From Acidobacteriota bacterium (GTDB lineage Bacteria; Acidobacteriota; Terriglobia; Bryobacterales; Bryobacteraceae): DNA of 64,000 nt. The stretch is from assembly GCA_016201205.1 (NCBI GenBank), contig JACQDF010000158.1, forward strand, positions 1-64,000. The letters run 5' to 3'. Below are positions 1 through 64,000 of this stretch, one piece after another (within the stretch, counting starts at the first letter, position 1; each line of letters opens with the position of its first letter). The notes beneath the pieces are model-generated. The model was not told the DNA's origin, ran no database searches, and saw only the letters and a program-made list of their open reading frames with translations. The position numbers and the translations under genes are program-made.

Positions 1-31
1 GCGTCCGCATGACCATCCGCCGTATATGCAC

Positions 32-60
32 TTGACGGCATAGTTATTATAGTGCATACT
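32..60 (+). promoter_or_regulatory. Candidate sigma70 promoter: TTGACG - 17 nt - CATACT
   Basis: TTGACG at 32-37 and CATACT at 55-60 with a 17-nt spacer, upstream of toxin remnant and XRE gene. Confidence 0.35.
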
Positions 61-62
61 TA

Positions 63-185
63 GCCGGAGACAAGTCGGGCGGCAGCGAAAAGCGGTTTTG
101 CCGCCAATTGATCGACAAGGCCGATGCGCGTTTTGACGCTCACCTGGCCAAGATCAAAAGGCAGAAGGAAAAGGAAAGCAAGTAA
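63..185 (+). pseudogene. C-terminal remnant of RelE/HigB (Gp49-like) toxin
   Basis: Frame 63-185 reads AGDKSGGSEKRFCRQLIDKADARFDAHLAKIKRQKEKESK*, the typical C-terminus of this toxin family; in-frame TGA at 33-35 and no N-terminal part upstream. Confidence 0.6.
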
Positions 186-190
186 CGACC

Positions 191-544
191 ATGACCAACC
201 TCGAACGGATAAGGAAGGAACTAAGCCCTGCCCGTCGCAAGAAGGTTGCGGCCCGCGCGGCCCAGCTCATCGCCGAGGAAATGACCCTGCAGGAGCTTCG
301 CCGCGCCCGCAAGCTCACGCAGGTCCGCATGGCCAAGGAACTCGGCATCGGGCAGGACGGCGTTTCCAAGCTCGAAAAACGCGCCGACTTGATGATTTCG
401 ACGCTGCGGAAGACGGTTGAAGCGATGGGCGGAAGCTTGTCTCTGGTGGCTGAATTCCCTGACCGCGAACCTGTTGTCCTCTCCGGCATTGCCGAAGACG
501 AACCAGCCCCCAGGCCCAACGGCCGGAAGCACGTTCACGCATAG
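191..544 (+). CDS. XRE-family HTH antitoxin/transcriptional regulator (HigA-like)
   Basis: LQELRRARKLTQVRMAKELGIGQDGVSKLEKRADLMISTLRKTVEAMGG, classic HTH_3; directly downstream of toxin remnant. Confidence 0.85.
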   Translation: MTNLERIRKELSPARRKKVAARAAQLIAEEMTLQELRRARKLTQVRMAKELGIGQDGVSKLEKRADLMISTLRKTVEAMGGSLSLVAEFPDREPVVLSGIAEDEPAPRPNGRKHVHA

Positions 545-612
545 TTCTGCACTGTTTCTGCACTGAATGCGGCTGGCGTTGCCGGCCCCGTTGGCGGTAG
601 AATCCTTCCCAT

Positions 613-861
613 ATGCCGTCCCCAGAAGAACTCGTGGCTGAAATCGAAAGGCTGAAAGCCGAAAACGAGGCGCTGAAGAGGCCCGTGCGCGGCGCCATCT
701 CTTTCCGGGTAAGCGACAAGGGCGCCGTCTCCGTCTACGGTCTCGGCCGATTCCCGGTCACTCTGTACAAAGAGCAGTGGGAAAGACTGCTGAACCACAT
801 CGAAGAGCTGCGGAAATTCATCCAGGAAAACGACGCCAGGCTGAAGAGGAAGGAGGCGTAG
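613..861 (+). CDS. Small hypothetical protein with N-terminal coiled coil
   Basis: 82-aa ORF, LVAEIERLKAENEALK heptads. Confidence 0.55.
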   Translation: MPSPEELVAEIERLKAENEALKRPVRGAISFRVSDKGAVSVYGLGRFPVTLYKEQWERLLNHIEELRKFIQENDARLKRKEA

Positions 862-865
862 CCGC

Positions 866-1756
866 CTACCGCGGGGCGATCCTGGCGTTCGTCGGAGCGC
901 AATTGCCCTTGCCGTCGTCGAACCAGTCACGCAGCATGGTCACCACGCCGGGCTTGCCTGGCCCTATATAGCGCGCGCGCCGTGTTTTGTACTCCGCCAG
1001 AATCGCCGCCGCCTGCCGGAGAATGGCCCGGTCGGCCTCATTCTCCCGGTGCCCCTTCGCCACGTTATAGCTGTACCCCGTCCTGGACCGCGGATCGAAC
1101 ACCGGCACCTGGATTAGCGGGCCGCGCAGGCCGGCCGATTCATCGCGCCGGCGCGTGGTGAGCACCGAGGTCACGAACGCCTCGACCGCGTGCTCCGGAT
1201 ATCCGAACAGGAAGCCCGCCATGCGCCAGTCGCTGGCGGCCTGCTCATCGACGCCGGAGGAGAACACCGTCACCGTGGCGAACACCGCCGCCGGCGGCGT
1301 CAAAGGCGTGATTCCGCTCTTTGCATACAGCGCGGCATGGCGGCGGATGACCGCCCGCATCCGCGAAACATGCACCACGTATGGATGCGCCAGCGGCGTC
1401 ACCCGCAACATGCCCTTGATCTCCTGCCGGAACGCGGGCGCCACGTCCGCATGGATTTCCTCAGCGCAGCGCCAGGTGGCCAGAATCCGTTGCGTCTGCT
1501 CGATGCGCGCCGGCTCGGTCACTGCAATCTGCTTCAGCCCCTCGACTTCGGTGGGCGCCGCCGTCCACGGCTTGAGCCCTCCGATGATCGTGTAGAGGAA
1601 TTCGTGATCGAGCGCATCCAGCAGAATGGCATCCGACCTGGCGCGCAGATCAGGGGGCAACCGCTCGAGCGGAAAACACTCGTTGCGGGGAACACCCGCT
1701 GCCCATCCGGTCTGCAACCAGAGCAGACAGCCGAGCGCCACTCTTCGATCAAGCAT
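866..1756 (-). CDS. Hypothetical secreted protein
   Basis: 296-aa ORF with N-terminal hydrophobic signal-like segment; no family recognised. Confidence 0.55.
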   Translation of the reverse strand: MLDRRVALGCLLWLQTGWAAGVPRNECFPLERLPPDLRARSDAILLDALDHEFLYTIIGGLKPWTAAPTEVEGLKQIAVTEPARIEQTQRILATWRCAEEIHADVAPAFRQEIKGMLRVTPLAHPYVVHVSRMRAVIRRHAALYAKSGITPLTPPAAVFATVTVFSSGVDEQAASDWRMAGFLFGYPEHAVEAFVTSVLTTRRRDESAGLRGPLIQVPVFDPRSRTGYSYNVAKGHRENEADRAILRQAAAILAEYKTRRARYIGPGKPGVVTMLRDWFDDGKGNCAPTNARIAPR

Positions 1757-1953
1757 GCAAAGTCAGGCCCGGATCTTCCACCACCAACTGCATCCCTACA
1801 GTATACGCTGCGCGAAAAAACGATCAATACAATCCCGCCCAACCGCCCAACCGGCCCAACCGGGCTCGAGCACTTTGCTGACGGGCCACTCGATCTTCTC
1901 GATCCGCGGCTGCTCAGCCAACGCCGCCAGACACATCGCCAGCCAGAGCATTC

Positions 1954-2559
1954 TCACCTCTTGTGCAGGATCAGCGCGATTTCGCGTCCGAGCCCGCGAG
2001 CATACGCCAGCTCGATCCACAAACACGCCAGCGGTTCGAGCAATCGAGCATTCCGGAGCGGTCCCGCGTCCACCGGATCGAAGCCCAGGTCCGCCGCCAG
2101 TTGCGCCGCCACTTGCCTGGCCTCGCCATTGTCGCCCGCGTAGAACATGGTCGCTCGAGCCGCGCCGTATTGCGGGTTGGCCATGTTGTTGTAGCCGGTG
2201 GTGTTAAAAATCTTCACCACACGGGCCTGAGGCGCCCACCGCGCCACCGTCTCGCCGCCCGAATCCGTGTGCCCTACCGTCAGCTTCAGATCCGGTCCCA
2301 GCGGATTGGTGCAATCGAGAACAATTTTGCCCGCCAGACCGCCGCACTGCCCGAGCGCCCCGTGGGCCGCGCTCCACGGTGTCGCCAGCGTCACCACCTC
2401 GGCATCCTTGGCCGCGTCCGCCAGCGGCATGGCCGGAGCGTCCAGGTCACGGTATTTGTCCGGATTGCGAACGCCGTACACCACCGCATGTCCCTTCTTC
2501 ACCCATCCGGCGCCCAGCGCTTGCCCGACATTGCCCGCACCCAACACAGCAATCCTCAT
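1954..2559 (-). CDS. NADPH-dependent F420 reductase-like / NAD(P)-binding oxidoreductase
   Basis: MRIAVLGAGNVGQALGAGWVKKGHAVVYGVRNP Rossmann motif, KIFNTTGYNNM; ATG at 2559-2557 overlaps the stop of the upstream gene (ATGA). Confidence 0.8.
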   Translation of the reverse strand: MRIAVLGAGNVGQALGAGWVKKGHAVVYGVRNPDKYRDLDAPAMPLADAAKDAEVVTLATPWSAAHGALGQCGGLAGKIVLDCTNPLGPDLKLTVGHTDSGGETVARWAPQARVVKIFNTTGYNNMANPQYGAARATMFYAGDNGEARQVAAQLAADLGFDPVDAGPLRNARLLEPLACLWIELAYARGLGREIALILHKR

Positions 2560-3038
2560 GACGGCTTCGGCCCCTCCGTGTACAAGCGCCCGATCGTCTC
2601 GGCTACGCAGGCGGGCTTCTGCTGCCCTTCGATCTCGATGGTCACCTGCCAGCGCGTTTGCCAGCCTCCCTGGATCCCGGTCACCTCGAGCAACCGGTGC
2701 CGGCTGCGGACGCGCGCTCCGCACCTCACCGGAGAGACAAAGCGGACGCGGTTCAGGCCGTAATTAATGGCCATCGCGAACTTCTGCCGGATTCCGATCA
2801 CTTCGTGCGAGAGGTGCGGGATCAGCGACAGCGTCAGAAAGCCGTGGGCGATCGTCGTTCCGAACGGCGACTCGCGCTTCGACCGTTCGACGTCCACATG
2901 GATCCACTGGTAGTCCTCGGTGGCGGCGGCAAAGGCGTCGATCCGCTGCCGGGTGATCTCCATCCAGTCGCTGACGCCCACCTCCTGGCCGGCTAAGGCG
3001 GTCAATTCGGCCATATCGGCAAATTCTCGTTTTGGCAT
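2556..3038 (-). CDS. MaoC family (hotdog) dehydratase
   Basis: FAAATEDYQWIHVDVERSKRESPFGTTIAHGFLTLSLIP motif. Confidence 0.9.
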   Translation of the reverse strand: MPKREFADMAELTALAGQEVGVSDWMEITRQRIDAFAAATEDYQWIHVDVERSKRESPFGTTIAHGFLTLSLIPHLSHEVIGIRQKFAMAINYGLNRVRFVSPVRCGARVRSRHRLLEVTGIQGGWQTRWQVTIEIEGQQKPACVAETIGRLYTEGPKPS

Positions 3039-3075
3039 TCAGACCTCACAAGGCATATAATTTGAGCCAAAGCCC

Positions 3076-5679
3076 ATGATTGCGCCACGGACCGCTTTGG
3101 CTTTCCTGTCGGCAGCCGTGTACACAGCCGCCGCCGGGCCCGGACGCCCCGTCTCCTTCGAAAAGGAGATCAGACCCATTCTAGAGGCCCGATGCCTGAA
3201 GTGTCACGGCGCGGCCATGCAGATGGCCAAGCTTGACCTCCGCACTCGAGCCTCGGCGTTGAGGGGCGGCGAAAAAGGCCCCTCGCTCAACCCAGGCAGC
3301 TCCGAGCTGAGCATGCTGTACAAGCGCGTCGCCGGCCTCGAAAAGCCTTCCATGCCAATGGATGGGAAGCTCGCGCCGGCCGAGGTCGAAGCCATCAAGC
3401 TGTGGATTGATCAGGGCGCCTCCTGGGACGGCGATATCGGCGGCGCCGTGGCCGCCAGGAACCCGCTCAAAGATATTGAAGAATCTCAGCTTGCTCCGAG
3501 CGCGGGCGACTTCTGGTCCTTCCGCAAACCCGTCCGCGCGCCCGTTCCCAAGGTTGCCGGCGCGCGCTGGGCCAAGAACCCGGTTGACGCCTTCCTCAAG
3601 AAAGAAATGGATACGCGCGGGCTGAAGCCTGCTCCACAAGCCGACCGGCGAACGCTGGCGCGCCGGGCATACCTGGACTTGACGGGCTTGCCGCCCACGC
3701 CGGCCGAGATCAAGGAATTCCTCGAGGACCAGCGGCCGGATGCCTGGCCACGGCTGATTGACAAGCTGCTGGCATCGCCCCATTACGGCGAGCGCTGGGG
3801 CCGCCACTGGCTCGACGTCGCCCGCTACGCCGATTCCAACGGCTATGAGCACGACTTCGACCGTCCCAACGCCTGGCGCTACCGGGATTACGTCATTCGG
3901 TCTTTCAACCGCGATACGCCCTACAACCGCTTCCTGATCGAACAGCTTGCCGGAGATGAAGTCGACGATGTCACTTACGAAACCCTCATCGCCACCGGCT
4001 TTCTGCGTAACTACGCCAAGGTCGGCTTCCGTGAAAAGGACAATCCGCAGTTCCGGTACGACTACCTCGACGACATGATCGCCACGCTCGGCCGCGGCGT
4101 CATGGGCCTGACCGTGCACTGCGCGCGCTGCCACAACCACAAGTTCGACCCCATCCTGCAAAGGGATTACTACCGCATGCAGGCGTCCCTGTTCAGCTAT
4201 GTCGAGGTCGACCATCCGCTGGTTCCGCGCGAACAGGCCGGCGAATACCAGCGCAAGACGGCCGATCTCGATGCCCGCATCGCTCCCTTGAGGCAGAGAA
4301 TCGCCGGGATCGAGGATCCATACAAGCTCGATCTGCTCAAGGGCAAGTACAAGAAGTATCCGGCCAACGTGCAGGAGGCGATCAACACGCCGGAAGAGAA
4401 ACGCACGCCCGGCCAGGCGCTGCTGGCCAACCAGGTGATCCGAACCACGCGCGTCTCCAGCGGCGAAGTCGCCCGCTTCCTCGAGCCGGCCGAGCGCGAC
4501 GAGATCCGGAAGCTGCATGCGGAAATCGAGCAGCTCGAAAAGCAGCGGCCGGCGCCGATCCCGGTGGCGATGGGGATCACGGATGGCGATTACCGCTTCG
4601 TGCCGGACGGTCCCGGCGATGAGCCCGCGCCGGGCAAAGGCGTCAAACAGGAAGTGACCGAGGGCTCTTACCTGCATCAGGGCCCTGAGCCCTATGCTGC
4701 GCCGCCGTCCTATTTTCTGCACGGAGGCGACATGTCCAGCCGCGGCTCGCTGATGAAGCCCGGCTTTCTCACCGTGATTACTGAAGGTTCGCCGCCGGTC
4801 GAGTTTCCGCCCTCGCACCACCGCACTTCCGGCCGCCGGCGCGCGCTGGCGGAGTGGCTCACGTCGCCGGATCAACCGCTCACCGCCCGCGTCATGGTCA
4901 ATCGCATCTGGCATCATCACTTCGGCCGCGGCCTGGCGCCGACGATCGACAACTTCGGCCGCACCGGCGACAAGCCATCGCATCCCGAGCTGCTCGACTG
5001 GCTCGCCGTCGAGTTCCGCGAGCGTGGCTGGAGCATCAAACAGATGCACCGCCTGCTGATGACTTCGCAGGCCTATCAGATGGCCTCTTCCTCCGGCGAC
5101 AAGGACAATCTGGCCACCGACCCGGAGAACGATTTCCTCTGGCGCTTCCGCCAGCAGCGGCTGGAAGCCGAAGTCGTCCGCGATTCGATCCTGGCCGTCG
5201 CCGGCTCGCTCAACACGCTGATGGAAGGCCCGCCCGTTTTCCCCGGATTGCCCGCCGAATCCCTCAAGTCGATGAAGAACGGCATCTGGCGAACACAGCC
5301 GGACGGGCCGGAAACGTGGCGGCGCAGCGTCTACGTCTACCGCAAGCGCGGCCTGCCCTTCCCGTTCTTCGAGGTCTTCGATTTACCCGACCAGACGATC
5401 ACCTGCGGCCGCCGCAATATTTCGACGGTCGCCACCCAGGCGCTGACGCTGCTGAACAACGAATTCGTGCTCGCACAATCGAAGCTGTTCGCCGACCGCG
5501 TTCGGAAGCTCGCGGCGGTTGATCCCGGCGAGCAGCTCGCGATCGCTTATCAACTCGCGCTCAGCCGCCCGCCCAGCGAGCAGGAGCGCGTCCTGGGAGT
5601 CGAGTTCCTCAACCGGAACGCCATCGAGGACTTGACCCACGTGCTCTTGAATCTCAGCGAATTTCTCTATCTGAGGTGA
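3076..5679 (+). CDS. DUF1549/DUF1553 protein with N-terminal planctomycete-type cytochrome c domain
   Basis: ILEARCLKCHG heme motif; HYGERWGRHWLDVARYADSNGYE; MVNRIWHHHFGRGL; TLLNNEFV. Confidence 0.92.
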   Translation: MIAPRTALAFLSAAVYTAAAGPGRPVSFEKEIRPILEARCLKCHGAAMQMAKLDLRTRASALRGGEKGPSLNPGSSELSMLYKRVAGLEKPSMPMDGKLAPAEVEAIKLWIDQGASWDGDIGGAVAARNPLKDIEESQLAPSAGDFWSFRKPVRAPVPKVAGARWAKNPVDAFLKKEMDTRGLKPAPQADRRTLARRAYLDLTGLPPTPAEIKEFLEDQRPDAWPRLIDKLLASPHYGERWGRHWLDVARYADSNGYEHDFDRPNAWRYRDYVIRSFNRDTPYNRFLIEQLAGDEVDDVTYETLIATGFLRNYAKVGFREKDNPQFRYDYLDDMIATLGRGVMGLTVHCARCHNHKFDPILQRDYYRMQASLFSYVEVDHPLVPREQAGEYQRKTADLDARIAPLRQRIAGIEDPYKLDLLKGKYKKYPANVQEAINTPEEKRTPGQALLANQVIRTTRVSSGEVARFLEPAERDEIRKLHAEIEQLEKQRPAPIPVAMGITDGDYRFVPDGPGDEPAPGKGVKQEVTEGSYLHQGPEPYAAPPSYFLHGGDMSSRGSLMKPGFLTVITEGSPPVEFPPSHHRTSGRRRALAEWLTSPDQPLTARVMVNRIWHHHFGRGLAPTIDNFGRTGDKPSHPELLDWLAVEFRERGWSIKQMHRLLMTSQAYQMASSSGDKDNLATDPENDFLWRFRQQRLEAEVVRDSILAVAGSLNTLMEGPPVFPGLPAESLKSMKNGIWRTQPDGPETWRRSVYVYRKRGLPFPFFEVFDLPDQTITCGRRNISTVATQALTLLNNEFVLAQSKLFADRVRKLAAVDPGEQLAIAYQLALSRPPSEQERVLGVEFLNRNAIEDLTHVLLNLSEFLYLR

Positions 5680-5685
5680 GCCGGT

Positions 5686-7125
5686 ATGCCCAAGCGCTTT
5701 GTTTCGCGACGTGATTTTCTCTTTGAAGCCGGCGGCGGCATCAGCGGGCTTGGCCTGGCATGGCTGCTGAACCAGGACAGCCTGCTGGCCGCGCCGTGCG
5801 CTGCCGGCGAAACCATCCAGACCCCGTTTGCTCCTCGCAAGCCGCACTTCAACGCGCGCGCCAAGAGCGTGATTTCGCTGTTTATGAGCGGCGGCGTCAG
5901 CCATGTCGATACGTTTGATCCCAAGGCGGCGCTGACACGATTCGCCGGCCAGCCGCTGGTTGGGAAAGGCGAGATTGTCGTGCGCCAGGGCCATCCCGGC
6001 CCGCTGATGGCGTCGCCGTTCGAATTCAAGCAATATGGCCAATCCGGGATGCCGGTATCGTCGATTTTTCCCCATGTGGCCAGCCATGTGGATGAACTGG
6101 CCTTTGTGCGCTCAGTGATCGGGCGCTCGAACGACCACGTGATGGCGCACTACGAGCTTGCCACCGGCACCGTGCGCATGGGGGCGCCGAGCGTTGGCGC
6201 CTGGGTGACGTACGGGCTCGGCTCCCAGAATCAGAACCTGCCGGCGTTTGTCGTCATTTATGATGCCCGCGGCGGTCCCTTCGGCGGCCCCGCCAACTGG
6301 ACCGCGGGCTACATGCCCGCGGTGTATCAGGGCACCATCTTCCGCGCGGCGGGTGAGCCGATCATCGACCTGACGCCGCCGGGCAGCGTCACGTCAGAGC
6401 AGCAACGCAGGCGTCTGGATCTGCTCGGCAAACTCAACGCGATGGATGAAGCGCGCAACCCGGCCAACTCCGAGCTGGCGGCGCGCATCTCCTCTTACGA
6501 GCTGGCTTACCGCATGCAGGCTTGCGCGCCCGAGGCGGTGGACATCGAGCACGAGTCCGCGGCCACAAGAAAGCTCTATGGCATGGATCACCCGGTGACG
6601 GAGCCCTTCGGCCGCCAGTGTCTGATGGCGCGCCGGCTGGTCGAGCACGGTGTGCGTTTCATTCAGCTTTATCACGGCGGGCTCGGCAATCAGAACACCG
6701 ACACCTGGGACGCCCACGAGGACATCCGCGACAATCACACCCGGCACGCAGCCGAAGTGGACCTGCCGATCTCCGGCCTGCTGACCGATCTGCGGGCGCG
6801 TGGCCTGTTCGACTCGACGCTCGTGATCTGGCAAAGTGAGTTCGGCCGCATGCCGATTTCGCAGCGCGGCGTCGGCCGCGACCACAACCCCGGCACGATG
6901 ACGATCTTCATGGCCGGCGCCGGCATCAAGGGCGGCCAGGCCATCGGCGCCAGCGACGAATTCGGCTACAAGGCGGAAGTACAGCCGGTCAGCGTGCATG
7001 ATCTGCATGCGACGATCTTGCATCTGCTCGGCATGGATCACACCAGGCTGACGTACAGCTACCAGGGCCGCCAGATGCGGCTGACGGATGTGTACGGGGC
7101 GCCGATTCCGCAGGTTGCGGGCTGA
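5686..7125 (+). CDS. DUF1501 domain protein (partner of DUF1553 protein)
   Basis: FMSGGVSHVDTFDPK, QCLMARRLVEHGVRFIQLYHGG, WQSEFGRMP. Confidence 0.92.
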   Translation: MPKRFVSRRDFLFEAGGGISGLGLAWLLNQDSLLAAPCAAGETIQTPFAPRKPHFNARAKSVISLFMSGGVSHVDTFDPKAALTRFAGQPLVGKGEIVVRQGHPGPLMASPFEFKQYGQSGMPVSSIFPHVASHVDELAFVRSVIGRSNDHVMAHYELATGTVRMGAPSVGAWVTYGLGSQNQNLPAFVVIYDARGGPFGGPANWTAGYMPAVYQGTIFRAAGEPIIDLTPPGSVTSEQQRRRLDLLGKLNAMDEARNPANSELAARISSYELAYRMQACAPEAVDIEHESAATRKLYGMDHPVTEPFGRQCLMARRLVEHGVRFIQLYHGGLGNQNTDTWDAHEDIRDNHTRHAAEVDLPISGLLTDLRARGLFDSTLVIWQSEFGRMPISQRGVGRDHNPGTMTIFMAGAGIKGGQAIGASDEFGYKAEVQPVSVHDLHATILHLLGMDHTRLTYSYQGRQMRLTDVYGAPIPQVAG

Positions 7126-7131
7126 GCAGGA

Positions 7132-7884
7132 TCAGGCCGCCAACACTACTTCTCTCCGGCACCCGCGCACATCCATCTCATACTCGATGCCCTCGATCGG
7201 CGGCCGGGTGTAGTGCCACGTCACGCCGTGGTCGGCGGCGCGCCCCATGCGCCGGAGGATCTCCCTTTCGAGAAACCCGCAGATGGAGTGCACGGTGTAG
7301 ATTTCGGTTGCCGTCGCAAGCGCCCAGCCTGCTCCCATCTCCTTGAGCCGTCCTTCCATCAGGCCCATGACGAAGCGCGCTTTCTCGATCAGCGCATGCT
7401 CGGAAGTTTCGCCGCGCCGCACGACGTCGTGCGGATCCAGCGAGCCCTCCGGCAGCTCGCCCGCTCCCGCCACCACGAACGTCAGCGGCGCGTCTTTCGC
7501 CTCGGCCGTATAGGAGAATCCGTATATCGAAGGCTCTGCCGGCGGGTTCACCACGGGGGCGACGTTGGTTCGCGCCACCGGATTCAGTCCATCGAGCAGG
7601 ATCTCCCATTTCTTGAGCACATCGACGTAGCCCGCGTTGAACTCGTTGAATCCGCGAAAAGTGAACGGCTTGGGCGAGCGCAGCTCGATGCCGCAAAGCG
7701 CCTGCCGCGGCCTGCCGAGCTTCTTCAGATGCGCTTCCACGGCATCAAAGCCTTGGGACAACGGCGCCGGGTGCGCAAAACGCGCATGCTCGATCTCGTA
7801 GCCCGCCTGCGCCACCGCGCCCGCTGAGTACGGTGCAATGCCTTTCACAAACGAGTAATGACCCTTGGGATTCGCGATGAGCAT
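7132..7884 (-). CDS. Hypothetical protein, possibly RidA/YjgF-like
   Basis: 250-aa ORF; weak RidA-like reading only. Confidence 0.45.
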   Translation of the reverse strand: MLIANPKGHYSFVKGIAPYSAGAVAQAGYEIEHARFAHPAPLSQGFDAVEAHLKKLGRPRQALCGIELRSPKPFTFRGFNEFNAGYVDVLKKWEILLDGLNPVARTNVAPVVNPPAEPSIYGFSYTAEAKDAPLTFVVAGAGELPEGSLDPHDVVRRGETSEHALIEKARFVMGLMEGRLKEMGAGWALATATEIYTVHSICGFLEREILRRMGRAADHGVTWHYTRPPIEGIEYEMDVRGCRREVVLAA

Positions 7885-7936
7885 TCTCGCATTTCAGCAC
7901 ACTCCGGTGCGCCGAACAGGCATACTAAGGAAGATC

Positions 7937-8383
7937 ATGGGAAGCCTGCTGAACTTCTTGGAACTGGTGGCGCTGGTGACCTGGCTGGGCGCCATTCTGT
8001 TCTTCTCTTCGGTCGCCGCGCCAACCATTTTTCGGGCGCTCGAGCCGGCCGAAGCCGGCAAAGCGGTGCGTGCGATGTTCCCGCGATATTACCTCATCGG
8101 CATCGCCTGCGGCCTCGTTTTGACTGCGGTGCAGATCGGCCGCGGCCTGCTCTGGTATTGGGGCGGAATGATCCGGCCCGCGCTGGCGCTGTTCGCATTG
8201 CTGACGCTGGTGAATCTCTATGCACGGCAGGTTCTGATGCCGGCCATCAACAGGGCCCGCGAGGCGGGGCCCTCCGACAAGGTTCGCTTCGACCGGCTGC
8301 ACCGGCGCAGCGTCGCTCTGAATATCGTGGTCTTGCTTGCCGGGCTGTTGTATCTGGTGTGGATGGCGGCGCGTGGATACTAG
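7937..8383 (+). CDS. DUF4149-like integral membrane protein
   Basis: Multiple hydrophobic helices, LVTWLGAILFFSSVAAPTIFRAL; internal ATG 7937 chosen over ORF start 7865. Confidence 0.65.
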   Translation: MGSLLNFLELVALVTWLGAILFFSSVAAPTIFRALEPAEAGKAVRAMFPRYYLIGIACGLVLTAVQIGRGLLWYWGGMIRPALALFALLTLVNLYARQVLMPAINRAREAGPSDKVRFDRLHRRSVALNIVVLLAGLLYLVWMAARGY

Positions 8384-8413
8384 GGCATGCTAGACTTTTC
8401 CTAGGATATCCCT

Positions 8414-8665
8414 ATGCCAACACTCTACGTCGAAAATGTGCCCGAGGACTTATACGAGGCAATTCGCTCCAGGGCCCGGAGCAGGCGCTCTTCGATCGCC
8501 GCCGAAGTTGTCGCCGTCCTGACGGAGGTGATTCCAACGAAGGAGGAATTGAACGAGCGTCGCAAAGGGCTGCGACAGATCCTGCGGTTACGGCAGCTCA
8601 AACCTCCGGGGCGTGGCCCATTCCCGGCTGCCGAGGAGATGGTTCGTGAGGACCGCCGGCGATGA
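8414..8665 (+). CDS. FitA-like ribbon-helix-helix antitoxin
   Basis: MPTLYVENVPEDLYEAIRSRARSRRSSIAAEVVAVL; 4-nt overlap with PIN toxin. Confidence 0.85.
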   Translation: MPTLYVENVPEDLYEAIRSRARSRRSSIAAEVVAVLTEVIPTKEELNERRKGLRQILRLRQLKPPGRGPFPAAEEMVREDRRR

Positions 8666-9093
8666 CAACCTACGTCGTGGATGCCAGCGTAGCGGCAAAG
8701 TGGTTCCTGCCACAGGAGCGGGAGCCGCTTTCCGAGGAAGCTTTCCATCTGCACGCACAATTCGCCAAAGGAATCGTCCGCTTTCTGGTTCCGGATCTGT
8801 TCTGGCCCGAAGTGGGCAATGTCCTATGGAAAGCGGCACGCACCGGGCGTATGGCGCGCGGAGCCGCGGAAGAGGCTGTCCAGGTTCTGCGGAAGCTGGC
8901 AATACGAACGATCACGTCTCGGGAAGTCCTCGAAGAGGCGTTTGCGATTGCCGTGGCCTTTGATCGTTCGCTGTACGACAGCATCTATGTGGCGGCGGCG
9001 CTCACCCACGGCGCGCTGTTAGTGACTGCGGACGAGCGTTTGGCTGGCGCGCTGGCAGCGCACCTGCCGGTAAAGTGGCTGGGGGCCGTCTAG
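8662..9093 (+). CDS. vapC: PIN-domain VapC/FitB-like toxin
   Basis: YVVDASVAAKWFLPQE, FWPEVGNVLWKAAR, DRSLYDSIYVAAAL, LLVTADERL. Confidence 0.9.
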   Translation: MTTYVVDASVAAKWFLPQEREPLSEEAFHLHAQFAKGIVRFLVPDLFWPEVGNVLWKAARTGRMARGAAEEAVQVLRKLAIRTITSREVLEEAFAIAVAFDRSLYDSIYVAAALTHGALLVTADERLAGALAAHLPVKWLGAV

Positions 9094-9155
9094 GACGGCG
9101 AGCGGTTTATCGCGGCGACGATTTGGGAGGCTCCGGCGCCGTAAGGGCTCTCTAT

Positions 9156-9392
9156 CTATGAGACCTCATTCAGGGGCGTCCATTTCCTGCTTTTCGCCGC
9201 TTGGTCAAAAAGCCGCCAGAAGCGGCGGTTGCTTGAAAGCAGGAGAGTCTCCAGATCGGTGTCTTCCTCCACGGGCAGGAGCACGGCACTGGCCTTTCCA
9301 CTCCGGGTGATCACAACAGGTCCTGTTTTTGGAAGTGATTCGATAACTCGGCTCAGGTTGTTTTTCACTTCCCGTAAACTCTCGGTCTTCAT
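9156..9392 (-). CDS. Phd/YefM-type antitoxin (no partner toxin adjacent)
   Basis: LREVKNNLSRVIESLPKTGPVVITRSGKASAVLLPVEE. Confidence 0.8.
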   Translation of the reverse strand: MKTESLREVKNNLSRVIESLPKTGPVVITRSGKASAVLLPVEEDTDLETLLLSSNRRFWRLFDQAAKSRKWTPLNEVS

Positions 9393-9487
9393 AAGACCAA
9401 CTCCTCCCCTCCGGCCAGAAGTCTGTTGCCGATCTTCTCACCAATCAAAACGACCTCCACGACATTTCCGTGCCGTAGCTCTCGGGG

Positions 9488-11305
9488 TCAGCGGTCCACC
9501 CGCGGCGGCGGGATGACCACGTCGGTGCGCTGCTCCTTCATCCGCCGCCCCCGCATGTCGCCAAGATGCGGATGGGTGTAGCGCCGGTTCAGATCAATGG
9601 TGTAGACGGCCGCCGTGCCGCGTTCCTGCGCGATCGAGAGCCGCTCGCCGTCCGGGTCCATGATGTAGGTGGGATGGTCATATCCGCTGGTGACGAGGAA
9701 GATCCTGTTCTCAATGGCGCGCGCCTTGGCCAGCGTCTCGTCGCCGCCCCAGATCGGCAGCAGAATCACTTCCGCGCCCAGCGCGGCCAGCGCCTTGGCC
9801 GGGTCTGAAAAGAACACGTCGTAGCAAATCATGATGCCGACGCGCCCGAAGTCGGTGTCAAAGACGGGAAAGGTGTTGCCCGGCGTCAGGCCACGCTCAT
9901 ATTCTTCGCGGGGCAGGTACACTTTGCGGTACTTGCCCGCCAGCCGCCCTTGGCGGTCGATGAGCACGGCGGTGTTGTAAACGGCGCCGCCTTCGGCCTC
10001 ATAAATGCCGGCGACGATCCAGGAGTTGCGCCGGCGCGCATAGTCGCCCAGCGCGGCCGTCGAGGGTCCTGGTACAGGCTCGGAGACATCGACATAGCTC
10101 CTGCCGGTGCCCACCACGGTCATGCCTTCCGGGAACAGGATCATGTCGAGCCGGCCGGGCGCCGACTGGTCCGCCGCTCGCAAGAAACGCTCGATGTTCT
10201 CTTCGCGCGATTGCGTGCGATCCGGCCGCAGATTGATCGCGGCCACACGCGCCTTGCGGTCGGCCGGCGGCGCGATCTCCTCAAAGCTGACGTCGTCCCA
10301 CCAGACGATCCCGGCGGGAGCGTGGCTTAAGTAAAGCTGAAGCACGACGCCAGCGGCGTTCTCGGGGGCGCGCACCTCGAGCCACGTCCTCGACCAATTC
10401 CCCTCCTCGCGGGCTTGATACACATACTCAGGCTGTCCGCTGCGCTTGCCGCGTGCATCCTGCCAATCGAGGCGCGGCAGAATCTGCCAGGTGGGATGGG
10501 CCACGCCCTGCGTACGGCAATAGGCAGTGAAGCGATACCACGCGTTCGGCTTGATGTCGCGGACCGCATACTCCCAGCCGCCATGCACAGAGGCGTTGTT
10601 ATTGCCGGACACGGCCAGCGACCCTTTGCCGCTTCGGGTGACGGTTTCATCGACATAGACACGCGGCGCAGTGGCCGGACGATGCGACCACAGCTTCCAG
10701 CCGCTGGTCTCGATGCGCACCGGCTCGGAAGACAACGCGGCGCTGAAGAGGCTGAGCAGAATAGCGAGATTCACGCTTCTTATCATACGCCAGCCGCGAA
10801 GCATGTACTCGATGCCGCTGGCGAGCGTCCCCGCCGCCGTGCACACGATCCCCAACGGCGCAAACCACAGCGGCAGCAACTCCGCCGCCACCCCCAGAAT
10901 CGCCACCGCCGAGCCGATCTGCACCCCGGTGCTGATCTTGCCTGTTACGGAAGGCGGAAACCCGGGCTGCTTGACTCGTCGATACAGCACGGCGGCGCCG
11001 AGCAGAATCGCCAGATCGCGTCCAAAGACCAGCGCCACCAGCCACCACGGCGCCAGGTGCGCCACTCCCATCGCAACATAAGCCGCCGCCATCAGCGCCT
11101 TGTCCGCCAGCGGATCCAGATACGCGCCCCAGACGCTGGCCCAGCTCATCCGCCGCGCCAGGTAGCCGTCGAAAAAATCCGTGATTCCAGCGAGGAAGAA
11201 CAGCGCGAGCGACAGGCGATATTCGCCACGCACAATGGCCACCGCGCAAAACGGCGCCAGCCCCAGCCGCGCCAGGCACAGCAGGTTCGGAATATGGCGC
11301 ACCAA
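9488..11305 (-). CDS. In-frame CDP-alcohol phosphatidyltransferase (PgsA-like) + secreted carbon-nitrogen hydrolase (nitrilase) ORF
   Basis: N-terminal DFFDGYLARR...GAYLDPLADK (DGxxAR..GxxxDxxxD); C-terminal nitrilase with GKYRKVYLP and GIMICYD; internal signal-peptide-like MIRSVNLAILLSLFSAALS starts at 10786. Confidence 0.8.
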   Translation of the reverse strand: MVRHIPNLLCLARLGLAPFCAVAIVRGEYRLSLALFFLAGITDFFDGYLARRMSWASVWGAYLDPLADKALMAAAYVAMGVAHLAPWWLVALVFGRDLAILLGAAVLYRRVKQPGFPPSVTGKISTGVQIGSAVAILGVAAELLPLWFAPLGIVCTAAGTLASGIEYMLRGWRMIRSVNLAILLSLFSAALSSEPVRIETSGWKLWSHRPATAPRVYVDETVTRSGKGSLAVSGNNNASVHGGWEYAVRDIKPNAWYRFTAYCRTQGVAHPTWQILPRLDWQDARGKRSGQPEYVYQAREEGNWSRTWLEVRAPENAAGVVLQLYLSHAPAGIVWWDDVSFEEIAPPADRKARVAAINLRPDRTQSREENIERFLRAADQSAPGRLDMILFPEGMTVVGTGRSYVDVSEPVPGPSTAALGDYARRRNSWIVAGIYEAEGGAVYNTAVLIDRQGRLAGKYRKVYLPREEYERGLTPGNTFPVFDTDFGRVGIMICYDVFFSDPAKALAALGAEVILLPIWGGDETLAKARAIENRIFLVTSGYDHPTYIMDPDGERLSIAQERGTAAVYTIDLNRRYTHPHLGDMRGRRMKEQRTDVVIPPPRVDR

Positions 11306-11307
11306 GG

Positions 11308-12198
11308 TCAGGATACGAGCGCGTGGGCCACGCGCGTGGCGAGCTGATCGAAGGTGATCAGCTCATAAAGCGAAGGATCCGACATGATCCGGGCCACCAG
11401 CGCCGTATGCATCGCGTGGCCCGCCCGCTCGGCGATCACCTCGCCCAGCAACGGCTTTCCAACTAACGCCAGGTCCCCGATCAGATCCAGCGCCTTGTGG
11501 CGGCAGCACTCATCCCAATAGCGCAGCCCTCCGCGGTTCAGCACGCCCGTGCTGTCAAAGCAGACGGCGTTGTCCAGGGTCGCCCCGCGAATCAGACCCA
11601 TGTCGCGCATCGCGTCCAGCTCCCAGGAGAATCCGAACGTGCGCGCCGGCGCGATCTCGGCGGCGTAGCTTTCAGGCGTCACTTCCATCTCGATGGACTG
11701 CCGGCCGACAAGCGGGTGGTTGAAGAAAATATCACAGGCCAGCAAGAACGAATCCGCCGGCAGGATGGTGATGCGCTTTCCCTGGGCCTCGACGCTCACC
11801 GGCCGGCGGACGCGCAAATAACGCTTGCGGCGGCGGTAGGTGCGCAGGCCGGCATCCTGAAGCAGCTTGACAAACGGCTCGCCGCTGCCGTCAAGGATCG
11901 GCACCTCGAGGTTGTCGATCTCGACGTACGCGTTGTCGATTCCCATGCTGTAGAACACGCTGAGCAGATGCTCCGTCGTCGAGATCAGCACGCCTTGCCG
12001 CATCAGGCTGGTGGCATAACTGACGCGCGCCACGTACCGCCAGCTCGCCGGAATCTGGAAGCGGTCCAGATCTGTTCGAACAAAGACGATGCCGGTCGAG
12101 GGAGGCGCAGGAGTGATTCGAATCCACGCCGGAACACCATGGTGGAGGCCGACGCCTTGCGCTTCCACGGCCCTCAGGACAGTGGTTTCAAATCGCAC
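11308..12198 (-). CDS. lpxC: UDP-3-O-acyl-N-acetylglucosamine deacetylase
   Basis: STTEHLLSVFYSMGIDNAYVEIDNLEVPILDGSGEPFV; RYWDECCRHKALDLIGDLALVGKPLLG. Confidence 0.93.
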   Translation of the reverse strand: MRFETTVLRAVEAQGVGLHHGVPAWIRITPAPPSTGIVFVRTDLDRFQIPASWRYVARVSYATSLMRQGVLISTTEHLLSVFYSMGIDNAYVEIDNLEVPILDGSGEPFVKLLQDAGLRTYRRRKRYLRVRRPVSVEAQGKRITILPADSFLLACDIFFNHPLVGRQSIEMEVTPESYAAEIAPARTFGFSWELDAMRDMGLIRGATLDNAVCFDSTGVLNRGGLRYWDECCRHKALDLIGDLALVGKPLLGEVIAERAGHAMHTALVARIMSDPSLYELITFDQLATRVAHALVS

Positions 12199-12371
12199 CG
12201 GAGGCCTCCTGACGGGGAGATAGGGCAGGACGCACCAAGCAAGTCATTATGCCAGAACGAGTTACGGATGTCACCTGTGTCATTTTTGCAACACTAAGCG
12301 CTCAGGCTGTTGCAGATACGATGCAGATTCGAGCCTGGACACGGGCCGGAGGCCTATGCTACCAAAGGGCA

Positions 12372-14948
12372 ATGCCCGCCAAGCGCTTGTTTCTGATCGA
12401 TGCATTCGGCTTCATCTTCCGTGCTTACCACGCCCGGGCGCGCAGCGGGGGTCCTCCCATGCGTACGAGCAAGGGGCTTTCCACTGAGGCGATCTACATC
12501 TTCCACAACATGATGCGGCGGCTGGCAACGGCTTTCCAGCCCGACTCGATGGCGGTGGTTTTTGAAAGCAAGGGAAAAACTTTTCGGGAGCAATCGTTCG
12601 CCGAATATAAGGCCAACCGGGTAGAGATGCCGCCGGACTTGGCCGAGCAGCTCCCATATATCCGCAAGCTATTGGAAGCGCAGAAGATCCCTATACTCGA
12701 GGCGGAAGGTTTTGAGGCCGACGATGTCATCGGCGCGATCTCGAAAGGCGCGGCCGGGCAGGGGATCGAGGTCATGATCGTCTCGAGTGACAAGGACATG
12801 CTCCAGCTTGTGAATGATCATGTGCGCATGCTGAACCCGATGAAGGATGACATGGTGTACGACATCGGCGGCGCCACCGAGTTCATGGGGGTGGCGCCCG
12901 ATCAGATCCCGGATCTGCTGGCTCTGAAAGGAGATGCGATCGACAACATCCCTGGCGCTCCGGGCATTGGCGACAAGGGGGCCAAGGACATCATCCAGCG
13001 TTTTGGCTCGGTCGAGCAGGCCCTGGATCGAGCCGGGGAAATTGCGAAACGAACCCAGCGCGACAGCCTGATTCGCCACAAGGACCAGATCCTGTTAAGC
13101 AAACGCCTGGCCACCATCGACACTTCCGTCCCAGTCCAGTGGAAGCTGGAGGATTTTTCCATTGCGGAGCCGGACACGGCGGAACTCAAGAAACTGTACC
13201 GTGAGCTCGAGTTCTTCAGCCTGCTGAAAGACCTGGGGCCATCGGAAGATTCGACCGTGGGGGACTGGGGTACGCTCGATGGCGATGAGGCAGTGCGGGC
13301 ATGGGTGAGCAAGCTTGACCGGGCGAAGCCTCTTGCGTTCGCTCTCTCGGCGGCGGCCGATGGCGAGCTGCACTTCGAGTCGATGATCGGCCTGGCGCAA
13401 ACGCCGCGGGAAGGTCGCGCGGTCCCGGCCCGCTGCTTCGAGCGCCTCAGCGAAGCACTGGGGGATGCGTCCTGGCCCAAGATGACGCACAACTGGAAGA
13501 GCGTGCAGTTGGAGCTCAGCCGGCAGGGGATTGAGGCGCGCGGCGTGGTGCGCGACACGATGCTCGAAGCGTTCCTGCTTTCGCCGGATGCATACGCCGC
13601 CGATCTCGGCAAGCTCTCCGAGCGCTATCTGAACCGGGCGCTGAGCCCCGCGGTCGAGCGGCGCGCCTGCGCGATTGCCGAACTGGCGGAGCCGCTCGGA
13701 GAGCAGATGGCGGACAAGCCTGAGATGGCCAGGCTGTATCGCGAAGTCGAATTGCCGCTGGCCGCCGTGCTGGCTCGCATGGAAGCCGCTGGCATCCGCA
13801 TTGAGACGGCGCAACTGGGCCGGCTGAGCGCCCGCATGGACGCTGAGATCCGGCGGCTGAGCGCGGAAATTCACGACCTGGCCGGGCACGCCTTCAATAT
13901 CAACTCCCCGCAACAATTGGGCAAGATCTTGTTTGAGGAGCTGGGACTGCCGGTTCCGGTGAAATATGGCAAAGGGAAGCAGATTTCGACGGCGGCGGAT
14001 GTGCTGGAGGAGCTGGCCGAAGCGTATCCGATCGCCGGCAAAGTGCTCGAATACCGGCAGCTTGCGAAGCTGAAGGGCACTTACGTCGATGCGCTGCCGC
14101 AGTGGATCGACCCGCGCACGGGCCGGCTGCACACGTCGTTTCATCAAACGGGCGCGGCCACCGGGCGGCTGTCGAGCTCTGATCCGAATCTGCAAAACAT
14201 TCCCATCCGGACCGAGCTGGGCCGTGAGATCCGCGCGGCCTTCGTGCCCGAGCCGGGATGGAAGCTGCTGGCGGCCGATTACTCGCAGATCGAATTGCGG
14301 CTGCTGGCGCACGTTTCCGGCGACCCGGTCCTGGTGGACGCGTTCCGCAGAGGCGAAGACATCCACACGCGAACCGCGTGCGAGGTGTTCGGCGTCACGC
14401 CGGAGCAGATGAACCCTGACATGCGGCGGATGGCCAAGGCGGTAAACTTCGGGATTGTGTATGGCCAGACGCCGTTCGGATTGTCGATGCAGCTCGGCAT
14501 TACGCGCCAGCAGGCCGAGCTGTTCATCCGGAATTACTTCGAGCGCTACCAGGGCGTGAAGGCGTTCATCGACGAGACGATTGCGGAGGTGCGGCGGACG
14601 GGTGTTTCCAGGACGATGTTCGGCCGCGAGAGGCCGATTCCGGACATGAACAGCCGCAATCCGGCCGCGCGCGGATTCGCCGAGCGAACGGCGGTGAACA
14701 CTCCGCTGCAAGGCGCGGCCGCGGATCTGATGAAGATGGCGATGATCAGCATTGACAGGCAATTGGAACAGGGTTTCCGGGCGCGGCTGCTGTTGCAGGT
14801 GCACGACGAGCTGGTGCTGGAAGCGCCGCCCGGGGAAATCGAGAAGGCAGCGGCAATGGTGAAACACGAGATGGAAAGCGTGCGCGAGCTGTCGGTGCCG
14901 CTGGTGGCCGAGACGGGCATTGGAGAGAACTGGCGTGACGCGAAATAA
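12372..14948 (+). CDS. polA: DNA polymerase I
   Basis: MPAKRLFLIDAFGFIFRAYHA 5'-3' exonuclease N-term; ADYSQIELRLLAHVS, RRMAKAVNFGIVYG, LLQVHDELVLEAP. Confidence 0.95.
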   Translation: MPAKRLFLIDAFGFIFRAYHARARSGGPPMRTSKGLSTEAIYIFHNMMRRLATAFQPDSMAVVFESKGKTFREQSFAEYKANRVEMPPDLAEQLPYIRKLLEAQKIPILEAEGFEADDVIGAISKGAAGQGIEVMIVSSDKDMLQLVNDHVRMLNPMKDDMVYDIGGATEFMGVAPDQIPDLLALKGDAIDNIPGAPGIGDKGAKDIIQRFGSVEQALDRAGEIAKRTQRDSLIRHKDQILLSKRLATIDTSVPVQWKLEDFSIAEPDTAELKKLYRELEFFSLLKDLGPSEDSTVGDWGTLDGDEAVRAWVSKLDRAKPLAFALSAAADGELHFESMIGLAQTPREGRAVPARCFERLSEALGDASWPKMTHNWKSVQLELSRQGIEARGVVRDTMLEAFLLSPDAYAADLGKLSERYLNRALSPAVERRACAIAELAEPLGEQMADKPEMARLYREVELPLAAVLARMEAAGIRIETAQLGRLSARMDAEIRRLSAEIHDLAGHAFNINSPQQLGKILFEELGLPVPVKYGKGKQISTAADVLEELAEAYPIAGKVLEYRQLAKLKGTYVDALPQWIDPRTGRLHTSFHQTGAATGRLSSSDPNLQNIPIRTELGREIRAAFVPEPGWKLLAADYSQIELRLLAHVSGDPVLVDAFRRGEDIHTRTACEVFGVTPEQMNPDMRRMAKAVNFGIVYGQTPFGLSMQLGITRQQAELFIRNYFERYQGVKAFIDETIAEVRRTGVSRTMFGRERPIPDMNSRNPAARGFAERTAVNTPLQGAAADLMKMAMISIDRQLEQGFRARLLLQVHDELVLEAPPGEIEKAAAMVKHEMESVRELSVPLVAETGIGENWRDAK

Positions 14949-15567
14949 ATGGCTGCCGGCGGCCATGCTGCTGGCCGCGTGTGGAGGCGGGCCGGAAACG
15001 AAAAAAGCCGCAGCGCCGCCGGAGAAAGCGCCGCTGCCCGATGTGTACAAGGTAAAGCTCGACACCAGCAAAGGCGACATCGTGGTCGAGGTCAACAAGG
15101 AATGGTCCCCGCGCGCCGCCGGGCGTTTCTTCGAGCTGGTGCAGGCCGGCGCCTACGACGGCTCGCGCTTCCATCGCGTGATTCGCGGGTTTGTCGCTCA
15201 GTTCGGCATTCACGCCGATCCCAGGCAGGGGCAGTTGTGGCGCGATCTGCGCTTTCCCGATGAGCCGGTGAAGCTCTCGAACAAGCGTGGGACGCTGAGT
15301 TTTGCCCATAGCGGGCCGCACACGCGGGCGGTGCAGGTGTTCATCAACCTGCGCGACAACCGAACACTCGACAAGCAAAGCTTTCCGGCGTTCGGGCGTA
15401 TAGTCGAGGGCCTCGAGGTGGCGGACAGGCTGGCGTCCCTCTATGGCGAGCTTGCACCGAAGGGCGCCGGGCCGGATGGCGTGAAGGCGGAACTGGAAGG
15501 GAACGCGTATCTGGAGCGGGAGTTTCCGCGCCTGGATTACATTAGGAAGGCAGTGGTGGTGCCGTAG
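14935..15567 (+). CDS. Lipoprotein cyclophilin-type peptidyl-prolyl cis-trans isomerase
   Basis: LLAACGGG lipobox-like; GRFFELVQAGAYDGSRFHRVIRGFVAQFG; GTG start chosen at 14935 (upstream ATG 14920 possible). Confidence 0.85.
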   Translation: MTRNKWLPAAMLLAACGGGPETKKAAAPPEKAPLPDVYKVKLDTSKGDIVVEVNKEWSPRAAGRFFELVQAGAYDGSRFHRVIRGFVAQFGIHADPRQGQLWRDLRFPDEPVKLSNKRGTLSFAHSGPHTRAVQVFINLRDNRTLDKQSFPAFGRIVEGLEVADRLASLYGELAPKGAGPDGVKAELEGNAYLEREFPRLDYIRKAVVVP

Positions 15568-17685
15568 ATGGCTTCGAAAGCCAGCGAAGCGAAGATCCGG
15601 GCGTCGATCGAGCGTGAGGTGATCCGCCCTGTGTTTGCGCCGCACCTCAGGAAGACGAAGGATGCCTCGCTGCCGCCGGTCATTCTGGCGAACCGGCGCA
15701 CCCGGGCGATGCAAAGAATCCTCGAGGCGCTGGTCTCGCGCGGCTCGGCCAAGGCGCCGCCCAAGCTGATCGAGGAGGTGAACGACCTGGTGCGCCGCTG
15801 GGCCGCCGAATCCTTTGCCGACAGCTTCGCAGGCGTGGAAGAGTTCGAGATTCGCGCTGCCGATGAGCGGGATCTTGTGCTGGCGGAGGAATCGGGCGAT
15901 GAAACGAAGCTCCTGCGCATCCTCGATCAGCGTTACCGCGAACGAGTCAGGAAAGAGTACGGCACCATCGAGCTGCGCGGGGTCCAGACAAATCATCGCG
16001 TCTGGCTGGATCTGGAGCAGATTTATGTGCCGCTTCGCCTGAAGAGAAGTCCTCTGCTGGAGGAGGAGGGCGGATTCCTGCCCGGAGAGGAGTCCGTGCC
16101 GGCAGAGGAGGCGCTGGAAAAGCACAAGCGCCTGCTGATCGTCGGGGCTCCGGGAAGCGGCAAATCGACTCTGGCCGGTTATTTCGCCACCAGGCTGGCG
16201 GCCGGGACGCCGCTGCCGCTGGTGGTGACGGTGCGCGCGATCAATTCCATTTCTCTGACCGCGCCAGGTCTTGCCAAACAGCTTGAAGTGGATGAGCGCC
16301 TGGTGCGGCATGCGCTCGAGGAGCAAACGTGCGTGTTGCTGGTGGACGGAGCCGACGAGGCGCCCGAAAGGCTGCGCGCCCAACTGACTTCCGCAATCGA
16401 GGGGTTGGCGAGAAGGCATCCGGAAGTGCAAATCGTGGTGACCAGCCGGCCCGCCGGATCACCGGGCGAAGTGGAGAAGAGTTTTCCGGGCTTCGAAGCT
16501 TTTCATCTGGCTGACTTTGGCTCCAAGGATGTCGAGAGATTCGTCGACAAGTGGTGCCTGGCGGCGGAAACGAGCGTGCGGAGCGACCGCTCGCAGGCGG
16601 AGCGGGACGCACGCAAGGCTGCCGAGGACCTGAAGGTGCGCATCCGCAAAAGCCGCTCCGTGCAGCGCATTGTAGTGAACCCCTTGCTGGCGACGATCGT
16701 CTGCGTCGTGCACCGGTTCCTGGGAAAGTTTGTTCCCGAGCATCGCGCGGTTCTGTACGAGAAGTGCACCGATGCGCTGCTCTATGAGTGGGACCGGGCG
16801 AAGTTTCATGAGGGCGCGGCCATCGGCGAACTGGATGCCCGGCAGAAGCGGACTCTGCTGATGGGAGTGGCGCGCGCATTGCACGAATCGCACGAGGCGG
16901 AGATTGCCGAGAAAGATGTCATCAGGCACTTCCGCAAGACTTTGCCGGCGATCGGCAAGTCGAGTCTGGATGCCAAGGCGTTGGTGACGCAGATCCGGGA
17001 CCGCAGCGGGCTGTTAGTCGAGCGGCGGCCGGGCTTCTTCACGTTTTCGCACCTTACGTTTCAGGAGTACCTGACAGCTCTCGACATGGTCGCCAGGCGG
17101 GAATGGGCAGGTCTCGCCTCGCACTATGACAACCGATGGTGGCACGAGGTGATCGCCCTTGCCGCGGGCGCCGAGGGAAGCGACGCCGGGGCAATTGTGA
17201 CAAAACTGCTGGCAAAGCAGGATCCTGCCGCCGTGATTCTCGCGGCGACGTGCCTGGAGACGGCGATTCAGGTGCCGCTGAAGCTGCGGCAGAGGGTGGA
17301 AAACGAAATCGGCAAGCTGATTCCGCCGCGGGATCATAAGACGGTGAGAATGCTTGTCAACGTAGGCGACGTCGCAGCGCCGCTCTTGATGAAGACTTTG
17401 CCAACGTCGGAAGGGCGGGCGAGAAGCTTGATTCTGCTTGCCCTTCTGGATATCGACTACGAGCCTGCAATCCCGGCGATTGCAGCGTGTGTCCCGGACG
17501 AAAGCCCGTCGCACTTCCGGAATCTGACGATCGGCGAATTCGCCGCTACGATTCTGGGTGTCAAGGGCAGTTTGTATTCGACCGTCGCCAGGGCCGCCAT
17601 TGCGGATGCCCTGCAAGCGCGCATGGTCAAGAAAGCTTTGCCTGCGGGCAAGCGGCGTTCCAGGCCCGTAAGAAGCACTGCGTAA
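15568..17685 (+). CDS. NACHT-domain STAND NTPase (bacterial NLR-related) with C-terminal helical repeats
   Basis: Walker A LLIVGAPGSGKST; Walker B CVLLVDGADEAPE; sensor-like QIVVTSRPAG; FSHLTFQEYLTAL; N-terminal RVRKEYGTIELRG...QIYVPLRL linker. Confidence 0.85.
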   Translation: MASKASEAKIRASIEREVIRPVFAPHLRKTKDASLPPVILANRRTRAMQRILEALVSRGSAKAPPKLIEEVNDLVRRWAAESFADSFAGVEEFEIRAADERDLVLAEESGDETKLLRILDQRYRERVRKEYGTIELRGVQTNHRVWLDLEQIYVPLRLKRSPLLEEEGGFLPGEESVPAEEALEKHKRLLIVGAPGSGKSTLAGYFATRLAAGTPLPLVVTVRAINSISLTAPGLAKQLEVDERLVRHALEEQTCVLLVDGADEAPERLRAQLTSAIEGLARRHPEVQIVVTSRPAGSPGEVEKSFPGFEAFHLADFGSKDVERFVDKWCLAAETSVRSDRSQAERDARKAAEDLKVRIRKSRSVQRIVVNPLLATIVCVVHRFLGKFVPEHRAVLYEKCTDALLYEWDRAKFHEGAAIGELDARQKRTLLMGVARALHESHEAEIAEKDVIRHFRKTLPAIGKSSLDAKALVTQIRDRSGLLVERRPGFFTFSHLTFQEYLTALDMVARREWAGLASHYDNRWWHEVIALAAGAEGSDAGAIVTKLLAKQDPAAVILAATCLETAIQVPLKLRQRVENEIGKLIPPRDHKTVRMLVNVGDVAAPLLMKTLPTSEGRARSLILLALLDIDYEPAIPAIAACVPDESPSHFRNLTIGEFAATILGVKGSLYSTVARAAIADALQARMVKKALPAGKRRSRPVRSTA

Positions 17686-18379
17686 GCGCCGCCGAATAGA
17701 ACATTTTCCGATCGCGAACGCGCGCCAGGTGATCTTTGGCCTGCTTCAACCCGGATCTCCTGTTCTTCCTGAACGCACCGATGCATGTGTTCACCTGCTG
17801 AATCACCCCGAACTCGACGTGCATTCTGCGATGGCGTACGAGCGGTTTGCGGTTGAGGTCAAAGTCCGTAATGGTCACGTTGGTGTCCGAATCGGCCTTG
17901 CGTGCATTCACTGATCCGTCCTGCTGAAACTGGAGGCGCTTCGAGGGGTCCTTGCTGCCGTCCGGGCGGAGGTAGCTTCCTTTGTCGGGCCACTTGTCGC
18001 TCTTGGCGCCATTGCAGCCGCCGCAGGCAAGGAAATAGTTGTTCCAGTTATAGGCCAGCGTCGGGAAAAGACTCTTGGGCTTGAAATGCTCGACCTGGCC
18101 CTCGCGCTTCGAGCCGATGGGATGCTCGCAGTAAGCGCATTTGTCGTTCGACATTGCGGCGAGCTGCGGCTTGGCGGCGCCCCAGATCGTCGGGAATTTT
18201 TTCTTCTTTAGTGTGTCTCCGGCAAACTCGGAAAAGACCTTCGCTTTCCGCTTTGCCAACGGCTGCTTCTCGAACGTCCTGGCCGCTTTCTTGAACTTCT
18301 TTACATTCGGCAGGGCCTTGCTCACCTTCTGCGGCCAGTCCGCGGGCGCCTTGACATTCTTGCGACTGAGCCGGATCAT
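17627..18379 (-). CDS. HNH endonuclease, PtuB/TIGR02646-like
   Basis: CAYCEHPIGSKREGQVEHFKPKSLFPTLAYNWNNYFLACGGCNGAKSDKWP. Confidence 0.85.
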   Translation of the reverse strand: MIRLSRKNVKAPADWPQKVSKALPNVKKFKKAARTFEKQPLAKRKAKVFSEFAGDTLKKKKFPTIWGAAKPQLAAMSNDKCAYCEHPIGSKREGQVEHFKPKSLFPTLAYNWNNYFLACGGCNGAKSDKWPDKGSYLRPDGSKDPSKRLQFQQDGSVNARKADSDTNVTITDFDLNRKPLVRHRRMHVEFGVIQQVNTCIGAFRKNRRSGLKQAKDHLARVRDRKMFYSAALTQCFLRAWNAACPQAKLS

Positions 18380-19671
18380 CAGCCCTTCCCCCTGCTGATC
18401 CGGCGGAGCAAATCTTTGGCGAACGCGGCCTGGAGGCGGGCCAGTTGGGCTACCGTGGAGCCGTCAGCGCGGCGGCGATCCTCCTCCATCACCAGCTTTT
18501 CCATCTCGTCGAGATCCGAGGAGAGCTGTCTCAGCTCGTCCTCGGTCGCCGTGCCGCGGTTCACCTTTTTTCGCAGCGCGTCGATGCGGTCCTCGATGGC
18601 GGCGTATTGGGTGGAGTAGCGCGACGAGAGGCCGAAAAGGTCCTCCCCAAAGAGCACGGACCCGACCTCCGCCCCCTGCCATTTCCTCATCGCCGCAGGC
18701 CCGAGCTTATGAGCCGTGACCGCGCCCTCCTTTTCCCGAAGGATCACCACCATCCGCGAGTCGTCAATCGCTCCTTGCACAACCATCGGGGAATGCGTGG
18801 TCAGAAGAAATTGCGTGTTGGGGAAGAGGCGCTTGAGCTGGCTGACAACGGTGCGTTGCCAGCGGGGATGCAGATGCAGATCCACTTCGTCGATGGCGAC
18901 GAACGCTTCTCCTTCGAGCGGATCAGCCAGCGATGGGAACAGATAAGCATAACGGAGCAGCAGATCGAAAATCACCACGAGCAACGCCTGATAACCGTCC
19001 GAAAGCTCGCGGAATTCGAGTGGCAGGCCGTTGCGCACCACTCTGGGGACGTAGCCGAACTTGCCTTCCTCCATCTGGATTCCGGAGAGCCCGCTTCCCA
19101 GCTCCGGCAAAGAACTGTTCAGACGGTTCCAGATGCGCTCGAGGCGTTGCTCGGACTTGCGGCCGAAATCGAGTGCGACCAGGTAGCGAGCCAGGTCGCG
19201 CAGCAGGTTGTTATCCGGGCGGTCGAGCGTAATGGTGCGTCGCGTGCCTGCGTAATGCGCCAGGTCGCTCAGGATGACGCTGGGCTGCGGCACGGCCCGA
19301 GCGCTTTCCGGCTCATCGGGCGAAAACACGCGGCGATAGCGGCCATAAGCAAACAGATAGCGTCTTTCGGGAAGAGTCCGGCGTTTCAAGGGACGCAGGC
19401 TCCAGCGCGCCGAGGGACGGGATGAGCCTCGTTCAGAGAGCGAGATCTCGCCGGAACTTGCGCCGCGGCGCAGAGGAAACTCGGTGAGACCTTCATCTGT
19501 TCCGTAGGTGAGCGAAGAGACGGCTTCCACCAGCGTGGTCTTGCCCGAGCCGTTGTTGCCGATCACAACGGTGACATGAGGGTCAAGCGGGACGACAGTG
19601 TCCTTAAAACATCGGACATTTTTGAGGTGAAGCCGCTCAAATGGACTGGATTTCAATGTGGAAAGCGCCAT
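18379..19671 (-). CDS. AAA/ABC-type ATPase, PtuA/OLD-like
   Basis: VTVVIGNNGSGKTTLVEAVS, FRELSDGYQALL signature, EGEAFVAIDEVDLHLHPRWQ Walker B, FLLTTHSPMV; stop/start overlap with HNH gene. Confidence 0.87.
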   Translation of the reverse strand: MALSTLKSSPFERLHLKNVRCFKDTVVPLDPHVTVVIGNNGSGKTTLVEAVSSLTYGTDEGLTEFPLRRGASSGEISLSERGSSRPSARWSLRPLKRRTLPERRYLFAYGRYRRVFSPDEPESARAVPQPSVILSDLAHYAGTRRTITLDRPDNNLLRDLARYLVALDFGRKSEQRLERIWNRLNSSLPELGSGLSGIQMEEGKFGYVPRVVRNGLPLEFRELSDGYQALLVVIFDLLLRYAYLFPSLADPLEGEAFVAIDEVDLHLHPRWQRTVVSQLKRLFPNTQFLLTTHSPMVVQGAIDDSRMVVILREKEGAVTAHKLGPAAMRKWQGAEVGSVLFGEDLFGLSSRYSTQYAAIEDRIDALRKKVNRGTATEDELRQLSSDLDEMEKLVMEEDRRRADGSTVAQLARLQAAFAKDLLRRISRGKG

Positions 19672-19755
19672 CAGCCCAAAATGATATCAATCCCGATCGA
19701 GCGTCGGGCGGCAGCCCGGAGACGCACGCCGGTTCAACCGTATAATCTGATAGGC

Positions 19756-20625
19756 ATGCATCTGTACTGCCTCGCCCTTCTTCCGCTGGCCTTTCCTCTC
19801 GCCGCTCGCGAGCCGCTTGCCCAGCGCATCGCTCACACCGAGCCTTCGAAATACCGCCCCGTCAAGAACGTCCACGCCGGCGCGGGCGAGCTCCACTATA
19901 TGGGCCTGTTCGACGCCCAGACCCTCAGCACCAACCTCATCTTTCTCCACCGCGGCGTCCTGCCGCCCGGAGGCGGCATCGGACATCACTTCCACAACCA
20001 CATGGAGGAGATGTTTGTCATCTTTGACAACGAAGCTCAGTTCACCATCGACGGCCGCACCTCGCTCGTCAAAGGCCCTGCCGCCGCGCCCTGCCGCATG
20101 GGCCACTCGCACGCCATTTACAATCCCACGAACCAGCCCACCGAGTGGATGAATATTGCGGTTGGCAGCATCAAGGGAAAGTACGACGCCACCGACCTCG
20201 GCGACGACCGCGTGGGCGTTGCCCTGGATCCCAAGCCGGTGTTCATCGCCATGCGTCTGGATAAATCGCTGCTCCGCCCGGTCGAGCGGATGCTCGGCGG
20301 CCACGGCTCCGTCCGCTACCGCCGCGCGCTGCCGGCCGAAGTTTTCTATACCAACTGGTCCTACGTGGATCACCTCGTGATCCCACCTGGCGCTTCCCTG
20401 GGCCGCCACCGCCATGAGGGAGTCGAGGAGTTCTTTTACGTGATCTCAGGGGAGGCGACAGCCCGCGTCGGAGACGAATCGGCGCCCGTCCGCAAAGGCG
20501 ACGCGGTCCCTGTTCTGCTGAATGAAGCGCATTCGTTCGAAAACCGCTCGAACGCCGATGCCGAGTTCCTGATCGTCGGCGTCGCCCGCGCCAAGTGGGC
20601 GCTCGATACGGTGGAAGTGAAGTGA
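19756..20625 (+). CDS. Secreted bicupin protein
   Basis: Two cupin motifs (GGGIGHHFHNHMEEMFVIFDNEAQFTIDG; GASLGRHRHEGVEEFFYVISGEATARVGD) and a signal peptide. Confidence 0.88.
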   Translation: MHLYCLALLPLAFPLAAREPLAQRIAHTEPSKYRPVKNVHAGAGELHYMGLFDAQTLSTNLIFLHRGVLPPGGGIGHHFHNHMEEMFVIFDNEAQFTIDGRTSLVKGPAAAPCRMGHSHAIYNPTNQPTEWMNIAVGSIKGKYDATDLGDDRVGVALDPKPVFIAMRLDKSLLRPVERMLGGHGSVRYRRALPAEVFYTNWSYVDHLVIPPGASLGRHRHEGVEEFFYVISGEATARVGDESAPVRKGDAVPVLLNEAHSFENRSNADAEFLIVGVARAKWALDTVEVK

Positions 20626-20778
20626 CCGTTCAGACGATTCCTTCCACTCGCCACCCCTCATACCTCCCGGAGCTACAGCGGGCCTACAGCGATCGCCCAA
20701 TTTACGCCGTGGGGCTTCAGTGCTAGAACCAAAGTAGCGGAGTCCGGGTTCGTCGCCATTTCTTCGAGGGATACGTGC

Positions 20779-21468
20779 GTGAATTGCCGTCATTGTCAAC
20801 GAAAGCTCAACCTGCTGGATCGCTGGCGCTCGGAATACTTTTGCTCTCCAGCCTGTAAACGGGCGTACCAGGAAGAAGACACCCGGCTCACCCGCGAGCT
20901 CATCGAGGAAATGAATCGCCAGCGGCAGTCGCCATCCTCATTCGAAATGCCGCGGCCGCAGGACTTGCTGGCGCTGTCCGAGCCCGGGATCCACGACCGG
21001 CCCGGCAGCCGGCAGTGGTTCGACAGCGCTCTCGAGGCCGGACGGGCGGCTCCTGTGCCGCCGCAGTACAGCCCTGGCGAACATCCGCCGCGCCTCGAAT
21101 GGGCCGGCTTACATCTGCTTGCCATAAGTACCCCGAACACTGCCGTTTTCGCTCGAATCGACGCCGCGACTGAAGTTTTCCGCACACCACCGTTCCTTCC
21201 GGGGACATGGACGCCCGCGCTGTCCTCGCGATCCAGTCTGCCGGGCAGCTCCCTTCTGCCAGCGTTGCCCCTGTATCCTTGCAGCCTGGATGGTCACCGG
21301 CCGGTGGCAGGGCTCACGCCGTTCCTTCAGCGCCTCGCGACGCTGCTCCCGCAGCTTCGCTCTCGGAATCTCGCGCGCCGGAGGAATCACATTCGCCTCC
21401 GCGTCCGCGCCCTCGACGCTCCCACCTTCTGCTTGCCTCCCCCGGCGGGACGCCATATCGGACAATGA
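20779..21468 (+). CDS. Hypothetical protein with N-terminal zinc-ribbon-like Cys motif
   Basis: MNCRHCQRKLNLLDRWRSEYFCSPACKRAYQEE; GTG start; ATGA overlap with TPR gene. Confidence 0.6.
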   Translation: MNCRHCQRKLNLLDRWRSEYFCSPACKRAYQEEDTRLTRELIEEMNRQRQSPSSFEMPRPQDLLALSEPGIHDRPGSRQWFDSALEAGRAAPVPPQYSPGEHPPRLEWAGLHLLAISTPNTAVFARIDAATEVFRTPPFLPGTWTPALSSRSSLPGSSLLPALPLYPCSLDGHRPVAGLTPFLQRLATLLPQLRSRNLARRRNHIRLRVRALDAPTFCLPPPAGRHIGQ

Positions 21469-22778
21469 ACACCGCGCGCGTCATCCAACTGCCTTGCCGC
21501 AACTCGTCCGGAATTCCCGCACCCGTTCTGCCCGATCTCCCCGAGAGTCTGGAAACCCGCGGCGCTTTTCTCTGGGATCGCGCCGATGTGGAAGCGGCAG
21601 CCCGGATCTGGCAAGAAATCCTCGGCCGCGATCCTTCCCGGTCGGATATCCGCCTGCGGCTTGCCCGCGCTGTGCTGCTCACCGGCGCCTGGGATGAGGC
21701 CGCCGATGAGCTCACGATCTGCCTTCCCCTTTATCCGGATCAACCCGACCTGCTGGTTCATCTGGCAATCTGCTGCCTTCACAGGAACCAGAACCCGCAG
21801 GCGCTCGGGCTCCTCGATCAGGCGCTTCGTCTCGATCCGCAGCACCGCCTGGCCCACGCGGCGCTCGGCGCCACGCGCTCTTCCCATCCGGAGATTGCCG
21901 CGGATTCATCGCGGATGGAATGGCAGATGCCCTCACCCGCGCCCCCCAGTCTGGAAAGCGCTTCGCTTTTCGAGGAAGCCATCGCCGCCCTCGAGCAAGG
22001 CCGCCCCAGCGAAGCCCGCACGCTTCTTTCCGACCTCCTGCTGCTCGATCCCGATCACGCGCCGGCGCTTTTCGAGCTGGCCCAGATCGAGGAGGCCGAA
22101 AATCGCCTGCCTTGGGCGCGCCGTTACTACGAGGCAGCCATTCGCGCCTGGCCCCAGGCTTGGGAACCGCACTACAATCTGGCGCGGCTGCTCTTCTCGG
22201 AGGGTCAGGACGAGGAAGCGCGCTTGCAGCTCGAGCGAGCAGTGCTGCTCGAGCCGGAGTCCGCCGGCGCCGCCTGGCTGCTCGCCCAAACCTGCGAGCG
22301 TCTCGGGGACGACGCCGAGGCCCGCTTTTTTTACAGTCGCGCTGAGGCGCTCGACTCTCGGAATCCGGAGGTTTGCTGTGCCCTCGCCCGCCTTGCCTTA
22401 CTGCGGGGTCAGACGGACGAAGCAGAGTCCTGGCTGGACAAAGCCTGCGCTCTGGACCGCTCGCGCTACGACGTGCTGTATCACCTCGGGCTTTGCCGCT
22501 GGCGCCAAGGCGACAGCAGCACGGCGACTGCGCTCTGGCGCTCCGCCGTCCACGAACATCCCGGTCGGCCCGAAGCCGCTCAGGCGCTGGCCGCCTGTGC
22601 CCTCGCCGGCGGCCACCTCGAAGAGTGCGTTGCCTTGCTCGATGCCCATCCCACCGCTGAGCTTCACTGGCAGGCAGCCGAAGCCTTCTCCGCCCGCGGG
22701 GACAGCCCCCGCGCCCTCCGGCATTACCGGCGGGCGCTGGCCCTAAAGCCTTCTCTGGCAGCCTGGTATTTCGCCTGA
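21465..22778 (+). CDS. TPR repeat protein
   Basis: Repeated TPR-like units (PHYNLARLLFSEGQDEEARLQLERAVLLEP; YDVLYHLGLCRWRQGDSSTATALWRSAV). Confidence 0.85.
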   Translation: MNTARVIQLPCRNSSGIPAPVLPDLPESLETRGAFLWDRADVEAAARIWQEILGRDPSRSDIRLRLARAVLLTGAWDEAADELTICLPLYPDQPDLLVHLAICCLHRNQNPQALGLLDQALRLDPQHRLAHAALGATRSSHPEIAADSSRMEWQMPSPAPPSLESASLFEEAIAALEQGRPSEARTLLSDLLLLDPDHAPALFELAQIEEAENRLPWARRYYEAAIRAWPQAWEPHYNLARLLFSEGQDEEARLQLERAVLLEPESAGAAWLLAQTCERLGDDAEARFFYSRAEALDSRNPEVCCALARLALLRGQTDEAESWLDKACALDRSRYDVLYHLGLCRWRQGDSSTATALWRSAVHEHPGRPEAAQALAACALAGGHLEECVALLDAHPTAELHWQAAEAFSARGDSPRALRHYRRALALKPSLAAWYFA

Positions 22779-22786
22779 TTAGGCCT

Positions 22787-22819
22787 GTCACGAAATAAGC
22801 GTGCCAACCGCTCCCTAAC
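22787..22819. repeat. REP-like dispersed repeat (partial), related to 37231-37263 on the other strand
   Basis: GTCACGAAATAAGCGTGCCAACCGCTCCCTAAC matches the reverse complement of 37231-37263 at 30/33 positions. Confidence 0.75.
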
Positions 22820-22866
22820 CCGGCGTAGCCGGAACCAAAGAGGACCGGATTCAGCGAAACTGAATC

Positions 22867-24466
22867 ATGGCGCAAATCACGGAGCGGTACGCGGATAAGA
22901 TCGCTGGAGTGTTGGGTTGCTTCGACCGGTTGATCGTCACAGGGACGTTGCCGAACGGAGCGGTACGCGGATAAGATCGCTGGAGTGTTGGGTTGCTTCG
23001 ACCGGTTGATCGTCACAGGGACGTTGCCGACGTTGTGCTACGCCGATGGCATGACGAAGTACCTGTCGGCACGGGGCATCCGGATCTTTGATTTTGTCGG
23101 CTTCGCCAAGCCGCTCACCGAAGCGATCAAGGCCAATGCCGAAGCGCTGGCCGCAGCGGCTGGCTTGCGCATCGACTACATCCGCAAGAAGAACTTCCGG
23201 AAGGAAGACAAGATCAAGGCGGTTCTGAAGGAACGCGGCGAGAAGCCGGGATTGGTGTGGGTGTTCTCAGCGCTGGAGCCGTGTACTACCTATCAGCCTT
23301 GGCACGACAAGACCACCGGGAGGACGTTCCTACGCTACGACGATGGCAAGTGCCTGCACTACTACTTCTACTTCCTGGATGAAGAACTGGGGCTGTGCTA
23401 CGTGCGAGTACCGACGTGGTGTCCCTTCCGGCTGCAGTTCTACTGCAATGGACACAACTGGCTGGCGCGGCAACTGGAGCGGCGCAAAATCGCCTACCAG
23501 ATGCTGGACAACGCCTTTGTGGAGATCGGGGATTGGGCCCGGGCACAGCACATTGCCGATGACTGGAAGCCCGAGCGGTTGCACCACAGACTGGATGAGT
23601 TTGCGCGACGCTACTGTCCGATTTTCCCCCGGATTGAGGCGTCCTATCACTGGAGTCTGGACACAACCGAGTACGCTACCGACATCGTGTTCGATCGCCA
23701 AGCAGATTTGCAGGGACTGTATGGGGAGCTGATCCGCACGGCGATTCACACCGTCAAACCCGATGATATCGCCACCTTTCTGGGCAAGAAGCTGAACGGC
23801 AACTACCAGGACGAAATGGGCAACCGCTACAACGTGCGCCTCGAAGGCACGCGTGTCCGCCACTCGATGGGCATGGCATCGATCAAAATGTACGACAAGT
23901 TCGGCCGCATCCTTCGCATCGAGACCACGGCGAAGGATGTCTCCTTTTTCAAGCACTACCGCGAGGTAGAACAACGCAACGGCGAATCGGTGATGAAGTT
24001 CGCGCCGATGAAGAAAACCATCTACAGCCTGGGTGCACTACGGGAACTGTTGAGTGCGGCCAACCGCCGCTACCTGGAGTTCCTTTCGGCCATCGACGAT
24101 CCCAGCAACGGCATCGACAAGCTCCACAAAATCACGCGGACCGTTCACGAGGAGGCACGGTCGTATCGTGGCTTCAACTTTTTCGACACGGATGACGAAG
24201 CTCTTTTTGTGGCTCTTGCCCGCGGAGAGTTCACCATTAGCGGGGTGCAAAACAAAGCGCTACGCGCTCGCTTCCCCCAATACAACAGCGGCCAAATGTC
24301 CAGGATCCTACGCCGGCTTCGCACGCACGGGCTCATCAAAAAAGCCAGTCACTGCTACAAGTACTACCTGACAGTGCTTGGAAAACAGGTCGTCGCGCTG
24401 GGCCTCAAACTCAAGGAACTGGTAATCATTCCAGACCTTGCCGCGGCCGCTGTGCCCTCTTGTTGA
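22867..24466 (+). pseudogene. Uncharacterised about 508-aa protein of suspected mobile origin, frameshifted by 76-bp duplication; remaining ORF 22985-24466
   Basis: From ATG 22867: MAQITERYADKIAGVLGCFDRLIVTGTLP then frameshift to stop at 22972-22974; downstream ORF restarts as (V)LGCFDRLIVTGTLPTLCYADGMTKY. Removing 76 bp restores a 508-codon frame. C-terminal winged-helix-like region. Confidence 0.7.
22879..23030 (+). repeat. Perfect tandem direct duplication, 2 x 76 bp
   Basis: 22879-22954 and 22955-23030 are identical when read letter by letter. Confidence 0.97.
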
Positions 24467-24477
24467 TTCAACATTCT

Positions 24478-26771
24478 GCCAATTTCGGCAAGAACCTAAC
24501 TACGTAGGTACTAACGTGACCGCCCCCCCGCAACTGGCGGCCTACAACTGGGCCCTGAGCAAGACCTACACGGTAGACCAGCGGCAGGTAGGGGTGCGGA
24601 TCGACCACGTGTTGAGCGACCGCCAGCGCCTGTTCGGACGATTCGGGTTCCTCGACCGCATTCAGGAGGCCGAGGATCTGTTCTACGGCGCCACTTCCTA
24701 CCCGGTGAGCGGCGGAAGCGATCTGGGACGCCTCTTCCGGCGGCGCATCAACGTGAGTCTCGACGATACGATCGTTCTGTCTCCGTCCTTGGTGGGATCG
24801 GTTCGCCTCGGTGTGCTGAGCTATGTCAGCGACTCTCGCGGCGGGGCCGCCGGCGCCGATCCGGGCGACCTGCAACTGCCCGATGTGATTGTCCGCAACC
24901 AGGCTTTCCGCGGATGGTCCAACTTCGACCTCGGTGAAAACCTGCCGGTCATCGGCGCCAGCCAGTCCTTTTCGCGTGAGATGGTCTATTCACTGCTGTC
25001 GACCTGGACCAAGCTCACCGGCCGCCACGCCACCAAGTTCGGAGTGGACTACCGGCTGGCGCGCAACAGCAACGTTTCTCCCGGCGGCAACGCCACCGGT
25101 TCGTTTTCGGCCGGACCGGCGTTCACCCAATCGGATCCGTTCAATCGCAACGCCGCCAACACGTCCGGGTCCGGAATGGCCTCGGCTCTGCTTGGCTTGG
25201 CCGACTCGGGCAGCTTCGGCTTTAACAGCCCCACCTCGATTCAGAACCACTACTACGGTCTGTTCGTGCAGAACGACTGGAAACTCACCAACAGGCTGAC
25301 CATCAACGCCGGACTGCGATACGAGCTCGAGATGCCGTACACGGAGCGCTACAACCGCAACAGCTACCGCTTCGATGAGAATGCGCGGCTTCCGGTGGCG
25401 GTCCCCGGGCTGGACCTTCGGGGTGGCATCCTGTTTGCCGGAGTCGATGGGAACGCGCGGGCGATCAGTCCCGACAGGAACAATTTCGGTCCACGGATCG
25501 GATTCGCCTACAGCCCGTTCTCCAAGACGGTGATTCGCGGCGGCTATGGGGCTTTCTATTCGACCATTTCGCTGAACACCGGTTTCTTCGGCACGCTCAA
25601 CGTGTTCAACGCGCAGACGCCATTCGTCGGCACCATCGATGGCGGAGCCACGGCGTTCACGACGCTGGCCAATCCTTACCCGGCCGGTTTGCAGCAGCCG
25701 GTCGGCAGTTCCGTCGGGCTGAGGGCGCAGTTGGGCGACGCGCTGAGCTTTTTCGACGACCGGCGGGTCAATCCATACAACCAGCAATGGCAATTCGGCG
25801 TCCAGCGGGAGCTGCCCGCGCGGATCGTGTTCGAGATCGCCTACATGGGCATGCACAGCCTCAAGCAGGTCGAGAGCTTTAACCTGAACGAGAAGCCTGA
25901 CACGTATCTTGCGCTCGGGCGCGCGGAAAACAACCCGGTGCCGAATCCGTTCCGGAACGTCTTTCCGGCCACCTCGACACTGGGCGGAGGGAGCACCATC
26001 ACGCAGAACCGCCTGTGGGTGCGCTTCCCGCAGTTCACGTCGCTGACGCTGCAAGGCGCCAACACCGGGCGGGCGCTGTACCACTCGATGCAGATGAAGG
26101 CGGACAAGCGGCTCAGCAAGGGGCTCAACGTATTGCTGGCCTACACGTTTTCGCGGCTGATGGACAACAACACCACCAGCGTGATCAACGTCCGGCGCTA
26201 CCGTTCGGTGTCGGGGTTCGATCAGAAGCGCGTCATGCGGCTGGCGTTCACGTATGCGCTCCCGTGGCGGTTTCAGGGGCGCGGGATGAGCGCGGTCTGG
26301 CGGCAGGCGTTCGGAGGGTGGGCCATGAGCGGATTCGGAACACTGGCGAGCGGAACTCCGCTCTCGGTCTCCCAAGCCAACGGGCGTCCGCTCCGCGTCG
26401 AGAATCCACGGCTGGAGGGGCCGATCAGCTCCCGGCTGGGCGATCGCGTCCAAGCCGGCCGGGTGGTGAATCCCTTCTTCAACATCAATGCATTTCGGCC
26501 GCTGGCCGACCAATACACGATCACGCCGGAGCCGCCGAGTCTGGACGAATTACGGGCGCCCGGCGCCCGGTCTCTCAACCTCGCTTTGTTCAAGGCTTTC
26601 CCCATCCGCGAGCGGCTGAAGCTCGAGGTGCGGATGGAAGCCACGGGCGCCACCAATACGCCGAATTTCTCCGCTCCTGGGACGAACATGAACCAGACGG
26701 CCACCTTCGGAGTCATCAGCTCGGCCGGCGGCAGCCGCGCGATGCAGGGTTCGGCGCGGCTTGTGTTTTGA
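24478..26771 (+). pseudogene. 5'-truncated TonB-dependent (Oar-like) receptor
   Basis: Beta-barrel region with LTINAGLRYE, NFGPRIGFAYSPFSKTVIRGGYGAFY, C-terminal ...GSARLVF; lacks signal peptide, regulatory and plug domains seen in the intact receptor at 40479-43697. Confidence 0.8.
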
Positions 26772-26830
26772 GCTTCAGTCGGATGAAGGGAACCTATCGA
26801 AGCAACCTGCAGTGGTTAGGATGAACGGAT

Positions 26831-28878
26831 ATGGCTCTGCCGGGGGAACTCCGTCGCGTCTTGAGAGCGTCACCGGGGGTCTCGGCCACGGCGGTGCTTT
26901 CCATCGCCCTCGGAATCGGGGCGGCGACGTCGGTCTTCAGCGTGGTTTATGGCGGCCCTGGTGGGGCGGACATTCACAATAAAGGACGCCGGGGCCGATG
27001 TATGTGTGCTCGGCTACCGCTTCTGGCAGCGGCAGTTCAGCGGACATCCGGATGTTGTCGGCCAGACGATGCTGTTGAACGGCAAGGCGCGCACGGTGCT
27101 CGGGGTGATGCCGCCACGATTCATGTGGCGCGGCGCCGATGTTTATCTGCCGCTCGAGTTTCGGCACGGCCGGCGAGAGGAGGGTGTCTGGTTCGTGCAT
27201 GTCCTGGGAAGGCTGAAACAGGGTGTGACGGACGACCAGGCGGAGGCGGATCTGAAGCCGGTTAATACAAGAACTACGCCGGCGCGAACCGGGGCAGTTC
27301 CCCGAAAAATTCCGCGTGGGGCTGCTGTCGTTTGCCGAGACGTTCCCAAGCGGGATTCGCGACACGCTGTGGCTGATGCTGGCGGCGGTCGGGCTGCTGC
27401 TGTTGATCGCCTGCTCGAACGTGTCCAGCCTGCTGCTGGCGGAGGGCATCGCCAGGGAACGCGAGATGGCGATGCGAGCGGCCCTCGGGGCCGGCCGGGG
27501 CCGTCTGCTGCGGCAACTCTTGAGCGAAAGCGGCGTTCTGGCTCTGGCCGGCGGCGCACTTGGCGTACTGCTGGCGTATGTGGGGACCAAAGCGATCATC
27601 TTCGGCCTCGCTCCGGCATGGCATGGATCGAGGACGAATCTGGCGGCGGCGTTCCAGGAGACCGGCCGGGGCTCGAGCGCCGGCCGCCGCCATTCCCTGG
27701 CTCGCGCGGCTCTGGTCGTGACGCAGGTTGCCCTCTCGGTGGTTCTTCTGGCGAGCGCTGGAGTGATGGTGCGAACGATGCTGGCGGTCCGGAGCGTGGA
27801 TCTTGGAGTGAAACCCGGACCATTGCTGACGCTCCGCATCCCCTTCGCCGAAGCGCGTTATCCGGATTCCAGGCGGCGAGCCGAGTTTATCGAGAGCCTG
27901 CTGGAAAGACTCGCCGGGACGCCGGGTGTCGCGGCGGCGGCTGTCAATACGTGGTTCCACCCGTTCGGCAATTTCGCCGCGCCAGTCGAGATCGCGGGCC
28001 AGGCGCAGCAGGACTCCCGGCGCGTTACGATTCATTCGGTCAGCCCTGCGTATCTTTCCGTCCACGGCATTCCTTTGCGCCGGGGCCGGTTTTTCGACGA
28101 AGCCGACATGAAAACCCGCCGCATGGTCGCCGTGGTGAGCGAGCGGTTCGTGAAAAGATACTTCGCGGAACGAGAAACCCTGGGGGCTGTGGTTCGCGTT
28201 CCCCGGCTCCGGCAGCCTCCCATCCGGATGGCGAGTGATCAGCTCGAGATCGTGGGCGTGGTGGGCGATACGTTCGGCGGAAGCTTTCGCGAGGAGATCC
28301 CCGAGATCTATCTGCCGCACACGCTCGCCGGTCTGGCGGACTGTCTGATCGTGCGGGCGATTGCGGACTCGCCGATGTCCATTCTGACGGCGGTTCGCGC
28401 ACAGGTGCTTGCGATCGACAAGGATCAGCCCGTCTCCGACGTGAAGACGCTGGATCGAAGACTCACCGAGAGTTTCTTCTCGTCGCGGCAGTTCAACGCC
28501 GTGCTGTTTGGAGTGTTCGCCGCGCTGGGGCTGCTGCTGGCCGTGGTGGGAGTCTATGGCGTGCTGGCGAACGCGGTCACGCGCCGCGCCAGGGAGATTG
28601 GCGTGCGAATGGCAATGGGAGCGTCGCTGGGAGACATTCGCTCTCTGGTGGCAGGCCAGGCAGCCAGGCTGCTTTCCATTGGAATCGCGATTGGCCTGGC
28701 CGCCACGGTGCTGACCTCGCGCTTGCTGGAGGATCTGATCTGGGGCGTGAGGCCGTTCGATCCTGTTTCCATAGGCGCAGTCGCTCTATTGCTTGGGCTT
28801 GCTGGTTTGGCCGCCGCGTGGCTGCCTGCGCGACGCGCGGCGCGGGTCGATCCCATGACCATCCTGCGCTATGAGTGA
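26831..28878 (+). pseudogene. ADOP-type (MacB-like) ABC permease pseudogene
   Basis: Segments in three frames: SATAVLSIALGIGAATSVFSVVYG (26831-), DVCVLGYRFWQRQFSGHPDVVGQTMLLNGKARTVLGVMPP (26949-), ELRRREPGQFPEKFRVGLLSFAETF...LACSNVSSLLLA...VDPMTILRYE (about 27270-28878). Confidence 0.88.
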
Positions 28879-28910
28879 GTCCGAGGCGGGGGGAAGGTTG
28901 CCAGTTCAGG

Positions 28911-30299
28911 TCAGCGCGGCGGCCTTCTCCAGCCGCCAAACACCCGCTCCAGGTGCAGCGCCACCGCCAGCGCTTTGTGCTCCTGCCACGGCGCCGCCAC
29001 TACCTGAACGGCGATGGGGAGTCCGTCCGCCGACTGGCCGCAGCGCACCACCGCGGCCGGGCAGCCGCTCAGGTTGTGCACCATCGTGTAGGAGAAGCCT
29101 GGCAGGTTCGCCCGCGTCTGGCCGTGGGGCAGAGCGGGAAAGGCGCACACCGGGCACAACAGCACATCGTACCGCTGGAAAAAGCTCACCACTTGCATGC
29201 GGAAGATGTCCCGGCGCACCAGCAGGCCGTGCAGCCCGGCTGCCGAAACGCCCAGCGGCGCGAAAAACTCGCGCGTTTCACGGAAGCGCGCCGAGAGCTC
29301 CGTCGTGCCCGACATCCGCACCAGCTCATCCAGTCCCGCACCCCCATCGGAGCCCAGCAGCCCCGCGAAAATGTCGTAACCCTGTTCGAGTCCCTGCGGG
29401 CGCGCCTCCTCGACAGCCGCTCCGGTTTCCGCTACTACTTTTGCGGCTCGATCGACCACCTGCGCCGTCTCCGGAGTGCACGGATGAATCCCGTTGTCCG
29501 CATGAAACGCACAGCGCATTTTGTCAACGCGCACCTCATCCGGATTCTCCAGCCGCGCATCCACCGCGCTCGCATCGAGCAAATCCGGCCCCGCCATCAG
29601 CGGCAGCGTGAGAACGAGATCCTCGACAAAGCGCGCCATCGGGCCGGCGGTGGCCATCAGGGTCACCATGCCGAACGGCCCTGGAAAGTAGCCGCTGAGC
29701 GGAACGCGGCCAAGTGTCGTCTTCAAGCCCGCGATTCCGGCAAAGTGAGCGGGAACGCGGATGCTTCCGCCCAGATCCCCGCCCACCTCGAAGGGCGAGC
29801 AGCCGCTGGCGATGGCTGCGCTGCCGCCCCCGCCGCTGCCTCCAGGCGTTCGCGTCACATCGTAGGGATTGTTGGTGCGGCCGTAAACGAGGTTGTCGGA
29901 TTCAAAGGCGAGAGAAAATTCCGGAAGATTCGTCACGCCGATCGGAATCGCGCCGGCTCGCTTCATGCGTGCGATCACGGTGGCGTCCTGAGGCGCGACC
30001 AGGCCCTTGCGCCCCAGCGTGCCGCCCGTATTGATCCAGCCGGCGCAATCCCAGGCGCCCTTTACGGACATCGGGACGCCGTCGAGCGGCCCGCCGGCTT
30101 CGCCTCTGGCCAGTCTGGCGTCCGCATTCCTGGCGGCGTTGCGAGCTTCCTCCGCTTCCATCTCGACGACCGCATTGATCTCCGGATTCACCTTCGCGAT
30201 CCGCGCCAGGTGCGCGTCCATCAGCTCGGCGGATGAAATCTCTTTGCGCCGGATCATCTCCGCCATCCGTTTCATCGATAGAAATACAAGTTCGTTCAC
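28911..30299 (-). CDS. Amidase signature family protein
   Basis: GVPMSVKGAWDCAG; TRTPGGSGGGGSAAIASGCSPFEVGGDLGGSIRVPAHF; GTG start at 30299. Confidence 0.9.
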   Translation of the reverse strand: MNELVFLSMKRMAEMIRRKEISSAELMDAHLARIAKVNPEINAVVEMEAEEARNAARNADARLARGEAGGPLDGVPMSVKGAWDCAGWINTGGTLGRKGLVAPQDATVIARMKRAGAIPIGVTNLPEFSLAFESDNLVYGRTNNPYDVTRTPGGSGGGGSAAIASGCSPFEVGGDLGGSIRVPAHFAGIAGLKTTLGRVPLSGYFPGPFGMVTLMATAGPMARFVEDLVLTLPLMAGPDLLDASAVDARLENPDEVRVDKMRCAFHADNGIHPCTPETAQVVDRAAKVVAETGAAVEEARPQGLEQGYDIFAGLLGSDGGAGLDELVRMSGTTELSARFRETREFFAPLGVSAAGLHGLLVRRDIFRMQVVSFFQRYDVLLCPVCAFPALPHGQTRANLPGFSYTMVHNLSGCPAAVVRCGQSADGLPIAVQVVAAPWQEHKALAVALHLERVFGGWRRPPR

Positions 30300-30790
30300 T
30301 GCGCCGCCTTCCGTGCCACCAGCCATGCCATCAGGGAAATGCCGAATCCGGCAACCGCGTCCACTCTCTTCCTCTGGACCTTCGGACTCTCCATCAGCCC
30401 GAACAACGCGCGCCCGTTGCGCGGGTTGCGCCGCAGCGCTTCGCGAAAGACGGCTTCGGCTTCGGCGGCATTTCCGTTCCGCAGCAGGGCGCCACCCAGC
30501 GACTCCCGCACGGGGTAATACCACGGCGGCGGCTCGTCGTACGACAGCGCGTGCTGCGCGTCCACTGCCTTGCGCCAATGCGGGAGAGCGGCCTGATCGC
30601 CGCCGGCCAGCCTGGCGTCGAACGCCGAGGCGGCGACCGCCACGCCGCGAGCATAGCGCCAGAACGCTTGCATCATGAGCAGCTTCGGATCGGGCGTCGG
30701 GCTCTTGAGAACTGCCGGCTTCTCCGGACCGCCCGCGTGGTGCTGAGCGGACGCCGCCACGACGCACAGGAACGGAATCAGCGCCTTCAT
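30296..30790 (-). CDS. TPR-like secreted protein fragment with chimeric C-terminus copied from PAP2 gene
   Basis: NAAEAEAVFREALRRNPRNGRALFGLMESPKVQRK then RVDAVAGFGISLMAWLVARKAAQ; tail DNA duplicates 31380-31433. Confidence 0.6.
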   Translation of the reverse strand: MKALIPFLCVVAASAQHHAGGPEKPAVLKSPTPDPKLLMMQAFWRYARGVAVAASAFDARLAGGDQAALPHWRKAVDAQHALSYDEPPPWYYPVRESLGGALLRNGNAAEAEAVFREALRRNPRNGRALFGLMESPKVQRKRVDAVAGFGISLMAWLVARKAAQ

Positions 30791-31320
30791 GCCGAAGGCT
30801 CAAAGGCCCAGGTCGGGGGCGTGATGCCTTTCACCCGGAGGTAGACGATGGCCTGGCCGCGGTGATGCGCGGTGTGCGTGTAGGCGCGCAGGCAGAGGTC
30901 GGTGCCCGTATGAGCAGGGAACCGAGGCACGCCCAGATCCTTACGGAGCAGGTCTTTCTCGGTGAGCTTCTTCAGGACGTCGATCACGTAGTCGAAGGAG
31001 GCGGCGATGTAGGTCCGCGCGGTCTCTTTGTCGGAAGCCGCGGGGCGCGCCGGCGGAGCGATCAGGCCGAAGGCGGAGAAGTACGCCGTATTCGCCGCGG
31101 CCAGGTGAACTAGCTGCTCGCCGAATGTCCGCTGGGCGGGATCCGGTTTGGAAACGTAGTCCGCGGCCGGCATGGCCTCCGCCACTGCCAGCGTATAGCC
31201 GCGTTCCACTCGCCAGTGCTTGAGAAAGCTGTCGCGAAACTGGAGAGGGTAAGAGGCGGTTTGGGCCGCTCCGGGGACCGCTGTGCCGGCGAGGGCCGGC
31301 AGAACATGACGTCGTTTCAT
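30787..31320 (-). CDS. DinB family protein
   Basis: TFGEQLVHLAAANTAYFSAFG...YTHTAHHRGQAIVYLRVKGITPP. Confidence 0.85.
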   Translation of the reverse strand: MKRRHVLPALAGTAVPGAAQTASYPLQFRDSFLKHWRVERGYTLAVAEAMPAADYVSKPDPAQRTFGEQLVHLAAANTAYFSAFGLIAPPARPAASDKETARTYIAASFDYVIDVLKKLTEKDLLRKDLGVPRFPAHTGTDLCLRAYTHTAHHRGQAIVYLRVKGITPPTWAFEPSA

Positions 31321-31334
31321 GGCTGTTCATGATA

Positions 31335-32204
31335 TCACCGGCAGGCAGATCGCCGGCGGTGGCCATCAGGGTCACCATGCCGTGCCACCAGCCATGCGAT
31401 CAGGGAAATGCCGAATCCGGCAACCGCGTCCACCGCGTAATGATAGCGCCCGTAGATGGTCGCCGTGGCGATGCTCGACGCCAGCACCGCCAGCATGCGC
31501 CAGACCCAGGGCTCTTCGGGCAGCAGCTCCCGCATCGCGAAGGCGGCCGAAAACGCGCCTGAAACATGCGCGCTCGGAAACACGCTCAGGTGAATCCCGT
31601 AGTTGCTGAGCAAGGCCAGGTTGAACCGCCGGAAGCTGGTAAATACCCGCGGCAGGTCTTGATCGGGGAACACCGTGCGCGGCGGCTCGGAGGGAAAGAA
31701 CGGAAACAGTGCGTACGCAACCAGGACCCCGGTCAGCAGCGCGGTGAGAAATGCGTCCACTCTCTGGGTGCGGCGTCTCCAGTACAGCCAGCTCATCGAG
31801 AACGGAGCGATGGTATAGACGAGCGAATAGGAGATCTCGAGCAGCGCGGGGAACAGCGGTCCCGCACTCTCGATGGCGTCGCGCAGCAGCCATTGATTCA
31901 GCAGCAGCCTGTCCCAGCCGATCCAGCCTTGTTCCAGCTTGTAGTTGTGCGAATAGGGTGCAAACCAGCCCATCTCGCGGTAGGCCAGCAGCATGAGCGG
32001 CAGCGGGTACCAGTCGCGCAGGACGCTCAGCAACCGCCGATGACGCAGGCTTTCCGCCCAGCCAAGAAGCAGCACTCCGGTGACCACCAGCGCATTCACC
32101 GCCAGCGTCACCGGCCGCACCCCGTGGCGCACGTTCATCAGGACGCTGCACCCGGCGCAATAAATGAAATACGCGATCAGCAGCCGCTCCGAACGCCGGA
32201 GCAC
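31335..32204 (-). CDS. PAP2-superfamily membrane phosphatase
   Basis: SVFPSAHVSGAFSAAFAMRE...TIYGRYHYAVDAVAGFGISLIAWL. Confidence 0.87.
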   Translation of the reverse strand: MLRRSERLLIAYFIYCAGCSVLMNVRHGVRPVTLAVNALVVTGVLLLGWAESLRHRRLLSVLRDWYPLPLMLLAYREMGWFAPYSHNYKLEQGWIGWDRLLLNQWLLRDAIESAGPLFPALLEISYSLVYTIAPFSMSWLYWRRRTQRVDAFLTALLTGVLVAYALFPFFPSEPPRTVFPDQDLPRVFTSFRRFNLALLSNYGIHLSVFPSAHVSGAFSAAFAMRELLPEEPWVWRMLAVLASSIATATIYGRYHYAVDAVAGFGISLIAWLVARHGDPDGHRRRSACR

Positions 32205-32205
32205 G

Positions 32206-34581
32206 TCAATTCACCCAAACGGGACTCGACCACGCCTTGTTGGTGTCCAACTGCTCGACGCGAAGATAGTAGAAATCGCCCGGCTTCAGCTTCTCACGGT
32301 CGGCGAATTGAAAGCCGGCGTCGAGCGGCGCTCTCCCATCCACCAGCTCGCATTCGACAGTGAACGCCGGCTCGACGCCCATGGCCTTCATGTAAGGGTG
32401 AGAAAAGGCCGTGCGCGCCGTCTGGCGCCAGCGGAAATAGCCGTCGGCGCGCAGCTTGTCCAGCGGGATCTCGACTTCCATCAGGCCCAGCGTGTCCGAG
32501 TCATCGAGCCGGAAGCGCAGCGTGCCACCGGCTTCCGAGATATCGAGCAGTGCGCCGTCGCGATCGTTGGAGACGGCCGCGGTGCGCCAGCGGATGCCGC
32601 TGCCCGACGCCGCGACTTCCTCGAAAGCCTGGTCCAGATGCACCGCCGAAATCAGCTTGAGCCGGCCCTGGGATGGCTGCAATTCGCCGGAACGGAGACC
32701 GGTCGCGGCCCGGCGCTGGTAGATATTGTCGCCCCAGACGATGCGGAGTACGCTTCCGCGGCCGCGGGCGGGAGACTGCGACTCGAGCACCTTGTTGTTC
32801 TTGATCAGCTCGACGCGCAACAACGGCGCAGTGCCCGATACGCGGGCTTCAATCCGCGCCTCGCGAGCGAGCGCCGAGCTGATCTCGCCTCCCATCGGCT
32901 CGCCGTTGACGCGGAAATCAACCAGCATGCGCTGGTTGCCGGTGGTCGCGAAGCTGCGCCGCTCGTACAGCCCTTCCCAGATCTGCTGGCGGGTTTTTCC
33001 GTGGGCATGCACCCCGGCCAGCCCATTGCCGTTGACGTAAATCAGCCCGGGGTACGCGATCCCCATCGACGTCGTGTGCGTGTCGCCGGCGGCGATCGCT
33101 CCCAGACGCAAGCCGGTGTCGAGGTGCTTCTGCCACGACTCCTCGAACACGCCGTGCACGCTGGCGATCTCGAACAGCCGCTCGACACGCGGGTCGGTCG
33201 CATGCGACCAGTCGGGCGGCGCGCCGCCAATGTGCGGGATCACCAGCGTCGGCAGGCGGGCGAGCTTCACCGTCTGAAGCATCTTCGCAATCGGCGCGCT
33301 GGTCTCGTTCGGATTCAGCTCCATCGTGCTTCGCGCACGGTCGGCGTTGTAGAAGATGTTGTGGTGCCCGCCGATTTGCGTGCCGACACTGTACTCGTAG
33401 CCGAGCAGCGAAACGAAACCCTGCCAGCCGTTCACCAGTTTGGTGGTCGATTGCAGCAGCGGCCAGTCGTCATTGGGGAACTTCCGGCCGCGCAGGTAAA
33501 ACGCCGGCCCGTTGCCGGTGAGGAATTCGTGATGCGGCGTAACCGCGCCGAAATCGAGCAGCCCGACGCGGCGGCCGTACAGATACAGCTCCTCGAAGAC
33601 GCCGCGCCCGTCATGGAGGTAGGTGTGTTGATGCATCTCGCCGAAGTAGATGCCGCGCAGCGGGTCGTCCTCCACCCAGATGGGATTGCTGACCGCGCCC
33701 AAACGGCCATCGGCTGTTTCAACCGCGATCCGAAGCACGCCGGTTTGGGTCGCTTTCACATCGCGGGCGACGTAGTGCAACAGCGGCTCCTCCCAGCGGA
33801 ACGCGCCTCCCTCGATGCCCTTCGAGCGCGCCCGCAGCGTGAGTCCCTGCGGATTTTTCGCCAGCGAGACCCAGTCGTCCATGGGCACCACTTCCACGGC
33901 AAACGCCTCGCCACGCTTCACTACGCTGGGCGCCTGTACTCGCAGTTTCTTCAGCGGCCCGCCGGTGACTTTCAGCGCTGCGTCGCCTCCATAGCCCAAC
34001 ACCTCATCCCCGTTCACAATCACGAAGCGGAAATTGAACAGGTTCTCCTCATAGAACTGCATGCGCACGCCCTTCGGGCCGCCGAGGTCGAACCGCACCA
34101 CGTCGCCCTGCTTGAGACGGCCTTCGGTCAGGGTGATGCCGGCGCACTTGCGATAAGGGAAAACCGAGGGTGTGTTGCGCTGGCTCCAGTTGGTGTGGAC
34201 GACTGTCTTGCCCTTCACGCCGGCCGGCAGCTCGACGCCGAACCAGGCGGCCGCGTCCGGATCGGCAATCTGAAACTCCTCGGCATCGCTGGTGAAGTGC
34301 TTCCACACCTCGATCGTCATTCCCGTCTCGATGGCCATGTCGCCGACGGTGTACTCGACGCGGTGCCGGTTGCGCGTCCCCATCTCGACCACCGGGGCCG
34401 AAACGAGCTTTACCTGGCCGTGCAGTGGAAAGCCCGGCGGGAAATAGCCTCCCGTACGAAACTCGACCTTCCCGCCCAGCGGCGGGACAACCGGCCTGGG
34501 CGCTTGCGAAAGAAGCTGCCGCACGGCAGTTCCCGCAGCCATGGCACACAAGAGAGCGATTGCAAAACGACGGACGCGCAT
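32206..34581 (-). CDS. DUF3604/PHP-like secreted protein
   Basis: IYFGEMHQHTYLHDGRG, VSLLGYEYS, IAAGDTHTTSMGIAYPGL; signal peptide from ATG 34581. Confidence 0.82.
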   Translation of the reverse strand: MRVRRFAIALLCAMAAGTAVRQLLSQAPRPVVPPLGGKVEFRTGGYFPPGFPLHGQVKLVSAPVVEMGTRNRHRVEYTVGDMAIETGMTIEVWKHFTSDAEEFQIADPDAAAWFGVELPAGVKGKTVVHTNWSQRNTPSVFPYRKCAGITLTEGRLKQGDVVRFDLGGPKGVRMQFYEENLFNFRFVIVNGDEVLGYGGDAALKVTGGPLKKLRVQAPSVVKRGEAFAVEVVPMDDWVSLAKNPQGLTLRARSKGIEGGAFRWEEPLLHYVARDVKATQTGVLRIAVETADGRLGAVSNPIWVEDDPLRGIYFGEMHQHTYLHDGRGVFEELYLYGRRVGLLDFGAVTPHHEFLTGNGPAFYLRGRKFPNDDWPLLQSTTKLVNGWQGFVSLLGYEYSVGTQIGGHHNIFYNADRARSTMELNPNETSAPIAKMLQTVKLARLPTLVIPHIGGAPPDWSHATDPRVERLFEIASVHGVFEESWQKHLDTGLRLGAIAAGDTHTTSMGIAYPGLIYVNGNGLAGVHAHGKTRQQIWEGLYERRSFATTGNQRMLVDFRVNGEPMGGEISSALAREARIEARVSGTAPLLRVELIKNNKVLESQSPARGRGSVLRIVWGDNIYQRRAATGLRSGELQPSQGRLKLISAVHLDQAFEEVAASGSGIRWRTAAVSNDRDGALLDISEAGGTLRFRLDDSDTLGLMEVEIPLDKLRADGYFRWRQTARTAFSHPYMKAMGVEPAFTVECELVDGRAPLDAGFQFADREKLKPGDFYYLRVEQLDTNKAWSSPVWVN

Positions 34582-34623
34582 AGCGTCATTATAGAAGCAA
34601 GCTCCGGAGGCTAACATAAGAGC

Positions 34624-35964
34624 ATGGCAACCACTCGCCGGAATTTCCTGCAATCTTCCAGCGCGGCCACTTTGGCCGCACAGGCAGCCGCTCAACAAAC
34701 GCGACTCTCCGCCAGCGACAGCATCCGCATCGCCCTCATAGGGTCGGGCGGCATGGGCATGGGCGACACCCGCATGGCCGTCACCATCCCCGGGGTCGAA
34801 CTGGCCGCCTGCTGCGATGTCTACGATGGCCGCCTGACCCGCGCCAAAGAAATCTGGGGCAGCCACATTCTGACCACACGGGACCACCGCGAGGTTCTGG
34901 CGCGCAAAGACATCGACGCTGTCATCGTCGCTACGCCGGACCACTGGCATTCCGCCATTACCATCGAGGCGCTGGCGGCCGGCAAACACGTCTATTGCGA
35001 AAAGCCGATGGTGCACTCGATCGCGGAAGGCAAGCCAGTGATCGAAGCGCAGAAGAAATCGGGCAGGATTCTACAGATCGGCAGCCAGTACGCAAGCTCG
35101 CTGTCGTTTCTGAAAGCGCGGGATCTGTTTCGCGGCGGCGCCATCGGCGAATTGAACATGATCGAATCCTGGCTCGACCGCAACTCGGCCCTGGGAGCCT
35201 GGCAATACTCGATTCCACCCGATGCCTCGCCGCAGAATGTCGACTGGGACCGCTTCCTCGGCAAAGCTCCCAAGCGCCCCTTCGAGCCCGTCCGTCTGTT
35301 CCGCTGGCGTAATTACAACGACTACGGAACGGGCCTCGCCGGCGACCTGTTTGTGCACCTGTTCACCGGCATTCACACGGTAACCGGGGCCCTCGGCCCG
35401 ACGCGCGTGTTTGCCACCGGCGGGCTGCGCTTCTGGAAAGACGGCCGCGACGCACCTGACGTCATGCTGGCGGTGGCCGACTACCCGCGCACCGAAAGCC
35501 ATCCCGAGTTTACGCTGTCGCTCAAGGTCAACTTCGTTTCCGGCGGAAGCGGCGAGTCGTTTGGCGTCCGCTTTGTCGGCAGCGAAGGCGTGATGACGGC
35601 GACCATGACTGGCGTCACGCTCTCGCGTTCGCCGCGCGAAACCGAGCCAGGCTACACGATCAGCACATTTGCTCAGGCCGTGCAGGAGCAGTTCCTCAAG
35701 GAGTACCACGCCCGGTATCCGCGGACCAACGCCAGCGCCGACGCGCTTCGGCCGGAGACAACAGAACGCTATCAGCCGCCCTCGAGCCACAATCCGCACC
35801 GCGAGCACCATGTCAATTTCTACAACGCCGTCCGCTCCGGCAAGCCGCACTTCGAAGACGCGGTCTTCGGCTTGCGCACCGCCGGACCCGCGCTGCTGTG
35901 CAACGTCAGTTACTTCGAGCGAAGGCCGGTTCATTGGGATCCGCTGACGCTGTCGGTGGTGTAG
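34624..35964 (+). CDS. Gfo/Idh/MocA family oxidoreductase, Tat-type signal
   Basis: TTRRNFLQSSSAATLAAQ; IRIALIGSGGMGMGDTRM; HVYCEKPM. Confidence 0.92.
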   Translation: MATTRRNFLQSSSAATLAAQAAAQQTRLSASDSIRIALIGSGGMGMGDTRMAVTIPGVELAACCDVYDGRLTRAKEIWGSHILTTRDHREVLARKDIDAVIVATPDHWHSAITIEALAAGKHVYCEKPMVHSIAEGKPVIEAQKKSGRILQIGSQYASSLSFLKARDLFRGGAIGELNMIESWLDRNSALGAWQYSIPPDASPQNVDWDRFLGKAPKRPFEPVRLFRWRNYNDYGTGLAGDLFVHLFTGIHTVTGALGPTRVFATGGLRFWKDGRDAPDVMLAVADYPRTESHPEFTLSLKVNFVSGGSGESFGVRFVGSEGVMTATMTGVTLSRSPRETEPGYTISTFAQAVQEQFLKEYHARYPRTNASADALRPETTERYQPPSSHNPHREHHVNFYNAVRSGKPHFEDAVFGLRTAGPALLCNVSYFERRPVHWDPLTLSVV

Positions 35965-35977
35965 CGTTTGCGTAAGA

Positions 35978-36030
35978 CCGCTTGCTGACGCGCGCGGCTC
36001 CGAAACAGAGCCGCGACCGTGAGGGAGCGG
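35978..36030. repeat. REP-like palindromic repeat copy
   Basis: CCGCTTGCTGACGCGCGCGGCTCCGAAACAGAGCCGCGACCGTGAGGGAGCGG; internal inverted repeat; near-match to 37184-37242. Confidence 0.85.
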
Positions 36031-36034
36031 ATGC

Positions 36035-36290
36035 GCAAATACCTGAATTCAGCCACGCCGATCGTGTAGCCCCAGATCGCCGCTGGCGGCAACGTCGCCC
36101 TTCACTGGTTTCCAGGAGATCTGGAAATCGGGAGCGGCGAACATCTTCGCGTAATGCGCGCGAAGCTGCTGCTTGCCGCTGATGAACGGCTGGCCGGCGG
36201 GGAATGCTGTGGCGTCGTCGGCAAAGAAGGACATCCATCCCTCGCGGCCGCGGCGCCGCCGAGCAGGATGGACAAAGAGCGCCGGGTCAT
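36035..36290 (-). pseudogene. SnoaL/DUF4440-like (NTF2 fold) gene fragment
   Basis: REGWMSFFADDATAFPAGQPFISGKQQLRAHYAKMFAAPDFQISWKPVKGDVAASGDLG then frame change to YTIGVAEF, then repeat. Confidence 0.65.
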
Positions 36291-36298
36291 ACAACTGC

Positions 36299-37173
36299 TT
36301 ATGCGCCGGCGCTGCCCTTGTGGATCGGGATGCGGAAGACATTCGCGGCCAGCCACTGATCGAACGTTTGGAGCCGAGGATTCAAAGCGCGTGCGATCGC
36401 GACGTCGCGTGCGCCGCAGTAGACCTCCTGAAAGTCGCGCTTGAATTGAAACATATTGCCCAGATCCTGGGCGCCCGGGAAGCCTAAGCCGCGGTACACC
36501 TCGGGCGGCACATCGTGATATCGAACCTGCTGACCGAGAGCCTTGCTGAAACCGGCCGCCATTTGCTCCCCAGTCAAGTGCTCGCCGGCAATACCGGCTG
36601 TTTTTCCGATCCACTCGCCGCCCTGTTGGAAAATGCCGTAGGCGCAGCGGCCGATGTCTTCGGTCGCGATGCCCGGCAGCTTCTTATCGCCCATCGGAAA
36701 AGTGATCGCCAGTGTGCCATCCGGACCCTTCTGGGGACCCATTCCAAAGTGGATGAAGTTTTCCCAATAGAACGATGTCAGCAAAAAGGTCGTAGGCAGG
36801 CCGGCTTCGGTGAACAAGCGGTTGGAATCGCCTTTTGAGTCGAAATGCGGCACTTTGTACTTCCCCATCAGGGTTGGCATGCGAGGGTCGCTGAGCGGGA
36901 TCCAGCGGCGGGTGTCTTCGAACGTTGACCAGATGACGTGTTCGAGTCCCGCGTGCCTGGCTGCCCGAGTTTCAGGCTTTCCGGATCATCCACGTCCGCG
37001 GCCACCACCTCGGCGCCCAGCTTGGCCAGTTCCTGCGCCTTCAAGGAATGGACGTCCCTGGTCAGCGCCCGCGCCTGGAATCCGCCGTTGGGATCGTTCT
37101 GAATGGCGCGAACCAGTCCGCCGCCTTGTGCTCCGGTTGCGCCCACCACCGCAATGATCCTCTTCGCCGCCAT
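36299..37173 (-). pseudogene. NmrA-like NAD(P)-binding protein with internal deletion/frameshift
   Basis: N-part MAAKRIIAVVGATGAQGGGLVRAIQND...DPESLK; C-part in another frame LEHVIWSTFEDTRRWIPLSDPRMPTLMGKYKVPHFDSKGDSN. Confidence 0.8.
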
Positions 37174-37183
37174 CCTGACACCT

Positions 37184-37263
37184 CCGCTTGCTCACGCGCG
37201 CGGCTCAGAAAGCGCTTCCGAGCCGCGACCGTTAGGGAGCGGTTGGCACACTAATTTCGTCAC
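37184..37263. repeat. REP-like palindromic repeat copy plus conserved flank
   Basis: CCGCTTGCTCACGCGCGCGGCTCAGAAAGCGCTTCCGAGCCGCGACCGTTAGGGAGCGGTTGGCACACTAATTTCGTCAC. Confidence 0.85.
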
Positions 37264-37300
37264 ACGTCCAAACTGCAGTTCAGTATACAGGATTGTGCGC

Positions 37301-38098
37301 TCAGTACAGCGGGCGATCGGCGACACCCGTCTTGCCGAGCGGCTCGAGGATCTGGCGGGCGCCTTCAGCGAGGAGACGCACGTCGGCTGGAGCCTGAAAA
37401 AACTGGAAGCCCTGCTCGATGGCCTTTCCCATCGCGGCCGCTGTCGCCGCAGGACGACCGGCGAATTTGCCGCTCGCTTTGGCGGCGGCGACCACTTTCG
37501 CCAGCGCTTCCTGAAGGCGGGGATCATCCTGCTTTCCACGCAGACCCATCGAGAAGGAAAGGTCGCTGGTGCCGATGAACAGCACATCGATCCCCGGCGT
37601 GGCGGCGATTTCGCCGATGCGCTCGACCGCGTGCGCTTCTTCGATCATGGCGATGGTCATGACGTTGCGGTCGGCGAAATCGGTGTACCCTTCTTCCGGC
37701 TGCCAGCGGAAGGAAGCCAGGCCCGCGCCGTGGCCGCGGCGGCCGTGAGGCGGGTATTGAGCGGCGGCGGCGGCGATGCGCGCCAGCTCCGGCGTGCTGG
37801 TGAATGGGAAGATGACGCCGAGCACCCCCATGTCCAGGACACGTTTGGCCGTCCATGTTTCGACCACCGGAACACGGGCGAACGGAATCGCCGGTAAGCC
37901 ACGCGTCGCCAGCACCATGCTTCGCAGTGTCTCGAGCGTGATCGGCGAGTGCTCCATCTCGATCCACAGGAAGTCGAAGCCCATTTGCGCGGCCTGCGCG
38001 GCGATCTCGACGCTGGCGGCGGTGATGGTGATGCCTACAACCGGCTTCCCTTCCCGGAGCGCAACGCGGACGGGGTTCTGCCAGGATTTCGGAATCAT
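37301..38098 (-). CDS. HpcH/HpaI aldolase family protein
   Basis: GFDFLWIEMEHSPITLETLRSMVLATRG; MIEEAHAVERIGEIAATPGIDVLFIGTSDLSFSMG. Confidence 0.92.
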   Translation of the reverse strand: MIPKSWQNPVRVALREGKPVVGITITAASVEIAAQAAQMGFDFLWIEMEHSPITLETLRSMVLATRGLPAIPFARVPVVETWTAKRVLDMGVLGVIFPFTSTPELARIAAAAAQYPPHGRRGHGAGLASFRWQPEEGYTDFADRNVMTIAMIEEAHAVERIGEIAATPGIDVLFIGTSDLSFSMGLRGKQDDPRLQEALAKVVAAAKASGKFAGRPAATAAAMGKAIEQGFQFFQAPADVRLLAEGARQILEPLGKTGVADRPLY

Positions 38099-38103
38099 TT
38101 GTC

Positions 38104-40416
38104 TTATTGTCGAATAAGCCAGACTTCGCTGATTTGCACGCCCCGGCCGTTGCCGCCGAGGCCGGCCCTGCGCTCCCAGCGCAACGTCAACTTGCCATCG
38201 GCAGTGGCAGCCGGGGGGATGTCGAACTCCACCGGCTTCACCGGGCGATCCTTGGGGCGGAACGGATGCACTTCATATTGTCCATCGGCAGTCAGTCGAA
38301 TCTCATGCGGCAGAGTCTCACCTGCATAGACGATGCGGACCCGGTAGCGCGACTTGGGATCGAGGTTGTCATATTGCATGGTGATGGCGGCGTCGTTCAA
38401 AGCCTCGGCGTGCGTGAGCCAGGAGACGCGCCACGGTGCGATGCGCGCATCGGGATTGATGGCAAATCCCATCAGCGGCGATTCCAGATGGGCAGGGTCC
38501 TTCTCATACGGCAGGCCACGCACCAGGTGAGGCTGGGCGGAAGGATTGCCGAGGTCGTCGTAGAAGCCTCCGGGGCCAGGGTTCGTCCAATCCAGAATCT
38601 CGCGAATGGCGCGGCCTTTGTCCGCATCCGAAGACAATGTGCGGATTTCGGCGAAGCGGCTCTTGAGCCACGCGCGGCTGTTGAGCGGCATGTCGATGGC
38701 ATCGAGGTTGGCGCCCCGCCCGACGGCAATCGCTCTGTACCTGGCGACGCTCAACTGCATGCGGATGCTTTGGAAGAGCGCTTCGGCCAATTCGAATACG
38801 CGAGCGCGGAGCGCCTGCGCCGGCTTGTTCCGGGCAGCGGCATCGAGCACGCGTTCGGCTTCCTCAAGATTGCCCTGCCGCAGCGCTTCCATGGCGCGAT
38901 TCTCCGCGGCCGTTTCCTCGAGCAGGCGGCTGCGTGTGCAGGCATCGTAATAGGCGCGGTAGAGCGCCTGCTGGAAGCGCCAGTTCAGCAGATCGCGCGG
39001 CGTGGCCGCCCGCTCCATGGCCTGGAATTGCGCCAGCGTCGTATCCACGCCTGAGTTCGAGGCCAGCGGCCCGCGCCAGTTTCGTTCCAATGCAAGCAGA
39101 CCTTGCGCGAAAGCTTCCTCGAAGTGCGCGCCGATGAAGGTGCGCGCATATTGGCGCAACACCTGCATGACATCCGCACCGGGATTCCAGCCAAGCGCGC
39201 TCCAGACGATTTTGTTCACATCGTCGTTGCAGCCTTCCGAATAGGTGAGGAAACCGTTCGTGTAAGGCTGCAACAGGCGGAAGATGGCGGCCTGATCCAG
39301 CGGGCGCGGGTTGATCGGCTCGCGCCCGAGCGTCAGCGCGTAAGCGACGTCCCAATCCGGCACAGGGTATTGCGAACGCAGGCTGTGCGTGATGTCGGGG
39401 TAGTGGCGAATGGGATAGTTGCCCGGAATCGTAGCGCGCAGTTTCGGCAGGCTGACCCGGTTCTGCGGGCCGAAGACAATGCCCGCCAGCCACGCCGGCT
39501 CCTTGCGGACGATGCCGTAAAACTCGTCGAGCCACTCCTGGCTGAAGCCCTGAGGCGCGACCCACATCCGGGCCCTGGGGTGATACTTGCGTAAGTTAGC
39601 AGTCTGCTTTTCGAGCAGAGCCATCAGAGGACGCGGATGTGTGTGACCTGGATCCCCACCGGGGACGAACACGTGATCGATGCGCGGCAGCCTGCGGAAG
39701 ACCTCGCCCCACTCATTCAGTGCGAATTCGACGGTCTTCGGATCCGAGTAGTCGCGATCCATCGCCGGATACCAGACCCACACATCGAGCCCGTAATCAT
39801 CGATGATCCGCGACATGCCGATCATGGTTTCCATCTTCGGCAGCGGGAAGTGAGGGCTCTCGTCGTCGTCATCGGAGCGCGGCGGAATCAGCTCGATGGC
39901 ATTCGTGCCCCACATGGCGAGGTCGCGGATGTACTGCTCCCACATGGCGAGCGTCCAGCCGTCATACGAGTTTGTCTTGGGGCGATAGCCGAGCTGGTGG
40001 CCGCGGAGAGGGTACTTCGGCGCCGTGTCCACTGCGATGTCCGCCGGCAGCGAAATGATCTGCTTGCCGAGGTGCAGCAGCCGCAGCAGGTGGCCCGCTC
40101 CAAAAAGAACGCCGCGCGGGTCGTTGCCTTCGATCAGGACTTCGCTTTCCCGAGCAAGCAGCCGGTAGCCTTCGGCGGGGCGGCCCGCCGCTCTCCTGGT
40201 GAGCCGGATCGCCGGCTGTCCGCGTGAGGGAGCGCCGGCGACGGGGAGCCGGATCTGCGTCCGCTTCTCGATTTCTTCGACCAGCGCTTGCACCGCTTTC
40301 TGCTCGGACTTGGCGGGATTGGCGGGAGCGATGACCACTGCGTTGCGCAGGTCCAGATCGGCGGACCAGGCGAGCCCGGCCAGCAGCGCCCAAGCGGCCG
40401 CCTTGTTCATGAGCAT
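38104..40416 (-). CDS. Secreted glycoside-hydrolase-like protein (GH20/GH67 N-terminal-like fold)
   Basis: Signal peptide; ALVEEIEKRTQIRLPV..., GRPAEGYRLLARESEVLIEGNDPRGVLFGAGHLLRLL, KYPLRGHQLGYRPKTNSYDGW. Confidence 0.65.
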   Translation of the reverse strand: MLMNKAAAWALLAGLAWSADLDLRNAVVIAPANPAKSEQKAVQALVEEIEKRTQIRLPVAGAPSRGQPAIRLTRRAAGRPAEGYRLLARESEVLIEGNDPRGVLFGAGHLLRLLHLGKQIISLPADIAVDTAPKYPLRGHQLGYRPKTNSYDGWTLAMWEQYIRDLAMWGTNAIELIPPRSDDDDESPHFPLPKMETMIGMSRIIDDYGLDVWVWYPAMDRDYSDPKTVEFALNEWGEVFRRLPRIDHVFVPGGDPGHTHPRPLMALLEKQTANLRKYHPRARMWVAPQGFSQEWLDEFYGIVRKEPAWLAGIVFGPQNRVSLPKLRATIPGNYPIRHYPDITHSLRSQYPVPDWDVAYALTLGREPINPRPLDQAAIFRLLQPYTNGFLTYSEGCNDDVNKIVWSALGWNPGADVMQVLRQYARTFIGAHFEEAFAQGLLALERNWRGPLASNSGVDTTLAQFQAMERAATPRDLLNWRFQQALYRAYYDACTRSRLLEETAAENRAMEALRQGNLEEAERVLDAAARNKPAQALRARVFELAEALFQSIRMQLSVARYRAIAVGRGANLDAIDMPLNSRAWLKSRFAEIRTLSSDADKGRAIREILDWTNPGPGGFYDDLGNPSAQPHLVRGLPYEKDPAHLESPLMGFAINPDARIAPWRVSWLTHAEALNDAAITMQYDNLDPKSRYRVRIVYAGETLPHEIRLTADGQYEVHPFRPKDRPVKPVEFDIPPAATADGKLTLRWERRAGLGGNGRGVQISEVWLIRQ

Positions 40417-40478
40417 CGAATCTTATATACTGCACGGAAGAATCAAAGCGCAAACGCGCATTCCGGGGGTTTCAAGTC

Positions 40479-43400
40479 ATGAAGGCACTCATTGCACTTT
40501 GCATCCTGTTCTCCGCGGCGGCTCCGTTGGCTGCTCAAAACGTCACTGGCAGCATCTCAGGCGTCGTCACCGATGGGACGGGAGCGGTGGTCCCCAACGC
40601 GATTGTCACCGCTGTCAACACCGGCACACACGCCACCTTCACTGCCGCCAGCGGCGGCGAAGGCGTCTACAACATCCGCGCCATTCCCATCGGCGTGTAC
40701 GATCTGACGGCGGAAGCCAGCGGCTTCAAGAAATATGAAGCGAAAGGCATCCGGCTTCAGGTGAACGAAATCGCCCGTGTGGATATTCCACTCGCTGTGG
40801 GAGCGACCATCGAGTCAGTCACCGTCAATGCCCAGGCGGTGACGGTCGATACGTCGACGGCGACGCTGAAGAACGTCGTCGACCAGAAGCGCATCGCCGA
40901 GCTGCCGCTGAACGGCCGCAACCCGACACAGCTCATGCGGCTGGTGGCGGGCGTCGTGATCGACACACGAGCCGACCTGACCAGCGGCACCACCTATCCC
41001 GGCGTGCAGCCCGTCTCGGTGAACGGCGGCCGCGGCAACACCACCAACTATATTCTGGACGGCGCGCAGAACAATGACCATTACAGCAATGCGGCGAACC
41101 CGCTGCCGAATCCCGACGCGTTGCAGGAATTCAGCGTGCAAGTGAACAACTTCAGCGCGGAGTTCGGCCGCAACGCCGGCGGGATCGTGAACGCGGTCAC
41201 CCGCTCCGGCACAAACGATTTCCATGGAAGCCTCTTCGAATACGTGCGCAACAAGTCGCTCAATGCGGCGAATTTCTTCGCTCCCGCCGTGGGCGCGACG
41301 AAAATGGATGACGGGCTGAAGCGCAACCAGTTCGGCGGCGTCTGGGGCGGCCCGGCGCTGATCCCGAAACTCTATAACGGCAAGGACAAGAGCTTTTTCT
41401 TCTTCAGCTACCAGGGCACGCTGCTAAGGCAGAATCCCGCGGAAGGGCGGCGCGTGGTGGCGACAGAGGCGCAGCGGCGCGGCGATTTCTCCGCCCTGGG
41501 ACGGCCCCTGCGCGATCCGTTCGGCGGCGGAAACTATCCCAACAACCAGATTCCCGCGTCACAGCTCAGCGCCATCAGCCGCGGTATTCTCGATTTCATT
41601 CCAACTCCGCCTTCCGGTAACACGATCTTTATCTCGGCGCCGGCCAGCTATGACGATCATCAGGTGCTGGCGCGTGGCGACCAGCAGATCACCGCCAAGA
41701 ACCGCCTGAGCGGCCGCTACTGGCGCTCCTGGGCGCTGACTCCGGCCTACCTGAATGCGAAAAATTACCTCGAGCAGACCACCGGACGCACATGGCTCAA
41801 CAACAGCATCGCCCTGACAGACACGCATGTCTTCGGCGCAACACTGACAAACCAGGTCCTGTTCAGCTTCAACCGCACCGACGGCAAGAACAAGCCGGTC
41901 TATCCGCCCAAGAGCCTGGTGCAGCTCGGCTCGAAGTATTACAACGACGACCAGACCCAGTACCACGTCACCGTTGCCGGCTATTGGGGCACGTTGAACA
42001 CCGGCGACACCAACCGGTTCCTGCGCGATGAATATCAGGCGTCGGACACCGTGCGGTGGACCAAAGGACGGCACAACATCACCTTCGGCGGCGAGTACGG
42101 CTACGGCATCGGCGACATCGTGAACAACTTCCGCGCCAACGGGCAATGGGCCTTCAACAGCTCGGCGCCGTTCACTACGGATGCGCTGGCCGACTTCATG
42201 GTCGGCAAGTTCTTCACCCTGACGCAGGGGATCGGCGAATACAAGAAAACGCGCTTCAGCATCGTGAATCTGTTCGTCAACGACTCGATGAAACTGGCGC
42301 GCAGGCTGACGGTGGATCTGGGCGTTCGCTGGGAGCCTTTCTTTCCGTACACGGATGTGGATGGCAAGCTGGGTTCGTGGTACCCGGGCGTGCAATCGCA
42401 GCGCTACAGCAACGCCCCCAAAGGGGTCGTGTATCCAGGCGATCCGAATGTTCCGCAGGGCGGTTTTCCGACCGTGCGGGGCAACCTGGGCCCGCGCATC
42501 GGTTTCGCATGGGACGTGTTCGGCGACGGCAAGACATCCGTGCGTGGCGGTTATGGCATTTTCTTTGACCGCTCGAACACCATCTCGACCAACAGCCAGG
42601 CCAACCAGGCGCCGTTCGGCACCGTGCTGACCACCAACGGCAACGCGCAGAACAGCTTTGCCGACCCATACGCCGGCACAGTCAATCCCTTCCCCGGGAG
42701 CACAACGCCGCCGCGCGATGTGCTGTTCCCGCAGTACAGCACGCAATTCCTGTACGCCGGCGACATGAGGAATGCATATTTGCAGGCGTGGAATCTGACG
42801 GTGGAGCGCGAACTGCCGGCGGGTTTCGTGCTGCGCACTTCCTACGCCGCATCCAAGGGGACGCGACTGGTCGCGTTACGCGAACTGAACGCCGCCGTGT
42901 ATGCGCCCGGCGTGACCACGGCAACCACGAATCAGCGCCGGCCCTACGCTCCGGGGCTGGGCGCCTCCACCATCGTCGAGCCGGTGAGCAACTCCACCTT
43001 CCATGCGTTCCAGATTACGGCGGAGCGGCGCTTCAGCAAAGGCGTCACCCTGCTGGCCAACTATCAGTTCGCCAAATCGATCGACGACACATCCGCGAAC
43101 AAAGCAACGGGGAATGTGCGCACCAATCCATACAACCAGGCCTTCGACAAAGGGCCGTCGGATTTTGACCGCCGGAGCGTGTTCAATCTGTCGAGCGTCT
43201 GGGAATTGCCGTTCCGATCGACCGGCCGGGCCGCGAATCTGCTGCTCGGCGGCTGGAGTCTGAATGGCATTGTGGCGCTGGCCAGCGGCTATCCGTTCAC
43301 GGTAGGAAGCGGCGTCGACAACGCGCGCACGGGCACCGGAGGGCAGCGCGCCGACCTGATCGGGAATCCCTACTTCCCCGACGGCCGCAGCCGTGGAGAG

Positions 43401-43697
43401 CGGATCTTCGAGTGGCTGCGCAAACCGGCTTTTGCACCCAACCCGTTGGGCACTTTCGGCAATCTGGGACGCAACATGTTCCGCGGGCCGGGCATTGCGA
43501 TCGTCGATCTCGGGCTCGTCAAAGGCTTCCAGATTCGCGAGAGCATGGCGGCGCAGTTCCGCTTCGAGATGTTCAACGCCTTCAATCGCGTAAACCTGGT
43601 GGGGCCGAGCGCGGGGCAAAACAGCGTCCAGTTTATGCAGACGACGCAGGCGTACGACCCGCGGATTCTGCAACTCGCGCTGCGGTTCCAGTTCTGA
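40479..43697 (+). CDS. TonB-dependent receptor with carboxypeptidase-regulatory-like domain (Oar-like)
   Basis: GSISGVVTDGTGAVVPNAIVTAVNTGTHATFTAAS; NGGRGNTTNYILDGAQNNDHYSN; FSAEFGRNAGGIVNAVTRSGTNDFHG. Confidence 0.92.
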   Translation: MKALIALCILFSAAAPLAAQNVTGSISGVVTDGTGAVVPNAIVTAVNTGTHATFTAASGGEGVYNIRAIPIGVYDLTAEASGFKKYEAKGIRLQVNEIARVDIPLAVGATIESVTVNAQAVTVDTSTATLKNVVDQKRIAELPLNGRNPTQLMRLVAGVVIDTRADLTSGTTYPGVQPVSVNGGRGNTTNYILDGAQNNDHYSNAANPLPNPDALQEFSVQVNNFSAEFGRNAGGIVNAVTRSGTNDFHGSLFEYVRNKSLNAANFFAPAVGATKMDDGLKRNQFGGVWGGPALIPKLYNGKDKSFFFFSYQGTLLRQNPAEGRRVVATEAQRRGDFSALGRPLRDPFGGGNYPNNQIPASQLSAISRGILDFIPTPPSGNTIFISAPASYDDHQVLARGDQQITAKNRLSGRYWRSWALTPAYLNAKNYLEQTTGRTWLNNSIALTDTHVFGATLTNQVLFSFNRTDGKNKPVYPPKSLVQLGSKYYNDDQTQYHVTVAGYWGTLNTGDTNRFLRDEYQASDTVRWTKGRHNITFGGEYGYGIGDIVNNFRANGQWAFNSSAPFTTDALADFMVGKFFTLTQGIGEYKKTRFSIVNLFVNDSMKLARRLTVDLGVRWEPFFPYTDVDGKLGSWYPGVQSQRYSNAPKGVVYPGDPNVPQGGFPTVRGNLGPRIGFAWDVFGDGKTSVRGGYGIFFDRSNTISTNSQANQAPFGTVLTTNGNAQNSFADPYAGTVNPFPGSTTPPRDVLFPQYSTQFLYAGDMRNAYLQAWNLTVERELPAGFVLRTSYAASKGTRLVALRELNAAVYAPGVTTATTNQRRPYAPGLGASTIVEPVSNSTFHAFQITAERRFSKGVTLLANYQFAKSIDDTSANKATGNVRTNPYNQAFDKGPSDFDRRSVFNLSSVWELPFRSTGRAANLLLGGWSLNGIVALASGYPFTVGSGVDNARTGTGGQRADLIGNPYFPDGRSRGERIFEWLRKPAFAPNPLGTFGNLGRNMFRGPGIAIVDLGLVKGFQIRESMAAQFRFEMFNAFNRVNLVGPSAGQNSVQFMQTTQAYDPRILQLALRFQF

Positions 43698-44289
43698 ACA
43701 AGCGGTCGCGAATGCCGCGGAAGATCGCGAAAATCGCCTTCCAGATCAGCGGCAGAATACAGGCGATGAGGATCAGCAGCAGGAGCACAATCGCCAGCGC
43801 GATGTACGGATGCCGGGCAACCAGGATCACCAGTCCGGCGGCGAACACATCTTCAGCCAGGCTCAACCCCGCCTGCGTGAGCGGCTCGCCGGTGCCGTGA
43901 GCGAGCAGCCGGACGCCCATCTTGGTGGCGTGCGACGTGAGCGCCAGCGCTCCACCCAGCAATCCCGCCAGCGTCTGCTCGACGGGGCCGAGCGCGGAAG
44001 CGGCGGTTACCGCCATCGCGGCGGCGCCGAGGGGGCGGATGAAGGTGTGGATCGTATCCCAGAAGGCGCTCACGAAGGGGATCTTATCGGCGAAGAACTC
44101 GATCGAGTACAGCACCGCGGCGGCGATCAGCACCGCCGGATGCGCCAGCGGCGCCAGCTCTGGAGGAAGGCCTTGAAGCCAGTGGTAGCGGATGCCGAGC
44201 CCGACCACCAGCACGGCGGCATACAGATTGACTCCGGAAGCAAACGCGATGCCGAGCAGTCCGCTGAGGCTGGTGAGCGTGGGCGTCAT
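43633..44289 (-). CDS. DUF4126-like membrane protein
   Basis: GLLGIAFASGVNLYAAVLVVGLGIRYHWL; 3' end overlaps TonB receptor gene by 65 nt. Confidence 0.75.
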   Translation of the reverse strand: MTPTLTSLSGLLGIAFASGVNLYAAVLVVGLGIRYHWLQGLPPELAPLAHPAVLIAAAVLYSIEFFADKIPFVSAFWDTIHTFIRPLGAAAMAVTAASALGPVEQTLAGLLGGALALTSHATKMGVRLLAHGTGEPLTQAGLSLAEDVFAAGLVILVARHPYIALAIVLLLLILIACILPLIWKAIFAIFRGIRDRLFRTGTAARVAESAGRTPASSA

Positions 44290-44363
44290 GCACTTTCCCC
44301 CGTCACATGGTAGTACGGAGGAGCCTGCCGCCGGGTTCCGAGAGCCGGACGGGGAGGCTGAGA

Positions 44364-44696
44364 TTATTCGGCCGTGGAAGAGATGCCCCCAGAGGCGCGT
44401 CCAGCTTTGTGCACTCGAGGCGCTACTGTGAGTCTGGCTAATTCCACGGCAAGCTCGCCGGCAATTACAGGGGCGCAACGAGACGCTTCCGTCTCCAGGC
44501 TGGAGTCCTCGAAATGGTCAAGGAAGACCCTCTTATCCAAGTCCAGCCTCAGCCCTTGCGCGCGTTCTTGACCTTGAATACTGAAGTAAACAATAGCAAA
44601 GGGGAGGTTGGGTTCCAGGAAAAGATTGGCCGAACTAAATGTTATGTCCACGTCAGGTCTGGTACTAACGAGGAGCGAAACTCGTTCTGTCTTCAT
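44364..44696 (-). CDS. Small hypothetical protein, downstream partner of 44665-45318
   Basis: MKTERVSLLVSTRPDVDITFSSANLFLEPNLPFAIVYFSIQG; overlaps upstream gene by 32 nt. Confidence 0.6.
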   Translation of the reverse strand: MKTERVSLLVSTRPDVDITFSSANLFLEPNLPFAIVYFSIQGQERAQGLRLDLDKRVFLDHFEDSSLETEASRCAPVIAGELAVELARLTVAPRVHKAGRASGGISSTAE

Positions 44697-45318
44697 TTGA
44701 CTTGTCCCCATGGATTTCGAAACGTTCCAGAACCTGGGCCTTAGCGACGGCGCCGAGGGCCAACACCTCTGCATCCCGCAGCGCACGCACCAGAGTTTCC
44801 AGCTCTATGGACAGCAACGGAGGGCGGGGTGTCCCCTCGCCCGGCGGTGGGAACAGGGCGGGCTTTTCAAGGATCTCGAAGTGTCGTGAAGGTGAGATGA
44901 CACCCAAGAGGAATTCCTGCGTGCCATCGTGGTGCCACGATCTTTCTGCAAGGGGCGAACCGAGGTTTTCAGCAACAGCCTGGACTGGATCAATCAGTCT
45001 CGTACCAAAACCGTCAACTTCGTCGATCAGGACCTGGTAAACGTAACCTGGCTTTGCCGGAGTAGGAAGCTCACGGCCTGCCACCGCGTAACCATATGCC
45101 ACACCATAAGATCTGGTCAAAGATACGTAAGGGCTTACAGTGGTTCCACGAGCAATATGGTACATAATTCTATGCCATTGAGCCCCTGCCCCCGGATGAT
45201 GGGAAGTAAAGCCCGTCAACCTGGCATCATTCTGATGCCAATACGTGCCGACTCCGGCACCACGATAGAAGATCGGCATATCCTTCCAGATCTTTAGGAT
45301 AACGAAAGCGAAGCTCAC
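44665..45318 (-). CDS. Hypothetical protein, possible diverged ADP-ribosyltransferase-like fold (start may be 45279)
   Basis: MPIFYRGAGVGTYWHQ...SPYVSLTRSYGVAYGYA...DGTQEFLLGVISPSRHF: ordered R..S..E arrangement. Confidence 0.6.
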   Translation of the reverse strand: MSFAFVILKIWKDMPIFYRGAGVGTYWHQNDARLTGFTSHHPGAGAQWHRIMYHIARGTTVSPYVSLTRSYGVAYGYAVAGRELPTPAKPGYVYQVLIDEVDGFGTRLIDPVQAVAENLGSPLAERSWHHDGTQEFLLGVISPSRHFEILEKPALFPPPGEGTPRPPLLSIELETLVRALRDAEVLALGAVAKAQVLERFEIHGDKSNEDRTSFAPR

Positions 45319-45348
45319 GCTGGGGCGAAATGCGGCCTCAAGCTTCCG

Positions 45349-46764
45349 TCAACTGACCGGGCTGCCGGCCACGTATTTTACCGGTGCATGCGGCGGGTAG
45401 CCGCTGTCCGGGTGACGCGGAATCCAGAAGCGCAGCGGCCCTTTCGCCTTGCCCACGGGCCGGCACCCCGGCCCTTTCTGCTCTCCGTCCCCCAGATCGG
45501 CGCGAGCTTCAGCAAGCTTCCGGTTCAAGCGCGTGACGACGTCCGGATGCTCCGAGGCGACGTTGTGCGATTCACCGGCGTCGCCGGCGAGATCGTACAG
45601 CTCGCCGGTGGTGTGCAGTTTCCACGGACCGGCGCGGACGGCGCTTAGCCTCGTCGTCTGGTGATAGAAGAAGGCGTCGTATCCGGATTTTGCGCCCGGT
45701 TGAGCCAGCAGATCCCACAGGTCGTGGCCGTCGATCTTGCGGTCGCGCGGCGGTTCCGCGCCGGCGAGCCTGGCCAGCGTCGGCAAGATATCCATATTGC
45801 TGGCGATCTCGTCGGTTGACTTCCCTTCCCGGATGCGGCCAGGCCACCGGAAGATCGCCGGTACGCGCACACCGCCTTCCCAGATGCTGCCTTTGTTGCC
45901 TCGCAGCGGGGCGTTGTTGCTGCGAGGCGTGCCGCCATTGTCGGAAAGGAAGATGACCAGCGTGTTCCGGGCGAGGCCCTGCCGTTCCAGAAACGAAAGA
46001 ATCTCGCCGACGCTCCAATCGACTTCCGCGAGCGCATCAGCGAAAAGGCCTTTGCCGGTCTTGTTCAGAAACCTGGGCCCAGCCGCCAGCGGCGCGTGCA
46101 CCATCGAGTGCGGAAGATACAGGAAGAACGGCTTGCCGCGGCTCCGGCGGAGGAAGCGCAAGGCTTCTTCCGTATAAGCGCTGGTGAGGAAGCCTTGATC
46201 GGTGACCTCGCGCACCACTTTGTCGTTTCTCAGCAACGGGAGAGGCGGGTGCGGCCGCTCGATGGCCCCGGCGGGCTTTGGCGACGGCCGCATGTCATTG
46301 GAATAGGGCAGGCCATAATATTCATCGAAGCCGTGGCGCGCCGGCAGGAACTCGGGTTGATCGCCGAGATGCCACTTGCCGATGCAGGCGGTGGCGTACC
46401 CGCGCGACTTCAGCAGCCGTGCGACCGTAATCTCGCCCGGATTCAGCCCGTGCCAGTCACCCGGCATGAGCACGGCGTGCCAGGATCCGAAGTCGAGACC
46501 AACGCGCCGGGGATAGCATCCGGTCATCAGCGCCGCCCGCGACGGGGAGCACACAGGGGCTGCGTAGAACGAAGTGAAGCGCACTCCCTCCCGCGCCATC
46601 CGCGCCAGGTTCGGCGTGCAGCCGGGCCTGGCGCCAAAGGGCTCAATATCCGCGTAGCCGAGATCGTCGCAGGTGACGAGGACGAAATTGGGGAGCGTTG
46701 CCGCCTCAAGCCGCGAGGCGGCCAGCGCGCCGGCAGCCTCCAGCGCGAACCGCCTCGAAATCAC
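45349..46764 (-). CDS. Sulfatase (arylsulfatase A-like)
   Basis: VLVTCDDLGYADIEPFGA; CSPSRAALMTGCYPRRVGL; FLSDNGG. Confidence 0.95.
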   Translation of the reverse strand: MISRRFALEAAGALAASRLEAATLPNFVLVTCDDLGYADIEPFGARPGCTPNLARMAREGVRFTSFYAAPVCSPSRAALMTGCYPRRVGLDFGSWHAVLMPGDWHGLNPGEITVARLLKSRGYATACIGKWHLGDQPEFLPARHGFDEYYGLPYSNDMRPSPKPAGAIERPHPPLPLLRNDKVVREVTDQGFLTSAYTEEALRFLRRSRGKPFFLYLPHSMVHAPLAAGPRFLNKTGKGLFADALAEVDWSVGEILSFLERQGLARNTLVIFLSDNGGTPRSNNAPLRGNKGSIWEGGVRVPAIFRWPGRIREGKSTDEIASNMDILPTLARLAGAEPPRDRKIDGHDLWDLLAQPGAKSGYDAFFYHQTTRLSAVRAGPWKLHTTGELYDLAGDAGESHNVASEHPDVVTRLNRKLAEARADLGDGEQKGPGCRPVGKAKGPLRFWIPRHPDSGYPPHAPVKYVAGSPVS

Positions 46765-46767
46765 CGG

Positions 46768-47775
46768 CTAATACCCCTTCTGCTTGTCGACTACGTTGAT
46801 CAGCGGCCTGCCATCGCAGAACCGCTTGATGTTCTCTTTGATCGTGTTCGTCATCCGGGCGGCGTCTTTGTCCGACCGCCCGGCGATGTGCGGTGTGATA
46901 ATCACGTTGTCGAACTTCCAGAGCGGATGGCCTTCCGGGAGTGGCTCGGGGTCGGTCACGTCGACGCCCGCTCCGGCCAGCCGTCTGCTGTCGAGGGCCT
47001 TGACGAGCGCATTCATGTCGTAGATGCCGCCCCGGCTGACGGCGATGAAGAAGGAATCCCTCTTCATCATGTCGAATTGCCTGGCGCCCATCATTTTGTG
47101 GCTCATCGTAGTGTGCGGCGCGGAGATGAAGATCACATCCGCCTCGGGGACCACTTCATCAAGCTGATCCGGCTTCACCACTCTTGGCCAGAACGGCGAG
47201 TACGGGATATCCTCCGGATCCACGCCGATGACGCGCATGCCGTGGGCCCAGGCCCGCATGGCGATCTGCTGGCCGATGCCTCCGAGTCCGATGATGACCG
47301 CGGTCCGCCCATTCAGCTCGAGCAGGGCTCCACGGCGCGCCTGCCACCGGCCCTGCTTGCGCATCTCGATGAAGCCCGGCAACCCCCGCGTCAGGGACAG
47401 CAGCATGGCCATGGCGTGGTCGGCGATTTCCGGGCCCTGCACGATCTGGTTGTTGGTCAATATGATATTGCTGTCTCGCAGGTCATTGCCGCCGGAAAGA
47501 TGCAGCGAGCGCTCGACTCCGGCGCTGCGCGTCTGCACCCACTTGAGCTTCTTGCCGGCGCGGACCAGCTCCGGCGTGATGTCGCCGAGGAACGCGTCCG
47601 CGTCGGCGATCTCCTGCATCACGTTCTCCTTGCTGACGGCGACAATTCTTGCCTTGTCGGTAATTCCCTGGAGCTCGCGCACGCCTTCCGGCGGCGTATT
47701 CCAGGCAAGGATCTTCTTGGTTTGGGCAGGCAGCAAGGCTGCCGTCAGAACAAACAGTAGCGTAAGTCGGCTCAT
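46768..47775 (-). CDS. D-2-hydroxyacid dehydrogenase family protein
   Basis: GRTAVIIGLGGIGQQIAMRAWAHGMRVIGVD; FIAVSRGGIYD; NVIITPHIAGRSD. Confidence 0.92.
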   Translation of the reverse strand: MSRLTLLFVLTAALLPAQTKKILAWNTPPEGVRELQGITDKARIVAVSKENVMQEIADADAFLGDITPELVRAGKKLKWVQTRSAGVERSLHLSGGNDLRDSNIILTNNQIVQGPEIADHAMAMLLSLTRGLPGFIEMRKQGRWQARRGALLELNGRTAVIIGLGGIGQQIAMRAWAHGMRVIGVDPEDIPYSPFWPRVVKPDQLDEVVPEADVIFISAPHTTMSHKMMGARQFDMMKRDSFFIAVSRGGIYDMNALVKALDSRRLAGAGVDVTDPEPLPEGHPLWKFDNVIITPHIAGRSDKDAARMTNTIKENIKRFCDGRPLINVVDKQKGY

Positions 47776-47878
47776 CCGTTCTCTCCTTGAGAATAGGAGA
47801 TTCTATCAGACTTGGACGGCTCGTGCCGGGAGCAGTGGAACATCGCGCAAGGCTCGCGTTACTATGGTCCTTACGCGC

Positions 47879-48712
47879 ATGCGGGATCTGTTTGCGGTGT
47901 TGACTCCGGCGGACGAGGAGTGGGAGCTCGCCCTGACGATCGACCCGGCCCGTCTGCCCGCGCACATCGCCATCATCATGGATGGCAACGGGCGCTGGGC
48001 CCGCATGCGGAGCCTGCCGCGGGTCGCCGGCCACAAGGCGGGCATCGAGCCGGTGCGGGCAGTGGTGGAAACCTGCGCCCGCATGGGCCTCGGCTACCTG
48101 ACGCTGTATGCCTTCTCGGTGGAGAACTGGAAGCGGCCGCGCACCGAAGTAGAGACGCTTTGGCGCCTGCTGCGCTATTACCTCAAGATCGAGTTGCCTC
48201 GCCTGCTGCGGAACAATATCCGCCTGAATGTCATTGGCCGCATCGAGGCGTTGCCCGCAAGCGCTCAGGATGACCTCGAGCAGGCGATCCAGGCGACCTC
48301 GCACAACTCCGGCCTCCAGGTGAACCTGGCCATCAACTATGGAGGCCGCGCCGAGCTTGTGGATGCCGTGAACCGCCTGATCGACAAAGCGCGCCTGGAA
48401 GGCACAACCGAAGACCTGCGGCTGGATGAGGAAATGCTGGCATCTCAGCTTTACACCGCCGGGCAGCCTGATCCCGATCTGCTCATCCGCACCTCGGGGG
48501 AGATGCGCATCAGCAATTTTCTGCTGTGGCAGATTGCGTATGCCGAATTGTACGTCACCGAAACTTTCTGGCCGGATTTCAAACGCATCGACCTGCTGCG
48601 CGCGGTGGCCGAATATCAAAAGCGCGACCGCCGGTTCGGAGGCCTGACGCCGGCGGCCTCGACGAACTCCGAGGAGCTGGTCGCTGAGGTGCTTGGGGTT
48701 CCGGCCCCATGA
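47879..48712 (+). CDS. uppS: Isoprenyl transferase (undecaprenyl diphosphate synthase)
   Basis: HIAIIMDGNGRWARMRSLPRVAGHKAGIEPVR; SVENWKRP; DLLIRTSGEMRISNFLLWQIAYAELYVTETFWPDF. Confidence 0.95.
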   Translation: MRDLFAVLTPADEEWELALTIDPARLPAHIAIIMDGNGRWARMRSLPRVAGHKAGIEPVRAVVETCARMGLGYLTLYAFSVENWKRPRTEVETLWRLLRYYLKIELPRLLRNNIRLNVIGRIEALPASAQDDLEQAIQATSHNSGLQVNLAINYGGRAELVDAVNRLIDKARLEGTTEDLRLDEEMLASQLYTAGQPDPDLLIRTSGEMRISNFLLWQIAYAELYVTETFWPDFKRIDLLRAVAEYQKRDRRFGGLTPAASTNSEELVAEVLGVPAP

Positions 48713-49476
48713 GGCGGTTCCTCACCGCGCTCATCCTGATCCCCGCTGCGGTCTACGCGATCTTTTTCAGTCCCGGCTGGCTGTTCCAGTTGGTGGTCGC
48801 CGCGCTCGCCTTCCTGTGCTTCCACGAATACGGATTCATTGCGGCAGCGCAGAACGTCCGGCTGCCGGTGTGGCTGGGCCAGGTGGGAGGGCTGGCGTTT
48901 CTGTTTGCCCCGGTCGCCGACTGGCGGCTGGCGGTAGCGCTCGCGCTGGCCGCATCGCTTTGGTTGCTGCGCGGCGGCGAGCTGAACAGAACGTTCGCGG
49001 CCGCTGCCGTCCTGCTGCTCGGCATGCTGTACATTTTCGGGGCGTGGCGCTGCGCTCTGCTGCTGCATCAGCGCAGCCCGTGGTGGGTCTTTTTCGCCGT
49101 CAGCCTCAACTGGATCGGCGATTCGGCGGCCATGTTCGCCGGCAAGGCTTACGGGCGAAACAAGCTGGCGCCGGTGGTGAGTCCCCAGAAGACCTGGGAG
49201 GGCGCCATCATCTCGGCGCTGGCGGTGACCGCCTACGGAACACTGCTGCTGGGGCGGGTGCTGCCGGCGACGCCTCTGTGGCACACCGTCGTCCTCTCGC
49301 TTGCGGCCGGCATCGCCGGACAGCTCGGCGATCTGGTCGAATCGGCCATGAAGCGCGGAGGCGGCGTCAAAGACAGCGGCAACATGCTCCCCGGACACGG
49401 CGGCTGGCTCGACCGGCTGGACAGCACGCTGTTCTCCATGCCCGTGGTGGCCTTCTATCTGGCGGGCGTACCATAG
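48709..49476 (+). CDS. cdsA: Phosphatidate cytidylyltransferase
   Basis: NWIGDSAAMFAGKAYGRNKLAPVVSPQKTWEG; GQLGDLVESAMKRGGGVKDSGNMLPGHGGWLDRLDS. Confidence 0.95.
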   Translation: MRRFLTALILIPAAVYAIFFSPGWLFQLVVAALAFLCFHEYGFIAAAQNVRLPVWLGQVGGLAFLFAPVADWRLAVALALAASLWLLRGGELNRTFAAAAVLLLGMLYIFGAWRCALLLHQRSPWWVFFAVSLNWIGDSAAMFAGKAYGRNKLAPVVSPQKTWEGAIISALAVTAYGTLLLGRVLPATPLWHTVVLSLAAGIAGQLGDLVESAMKRGGGVKDSGNMLPGHGGWLDRLDSTLFSMPVVAFYLAGVP

Positions 49477-50195
49477 CCTGCGGCGGCTTTCGGGGACAAG
49501 TGACGTTTCAGATCCCTGCTCGAGGAAAGGATATGCTCGCTCATGGCGTCGCGCGCGCGGGCGCTATCGCGGTGGGTCAGCGCTTCGAGAATGCGCTTAT
49601 GTTCTTTGATCGAGAGCCGGGGACGGCGGGAAGAGCCCGCCAGCGTCTCCCGGATCCACGCCTGCAAGTAACCACGTGTGGTGCTGAGCAGGCTGTGCAA
49701 GATCGAGTTCTGTGTCGCCCGGGCGATCCCCTGGTGGAACTGTAAGTCGAATTCGAGGTAGCGCTCCGGGTCGGCAACGTGCTTCTCCATGCCTTGGACA
49801 GCTTCCGCGATGCGCTTCAGATCGGCGACAGTGGCCTTGCTCGCCGCCAGAAACGCTGTCTGCGACTCGAGCATCAAACGCGTTTCCACCAGGTCCTCGA
49901 CCATCTTGCGGTCGAGCAGGAGCCCCCACTGGAAGGCGCGCTCCAGATAGCGGTCACGGCTGGCGGAAACGAAGGTGCCGTCGCCGGCGTGCGATTCGAG
50001 GATGCCCATCACGGTGAGCGAGCGCAGCGCTTCACGCACCGAGGTGCGGCCGACGCCAAACTGCTGGCAGAGCTGCTTTTCCGAGGGGATGCGGTCGCCG
50101 GGCTTCAGCACGCCGCGGGCGATCAGGCCGGTGATCTGCTCGACGATGCCGTCGCTGAGGGAGATGCGCTGAACGGGCTTGAGGACGGCGAGCAT
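49455..50195 (-). CDS. GntR/FadR-family transcriptional regulator
   Basis: ARGVLKPGDRIPSEKQLCQQFGVGRTSVREALRSLTVMGILESHAGDGTFVS plus FCD domain. Confidence 0.92.
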   Translation of the reverse strand: MLAVLKPVQRISLSDGIVEQITGLIARGVLKPGDRIPSEKQLCQQFGVGRTSVREALRSLTVMGILESHAGDGTFVSASRDRYLERAFQWGLLLDRKMVEDLVETRLMLESQTAFLAASKATVADLKRIAEAVQGMEKHVADPERYLEFDLQFHQGIARATQNSILHSLLSTTRGYLQAWIRETLAGSSRRPRLSIKEHKRILEALTHRDSARARDAMSEHILSSSRDLKRHLSPKAAAGYGTPAR

Positions 50196-50234
50196 GCGCT
50201 TTACAGGCTTCCGGGGCTGGTGTAAGCTTAGATT

Positions 50235-50253
50235 CAGCTTGTCAGACAAGCTG
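50235..50253. promoter_or_regulatory. Perfect 19-nt palindrome, candidate GntR/FadR operator
   Basis: CAGCTTGTC A GACAAGCTG between divergent GntR gene and the corrinoid operon. Confidence 0.75.
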
Positions 50254-50268
50254 GCAGGTGTCAAGCCT

Positions 50269-50880
50269 ATGGGCCTCACCCTCGATCTGGGCCGGCGCGT
50301 CGAGCTGGTTTCCATGGATCCGCACTGCGGCAACATCACCATCGCCCTCTATCGCCTTGACACGGCGGAAGGGCCTGCGTATGTGGTCCATACTTACAGC
50401 CGCTTGCCGGAAGCCCCGGCGCGCATCCGCTTCATCCGGGAAGCCATGCGGGTTCTCGGGGGAATGGAGTTCCAGGAAATAGGGGAACGGGTAGCCTGTC
50501 CCCGGTTTTTGTGCGGAGGGGCGCATCAGGCGGCCGCCAGGCGCGCGTTTCTGGAAGCCTGCAAGCTGCCGCCGGACGCGCGGCCCGAGCCGCGGCCGCT
50601 CTCAGTGCTCGACAGGAAATCGGGCGAGACCATTACCGTTGTCAGCGGCGGCGGCGGCGTGTATCGCGTCCACGGGCGGGAAGCGGTCGCGGCCGGGCTC
50701 AGCAAGCTCGGCGAAATGGAAGAAAACGCCCCCGCTCAAATCTCGTTTGCCTGCGGTCACCCGCACGATGCCTTAATCGGACTGCTGCTGCCACGGGCTC
50801 TGAACGTCCGCGCCGCGGTGCGCGAACAAGAGCTCACCGCCGCTCGCGGCGTGCTGGTTGCGCCCAGCGCACAGCAATAA
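50269..50880 (+). CDS. Hypothetical protein, first gene of corrinoid operon
   Basis: ORF follows palindrome and runs into the UroD-family gene; no family recognised. Confidence 0.65.
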   Translation: MGLTLDLGRRVELVSMDPHCGNITIALYRLDTAEGPAYVVHTYSRLPEAPARIRFIREAMRVLGGMEFQEIGERVACPRFLCGGAHQAAARRAFLEACKLPPDARPEPRPLSVLDRKSGETITVVSGGGGVYRVHGREAVAAGLSKLGEMEENAPAQISFACGHPHDALIGLLLPRALNVRAAVREQELTAARGVLVAPSAQQ

Positions 50881-50892
50881 GGAGACGCCCCC

Positions 50893-51924
50893 ATGACCTC
50901 CCGCCAGCGCGTGCTCGCCGGCCTCCGCCGCCAGCCGGTGGACCGCACGCCAGTATGCAACCCGACTTCGATCGCCACCGTGGAATTGATGGACCTGGCC
51001 GATGCGCCCTTTCCGGACGCCAACCGCAAGCCGGAGCTGATGGCGCGGCTGGCCGCCACCGGCTACACCGAGCTCGGCTTCGACAGCATCATGCCGGTGT
51101 TTTCGATCATCCAGGAATCCTCCGCGCTCGGCTGCAGGATTCAGTGGGAGCAAAAGGACAACTGGCCGACGGTAAAGATGCGCGAGCCGATCTTTGCCGG
51201 GCCGGAAGATATTCGCATTCCACCGGACTGGATGAGCCATCCCGACGTGCAGTGCGTGCTGAAAACGATCCGGATCTTGCGCCAGGAATTCGCCGATGAA
51301 GTCGCCATCATCGGCAAGACGATGGGACCGTGGTCGCTCGGCTACCACTGTTTCGGCGTCGAGCCGTTTCTGCTGCTTTCGCTCGATGATCCGGGAAAGA
51401 CCAGGCAGTGTCTGGAGAAGCTCAAGCAGGTCACAATTCAATTCGGCCTGGCGCAGATCGAGGCAGGCGCCGACGCGCTCACGCTTCCCGATCACGCCAC
51501 CGGCGACCTGGTGAGCGGCGAATACTACGCTCGCTACCTCAAAGACCTGCACAAGGAGTTCGCCGAGCGCCTCCCCGTGCCCCTGATTCTGCACATCTGC
51601 GGCCGCACCGTGGACCGCATGGGCTACATCGCCGAGACCGGCATGGCGGCGTTTCACTACGACTCGAAGAACGATCCCGCCGAATCCATGGCGATCGTCC
51701 GGGACCGGATCGCGCTGGTCGGCAATATCAACAACCCCGAGACGCTGTTCTCGAAGGGCCCGGAAGAAGTGCGGCGCGAGGTGTACAAGAATCTCGAGGC
51801 GGGTGTGAACCTGGTGGGGCCGGAATGCGCCATTCCGCTGCAAACGTCCATCGAGAACCTGAAAGAAATTCCGAAAGCGGTTCGCGAATGGCATCGCGAG
51901 CGCGCGTCCGCCGCCGTGCACTAG
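50893..51924 (+). CDS. Uroporphyrinogen-decarboxylase-family (MtaA/MtbA-like) methyltransferase
   Basis: TSRQRVLAGLRRQPVDRTPV; putative zinc ligands LILHICGR ... GPECAIP. Confidence 0.88.
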   Translation: MTSRQRVLAGLRRQPVDRTPVCNPTSIATVELMDLADAPFPDANRKPELMARLAATGYTELGFDSIMPVFSIIQESSALGCRIQWEQKDNWPTVKMREPIFAGPEDIRIPPDWMSHPDVQCVLKTIRILRQEFADEVAIIGKTMGPWSLGYHCFGVEPFLLLSLDDPGKTRQCLEKLKQVTIQFGLAQIEAGADALTLPDHATGDLVSGEYYARYLKDLHKEFAERLPVPLILHICGRTVDRMGYIAETGMAAFHYDSKNDPAESMAIVRDRIALVGNINNPETLFSKGPEEVRREVYKNLEAGVNLVGPECAIPLQTSIENLKEIPKAVREWHRERASAAVH

Positions 51925-51933
51925 GGACAAACC

Positions 51934-52683
51934 ATGGCAGAACTGGCCGAGATCGCAAACAACTTCATCCGGCAGGAGATCGAGGAGTACATCGAGCGGG
52001 CAGACGAGCGCCGGCGCACGATCGATACGCTCGCGAAAGCAAGTCCCCGCATGCAGGAGATCGCCGCGGCGCTGATTGACGGCGACAATGAATTGACGGA
52101 CAAGCTGACCAGGGAAGCGCTCGATGCGGGAGTGCCGGCGCTCGAAGTGATGGACTACGGCCTGATCGCCGGCATGGGCATCGTCGGCATCAAGTTCCGC
52201 CAGAATTTCATTTTCGTGCCGGAAGTGCTGGCCTGCGCCCGCGCGATGAAGGCGGGCATGGCGCACATCGAGCCGATTCTTTCGGCTTCCGGAATCGAGC
52301 CGGCCGGCAAAGTGATCATGGGCACGGTGAAGGGCGATCTGCACGATATTGGAAAGAATCTGTGTATCATGATGCTGCGCGGATCCGGGTTTGTGGTCAT
52401 CGATCTAGGGGTAGACACCTCGCCCGACCGGTTCATTGACGCAGTCCAGGAGCATCACGCCCCGCTGCTGGGCATGTCCGCGCTGCTGACCACGACGATG
52501 CCGAACATGGGCAGGACGATTGAGGCGTTCATTGATGCCGACCTGCGCGACGAGGTGAAGATCATGGTGGGAGGCGCTCCGGTGACGCAGGATTTCGCCG
52601 ACGACATGGGCGCGGACGGCTACGGCAAGGATGCGGTCGCCTGTGTGACGCTGGCGAAACGGCTGATGGGCGTTGCGGTGTAG
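51934..52683 (+). CDS. Corrinoid-binding protein (MtbC/MttC-like)
   Basis: GTVKGDLHDIGKNLCIMMLRGSGFVVIDLGVD (DxHxxG cobalamin motif). Confidence 0.92.
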   Translation: MAELAEIANNFIRQEIEEYIERADERRRTIDTLAKASPRMQEIAAALIDGDNELTDKLTREALDAGVPALEVMDYGLIAGMGIVGIKFRQNFIFVPEVLACARAMKAGMAHIEPILSASGIEPAGKVIMGTVKGDLHDIGKNLCIMMLRGSGFVVIDLGVDTSPDRFIDAVQEHHAPLLGMSALLTTTMPNMGRTIEAFIDADLRDEVKIMVGGAPVTQDFADDMGADGYGKDAVACVTLAKRLMGVAV

Positions 52684-52689
52684 GCGGCC

Positions 52690-52929
52690 ATGGAGAAGAT
52701 AGATCCACACGAATACCGGAAGCGGCTGGACCGGCTCACCGGGATTCTGACTGGCATCGCCGAGCATGCCGGCCGGCAATCGATGGAACGGTGCCCGTAC
52801 AAGAACCGCCTCCAGCAGTGCACCGCAAGCTTCGGCTGCCGCAACAAGCGCAAAGCCGCTGCCGGCCCACCCATGTGCGCGGGAGATGACAAGCTCGATT
52901 ACCGCGGCGCCTGGGAAACGAGCGCTTGA
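52690..52929 (+). CDS. Small Cys-containing hypothetical protein in corrinoid operon
   Basis: 79-aa ORF with four Cys (CPYKNRLQQC...FGC...PPMC), between corrinoid protein and activator. Confidence 0.6.
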   Translation: MEKIDPHEYRKRLDRLTGILTGIAEHAGRQSMERCPYKNRLQQCTASFGCRNKRKAAAGPPMCAGDDKLDYRGAWETSA

Positions 52930-52933
52930 CTCG

Positions 52934-54511
52934 ATGGCGCTTTCGCTTTTCGATCTCGCCGATCAACGCGGCATCGCCGTACCCACCTCCTGCGGGCGCA
53001 AAGGAACTTGCCATGAGTGCATCGTCGAGGTGAAGCGAGGCGGGGAGGCTCTCTCGCCGCCCACGGAAACGGAAGGTTTCCTTCGTGGCGAGTACCGGCT
53101 GGCTTGCCAGGCCCGGCTATGCGATCCCGGCGTTGACATCGAGTTTGCCCCGTTCGAGCGCCGTCCTAAGATTCTCATCGACGCGCTGCCGTGCGCCGTC
53201 GAGGTCGCTCCACTGGTGAGCCACGCGGGAGGAACGGTGTTCTACGACGGTGAGCCGGTTGATGCATTCCGCGGTCATCTGATCGGCGTGGCCGTGGACG
53301 CCGGCACCACCACCATCGTCCTCGAGGCAGTCGATTTCCAGACCGGAGCCGTCGTCTACCGCGGCGCCTTCGAGAATCCGCAGCGGTTCGGCGGAAGCGA
53401 CGTGATGCACCGCATCTCCTACGATGCCGGTCCGCACCATGGCCAGCTCCACCGGAGCATCATCGCCGCCGTCAATCAGGAGCTGAAGCGGCTGTGTCAA
53501 GCTCTGGGCATTGAGCGGCAGGAGATCTATGAAATGGCTGTCGCCGGCAACTCGACGATGCGGGATCTGTTCTTCGGACTCGATGTGCAGCCCATCGGAC
53601 AGTGGCCTTACAAGTCGCGAATCGAGCTCGATGTCCGCGAAGGGAAGCGTGAAACCACCGCGCTGGTGGTGCGGGCGCACAAGCTCGGGTTGTGGATGCA
53701 TCCACAAGCCGGAGTCTACGGAGCGCCGCTGATTGCAAGCCACGTGGGAGCCGATGCAGCGGCGGATCTGGTGGCGACGGAAATGGCGTCCTGCCAGGAG
53801 CCGGTGATGCTGGTCGACATCGGCACGAACACGGAAGTGATTGTGGGACACGGAGGCCGCTGGATCGCCGCATCCTGTCCCGCCGGTCCGGCATTTGAAG
53901 GCGGACTTGTTCGCTGCGGCATGCCCGGCTGCGACGGAGCGATCGAAGCGCTGCGATGGAACGGCGATTCGTGGCGCTATCGCACGATTGGCGATCGACC
54001 GGCGGAAGGCATCTGCGGATCGGGCCTGATCGACTTGCTCGCCCAACTGCGCCGGCATGATTTGATGACGCCGAAGGGCGTCTTTGCGGGCAAGGCTCGC
54101 GACCTGACGATTGTGCCAGAGCGCGGCATCACGTTTTCCCGCGAAGATGCAAGCCACCTGGCGCAAGCCAAAGCGGCGAACTTCTGCGGCCAGTACATCG
54201 TGCTTCGTGAGGCCGGGTTGCGGCCGGATCAGATTCAGCGGCTGTATCTGGCGGGCGGCTTCGCCAACTACATTGACGTTGACAGCGCCCGGCAGATCGG
54301 TTTCGTGGCTCCCGTGCCGCCGGAACGCGTGATCAAGGCCGGCAACGCGGCGGTTGCCGGAGCGCGTCAGATTCTGCTGTCGCGCCATAAACGAAAGGCG
54401 CTGGAAGATTTCGTCAAGCGCTTCGAGCACATCGAGCTCGAGACATCGCCCGATTTCTTCGACCTCTTCGTCGAAGGCTGCCAGTTTAAACCCATGTCCT
54501 TTCCTTTATGA
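52934..54511 (+). CDS. Reductive activator of corrinoid proteins (2Fe-2S ferredoxin + ASKHA; RamA/RACo-like)
   Basis: PTSCGRKGTCHECIVEV...YRLACQAR; GVAVDAGTTTIVLEAVD; MLVDIGTNTEVIVG; YLAGGFANYID. Confidence 0.9.
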   Translation: MALSLFDLADQRGIAVPTSCGRKGTCHECIVEVKRGGEALSPPTETEGFLRGEYRLACQARLCDPGVDIEFAPFERRPKILIDALPCAVEVAPLVSHAGGTVFYDGEPVDAFRGHLIGVAVDAGTTTIVLEAVDFQTGAVVYRGAFENPQRFGGSDVMHRISYDAGPHHGQLHRSIIAAVNQELKRLCQALGIERQEIYEMAVAGNSTMRDLFFGLDVQPIGQWPYKSRIELDVREGKRETTALVVRAHKLGLWMHPQAGVYGAPLIASHVGADAAADLVATEMASCQEPVMLVDIGTNTEVIVGHGGRWIAASCPAGPAFEGGLVRCGMPGCDGAIEALRWNGDSWRYRTIGDRPAEGICGSGLIDLLAQLRRHDLMTPKGVFAGKARDLTIVPERGITFSREDASHLAQAKAANFCGQYIVLREAGLRPDQIQRLYLAGGFANYIDVDSARQIGFVAPVPPERVIKAGNAAVAGARQILLSRHKRKALEDFVKRFEHIELETSPDFFDLFVEGCQFKPMSFPL

Positions 54512-55518
54512 AAAAGAAAGAATTCATTGTCATCGGAGAGAATGTCCACACGACACGGGTCGTGTTGCGAAGCGGCAAGCTCGTCACCACGACGCCCGGC
54601 GGCGAAGAAGCGGTCCGCTATACGACGGCTGCCGGCGAGACGCGCTACCTGATCATTCCGGAAGACCTCAAGAAGCGCCAGGATTACGAAGAGGGTCGTG
54701 TGAAGCACGTCCTGATCGCGGTGCGGGCGGCCATGGCCGGCGACGAGGAGGGCGCCCAGTATCTTCGCTCGCTCATCGAGAAGCAGGTGAGAGCGGGCGC
54801 GGATTTTCTGGATGTCAACGTCGATGAGATCTCCGTGAGACTCAGCGAGCAGATCGCCGCCATGCGCTGGCTGGTGGGATTTGTCGAGGCGATCGCGCCC
54901 ATTCCGCTGTCGGTTGACTCTTCCAACCTCGATATCATCCGCGCCGGCCTCGAGGCCTGTCGGGGCAAAGCGGGGCGGCCTCTGCTGAACTCCGCTTGCC
55001 TCGAGCGAATTGATGCGCTGGACACGGCAGTGGAGCGCAAGCTGCCGGTGATCGTGACCGCGGCTGGGGAAAGCGGCATGCCGCAGAACGCCGCCGAACG
55101 CGTGGCCAATGCTTCGCGCATGGTGGACGCCGCGCTGTCCAAGGGCATCGCACTCGAAGACCTCTTCCTGGATGTGCTGGTCTTTCCGATCTCCGTCGAC
55201 AGCCAGTACGGAAACCAGTGCCTGGATGCGATCCGCGAGCTGCGGCAGAAGTACGGCGGAGCAATTCACATCACCGGCGGCATCAGCAACGTGTCGTTCG
55301 GCTTGCCGTGCCGTAAGCTGATCAACGAAGTATTCCTGAACCTGGCCGTGGAAGCCGGCGCCGACAGCGGCATCGTGGATCCGGTGGCAAACGACTTGAA
55401 CAAGGTGTTCACGGCGGACAAGCAGTCACAGCCGTATCAGCTCGCCCAGGACATGCTGCTCGGCCGCGACCGCAATTGCAAGAGCTTCCTGCGCGCCTAC
55501 CGCCTCGGCGCGCTCTGA
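54508..55518 (+). CDS. Pterin-binding (DHPS-like) methyltetrahydrofolate:corrinoid methyltransferase
   Basis: FIVIGENVHTTRVV; GADFLDVNVDEIS; PIPLSVDSSNLDIIRAGLEA; HITGGISNVSFGLPCRKLIN; ATGA overlap with activator gene. Confidence 0.88.
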   Translation: MKKKEFIVIGENVHTTRVVLRSGKLVTTTPGGEEAVRYTTAAGETRYLIIPEDLKKRQDYEEGRVKHVLIAVRAAMAGDEEGAQYLRSLIEKQVRAGADFLDVNVDEISVRLSEQIAAMRWLVGFVEAIAPIPLSVDSSNLDIIRAGLEACRGKAGRPLLNSACLERIDALDTAVERKLPVIVTAAGESGMPQNAAERVANASRMVDAALSKGIALEDLFLDVLVFPISVDSQYGNQCLDAIRELRQKYGGAIHITGGISNVSFGLPCRKLINEVFLNLAVEAGADSGIVDPVANDLNKVFTADKQSQPYQLAQDMLLGRDRNCKSFLRAYRLGAL

Positions 55519-55528
55519 TCCCCGGTTT

Positions 55529-56128
55529 TCACTCGAGGGGGATCTCGAAGAACAGAAACTCCTTGCCGCTGGCCGCCTCGGCGATTCCGCGCAAGTAGAT
55601 GCGCGCGCCTGGCCGGTGCAATGCCTGGAAGTAAACAAATCCGTGCGCTGATTCTCCGGCCGGCAGCATTCTGGCGTTCAGTGCGTATCCCTCGATCTCC
55701 GGCGCCGCCAGCTTGTTCTTTTTCGTCGTCTTCCGAGGCAGCGGGTTCGGGAAAGGCGAGCCGCCGAAGTTCGGCCGCTTGGGAGCTTCGAGGTACTGAA
55801 CGTCGCCGGCCGGCGTTTGGTTCACGGAACGGCCCTCGCTGGTGATGTACTGGATCTCCATCTGGTCCAGCCGTAGCGCTTTGCCTCCGGAATTCTGCAT
55901 GACGATCAGCACCGGCAGCACTCCGTATTCGAGCAGGTTCAGCTTTCCGAAGACTGTTCGCACCTGCTCCGGCGTCGGGTACGGAATGGCGGCAATTGTC
56001 AGTCCCTCACTGGTTTGCTTGTGAGGATAAGAGGACGCCGGATTCACGCGAAAGCGTTCTTTGTCCTTTTGCGCGCCCCAAGCCGTTATACTCAGGAGGA
56101 GTGTTAGCCCGATCCCGCGTGTGATCAT
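55529..56128 (-). CDS. Hypothetical secreted protein
   Basis: Signal peptide MITRGIGLTLLLSITAWGAQ; 199 aa. Confidence 0.65.
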   Translation of the reverse strand: MITRGIGLTLLLSITAWGAQKDKERFRVNPASSYPHKQTSEGLTIAAIPYPTPEQVRTVFGKLNLLEYGVLPVLIVMQNSGGKALRLDQMEIQYITSEGRSVNQTPAGDVQYLEAPKRPNFGGSPFPNPLPRKTTKKNKLAAPEIEGYALNARMLPAGESAHGFVYFQALHRPGARIYLRGIAEAASGKEFLFFEIPLE

Positions 56129-58478
56129 CTACTTTCTCTACCGCCTTCTAGGTGCACTCGCTTTCCCTTTGATCCTACTGTATCTGGCGGGCCGCAGCCT
56201 GCGGGATCCGCGTTACGCACAAGCTCTTAGTGAGCGCTTCGGCCGGCTGGGGCTTGCTGAAAGTGCGACGGCGCCCGGCGGCATCTGGTTGCATGCGGTT
56301 TCCGCCGGCGAAGTCCTTTCGGCGATCGAGCTCTTGCGGCGTCTGCGGCAGCGCTTCCCCTCGCAGGCGCTGTACGTTTCCGTTACCACGGTGGCCGGAA
56401 AGCAGATCGCCGGGGAGAAGCTTGGCGGGCTCACGGACGCCGTTTTCTACGCGCCGCTCGATTACGTCTGGATCGTGCGAAGCCTGCTGCGGCGGCTGCG
56501 GCCGCGGCTGGTCATCGTCATGGAAACCGAGATCTGGCCAAACCTCTACCGGGAGACGAAGCGCCTCGGCTGCGGCCTTGTGGTTGTGAACGGGCGCGTG
56601 TCGGACCGCGCCTTTCCGCGTTATCGCCTCTTGCGGTGGTTCTTCCGCCGCGTGCTGGCGTGGCCGGACGCGATCCTGGCGCAGAACAAGGTGGCGCTGG
56701 AGCGCTATCTGGCGTTGGGTGCACCCTCGAACCGCGTGCAAGCGGCCGGCAACCTGAAGTACGACTTCCGGGCGAGTGGCCTCGAGGCGCCTGCCGTGAT
56801 TCGAAGGCTATGCGAAAGCGCCCAGCCGGATGCCGTTTGGATCGCCGCCAGCACCATGCCGCCTGCCGTCGAGGGCGATCCGGATGAAGATGACGCGGTG
56901 ATCGCGGCGTTCCAATCGCTCGCACAGCGTCATCCGCGATTGCTGCTGATGCTAGTGCCGCGTCGCCCAGAACGCTTTGAGCAGGCCGCGCGAAAACTCG
57001 AAGAAGCGGGCGTGCAGCATCTGCGGCGGTCGAAGCTCGATGAAAACGCCCGCCTCGAGCTCCCCGGCGTGCTGCTGGTCGATTCGATGGGCGAGCTCAG
57101 CTCCCTGTTTCCACTCGCCGACGTGGTCTTCATGGGCGGAACCCTGGTGGATCGCGGCGGGCACAACATCCTCGAGCCCGCCTTCTTTGCCCGGCCGGTG
57201 ATCATCGGGCCGCACATGGAGAATTTTCCGGACATCGCGGACGAGTTTCGCGCGTCCGGCGCGGTGCTGGAAATCGCCGACGCGGGCGGGCTTGCGGGCG
57301 CAGTCGGGAAGCTCCTCGACGATGAGCAAACGCGGAAGCGGCTGGGCGAGCGGGCCCGCGAGCTGGCGGAAGCCAAACGCGGCGCCACCGAACACGCCGT
57401 CGAGGTGGCGGGCAAAGTCTACTCGAGATCGCTGCCAAACTGGAGCCGCAAGTCGGGATGGCCGCTTCTGCTGCTGTGGCCGTTGGCCCGCCTCTGGCAG
57501 ATGGGCGTTGCCGCGGACCGCCGCCGCAAGAAGGCCGCTTCCGTGCGTTTGCCGGTTCCGGTGATCAGCATCGGCGGCATCGGAATGGGCGGCGCCGGCA
57601 AGACTCCGCTGGTGGGGCACCTGGCCCGGTGTCTCGACGCGCGAGGGCACAGGCCGGTGATCCTTACGCGCGGCTACGGGCGGCGCACTCACGAGAAGAT
57701 GCTGTTGCTGGCGCCGGGCGAATCCTGCCCGGCCGCCCGGACGGGAGACGAGGCGCAGATCCTGTTGCGGAGCGGGCACGCCGCGCTGGCCATCGCCGCA
57801 GACCGTGCCGAAGCCGCCCGCGACGCCATCGGGCGTTTTCAGCCGGGCGTGTTCCTGATGGACGACGGCTTTCAGCATTGGAAGCTGGAACGGGCAATCG
57901 ACCTGGTGCTGATCGATTCGCTGGATCCTTTGGCAGGGGGCGATGTGGTTCCATTGGGGCGCCTGCGGGAGCCTCTCTCCGCTTTGAGCCGCGCCACGGC
58001 GTTTGTCATTACTCGCGCGGATTACCCCGTTCCCTGGACAGCGCTCGAGGCGCTGCTGCGGCGGCTTGCACCGCTGGCGCCGGTGTTTTATTCGCGCATG
58101 GTCCCCGTCGAATGGGTTTCACTCGATGGCCGGAACAGTCTCCGTGCCGGTGAGCTCGCAACCCGGTCAGTCTCCGCTTTCTGCGGTCTGGGCAACCCGG
58201 CTTCCTTCTGGTGCACACTCCGCCAGTTGGGGATCGAGCCGCGGTTCCACTGGGCCTTTTCCGACCATGAATCGTACCGCCCCAGGCAGCTTCGGCGGCT
58301 GGCCTCGCAGGCGCAATCCACACAAAGCGGAATCCTGGTGACTACTGAGAAAGACGTCATGAACCTGCCGGAAGACGCCGCCCGGCATCTGGCTGGAATC
58401 GAGCTGTTCTGGCTGCGCACCCGGATCGAGATCGAACAGGAGCCACAATTGCTGGCCTGGCTGCTGGCTCGCCTTTGA
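56121..58478 (+). CDS. Fused Kdo transferase (KdtA/WaaA) and tetraacyldisaccharide 4'-kinase (LpxK)
   Basis: GIWLHAVSAGEVLSAIELL, VIVMETEIWPNLYRETKRLG, GGTLVDRGGHNILEPAFF; then PVPVISIGGIGMGGAGKTPLVGHLAR, FLMDDGFQHWKLERAIDLVLID. Confidence 0.93.
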   Translation: MIIYFLYRLLGALAFPLILLYLAGRSLRDPRYAQALSERFGRLGLAESATAPGGIWLHAVSAGEVLSAIELLRRLRQRFPSQALYVSVTTVAGKQIAGEKLGGLTDAVFYAPLDYVWIVRSLLRRLRPRLVIVMETEIWPNLYRETKRLGCGLVVVNGRVSDRAFPRYRLLRWFFRRVLAWPDAILAQNKVALERYLALGAPSNRVQAAGNLKYDFRASGLEAPAVIRRLCESAQPDAVWIAASTMPPAVEGDPDEDDAVIAAFQSLAQRHPRLLLMLVPRRPERFEQAARKLEEAGVQHLRRSKLDENARLELPGVLLVDSMGELSSLFPLADVVFMGGTLVDRGGHNILEPAFFARPVIIGPHMENFPDIADEFRASGAVLEIADAGGLAGAVGKLLDDEQTRKRLGERARELAEAKRGATEHAVEVAGKVYSRSLPNWSRKSGWPLLLLWPLARLWQMGVAADRRRKKAASVRLPVPVISIGGIGMGGAGKTPLVGHLARCLDARGHRPVILTRGYGRRTHEKMLLLAPGESCPAARTGDEAQILLRSGHAALAIAADRAEAARDAIGRFQPGVFLMDDGFQHWKLERAIDLVLIDSLDPLAGGDVVPLGRLREPLSALSRATAFVITRADYPVPWTALEALLRRLAPLAPVFYSRMVPVEWVSLDGRNSLRAGELATRSVSAFCGLGNPASFWCTLRQLGIEPRFHWAFSDHESYRPRQLRRLASQAQSTQSGILVTTEKDVMNLPEDAARHLAGIELFWLRTRIEIEQEPQLLAWLLARL

Positions 58479-58526
58479 AATTCGGGCCGGGCGCCGCGGT
58501 ATACTGTGGGCGGATAGTACGAATTC

Positions 58527-59093
58527 ATGCTTTTCGGTTCAGACGGAGCCGGCTGGACGAACGAGTTTGCTCTTGTCGCTTATATTCCCGAGCCGTTGGG
58601 CTCATTCCTGGACGAGTTCCGGCGGCGCCTTCAGCCCGGATCGAGGCCGCATGCTCACGTGACGCTATTGCCGCCGCGGCCGGTTTCCGATCCGGCTCAG
58701 GCGTGGCGGCAGATCGCGTCGTGTGCGAGCAGGCTGCCTCTCTTCGAGGCTCAGGCGACTGAAGTGCAGGTCTTCGAGGCCACGGAGGTGGTTTACCTCG
58801 AAATCGGCCTTGGCCGCGAAACTCTGGTCGAGATCCATGCCGCACTGAATCAGGATGCGCTGGCGGCGATTGAGGGATACCCTTACTATCCGCACATCAC
58901 GCTGGCGCAGGATCTGGTTCCAGCCGAGGTCGCCGGGATCGCCGGACGGGCGCGCCGGATCTGGGCCGAGTGCGAGTGCCGGCGGACATTTTCCGTCGAA
59001 GCGCTGACCTTTGTGCAGAACACGACTTGCCTGGAATGGACCGATCTGAATGCGGCCCAGCTTGTGCGGCAGCCGCTTCCCGTGGTCCGTTGA
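58527..59093 (+). CDS. 2'-5' RNA ligase / 2H phosphoesterase family protein
   Basis: Two HxT motifs: HAHVTLLPP and YPHITLAQ. Confidence 0.85.
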   Translation: MLFGSDGAGWTNEFALVAYIPEPLGSFLDEFRRRLQPGSRPHAHVTLLPPRPVSDPAQAWRQIASCASRLPLFEAQATEVQVFEATEVVYLEIGLGRETLVEIHAALNQDALAAIEGYPYYPHITLAQDLVPAEVAGIAGRARRIWAECECRRTFSVEALTFVQNTTCLEWTDLNAAQLVRQPLPVVR

Positions 59094-59111
59094 GACGGCT
59101 CGGGCGCGTGT

Positions 59112-60200
59112 TCAAATCGTGCAGCGCAGAATGACTCCCGTGTCCGTCGCCAGCCAGGCGGCATCGAGGAATCTGCCTGCCAGCCATGCCCTTCCCGCGA
59201 GGATCTCTTCGGAAAGGGTCTGCTCGCTCCAATGCACAAGGTCGTCACTGGCGAGAACGTGCAGGGGTCCCAGCGTGGAGTGCTCGGGGTCGGGCGGCGG
59301 CTCGATCGCGGCCAGCAAGTAAGGCCCGCCGCGGAACGCAAGCAGGTCGGTGATGGCGCGGTCCTTTTCGCGAAAGACGCGGCCGGACTTGCCGCTGTGC
59401 AAGTCGATCGAGAACACCTCGCTGGGCCATTCAAACGCATCGTGAAACTCGACCAGCGCCAGCCCGCGGCCGTCCCGGGTGTAACGGACGCGGGTGAGCG
59501 AGCCAAACAAACTGGTCACGGAATGTTTCCAGCTCCGGCCGCCATCCCGCGTCTCGAGCGTAATGGAAGCGGCCGGCCATTCCCGGCGCCGGAGATTCGC
59601 CCGCGGATCCCTCCAGGCAGGCAGCGGCCCGGTGATGCCCTGGCGGGGCGGGCGGGACGTGCCGGCGATGATGCCCACCTGTGGCACGGGAAAATCGATC
59701 CACGTATAGGTTGTGAAAGAGGCTGCCGCAGGCGGTTCGGCGGCCGCCGCCAGCGGCGTCCACGTCTCCCCGCCGTCCTCAGTCCGGAGTACGGTCTTCT
59801 CCGCTCCGGCAGCGAATCCGCGTTTGCCGGTAAACAGGACGCGCTTCAAATGCGGCGTTTGCCGCGCAAGCTTCCAGGATGCCCCGCGATCCGGCGATTT
59901 CCAAAGGCCGCGGGCGCCGGCCATCCATAGGATTCCCGCTTCCAGGCAACAGACGGACTCGGGTACATCGGGCAGCGACGCCGTTTTCCAGGACACGCCG
60001 TCCAGTGAGATCAGCGCCCGCGGCCTCGATTCACCTGCCTCGACAACGCCGGCTGCAACCACCATTCCTTCGTCACTCACCGCGAGGTCGCGCAGGAGGA
60101 TGGGTTCCTCTGCCCGGTGAACGACACGCCAGTTGGTTTGCTGTGCACGGATGAAGCCTGCCTGCCAGATCAGGCTGATCAGGCTCCTCCGGGACACCAT
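59112..60200 (-). CDS. Secreted YCF48/BNR-repeat-like beta-propeller protein
   Basis: GLWKSPDRGASWKLARQ; VLRTEDGGETWTPLA; ITLETRDGGRSWKHSV. Confidence 0.75.
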   Translation of the reverse strand: MVSRRSLISLIWQAGFIRAQQTNWRVVHRAEEPILLRDLAVSDEGMVVAAGVVEAGESRPRALISLDGVSWKTASLPDVPESVCCLEAGILWMAGARGLWKSPDRGASWKLARQTPHLKRVLFTGKRGFAAGAEKTVLRTEDGGETWTPLAAAAEPPAAASFTTYTWIDFPVPQVGIIAGTSRPPRQGITGPLPAWRDPRANLRRREWPAASITLETRDGGRSWKHSVTSLFGSLTRVRYTRDGRGLALVEFHDAFEWPSEVFSIDLHSGKSGRVFREKDRAITDLLAFRGGPYLLAAIEPPPDPEHSTLGPLHVLASDDLVHWSEQTLSEEILAGRAWLAGRFLDAAWLATDTGVILRCTI

Positions 60201-60203
60201 GTT

Positions 60204-60845
60204 TCAGGCTCGCCGCGTGCCCGGTCCCGAGGAGAGAACCAGCTCCGCGTGATTTGCCGCTTCAATGGCAGTGGACGGCATGCGCGCCAGCACCAGCAGG
60301 CAGCCGACCTGCTCGCCGACCGTCGCCAGAACCTCCATTTCATTCCCCGTGTGAGAATGGGGCTGCCGGTGCTGCACGTTGATCACGCCGACGACGCGGT
60401 TTCTGGCGATCACCGGGGCCGACAGGAAGGCTTCATAGGTGTCCTCCGGCAGGTCTCCGAAAAACTTGAAGCGGGCATCTTTATACGCCTCGCGCGAGAT
60501 GGCAACCATGCGCCTTTCCCTTGCCACCCAGCCGGTGATTCCTTCGCTCAGCTTCAGGCGCACGCGACCGATGGTGGCCGGATGCGGGGTGTTGGAAGCG
60601 CACAGCACCAGATCGTCGTTATCCACCAGGTAGACCAGGCAGGAGTCACAAGCCGTAAATTCCACGATCAGATCGACGATGCCACGCAGCACTTCCTGCA
60701 GGCTCATCTCCCGCACCATGAAGCGGCTGACTTTCTGGAACAGCCGCAGTTGTTGCTCGGTGCGCTCCAGGCGCAGCTCAATCTCTCTCAGCTTTGCCAC
60801 AGCCTCTATTATCCCAAATACCGCCGGCGTCTCCAGCAGGGCCAC
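60204..60845 (-). CDS. GAF domain protein
   Basis: LRGIVDLIVEFTACDSCLVYLVDNDDLVLCAS...KLSEGITGWVARERR...NRVVGVINVQHRQPHSHTGNEMEVLATVGEQVG. Confidence 0.88.
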   Translation of the reverse strand: MALLETPAVFGIIEAVAKLREIELRLERTEQQLRLFQKVSRFMVREMSLQEVLRGIVDLIVEFTACDSCLVYLVDNDDLVLCASNTPHPATIGRVRLKLSEGITGWVARERRMVAISREAYKDARFKFFGDLPEDTYEAFLSAPVIARNRVVGVINVQHRQPHSHTGNEMEVLATVGEQVGCLLVLARMPSTAIEAANHAELVLSSGPGTRRA

Positions 60846-61037
60846 ACTGGCCGCGCTTGAAACCCAAAGATCCCGCCCCTGACATCCGGCGCGTGCCAGA
60901 GACGGAGCGTCGCTACGAGGCCCCCCGAATCTTCGAACCAGGCCCCGCCGCGAAGTACGCGAAGCCCTCAGGCGTCGCGCCGCGAGGAAAGAGCCTGTGT
61001 CTCTTTTCCTGTAAGGAAAGACCGAGTGGCTCTTGAG

Positions 61038-61988
61038 TCAGTCTCCCTCCGGCGCTATCTTTATTCCGCTCTTCAGATCGAGACGGCCCACGAAGCGTTC
61101 AACTTTTTCCTGCGGAATCAGCTTTGAAAACAGAAGCCATGCGTCCTCTGCAAGAAAAGACTCCTTCCCTTCGGGAAGCGACGGAATGCGCCGGGCCTCC
61201 GCGATCTCCAACTGATGGTCCGTGAGGAGCACACTCACAGCGTCGATGTGAAGTGTGGAAGCCAGATCCGGCGCTTCTTCATTCAGGAAAGCTCTGGCTT
61301 GAGCGGCGGCGTCCTCCGCCTCTTCCCGCGAGGCTTCGCTTGGGAACCTCGCCAGCACGGGAAAGATCTCGACGGGCGCCGCGCCCGGTGGGCGGTGTGA
61401 CGCCTGAATTGCGCGTAGAACCCTGCGCGCTCCTTCCAGACTTTCCCGATTGCTCAGGAAGAAGCATACAACTTTATCGGCAAGAACCGCCGTGGCTGCG
61501 CTGCCGGTCTCGGTAACGCCGGTTCGCGAGTCGATCAGAAGGAAGTCCGGCTGGAATTCTGATTCAATCCTCTGTTTCAGTTCCAGAAAGAACGGGATGC
61601 CCGGCGCCGCGTCGCTGTAAAAGAAGTCATGCCAGTTGATCCGGGCAAGCTGGCGCCAGTAGTCAGCGCTTTGAACATTGCCCGCCGGCATCAACCAGAT
61701 CGGACCATCGTCTTTTCCTCCGGGCACGTCAACCTTGCAAGCGGAGAGAGATTCGGGAAACGCCGTGGCAGAGAGAAAACCGTGGATGCACTCGACAACG
61801 CCGGGCGGCGTTGGCGTCTCCTCACCATCCCTGGCAAGTGAGAACTTGTAATGGAGGCCAGGAGCTTCCAGATCCAGGTCAACGGCAAAGACGCGTTGCC
61901 CGAGGCGCGAAAGCAAACGCGCCATGTTGGCAAGCAGCAGGGTTCTGCCCACCCCACCTTTGTAGGAATAAAACGTGATCGTCGTCAC
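61038..61988 (-). CDS. ParA/MinD-superfamily ATPase with KGGVGRT motif
   Basis: MTTITFYSYKGGVGRTLLLANMARLLSRLGQRVFAVDLDLEAPGL; DFLLIDSRTGVTE. Confidence 0.88.
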   Translation of the reverse strand: MTTITFYSYKGGVGRTLLLANMARLLSRLGQRVFAVDLDLEAPGLHYKFSLARDGEETPTPPGVVECIHGFLSATAFPESLSACKVDVPGGKDDGPIWLMPAGNVQSADYWRQLARINWHDFFYSDAAPGIPFFLELKQRIESEFQPDFLLIDSRTGVTETGSAATAVLADKVVCFFLSNRESLEGARRVLRAIQASHRPPGAAPVEIFPVLARFPSEASREEAEDAAAQARAFLNEEAPDLASTLHIDAVSVLLTDHQLEIAEARRIPSLPEGKESFLAEDAWLLFSKLIPQEKVERFVGRLDLKSGIKIAPEGD

Positions 61989-61996
61989 GAGAACGC

Positions 61997-62596
61997 CTAC
62001 GCACAGACTTGCAGGATCTGATGCTGTTGCTCAATGGTGCGGGAGTAGGCTCGCAGCTCTTCCGCCCCGAGCTTCCTCACAGCGTTTGGGAATCGCTCCT
62101 CCCAGTCAGCGGCAAGCAGGTCACCGGTAGTATCGTCCTCGCATTTCGCGAGAAGCTCGACACACCGGGTATACAGCTCGGAGTTCTTTACCTTCTCAGA
62201 AGCAAGGAACACCCCTATCGCCTTGCGGACTGCCTTTCGCTTCCCTTCTTGCTCCAGCAACTGGCTCAGGTTGTCCAGTTGCGCCTCGAGGATCCGGACA
62301 GAGGCATGTTGAATCAGCGTCTCCAGCACCTCATTGGCAGGCAGAGGAGGGCGGGATTGCCAGGACGCACTCATCTGTTGGCGCAGATGGTCCACGACTT
62401 GTTTCCACTCATCGAACTCTAAGGCGGATACTGAAAAGCCATGACGCGCCACACCTTCTTGCAGAATCCTCTCCGAAACCACAGACCACGCCCCGTCGCG
62501 GTACGGCGGCCGTATCAAGAGCAGCCTGCCATTGCTACGGACAAAAGCCCACCCGTCGTCCGGAGCCACCGCAACGAGTTTCAGCGCATCAGGCAT
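61997..62596 (-). CDS. Hypothetical protein in ParA-like cassette
   Basis: 199-aa ORF, 8-nt gap to ATPase gene, 8-nt overlap with the gene before it. Confidence 0.6.
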   Translation of the reverse strand: MPDALKLVAVAPDDGWAFVRSNGRLLLIRPPYRDGAWSVVSERILQEGVARHGFSVSALEFDEWKQVVDHLRQQMSASWQSRPPLPANEVLETLIQHASVRILEAQLDNLSQLLEQEGKRKAVRKAIGVFLASEKVKNSELYTRCVELLAKCEDDTTGDLLAADWEERFPNAVRKLGAEELRAYSRTIEQQHQILQVCA

Positions 62597-62792
62597 CTAT
62601 CAAAGAAATACCACGATTCTTGAGAAGGCGGAAGAGCAGCACGAAGCCATCCGCGACCGCCCGCTCGTCAACAGAGAGGGGGGCGTCGAAGCTCTCAAAG
62701 GCCAGCTTCCACACACGGTCATAGTCAGAGCGGTTCATCCGGACCTCCTCAAGATGGACGGGGTTGAGGTCACCGACAAAGATCACTTCCAC
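62589..62792 (-). CDS. Small hypothetical protein in ParA-like cassette
   Basis: 67-aa ORF overlapping both neighbours. Confidence 0.5.
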   Translation of the reverse strand: MEVIFVGDLNPVHLEEVRMNRSDYDRVWKLAFESFDAPLSVDERAVADGFVLLFRLLKNRGISLIDA

Positions 62793-63271
62793 GTATTCGT
62801 CTTGGCGTAGCCGCGAAGCGTGTCCATGCGGAGGTAGGCCACTTCGCGTCTACCCTCGAAGAATTGGTTCCGGAAGACGAGGCAGTAGTCACCGTATGTG
62901 GTCGCGCCGGGACCACCAATGGTCAACGCGCCGTAATGGAAGAGCCTGGCTTGATCGAAGTAGCCATCAAAGACCATGCGACGTTCGTAATATCCCCGCA
63001 ATCCGGCCCTAAGAATCTCCTCTTCTGATTGTGTTGACATCGTCAAGCGGAAGGCGGCCCAATCATAGATGTTTTGGTGCTCTTCAAGCGTCAGGAACGA
63101 TATGGCCGCGAGCACACGCATATTGAGGGAAACAGCGCCATCACGGTTCACCCTATCGGCAAAGCGCTCGATCAGGCCCAGCCGGGTGGGATCGGCCCGG
63201 CGGCAAACCGCTCCGTAGCCCAAATCCAAAGCGGTGGCATTCTCCACCGCCATCCGAAAGAGATCCGGCAT
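62783..63271 (-). CDS. Hypothetical protein, first gene of ParA-like cassette
   Basis: ATG 63271 MPDLFRMAVENATALDLGYG; ORF extends to 63322. Confidence 0.6.
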   Translation of the reverse strand: MPDLFRMAVENATALDLGYGAVCRRADPTRLGLIERFADRVNRDGAVSLNMRVLAAISFLTLEEHQNIYDWAAFRLTMSTQSEEEILRAGLRGYYERRMVFDGYFDQARLFHYGALTIGGPGATTYGDYCLVFRNQFFEGRREVAYLRMDTLRGYAKTNTWK

Positions 63272-63471
63272 GGTCTTCGGGCAGAGTTTACCACGGCTGC
63301 CGGCAGACACTGCAAGAATCAACTCTTTCAGCCGCCTGCTTGCGTTTTGCTTTCACCCCATTTAGTATGAAAGTTCGAGGTCGTGAGCCGCAGTCTCTCC
63401 CCAGGCGGCTCCGGGATGCTGGCGGAAGCGGCAGTCCGCTGCCGTCAGGCGCAAGGAAGGAGTCTTCCCGA

Positions 63472-64000
63472 ATGTGGTCCCGTCGCAAAGAGGAAGAATA
63501 CACACCGCGACAAACGAATGTGCCGCCGGCGCAGCCGGATCTGATGAAGGAGGGAATCCCGATGTCCAGCATGCCAGCCCGGACTTTGGAGGACAGCCAT
63601 CGCTCGGCGTCCCAGGCTTCGATCGGTAAGTCTGTGATGATCAAAGGGCAGATCATCAGCCGTGAAGACCTCTACCTGGATGGCGAGCTGGAGGGCACCG
63701 TCGAGTTGCAGGAACATCGGCTCACCATCGGCCCCAACGGGCGGGTGCAGGCCAACATCAAGGCTCGGGAGATCGTGGTCATCGGCACCATTCACGGCAA
63801 CGTCTAGGCCAGTGACAAGATCGAGATCAAGAAGGAAGCCAAGCTGATTGGCGACATCCGGACGGCGCGCATTGTGATCGAGGATGGCGCTTACTTCAAG
63901 GGGAGCATTGACATCGTCAAGCAGGACGTGGGCAAAGCCCAGCCGGCAGCCCCGCGCCCGCAGCCGCAACCGGCGGCCGCCTCGGCCACGGCCGTCTCCG
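63472..64000 (+). pseudogene. Bactofilin interrupted by an in-frame amber codon (63805-63807); runs off window
   Basis: ASIGKSVMIKGQIISREDLYLDGELEGTVELQEHRLTIGPNGRVQANIKAREIVVIGTIHGNV*ASDKIEIKKEAKLIGDIRTARIVIEDGAYFKGSIDIVKQ, open to window end. Confidence 0.85.

What the first reader, a model, noticed from the sequence alone, without database searches (positions are those of the whole stretch)
15568..19671. Candidate anti-phage island: NACHT NTPase facing a PtuAB (Septu)-like ATPase-HNH pair
The NACHT protein has an intact Walker A (GAPGSGKST) and Walker B (LLVDGADE), an uncharacterised N-terminal region of about 180 aa and a C-terminal helical repeat-like region. Convergent to it, an AAA/ABC ATPase and an HNH nuclease (CxxC...EHFKPK...CxxCNxxK) form an overlapping two-gene operon, the organisation of Septu. 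Bacterial NACHT proteins and Septu are both established defence families; this side-by-side convergent arrangement inserted after polA-ppi could be a composite system.
Basis: partly seen in the sequence, partly recalled or inferred. Interest (0 to 1): 0.72.

Follow-up and report, generated by a model that had tools for sequence, protein, structure and literature searches.

The report
NLR sensor gene paired with Septu
A soil bacterium carries a NACHT gene, the switch type behind human inflammasomes, facing a two-gene Septu nuclease, and because the three genes travel together with overlapping ends in bacteria of three phyla they look like one anti-virus system of a type I could not find described.

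Summary
15568-17685 (+) encodes an NLR-like NACHT ATPase; 18379-19671 and 17627-18379 (-) encode PtuA and PtuB of Septu, with all checked catalytic residues present. The composite idea holds as a genomic fact. Of 12 loci with a close NACHT relative (Acidobacteriota, Sorangium, Thiodictyon), 11 could be tested: in 10 the gene faces ptuB-ptuA tail to tail, in the 11th it faces a ptuB remnant. The 3' ends overlap by 56-152 bp in all 10 measurable loci, always in the same phase. Linked PtuA and PtuB each form one clade (support 1.0 and 0.98), and the three proteins' distances are concordant. Controls: none of 46 other PtuB loci fetched from the family has a NACHT hit; none of 21 other NACHT loci has PtuA or PtuB within about 1.5 kb. 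One relative encodes DUF4062-NACHT-PtuA as a single protein followed by PtuB. No reverse transcriptase or msr lies here, so it is not a type I-A retron. Best reading: a NACHT sensor/switch licensing the PtuAB nuclease in trans. Main rival: two separately working systems inherited as one cassette. Defence activity and physical coupling are untested. No held paper names both PtuA and NACHT.

The parts
15568..17685 (+). NACHT STAND ATPase (705 aa), NLR-like: N-terminal helical region, NACHT, winged-helix region, short helical C-terminus
   Evidence: Pfam NACHT 8.4e-13; AlphaFold2 mean pLDDT 81; Foldseek best hits NLRP3/NLRC4, E about 1e-11, prob 1.0
15568..15963 (+). N-terminal helical region (residues 1-132, five helices), no known family
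   Evidence: secondary structure; no Pfam match for three homologues
16144..16170 (+). Walker A GAPGSGKST (residues 193-201)
   Evidence: sequence; G193, P195, G196, G198, K199, S200 and T201 invariant in 8 homologues
16336..16359 (+). Walker B LLVDGADE (residues 257-264)
   Evidence: sequence; D260, D263 and E264 invariant
17044..17073 (+). FSHLTFQEYL motif (residues 493-502), typical of the winged-helix end of NACHT modules
   Evidence: F493, S494, H495, T497-Y501 invariant
17627..17685 (.). 59-bp tail-to-tail overlap of the NACHT and ptuB genes; overlap 56-152 bp and same phase in all 10 measurable loci
17627..18379 (-). PtuB HNH nuclease (250 aa); H98, N114 and C81/C84/C119/C122 invariant in the linked clade
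   Evidence: PADLOC PtuB 1e-32; alignment; model matches retron Ec78 PtuB, E 3.6e-7
18379..19671 (-). PtuA ABC-type ATPase (430 aa); Walker A K44, LSDGY signature, Walker B D261/E262, H293
   Evidence: PADLOC PtuA 2.2e-52; PDB PtuA matches; residues invariant

Best explanation
An NLR-regulated Septu system encoded as one inherited three-gene cassette. The NACHT protein senses an infection cue with its C-terminal helical region and oligomerises through its ATP-bound NACHT module. It then engages the PtuA-PtuB complex and licenses it, directly or through its N-terminal helical region. PtuB's HNH site then cuts nucleic acid (host tRNA or phage DNA, as in studied PtuAB) and stops phage growth, probably with growth arrest. 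The NACHT has no recognisable effector domain of its own; PtuAB would be its effector in trans. Shown here: domains, catalytic residues, conserved linkage, overlap, concordant history, one NACHT-PtuA fusion. Inferred: sensing, oligomerisation, contact, order of events, target and defence itself.
For: Conserved unit: PtuB-PtuA is convergent in 10 of 11 testable loci in three phyla and a PtuB remnant lies there in the 11th. Overlap 56-152 bp, length always 2 mod 3, in 10 of 10 measurable loci. NACHT-linked PtuB (support 0.984) and PtuA (1.0) are each monophyletic among 59 and 40 sequences. Distance correlations 0.92-0.97, Mantel p <= 0.00015. Controls: no NACHT hit in the fetched surroundings of 46 other PtuB loci of the family; no PtuA/PtuB within about 1.5 kb of 21 other NACHT genes. 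Fusion DUF4062-NACHT-PtuA followed by PtuB with Walker and HNH motifs present. Other PtuA carry TIR or HEAT modules, so PtuA accepts varied added modules. No Pfam effector domain at the NACHT N-terminus. Published: PtuAB is the toxic effector of retron-Eco7 under other control (PMC11555353), and ATPase and HNH sites are essential in Septu EcB88 (PMC13096335: K43/D316, H75/N91; H98 and N114 here match the last two by motif and spacing).
Against: No experiment. Separate strands imply separate transcription. So ce26 keeps an intact NACHT ORF after losing PtuA and most of PtuB, and the Thiodictyon MAG has NACHT split by two frameshifts beside intact PtuAB ORFs (may be assembly error), so each half may be tolerated alone. 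PtuAB and bNACHT proteins can each defend alone elsewhere (PMC13096335, PMC12169576). The fusion was seen once and is not in the same PtuA/PtuB clade.
Confidence: 0.52

Rival explanations
1. Two independent defence systems (a bNACHT and a Septu) co-inherited as one mobile cassette; overlapping ends merely keep them linked, and they work separately against different phages.
For: Each half has autonomous relatives (PMC13096335, PMC12169576). One genome lost PtuAB but keeps NACHT, and one MAG has the opposite. Separate strands. The genes flanking the cassette differ between the genomes inspected.
Against: Strict exclusivity of partner clades and single origin; concordant distances; the NACHT-PtuA fusion; no NACHT effector domain recognised.
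Confidence: 0.3
2. NACHT restrains PtuAB like the RT-msDNA does in retron-Eco7: PtuAB is a toxin, NACHT an ATP-dependent antitoxin that lets go on infection.
For: PtuAB of retron-Eco7 is toxic alone and neutralised by RT plus msr-msd (PMC11555353); loss of PtuAB with retention of the partner (So ce26) is the order a toxin-antitoxin pair permits.
Against: Convergent rather than co-transcribed; the Thiodictyon MAG keeps PtuAB ORFs with a frameshifted NACHT, if real; STAND proteins usually activate rather than restrain (general knowledge).
Confidence: 0.13
3. A degraded type I-A retron, in which NACHT happens to lie beside retron effectors.
For: PtuA/PtuB are closest in PDB and NCBIfam to retron Ec78 effectors.
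Against: RVT_1 hits of the genome lie on other contigs; no msr in Rfam over 14.5-20.8 kb; no reverse transcriptase among ten flanking proteins scanned from relatives.
Confidence: 0.02

Closest known systems
Septu (PtuAB), e.g. Septu EcB88 and E. coli Septu structure 8eea
   Same: PtuA ABC-type ATPase and PtuB HNH nuclease in an overlapping two-gene unit, catalytic residues conserved
   Different: Septu has only ptuA and ptuB; here a dedicated NACHT gene faces them in every testable relative (a remnant in one)
Retron type I-A (Ec78/Eco7)
   Same: PtuAB as effector pair placed beside a third component; PtuB model closest to Ec78 PtuB
   Different: no reverse transcriptase or msr; the third component is a NACHT ATPase on the opposite strand
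bNACHT bacterial NLR-related proteins (bNACHT25; clade 14 bNACHT02/12)
   Same: central NACHT with Walker A/B and the FSH.TFQEY region, helical C-terminus; like clade 14, no recognisable effector domain
   Different: the published bNACHT proteins read here are single-protein systems; here there is a constant nuclease partner. Clade membership was not tested

Membership tests
Septu (PtuAB) | PtuA ABC-type ATPase with Walker A, signature, Walker B, H-loop | tested here: met
   K44, LSDGY, D261/E262, H293 invariant in 9 sequences
Septu (PtuAB) | PtuB HNH nuclease with catalytic H and N and zinc cysteines | tested here: met
   H98, N114 (16 apart, as H75/N91 in PMC13096335), C81, C84, C119, C122 invariant
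Septu (PtuAB) | ptuA and ptuB adjacent and co-directional | tested here: met
   stop/start overlap TGATG at 18379
Septu (PtuAB) | anti-phage activity needing ATPase and nuclease | not testable with these tools
   needs expression and phage challenge
Retron type I-A | reverse transcriptase plus msr-msd beside PtuAB | tested here: not met
   RVT_1 only on other contigs; no Rfam match except one chance-level E 0.9 hit to another family
bNACHT / bacterial NLR | NACHT module with intact Walker A/B and winged-helix region | tested here: met
bNACHT / bacterial NLR | N-terminal effector domain | tested here: inconclusive
   five-helix region without Pfam match
bNACHT / bacterial NLR | C-terminal sensor region | tested here: inconclusive
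   about 150 aa of helices; only a weak HEAT_2 match, E 0.23
AVAST (Avs) STAND systems | profile match to Avs proteins | tested here: not met
   no Avs model among the PADLOC hits of P0001 up to E 1

The most novel reading that the evidence does not exclude
An NLR whose effector is a separate ATPase-nuclease machine: the NACHT protein switches PtuAB on in trans, which would make PtuAB a plug-in effector usable by retrons, by NLRs (fused or in trans) and alone, with the conserved antisense overlap possibly balancing the expression of both arms.
Probability: 0.45. Interest if true: 0.82.

Novelty: new variant of a known kind. Interest (0 to 1): 0.7.

Why it matters
How Septu senses phage is, as far as I know, open, and how bacterial NLRs without a recognisable effector domain act is open too. 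A conserved pairing of the two would address both at once if they are coupled, and gives a three-gene system small enough to test in a laboratory strain. It would also show PtuAB to be a shared effector module, as its use by retrons and its fusion to NACHT, TIR and HEAT modules suggest.

Tried and rejected
Retron origin: rejected. Chance neighbours: rejected by the PtuB-locus and NACHT-locus controls. A second NACHT/PtuB neighbourhood, G003:C594 (L056): not counted, because about 2.4 kb with other ORFs lies between and the contig ends inside PtuB. Wider NACHT-PtuA fusions: not found in 347 Acidobacteriota genomes or in plasmids. Plasmids, phages and viral contigs: only distant NACHT relatives, and those from viral contigs have no PtuAB in the DNA held; the best PtuB relative on a plasmid (Methylocystis parvus) has PtuA but no annotated NACHT nearby. 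A clean empty site was sought: polA-cyclophilin is conserved in the genus, but what follows differs from genome to genome, so no empty site could be shown. The N-terminal helices could not be folded and searched alone (structure jobs used). Papers on ABC ATPase classification (PMC7544218) and the Septu structure (PMC12318543) are not held.

Full report
WHAT IS THERE. ptuA and ptuB overlap by one base (TGATG). NACHT and ptuB overlap tail to tail by 59 bp. The NACHT start codon directly follows the stop codon of a cyclophilin gene that follows polA. The window lies in a 7.0-Mb draft genome; its closest named relatives are Bryobacterales/Solibacteraceae.

FAMILY TESTS. PtuB: PADLOC 1e-32; PtuA: PADLOC 2.2e-52; the NACHT protein matches no Avs model there, only weak P-loop hits. 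Pfam calls NACHT at 8.4e-13. NCBIfam names retron Ec78 PtuA (1.4e-46) and PtuB (1.5e-18) as closest, both below the curated cut-offs. PDB sequence search finds retron Ec78, Ec83 and Septu PtuA, and retron PtuB. The AlphaFold2 model of the NACHT protein (pLDDT 81, pTM 0.64) matches NLRP3, NLRC4 and NOD2 structures (Foldseek E about 1e-11, prob 1.0; TM scores low, 0.2-0.4, so this supports fold type only). The PtuB model (pLDDT 81 for the best model, the other four 58-65) matches Ec78 PtuB (E 3.6e-7, TM 0.57/0.69). Catalytic residues are invariant across homologues. PtuB H98 and N114 are 16 residues apart within the EHF...N motif, as are H75 and N91, which with PtuA K43 and D316 were shown essential in Septu EcB88 (PMC13096335).

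CONSERVED CASSETTE. In 150 genomes of the family the NACHT has five close relatives (47-50% identity), one of them cut by a contig end (G072); in the other four the best PtuB homologue (38-46% identity) lies directly convergent. A scan of 84,980 species genomes with the NACHT gave nine loci: five Acidobacteriota, three Sorangium, one Thiodictyon. Eight carry PtuB-PtuA convergent to NACHT; the ninth, So ce26, keeps NACHT but only a C-terminal PtuB remnant and no PtuA. A fourth Sorangium locus has all three. Together with the window and G072 this makes 12 loci with a close NACHT, 11 testable, 10 with PtuB and PtuA. The 3' overlap is 56, 56, 59, 62, 80, 83, 86, 86, 104 and 152 bp, every length 2 mod 3. 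A fixed phase over this divergence points to one ancestral arrangement. Such long convergent overlaps are unusual as far as I know, but I did not measure the background rate. The last 18 residues of the window NACHT, which are in the overlap, are predicted disordered, whereas the PtuB end is a confident helix, so selection may mainly act on PtuB there (inference).

SINGLE ORIGIN AND CO-INHERITANCE. Linked PtuB (10 of 59 sequences) and PtuA (10 of 40) are each monophyletic, support 0.984 and 1.0. Pairwise tree distances correlate: NACHT-PtuB 0.933, NACHT-PtuA 0.965, PtuB-PtuA 0.921; Mantel p 0.00015, 0.00015 and 0 of 20,000 (eight taxa). Controls: 46 other PtuB loci of the family were fetched with surroundings and none shows a NACHT hit. 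Three further ones are the fusion below, the uncertain L056, and L057, where NACHT is about 11 kb off. Some of these contigs are short. 21 other NACHT loci have no PtuA or PtuB in the DNA held, mostly 1.5 kb each side. Genes flanking the cassette differ among the genomes examined. The clade is rare: sampled searches of the class (299 genomes), the Sorangium order (184) and the Myxococcota (379) gave no member beyond those named.

FUSION. Genome G067, which also holds the cassette, has on another contig one 1261-aa ORF with DUF4062 (3.8e-17), NACHT (4.2e-15) and a PtuA-type AAA_21 region (PtuA score 92.6 bits), followed on the same strand by PtuB overlapping it by 59 bp. It was not found elsewhere, and its PtuA and PtuB are outside the linked clade, so a NACHT-PtuA union probably arose at least twice. 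Other PtuA in the family carry N-terminal TIR (L119) or HEAT (L118) modules.

MECHANISM. Established elsewhere: PtuAB of retron-Eco7 is a growth-arresting effector that depletes tRNA-Tyr and is held back by RT plus msr-msd (PMC11555353). Septu EcB88 cuts the tRNA-Tyr variable loop (PMC13096335); another Septu is reported to act on DNA (cited in PMC11555353). bNACHT proteins respond to phage and trigger an N-terminal effector, and some clades lack a recognisable one (PMC12169576). This NACHT has an unassigned helical N-terminus. The simplest joint reading is that the NACHT is the sensor and PtuAB its effector in trans. That is inference. The independent-systems reading stays open, chiefly because So ce26 and perhaps Thiodictyon tolerate loss of one half.

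NOVELTY. The held library (open-licence PMC papers only) has no paper with both PtuA and NACHT. Subscription papers and preprints were mostly not searchable, so prior description cannot be ruled out. I file it as a new variant of known kinds: Septu by membership for the PtuAB half, NACHT/NLR for the other, in a pairing I found no description of.

Noticed in passing
window 22985-24466 (+) and 24438-26771 (+): A 493-aa protein without Pfam match (one 30% paralogue in the genome) sits directly before an outer-membrane beta-barrel gene that matches its Pfam profile only from position 134 on, as if an inserted element had removed or displaced the 5' part of that gene.
   Followed up: partly
L119 4027-6255; L118 1-2232: PtuA homologues in the same bacterial family carry an N-terminal TIR domain or HEAT repeats, next to PtuB.
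   Followed up: partly
L055 4795-9421: DUF4062-NACHT-PtuA fusion followed by PtuB.
   Followed up: yes
L041 9441-12446: A WD40-Roc GTPase-DUF4365 protein is encoded divergently from ptuA in the Umea genome, another conflict-type architecture.
   Followed up: no
L050 10198-10578: Sorangium cellulosum So ce26 keeps an intact NACHT ORF but only a C-terminal remnant of PtuB and no PtuA.
   Followed up: yes
L054 7911-9746: Thiodictyon MAG: NACHT ORF split by two frameshifts beside intact PtuB and PtuA ORFs; pseudogene or assembly error.
   Followed up: partly
window 15565-15570: The NACHT start codon abuts the stop codon of the cyclophilin gene (TAGATG), which could mean translational coupling to a housekeeping operon.
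   Followed up: no
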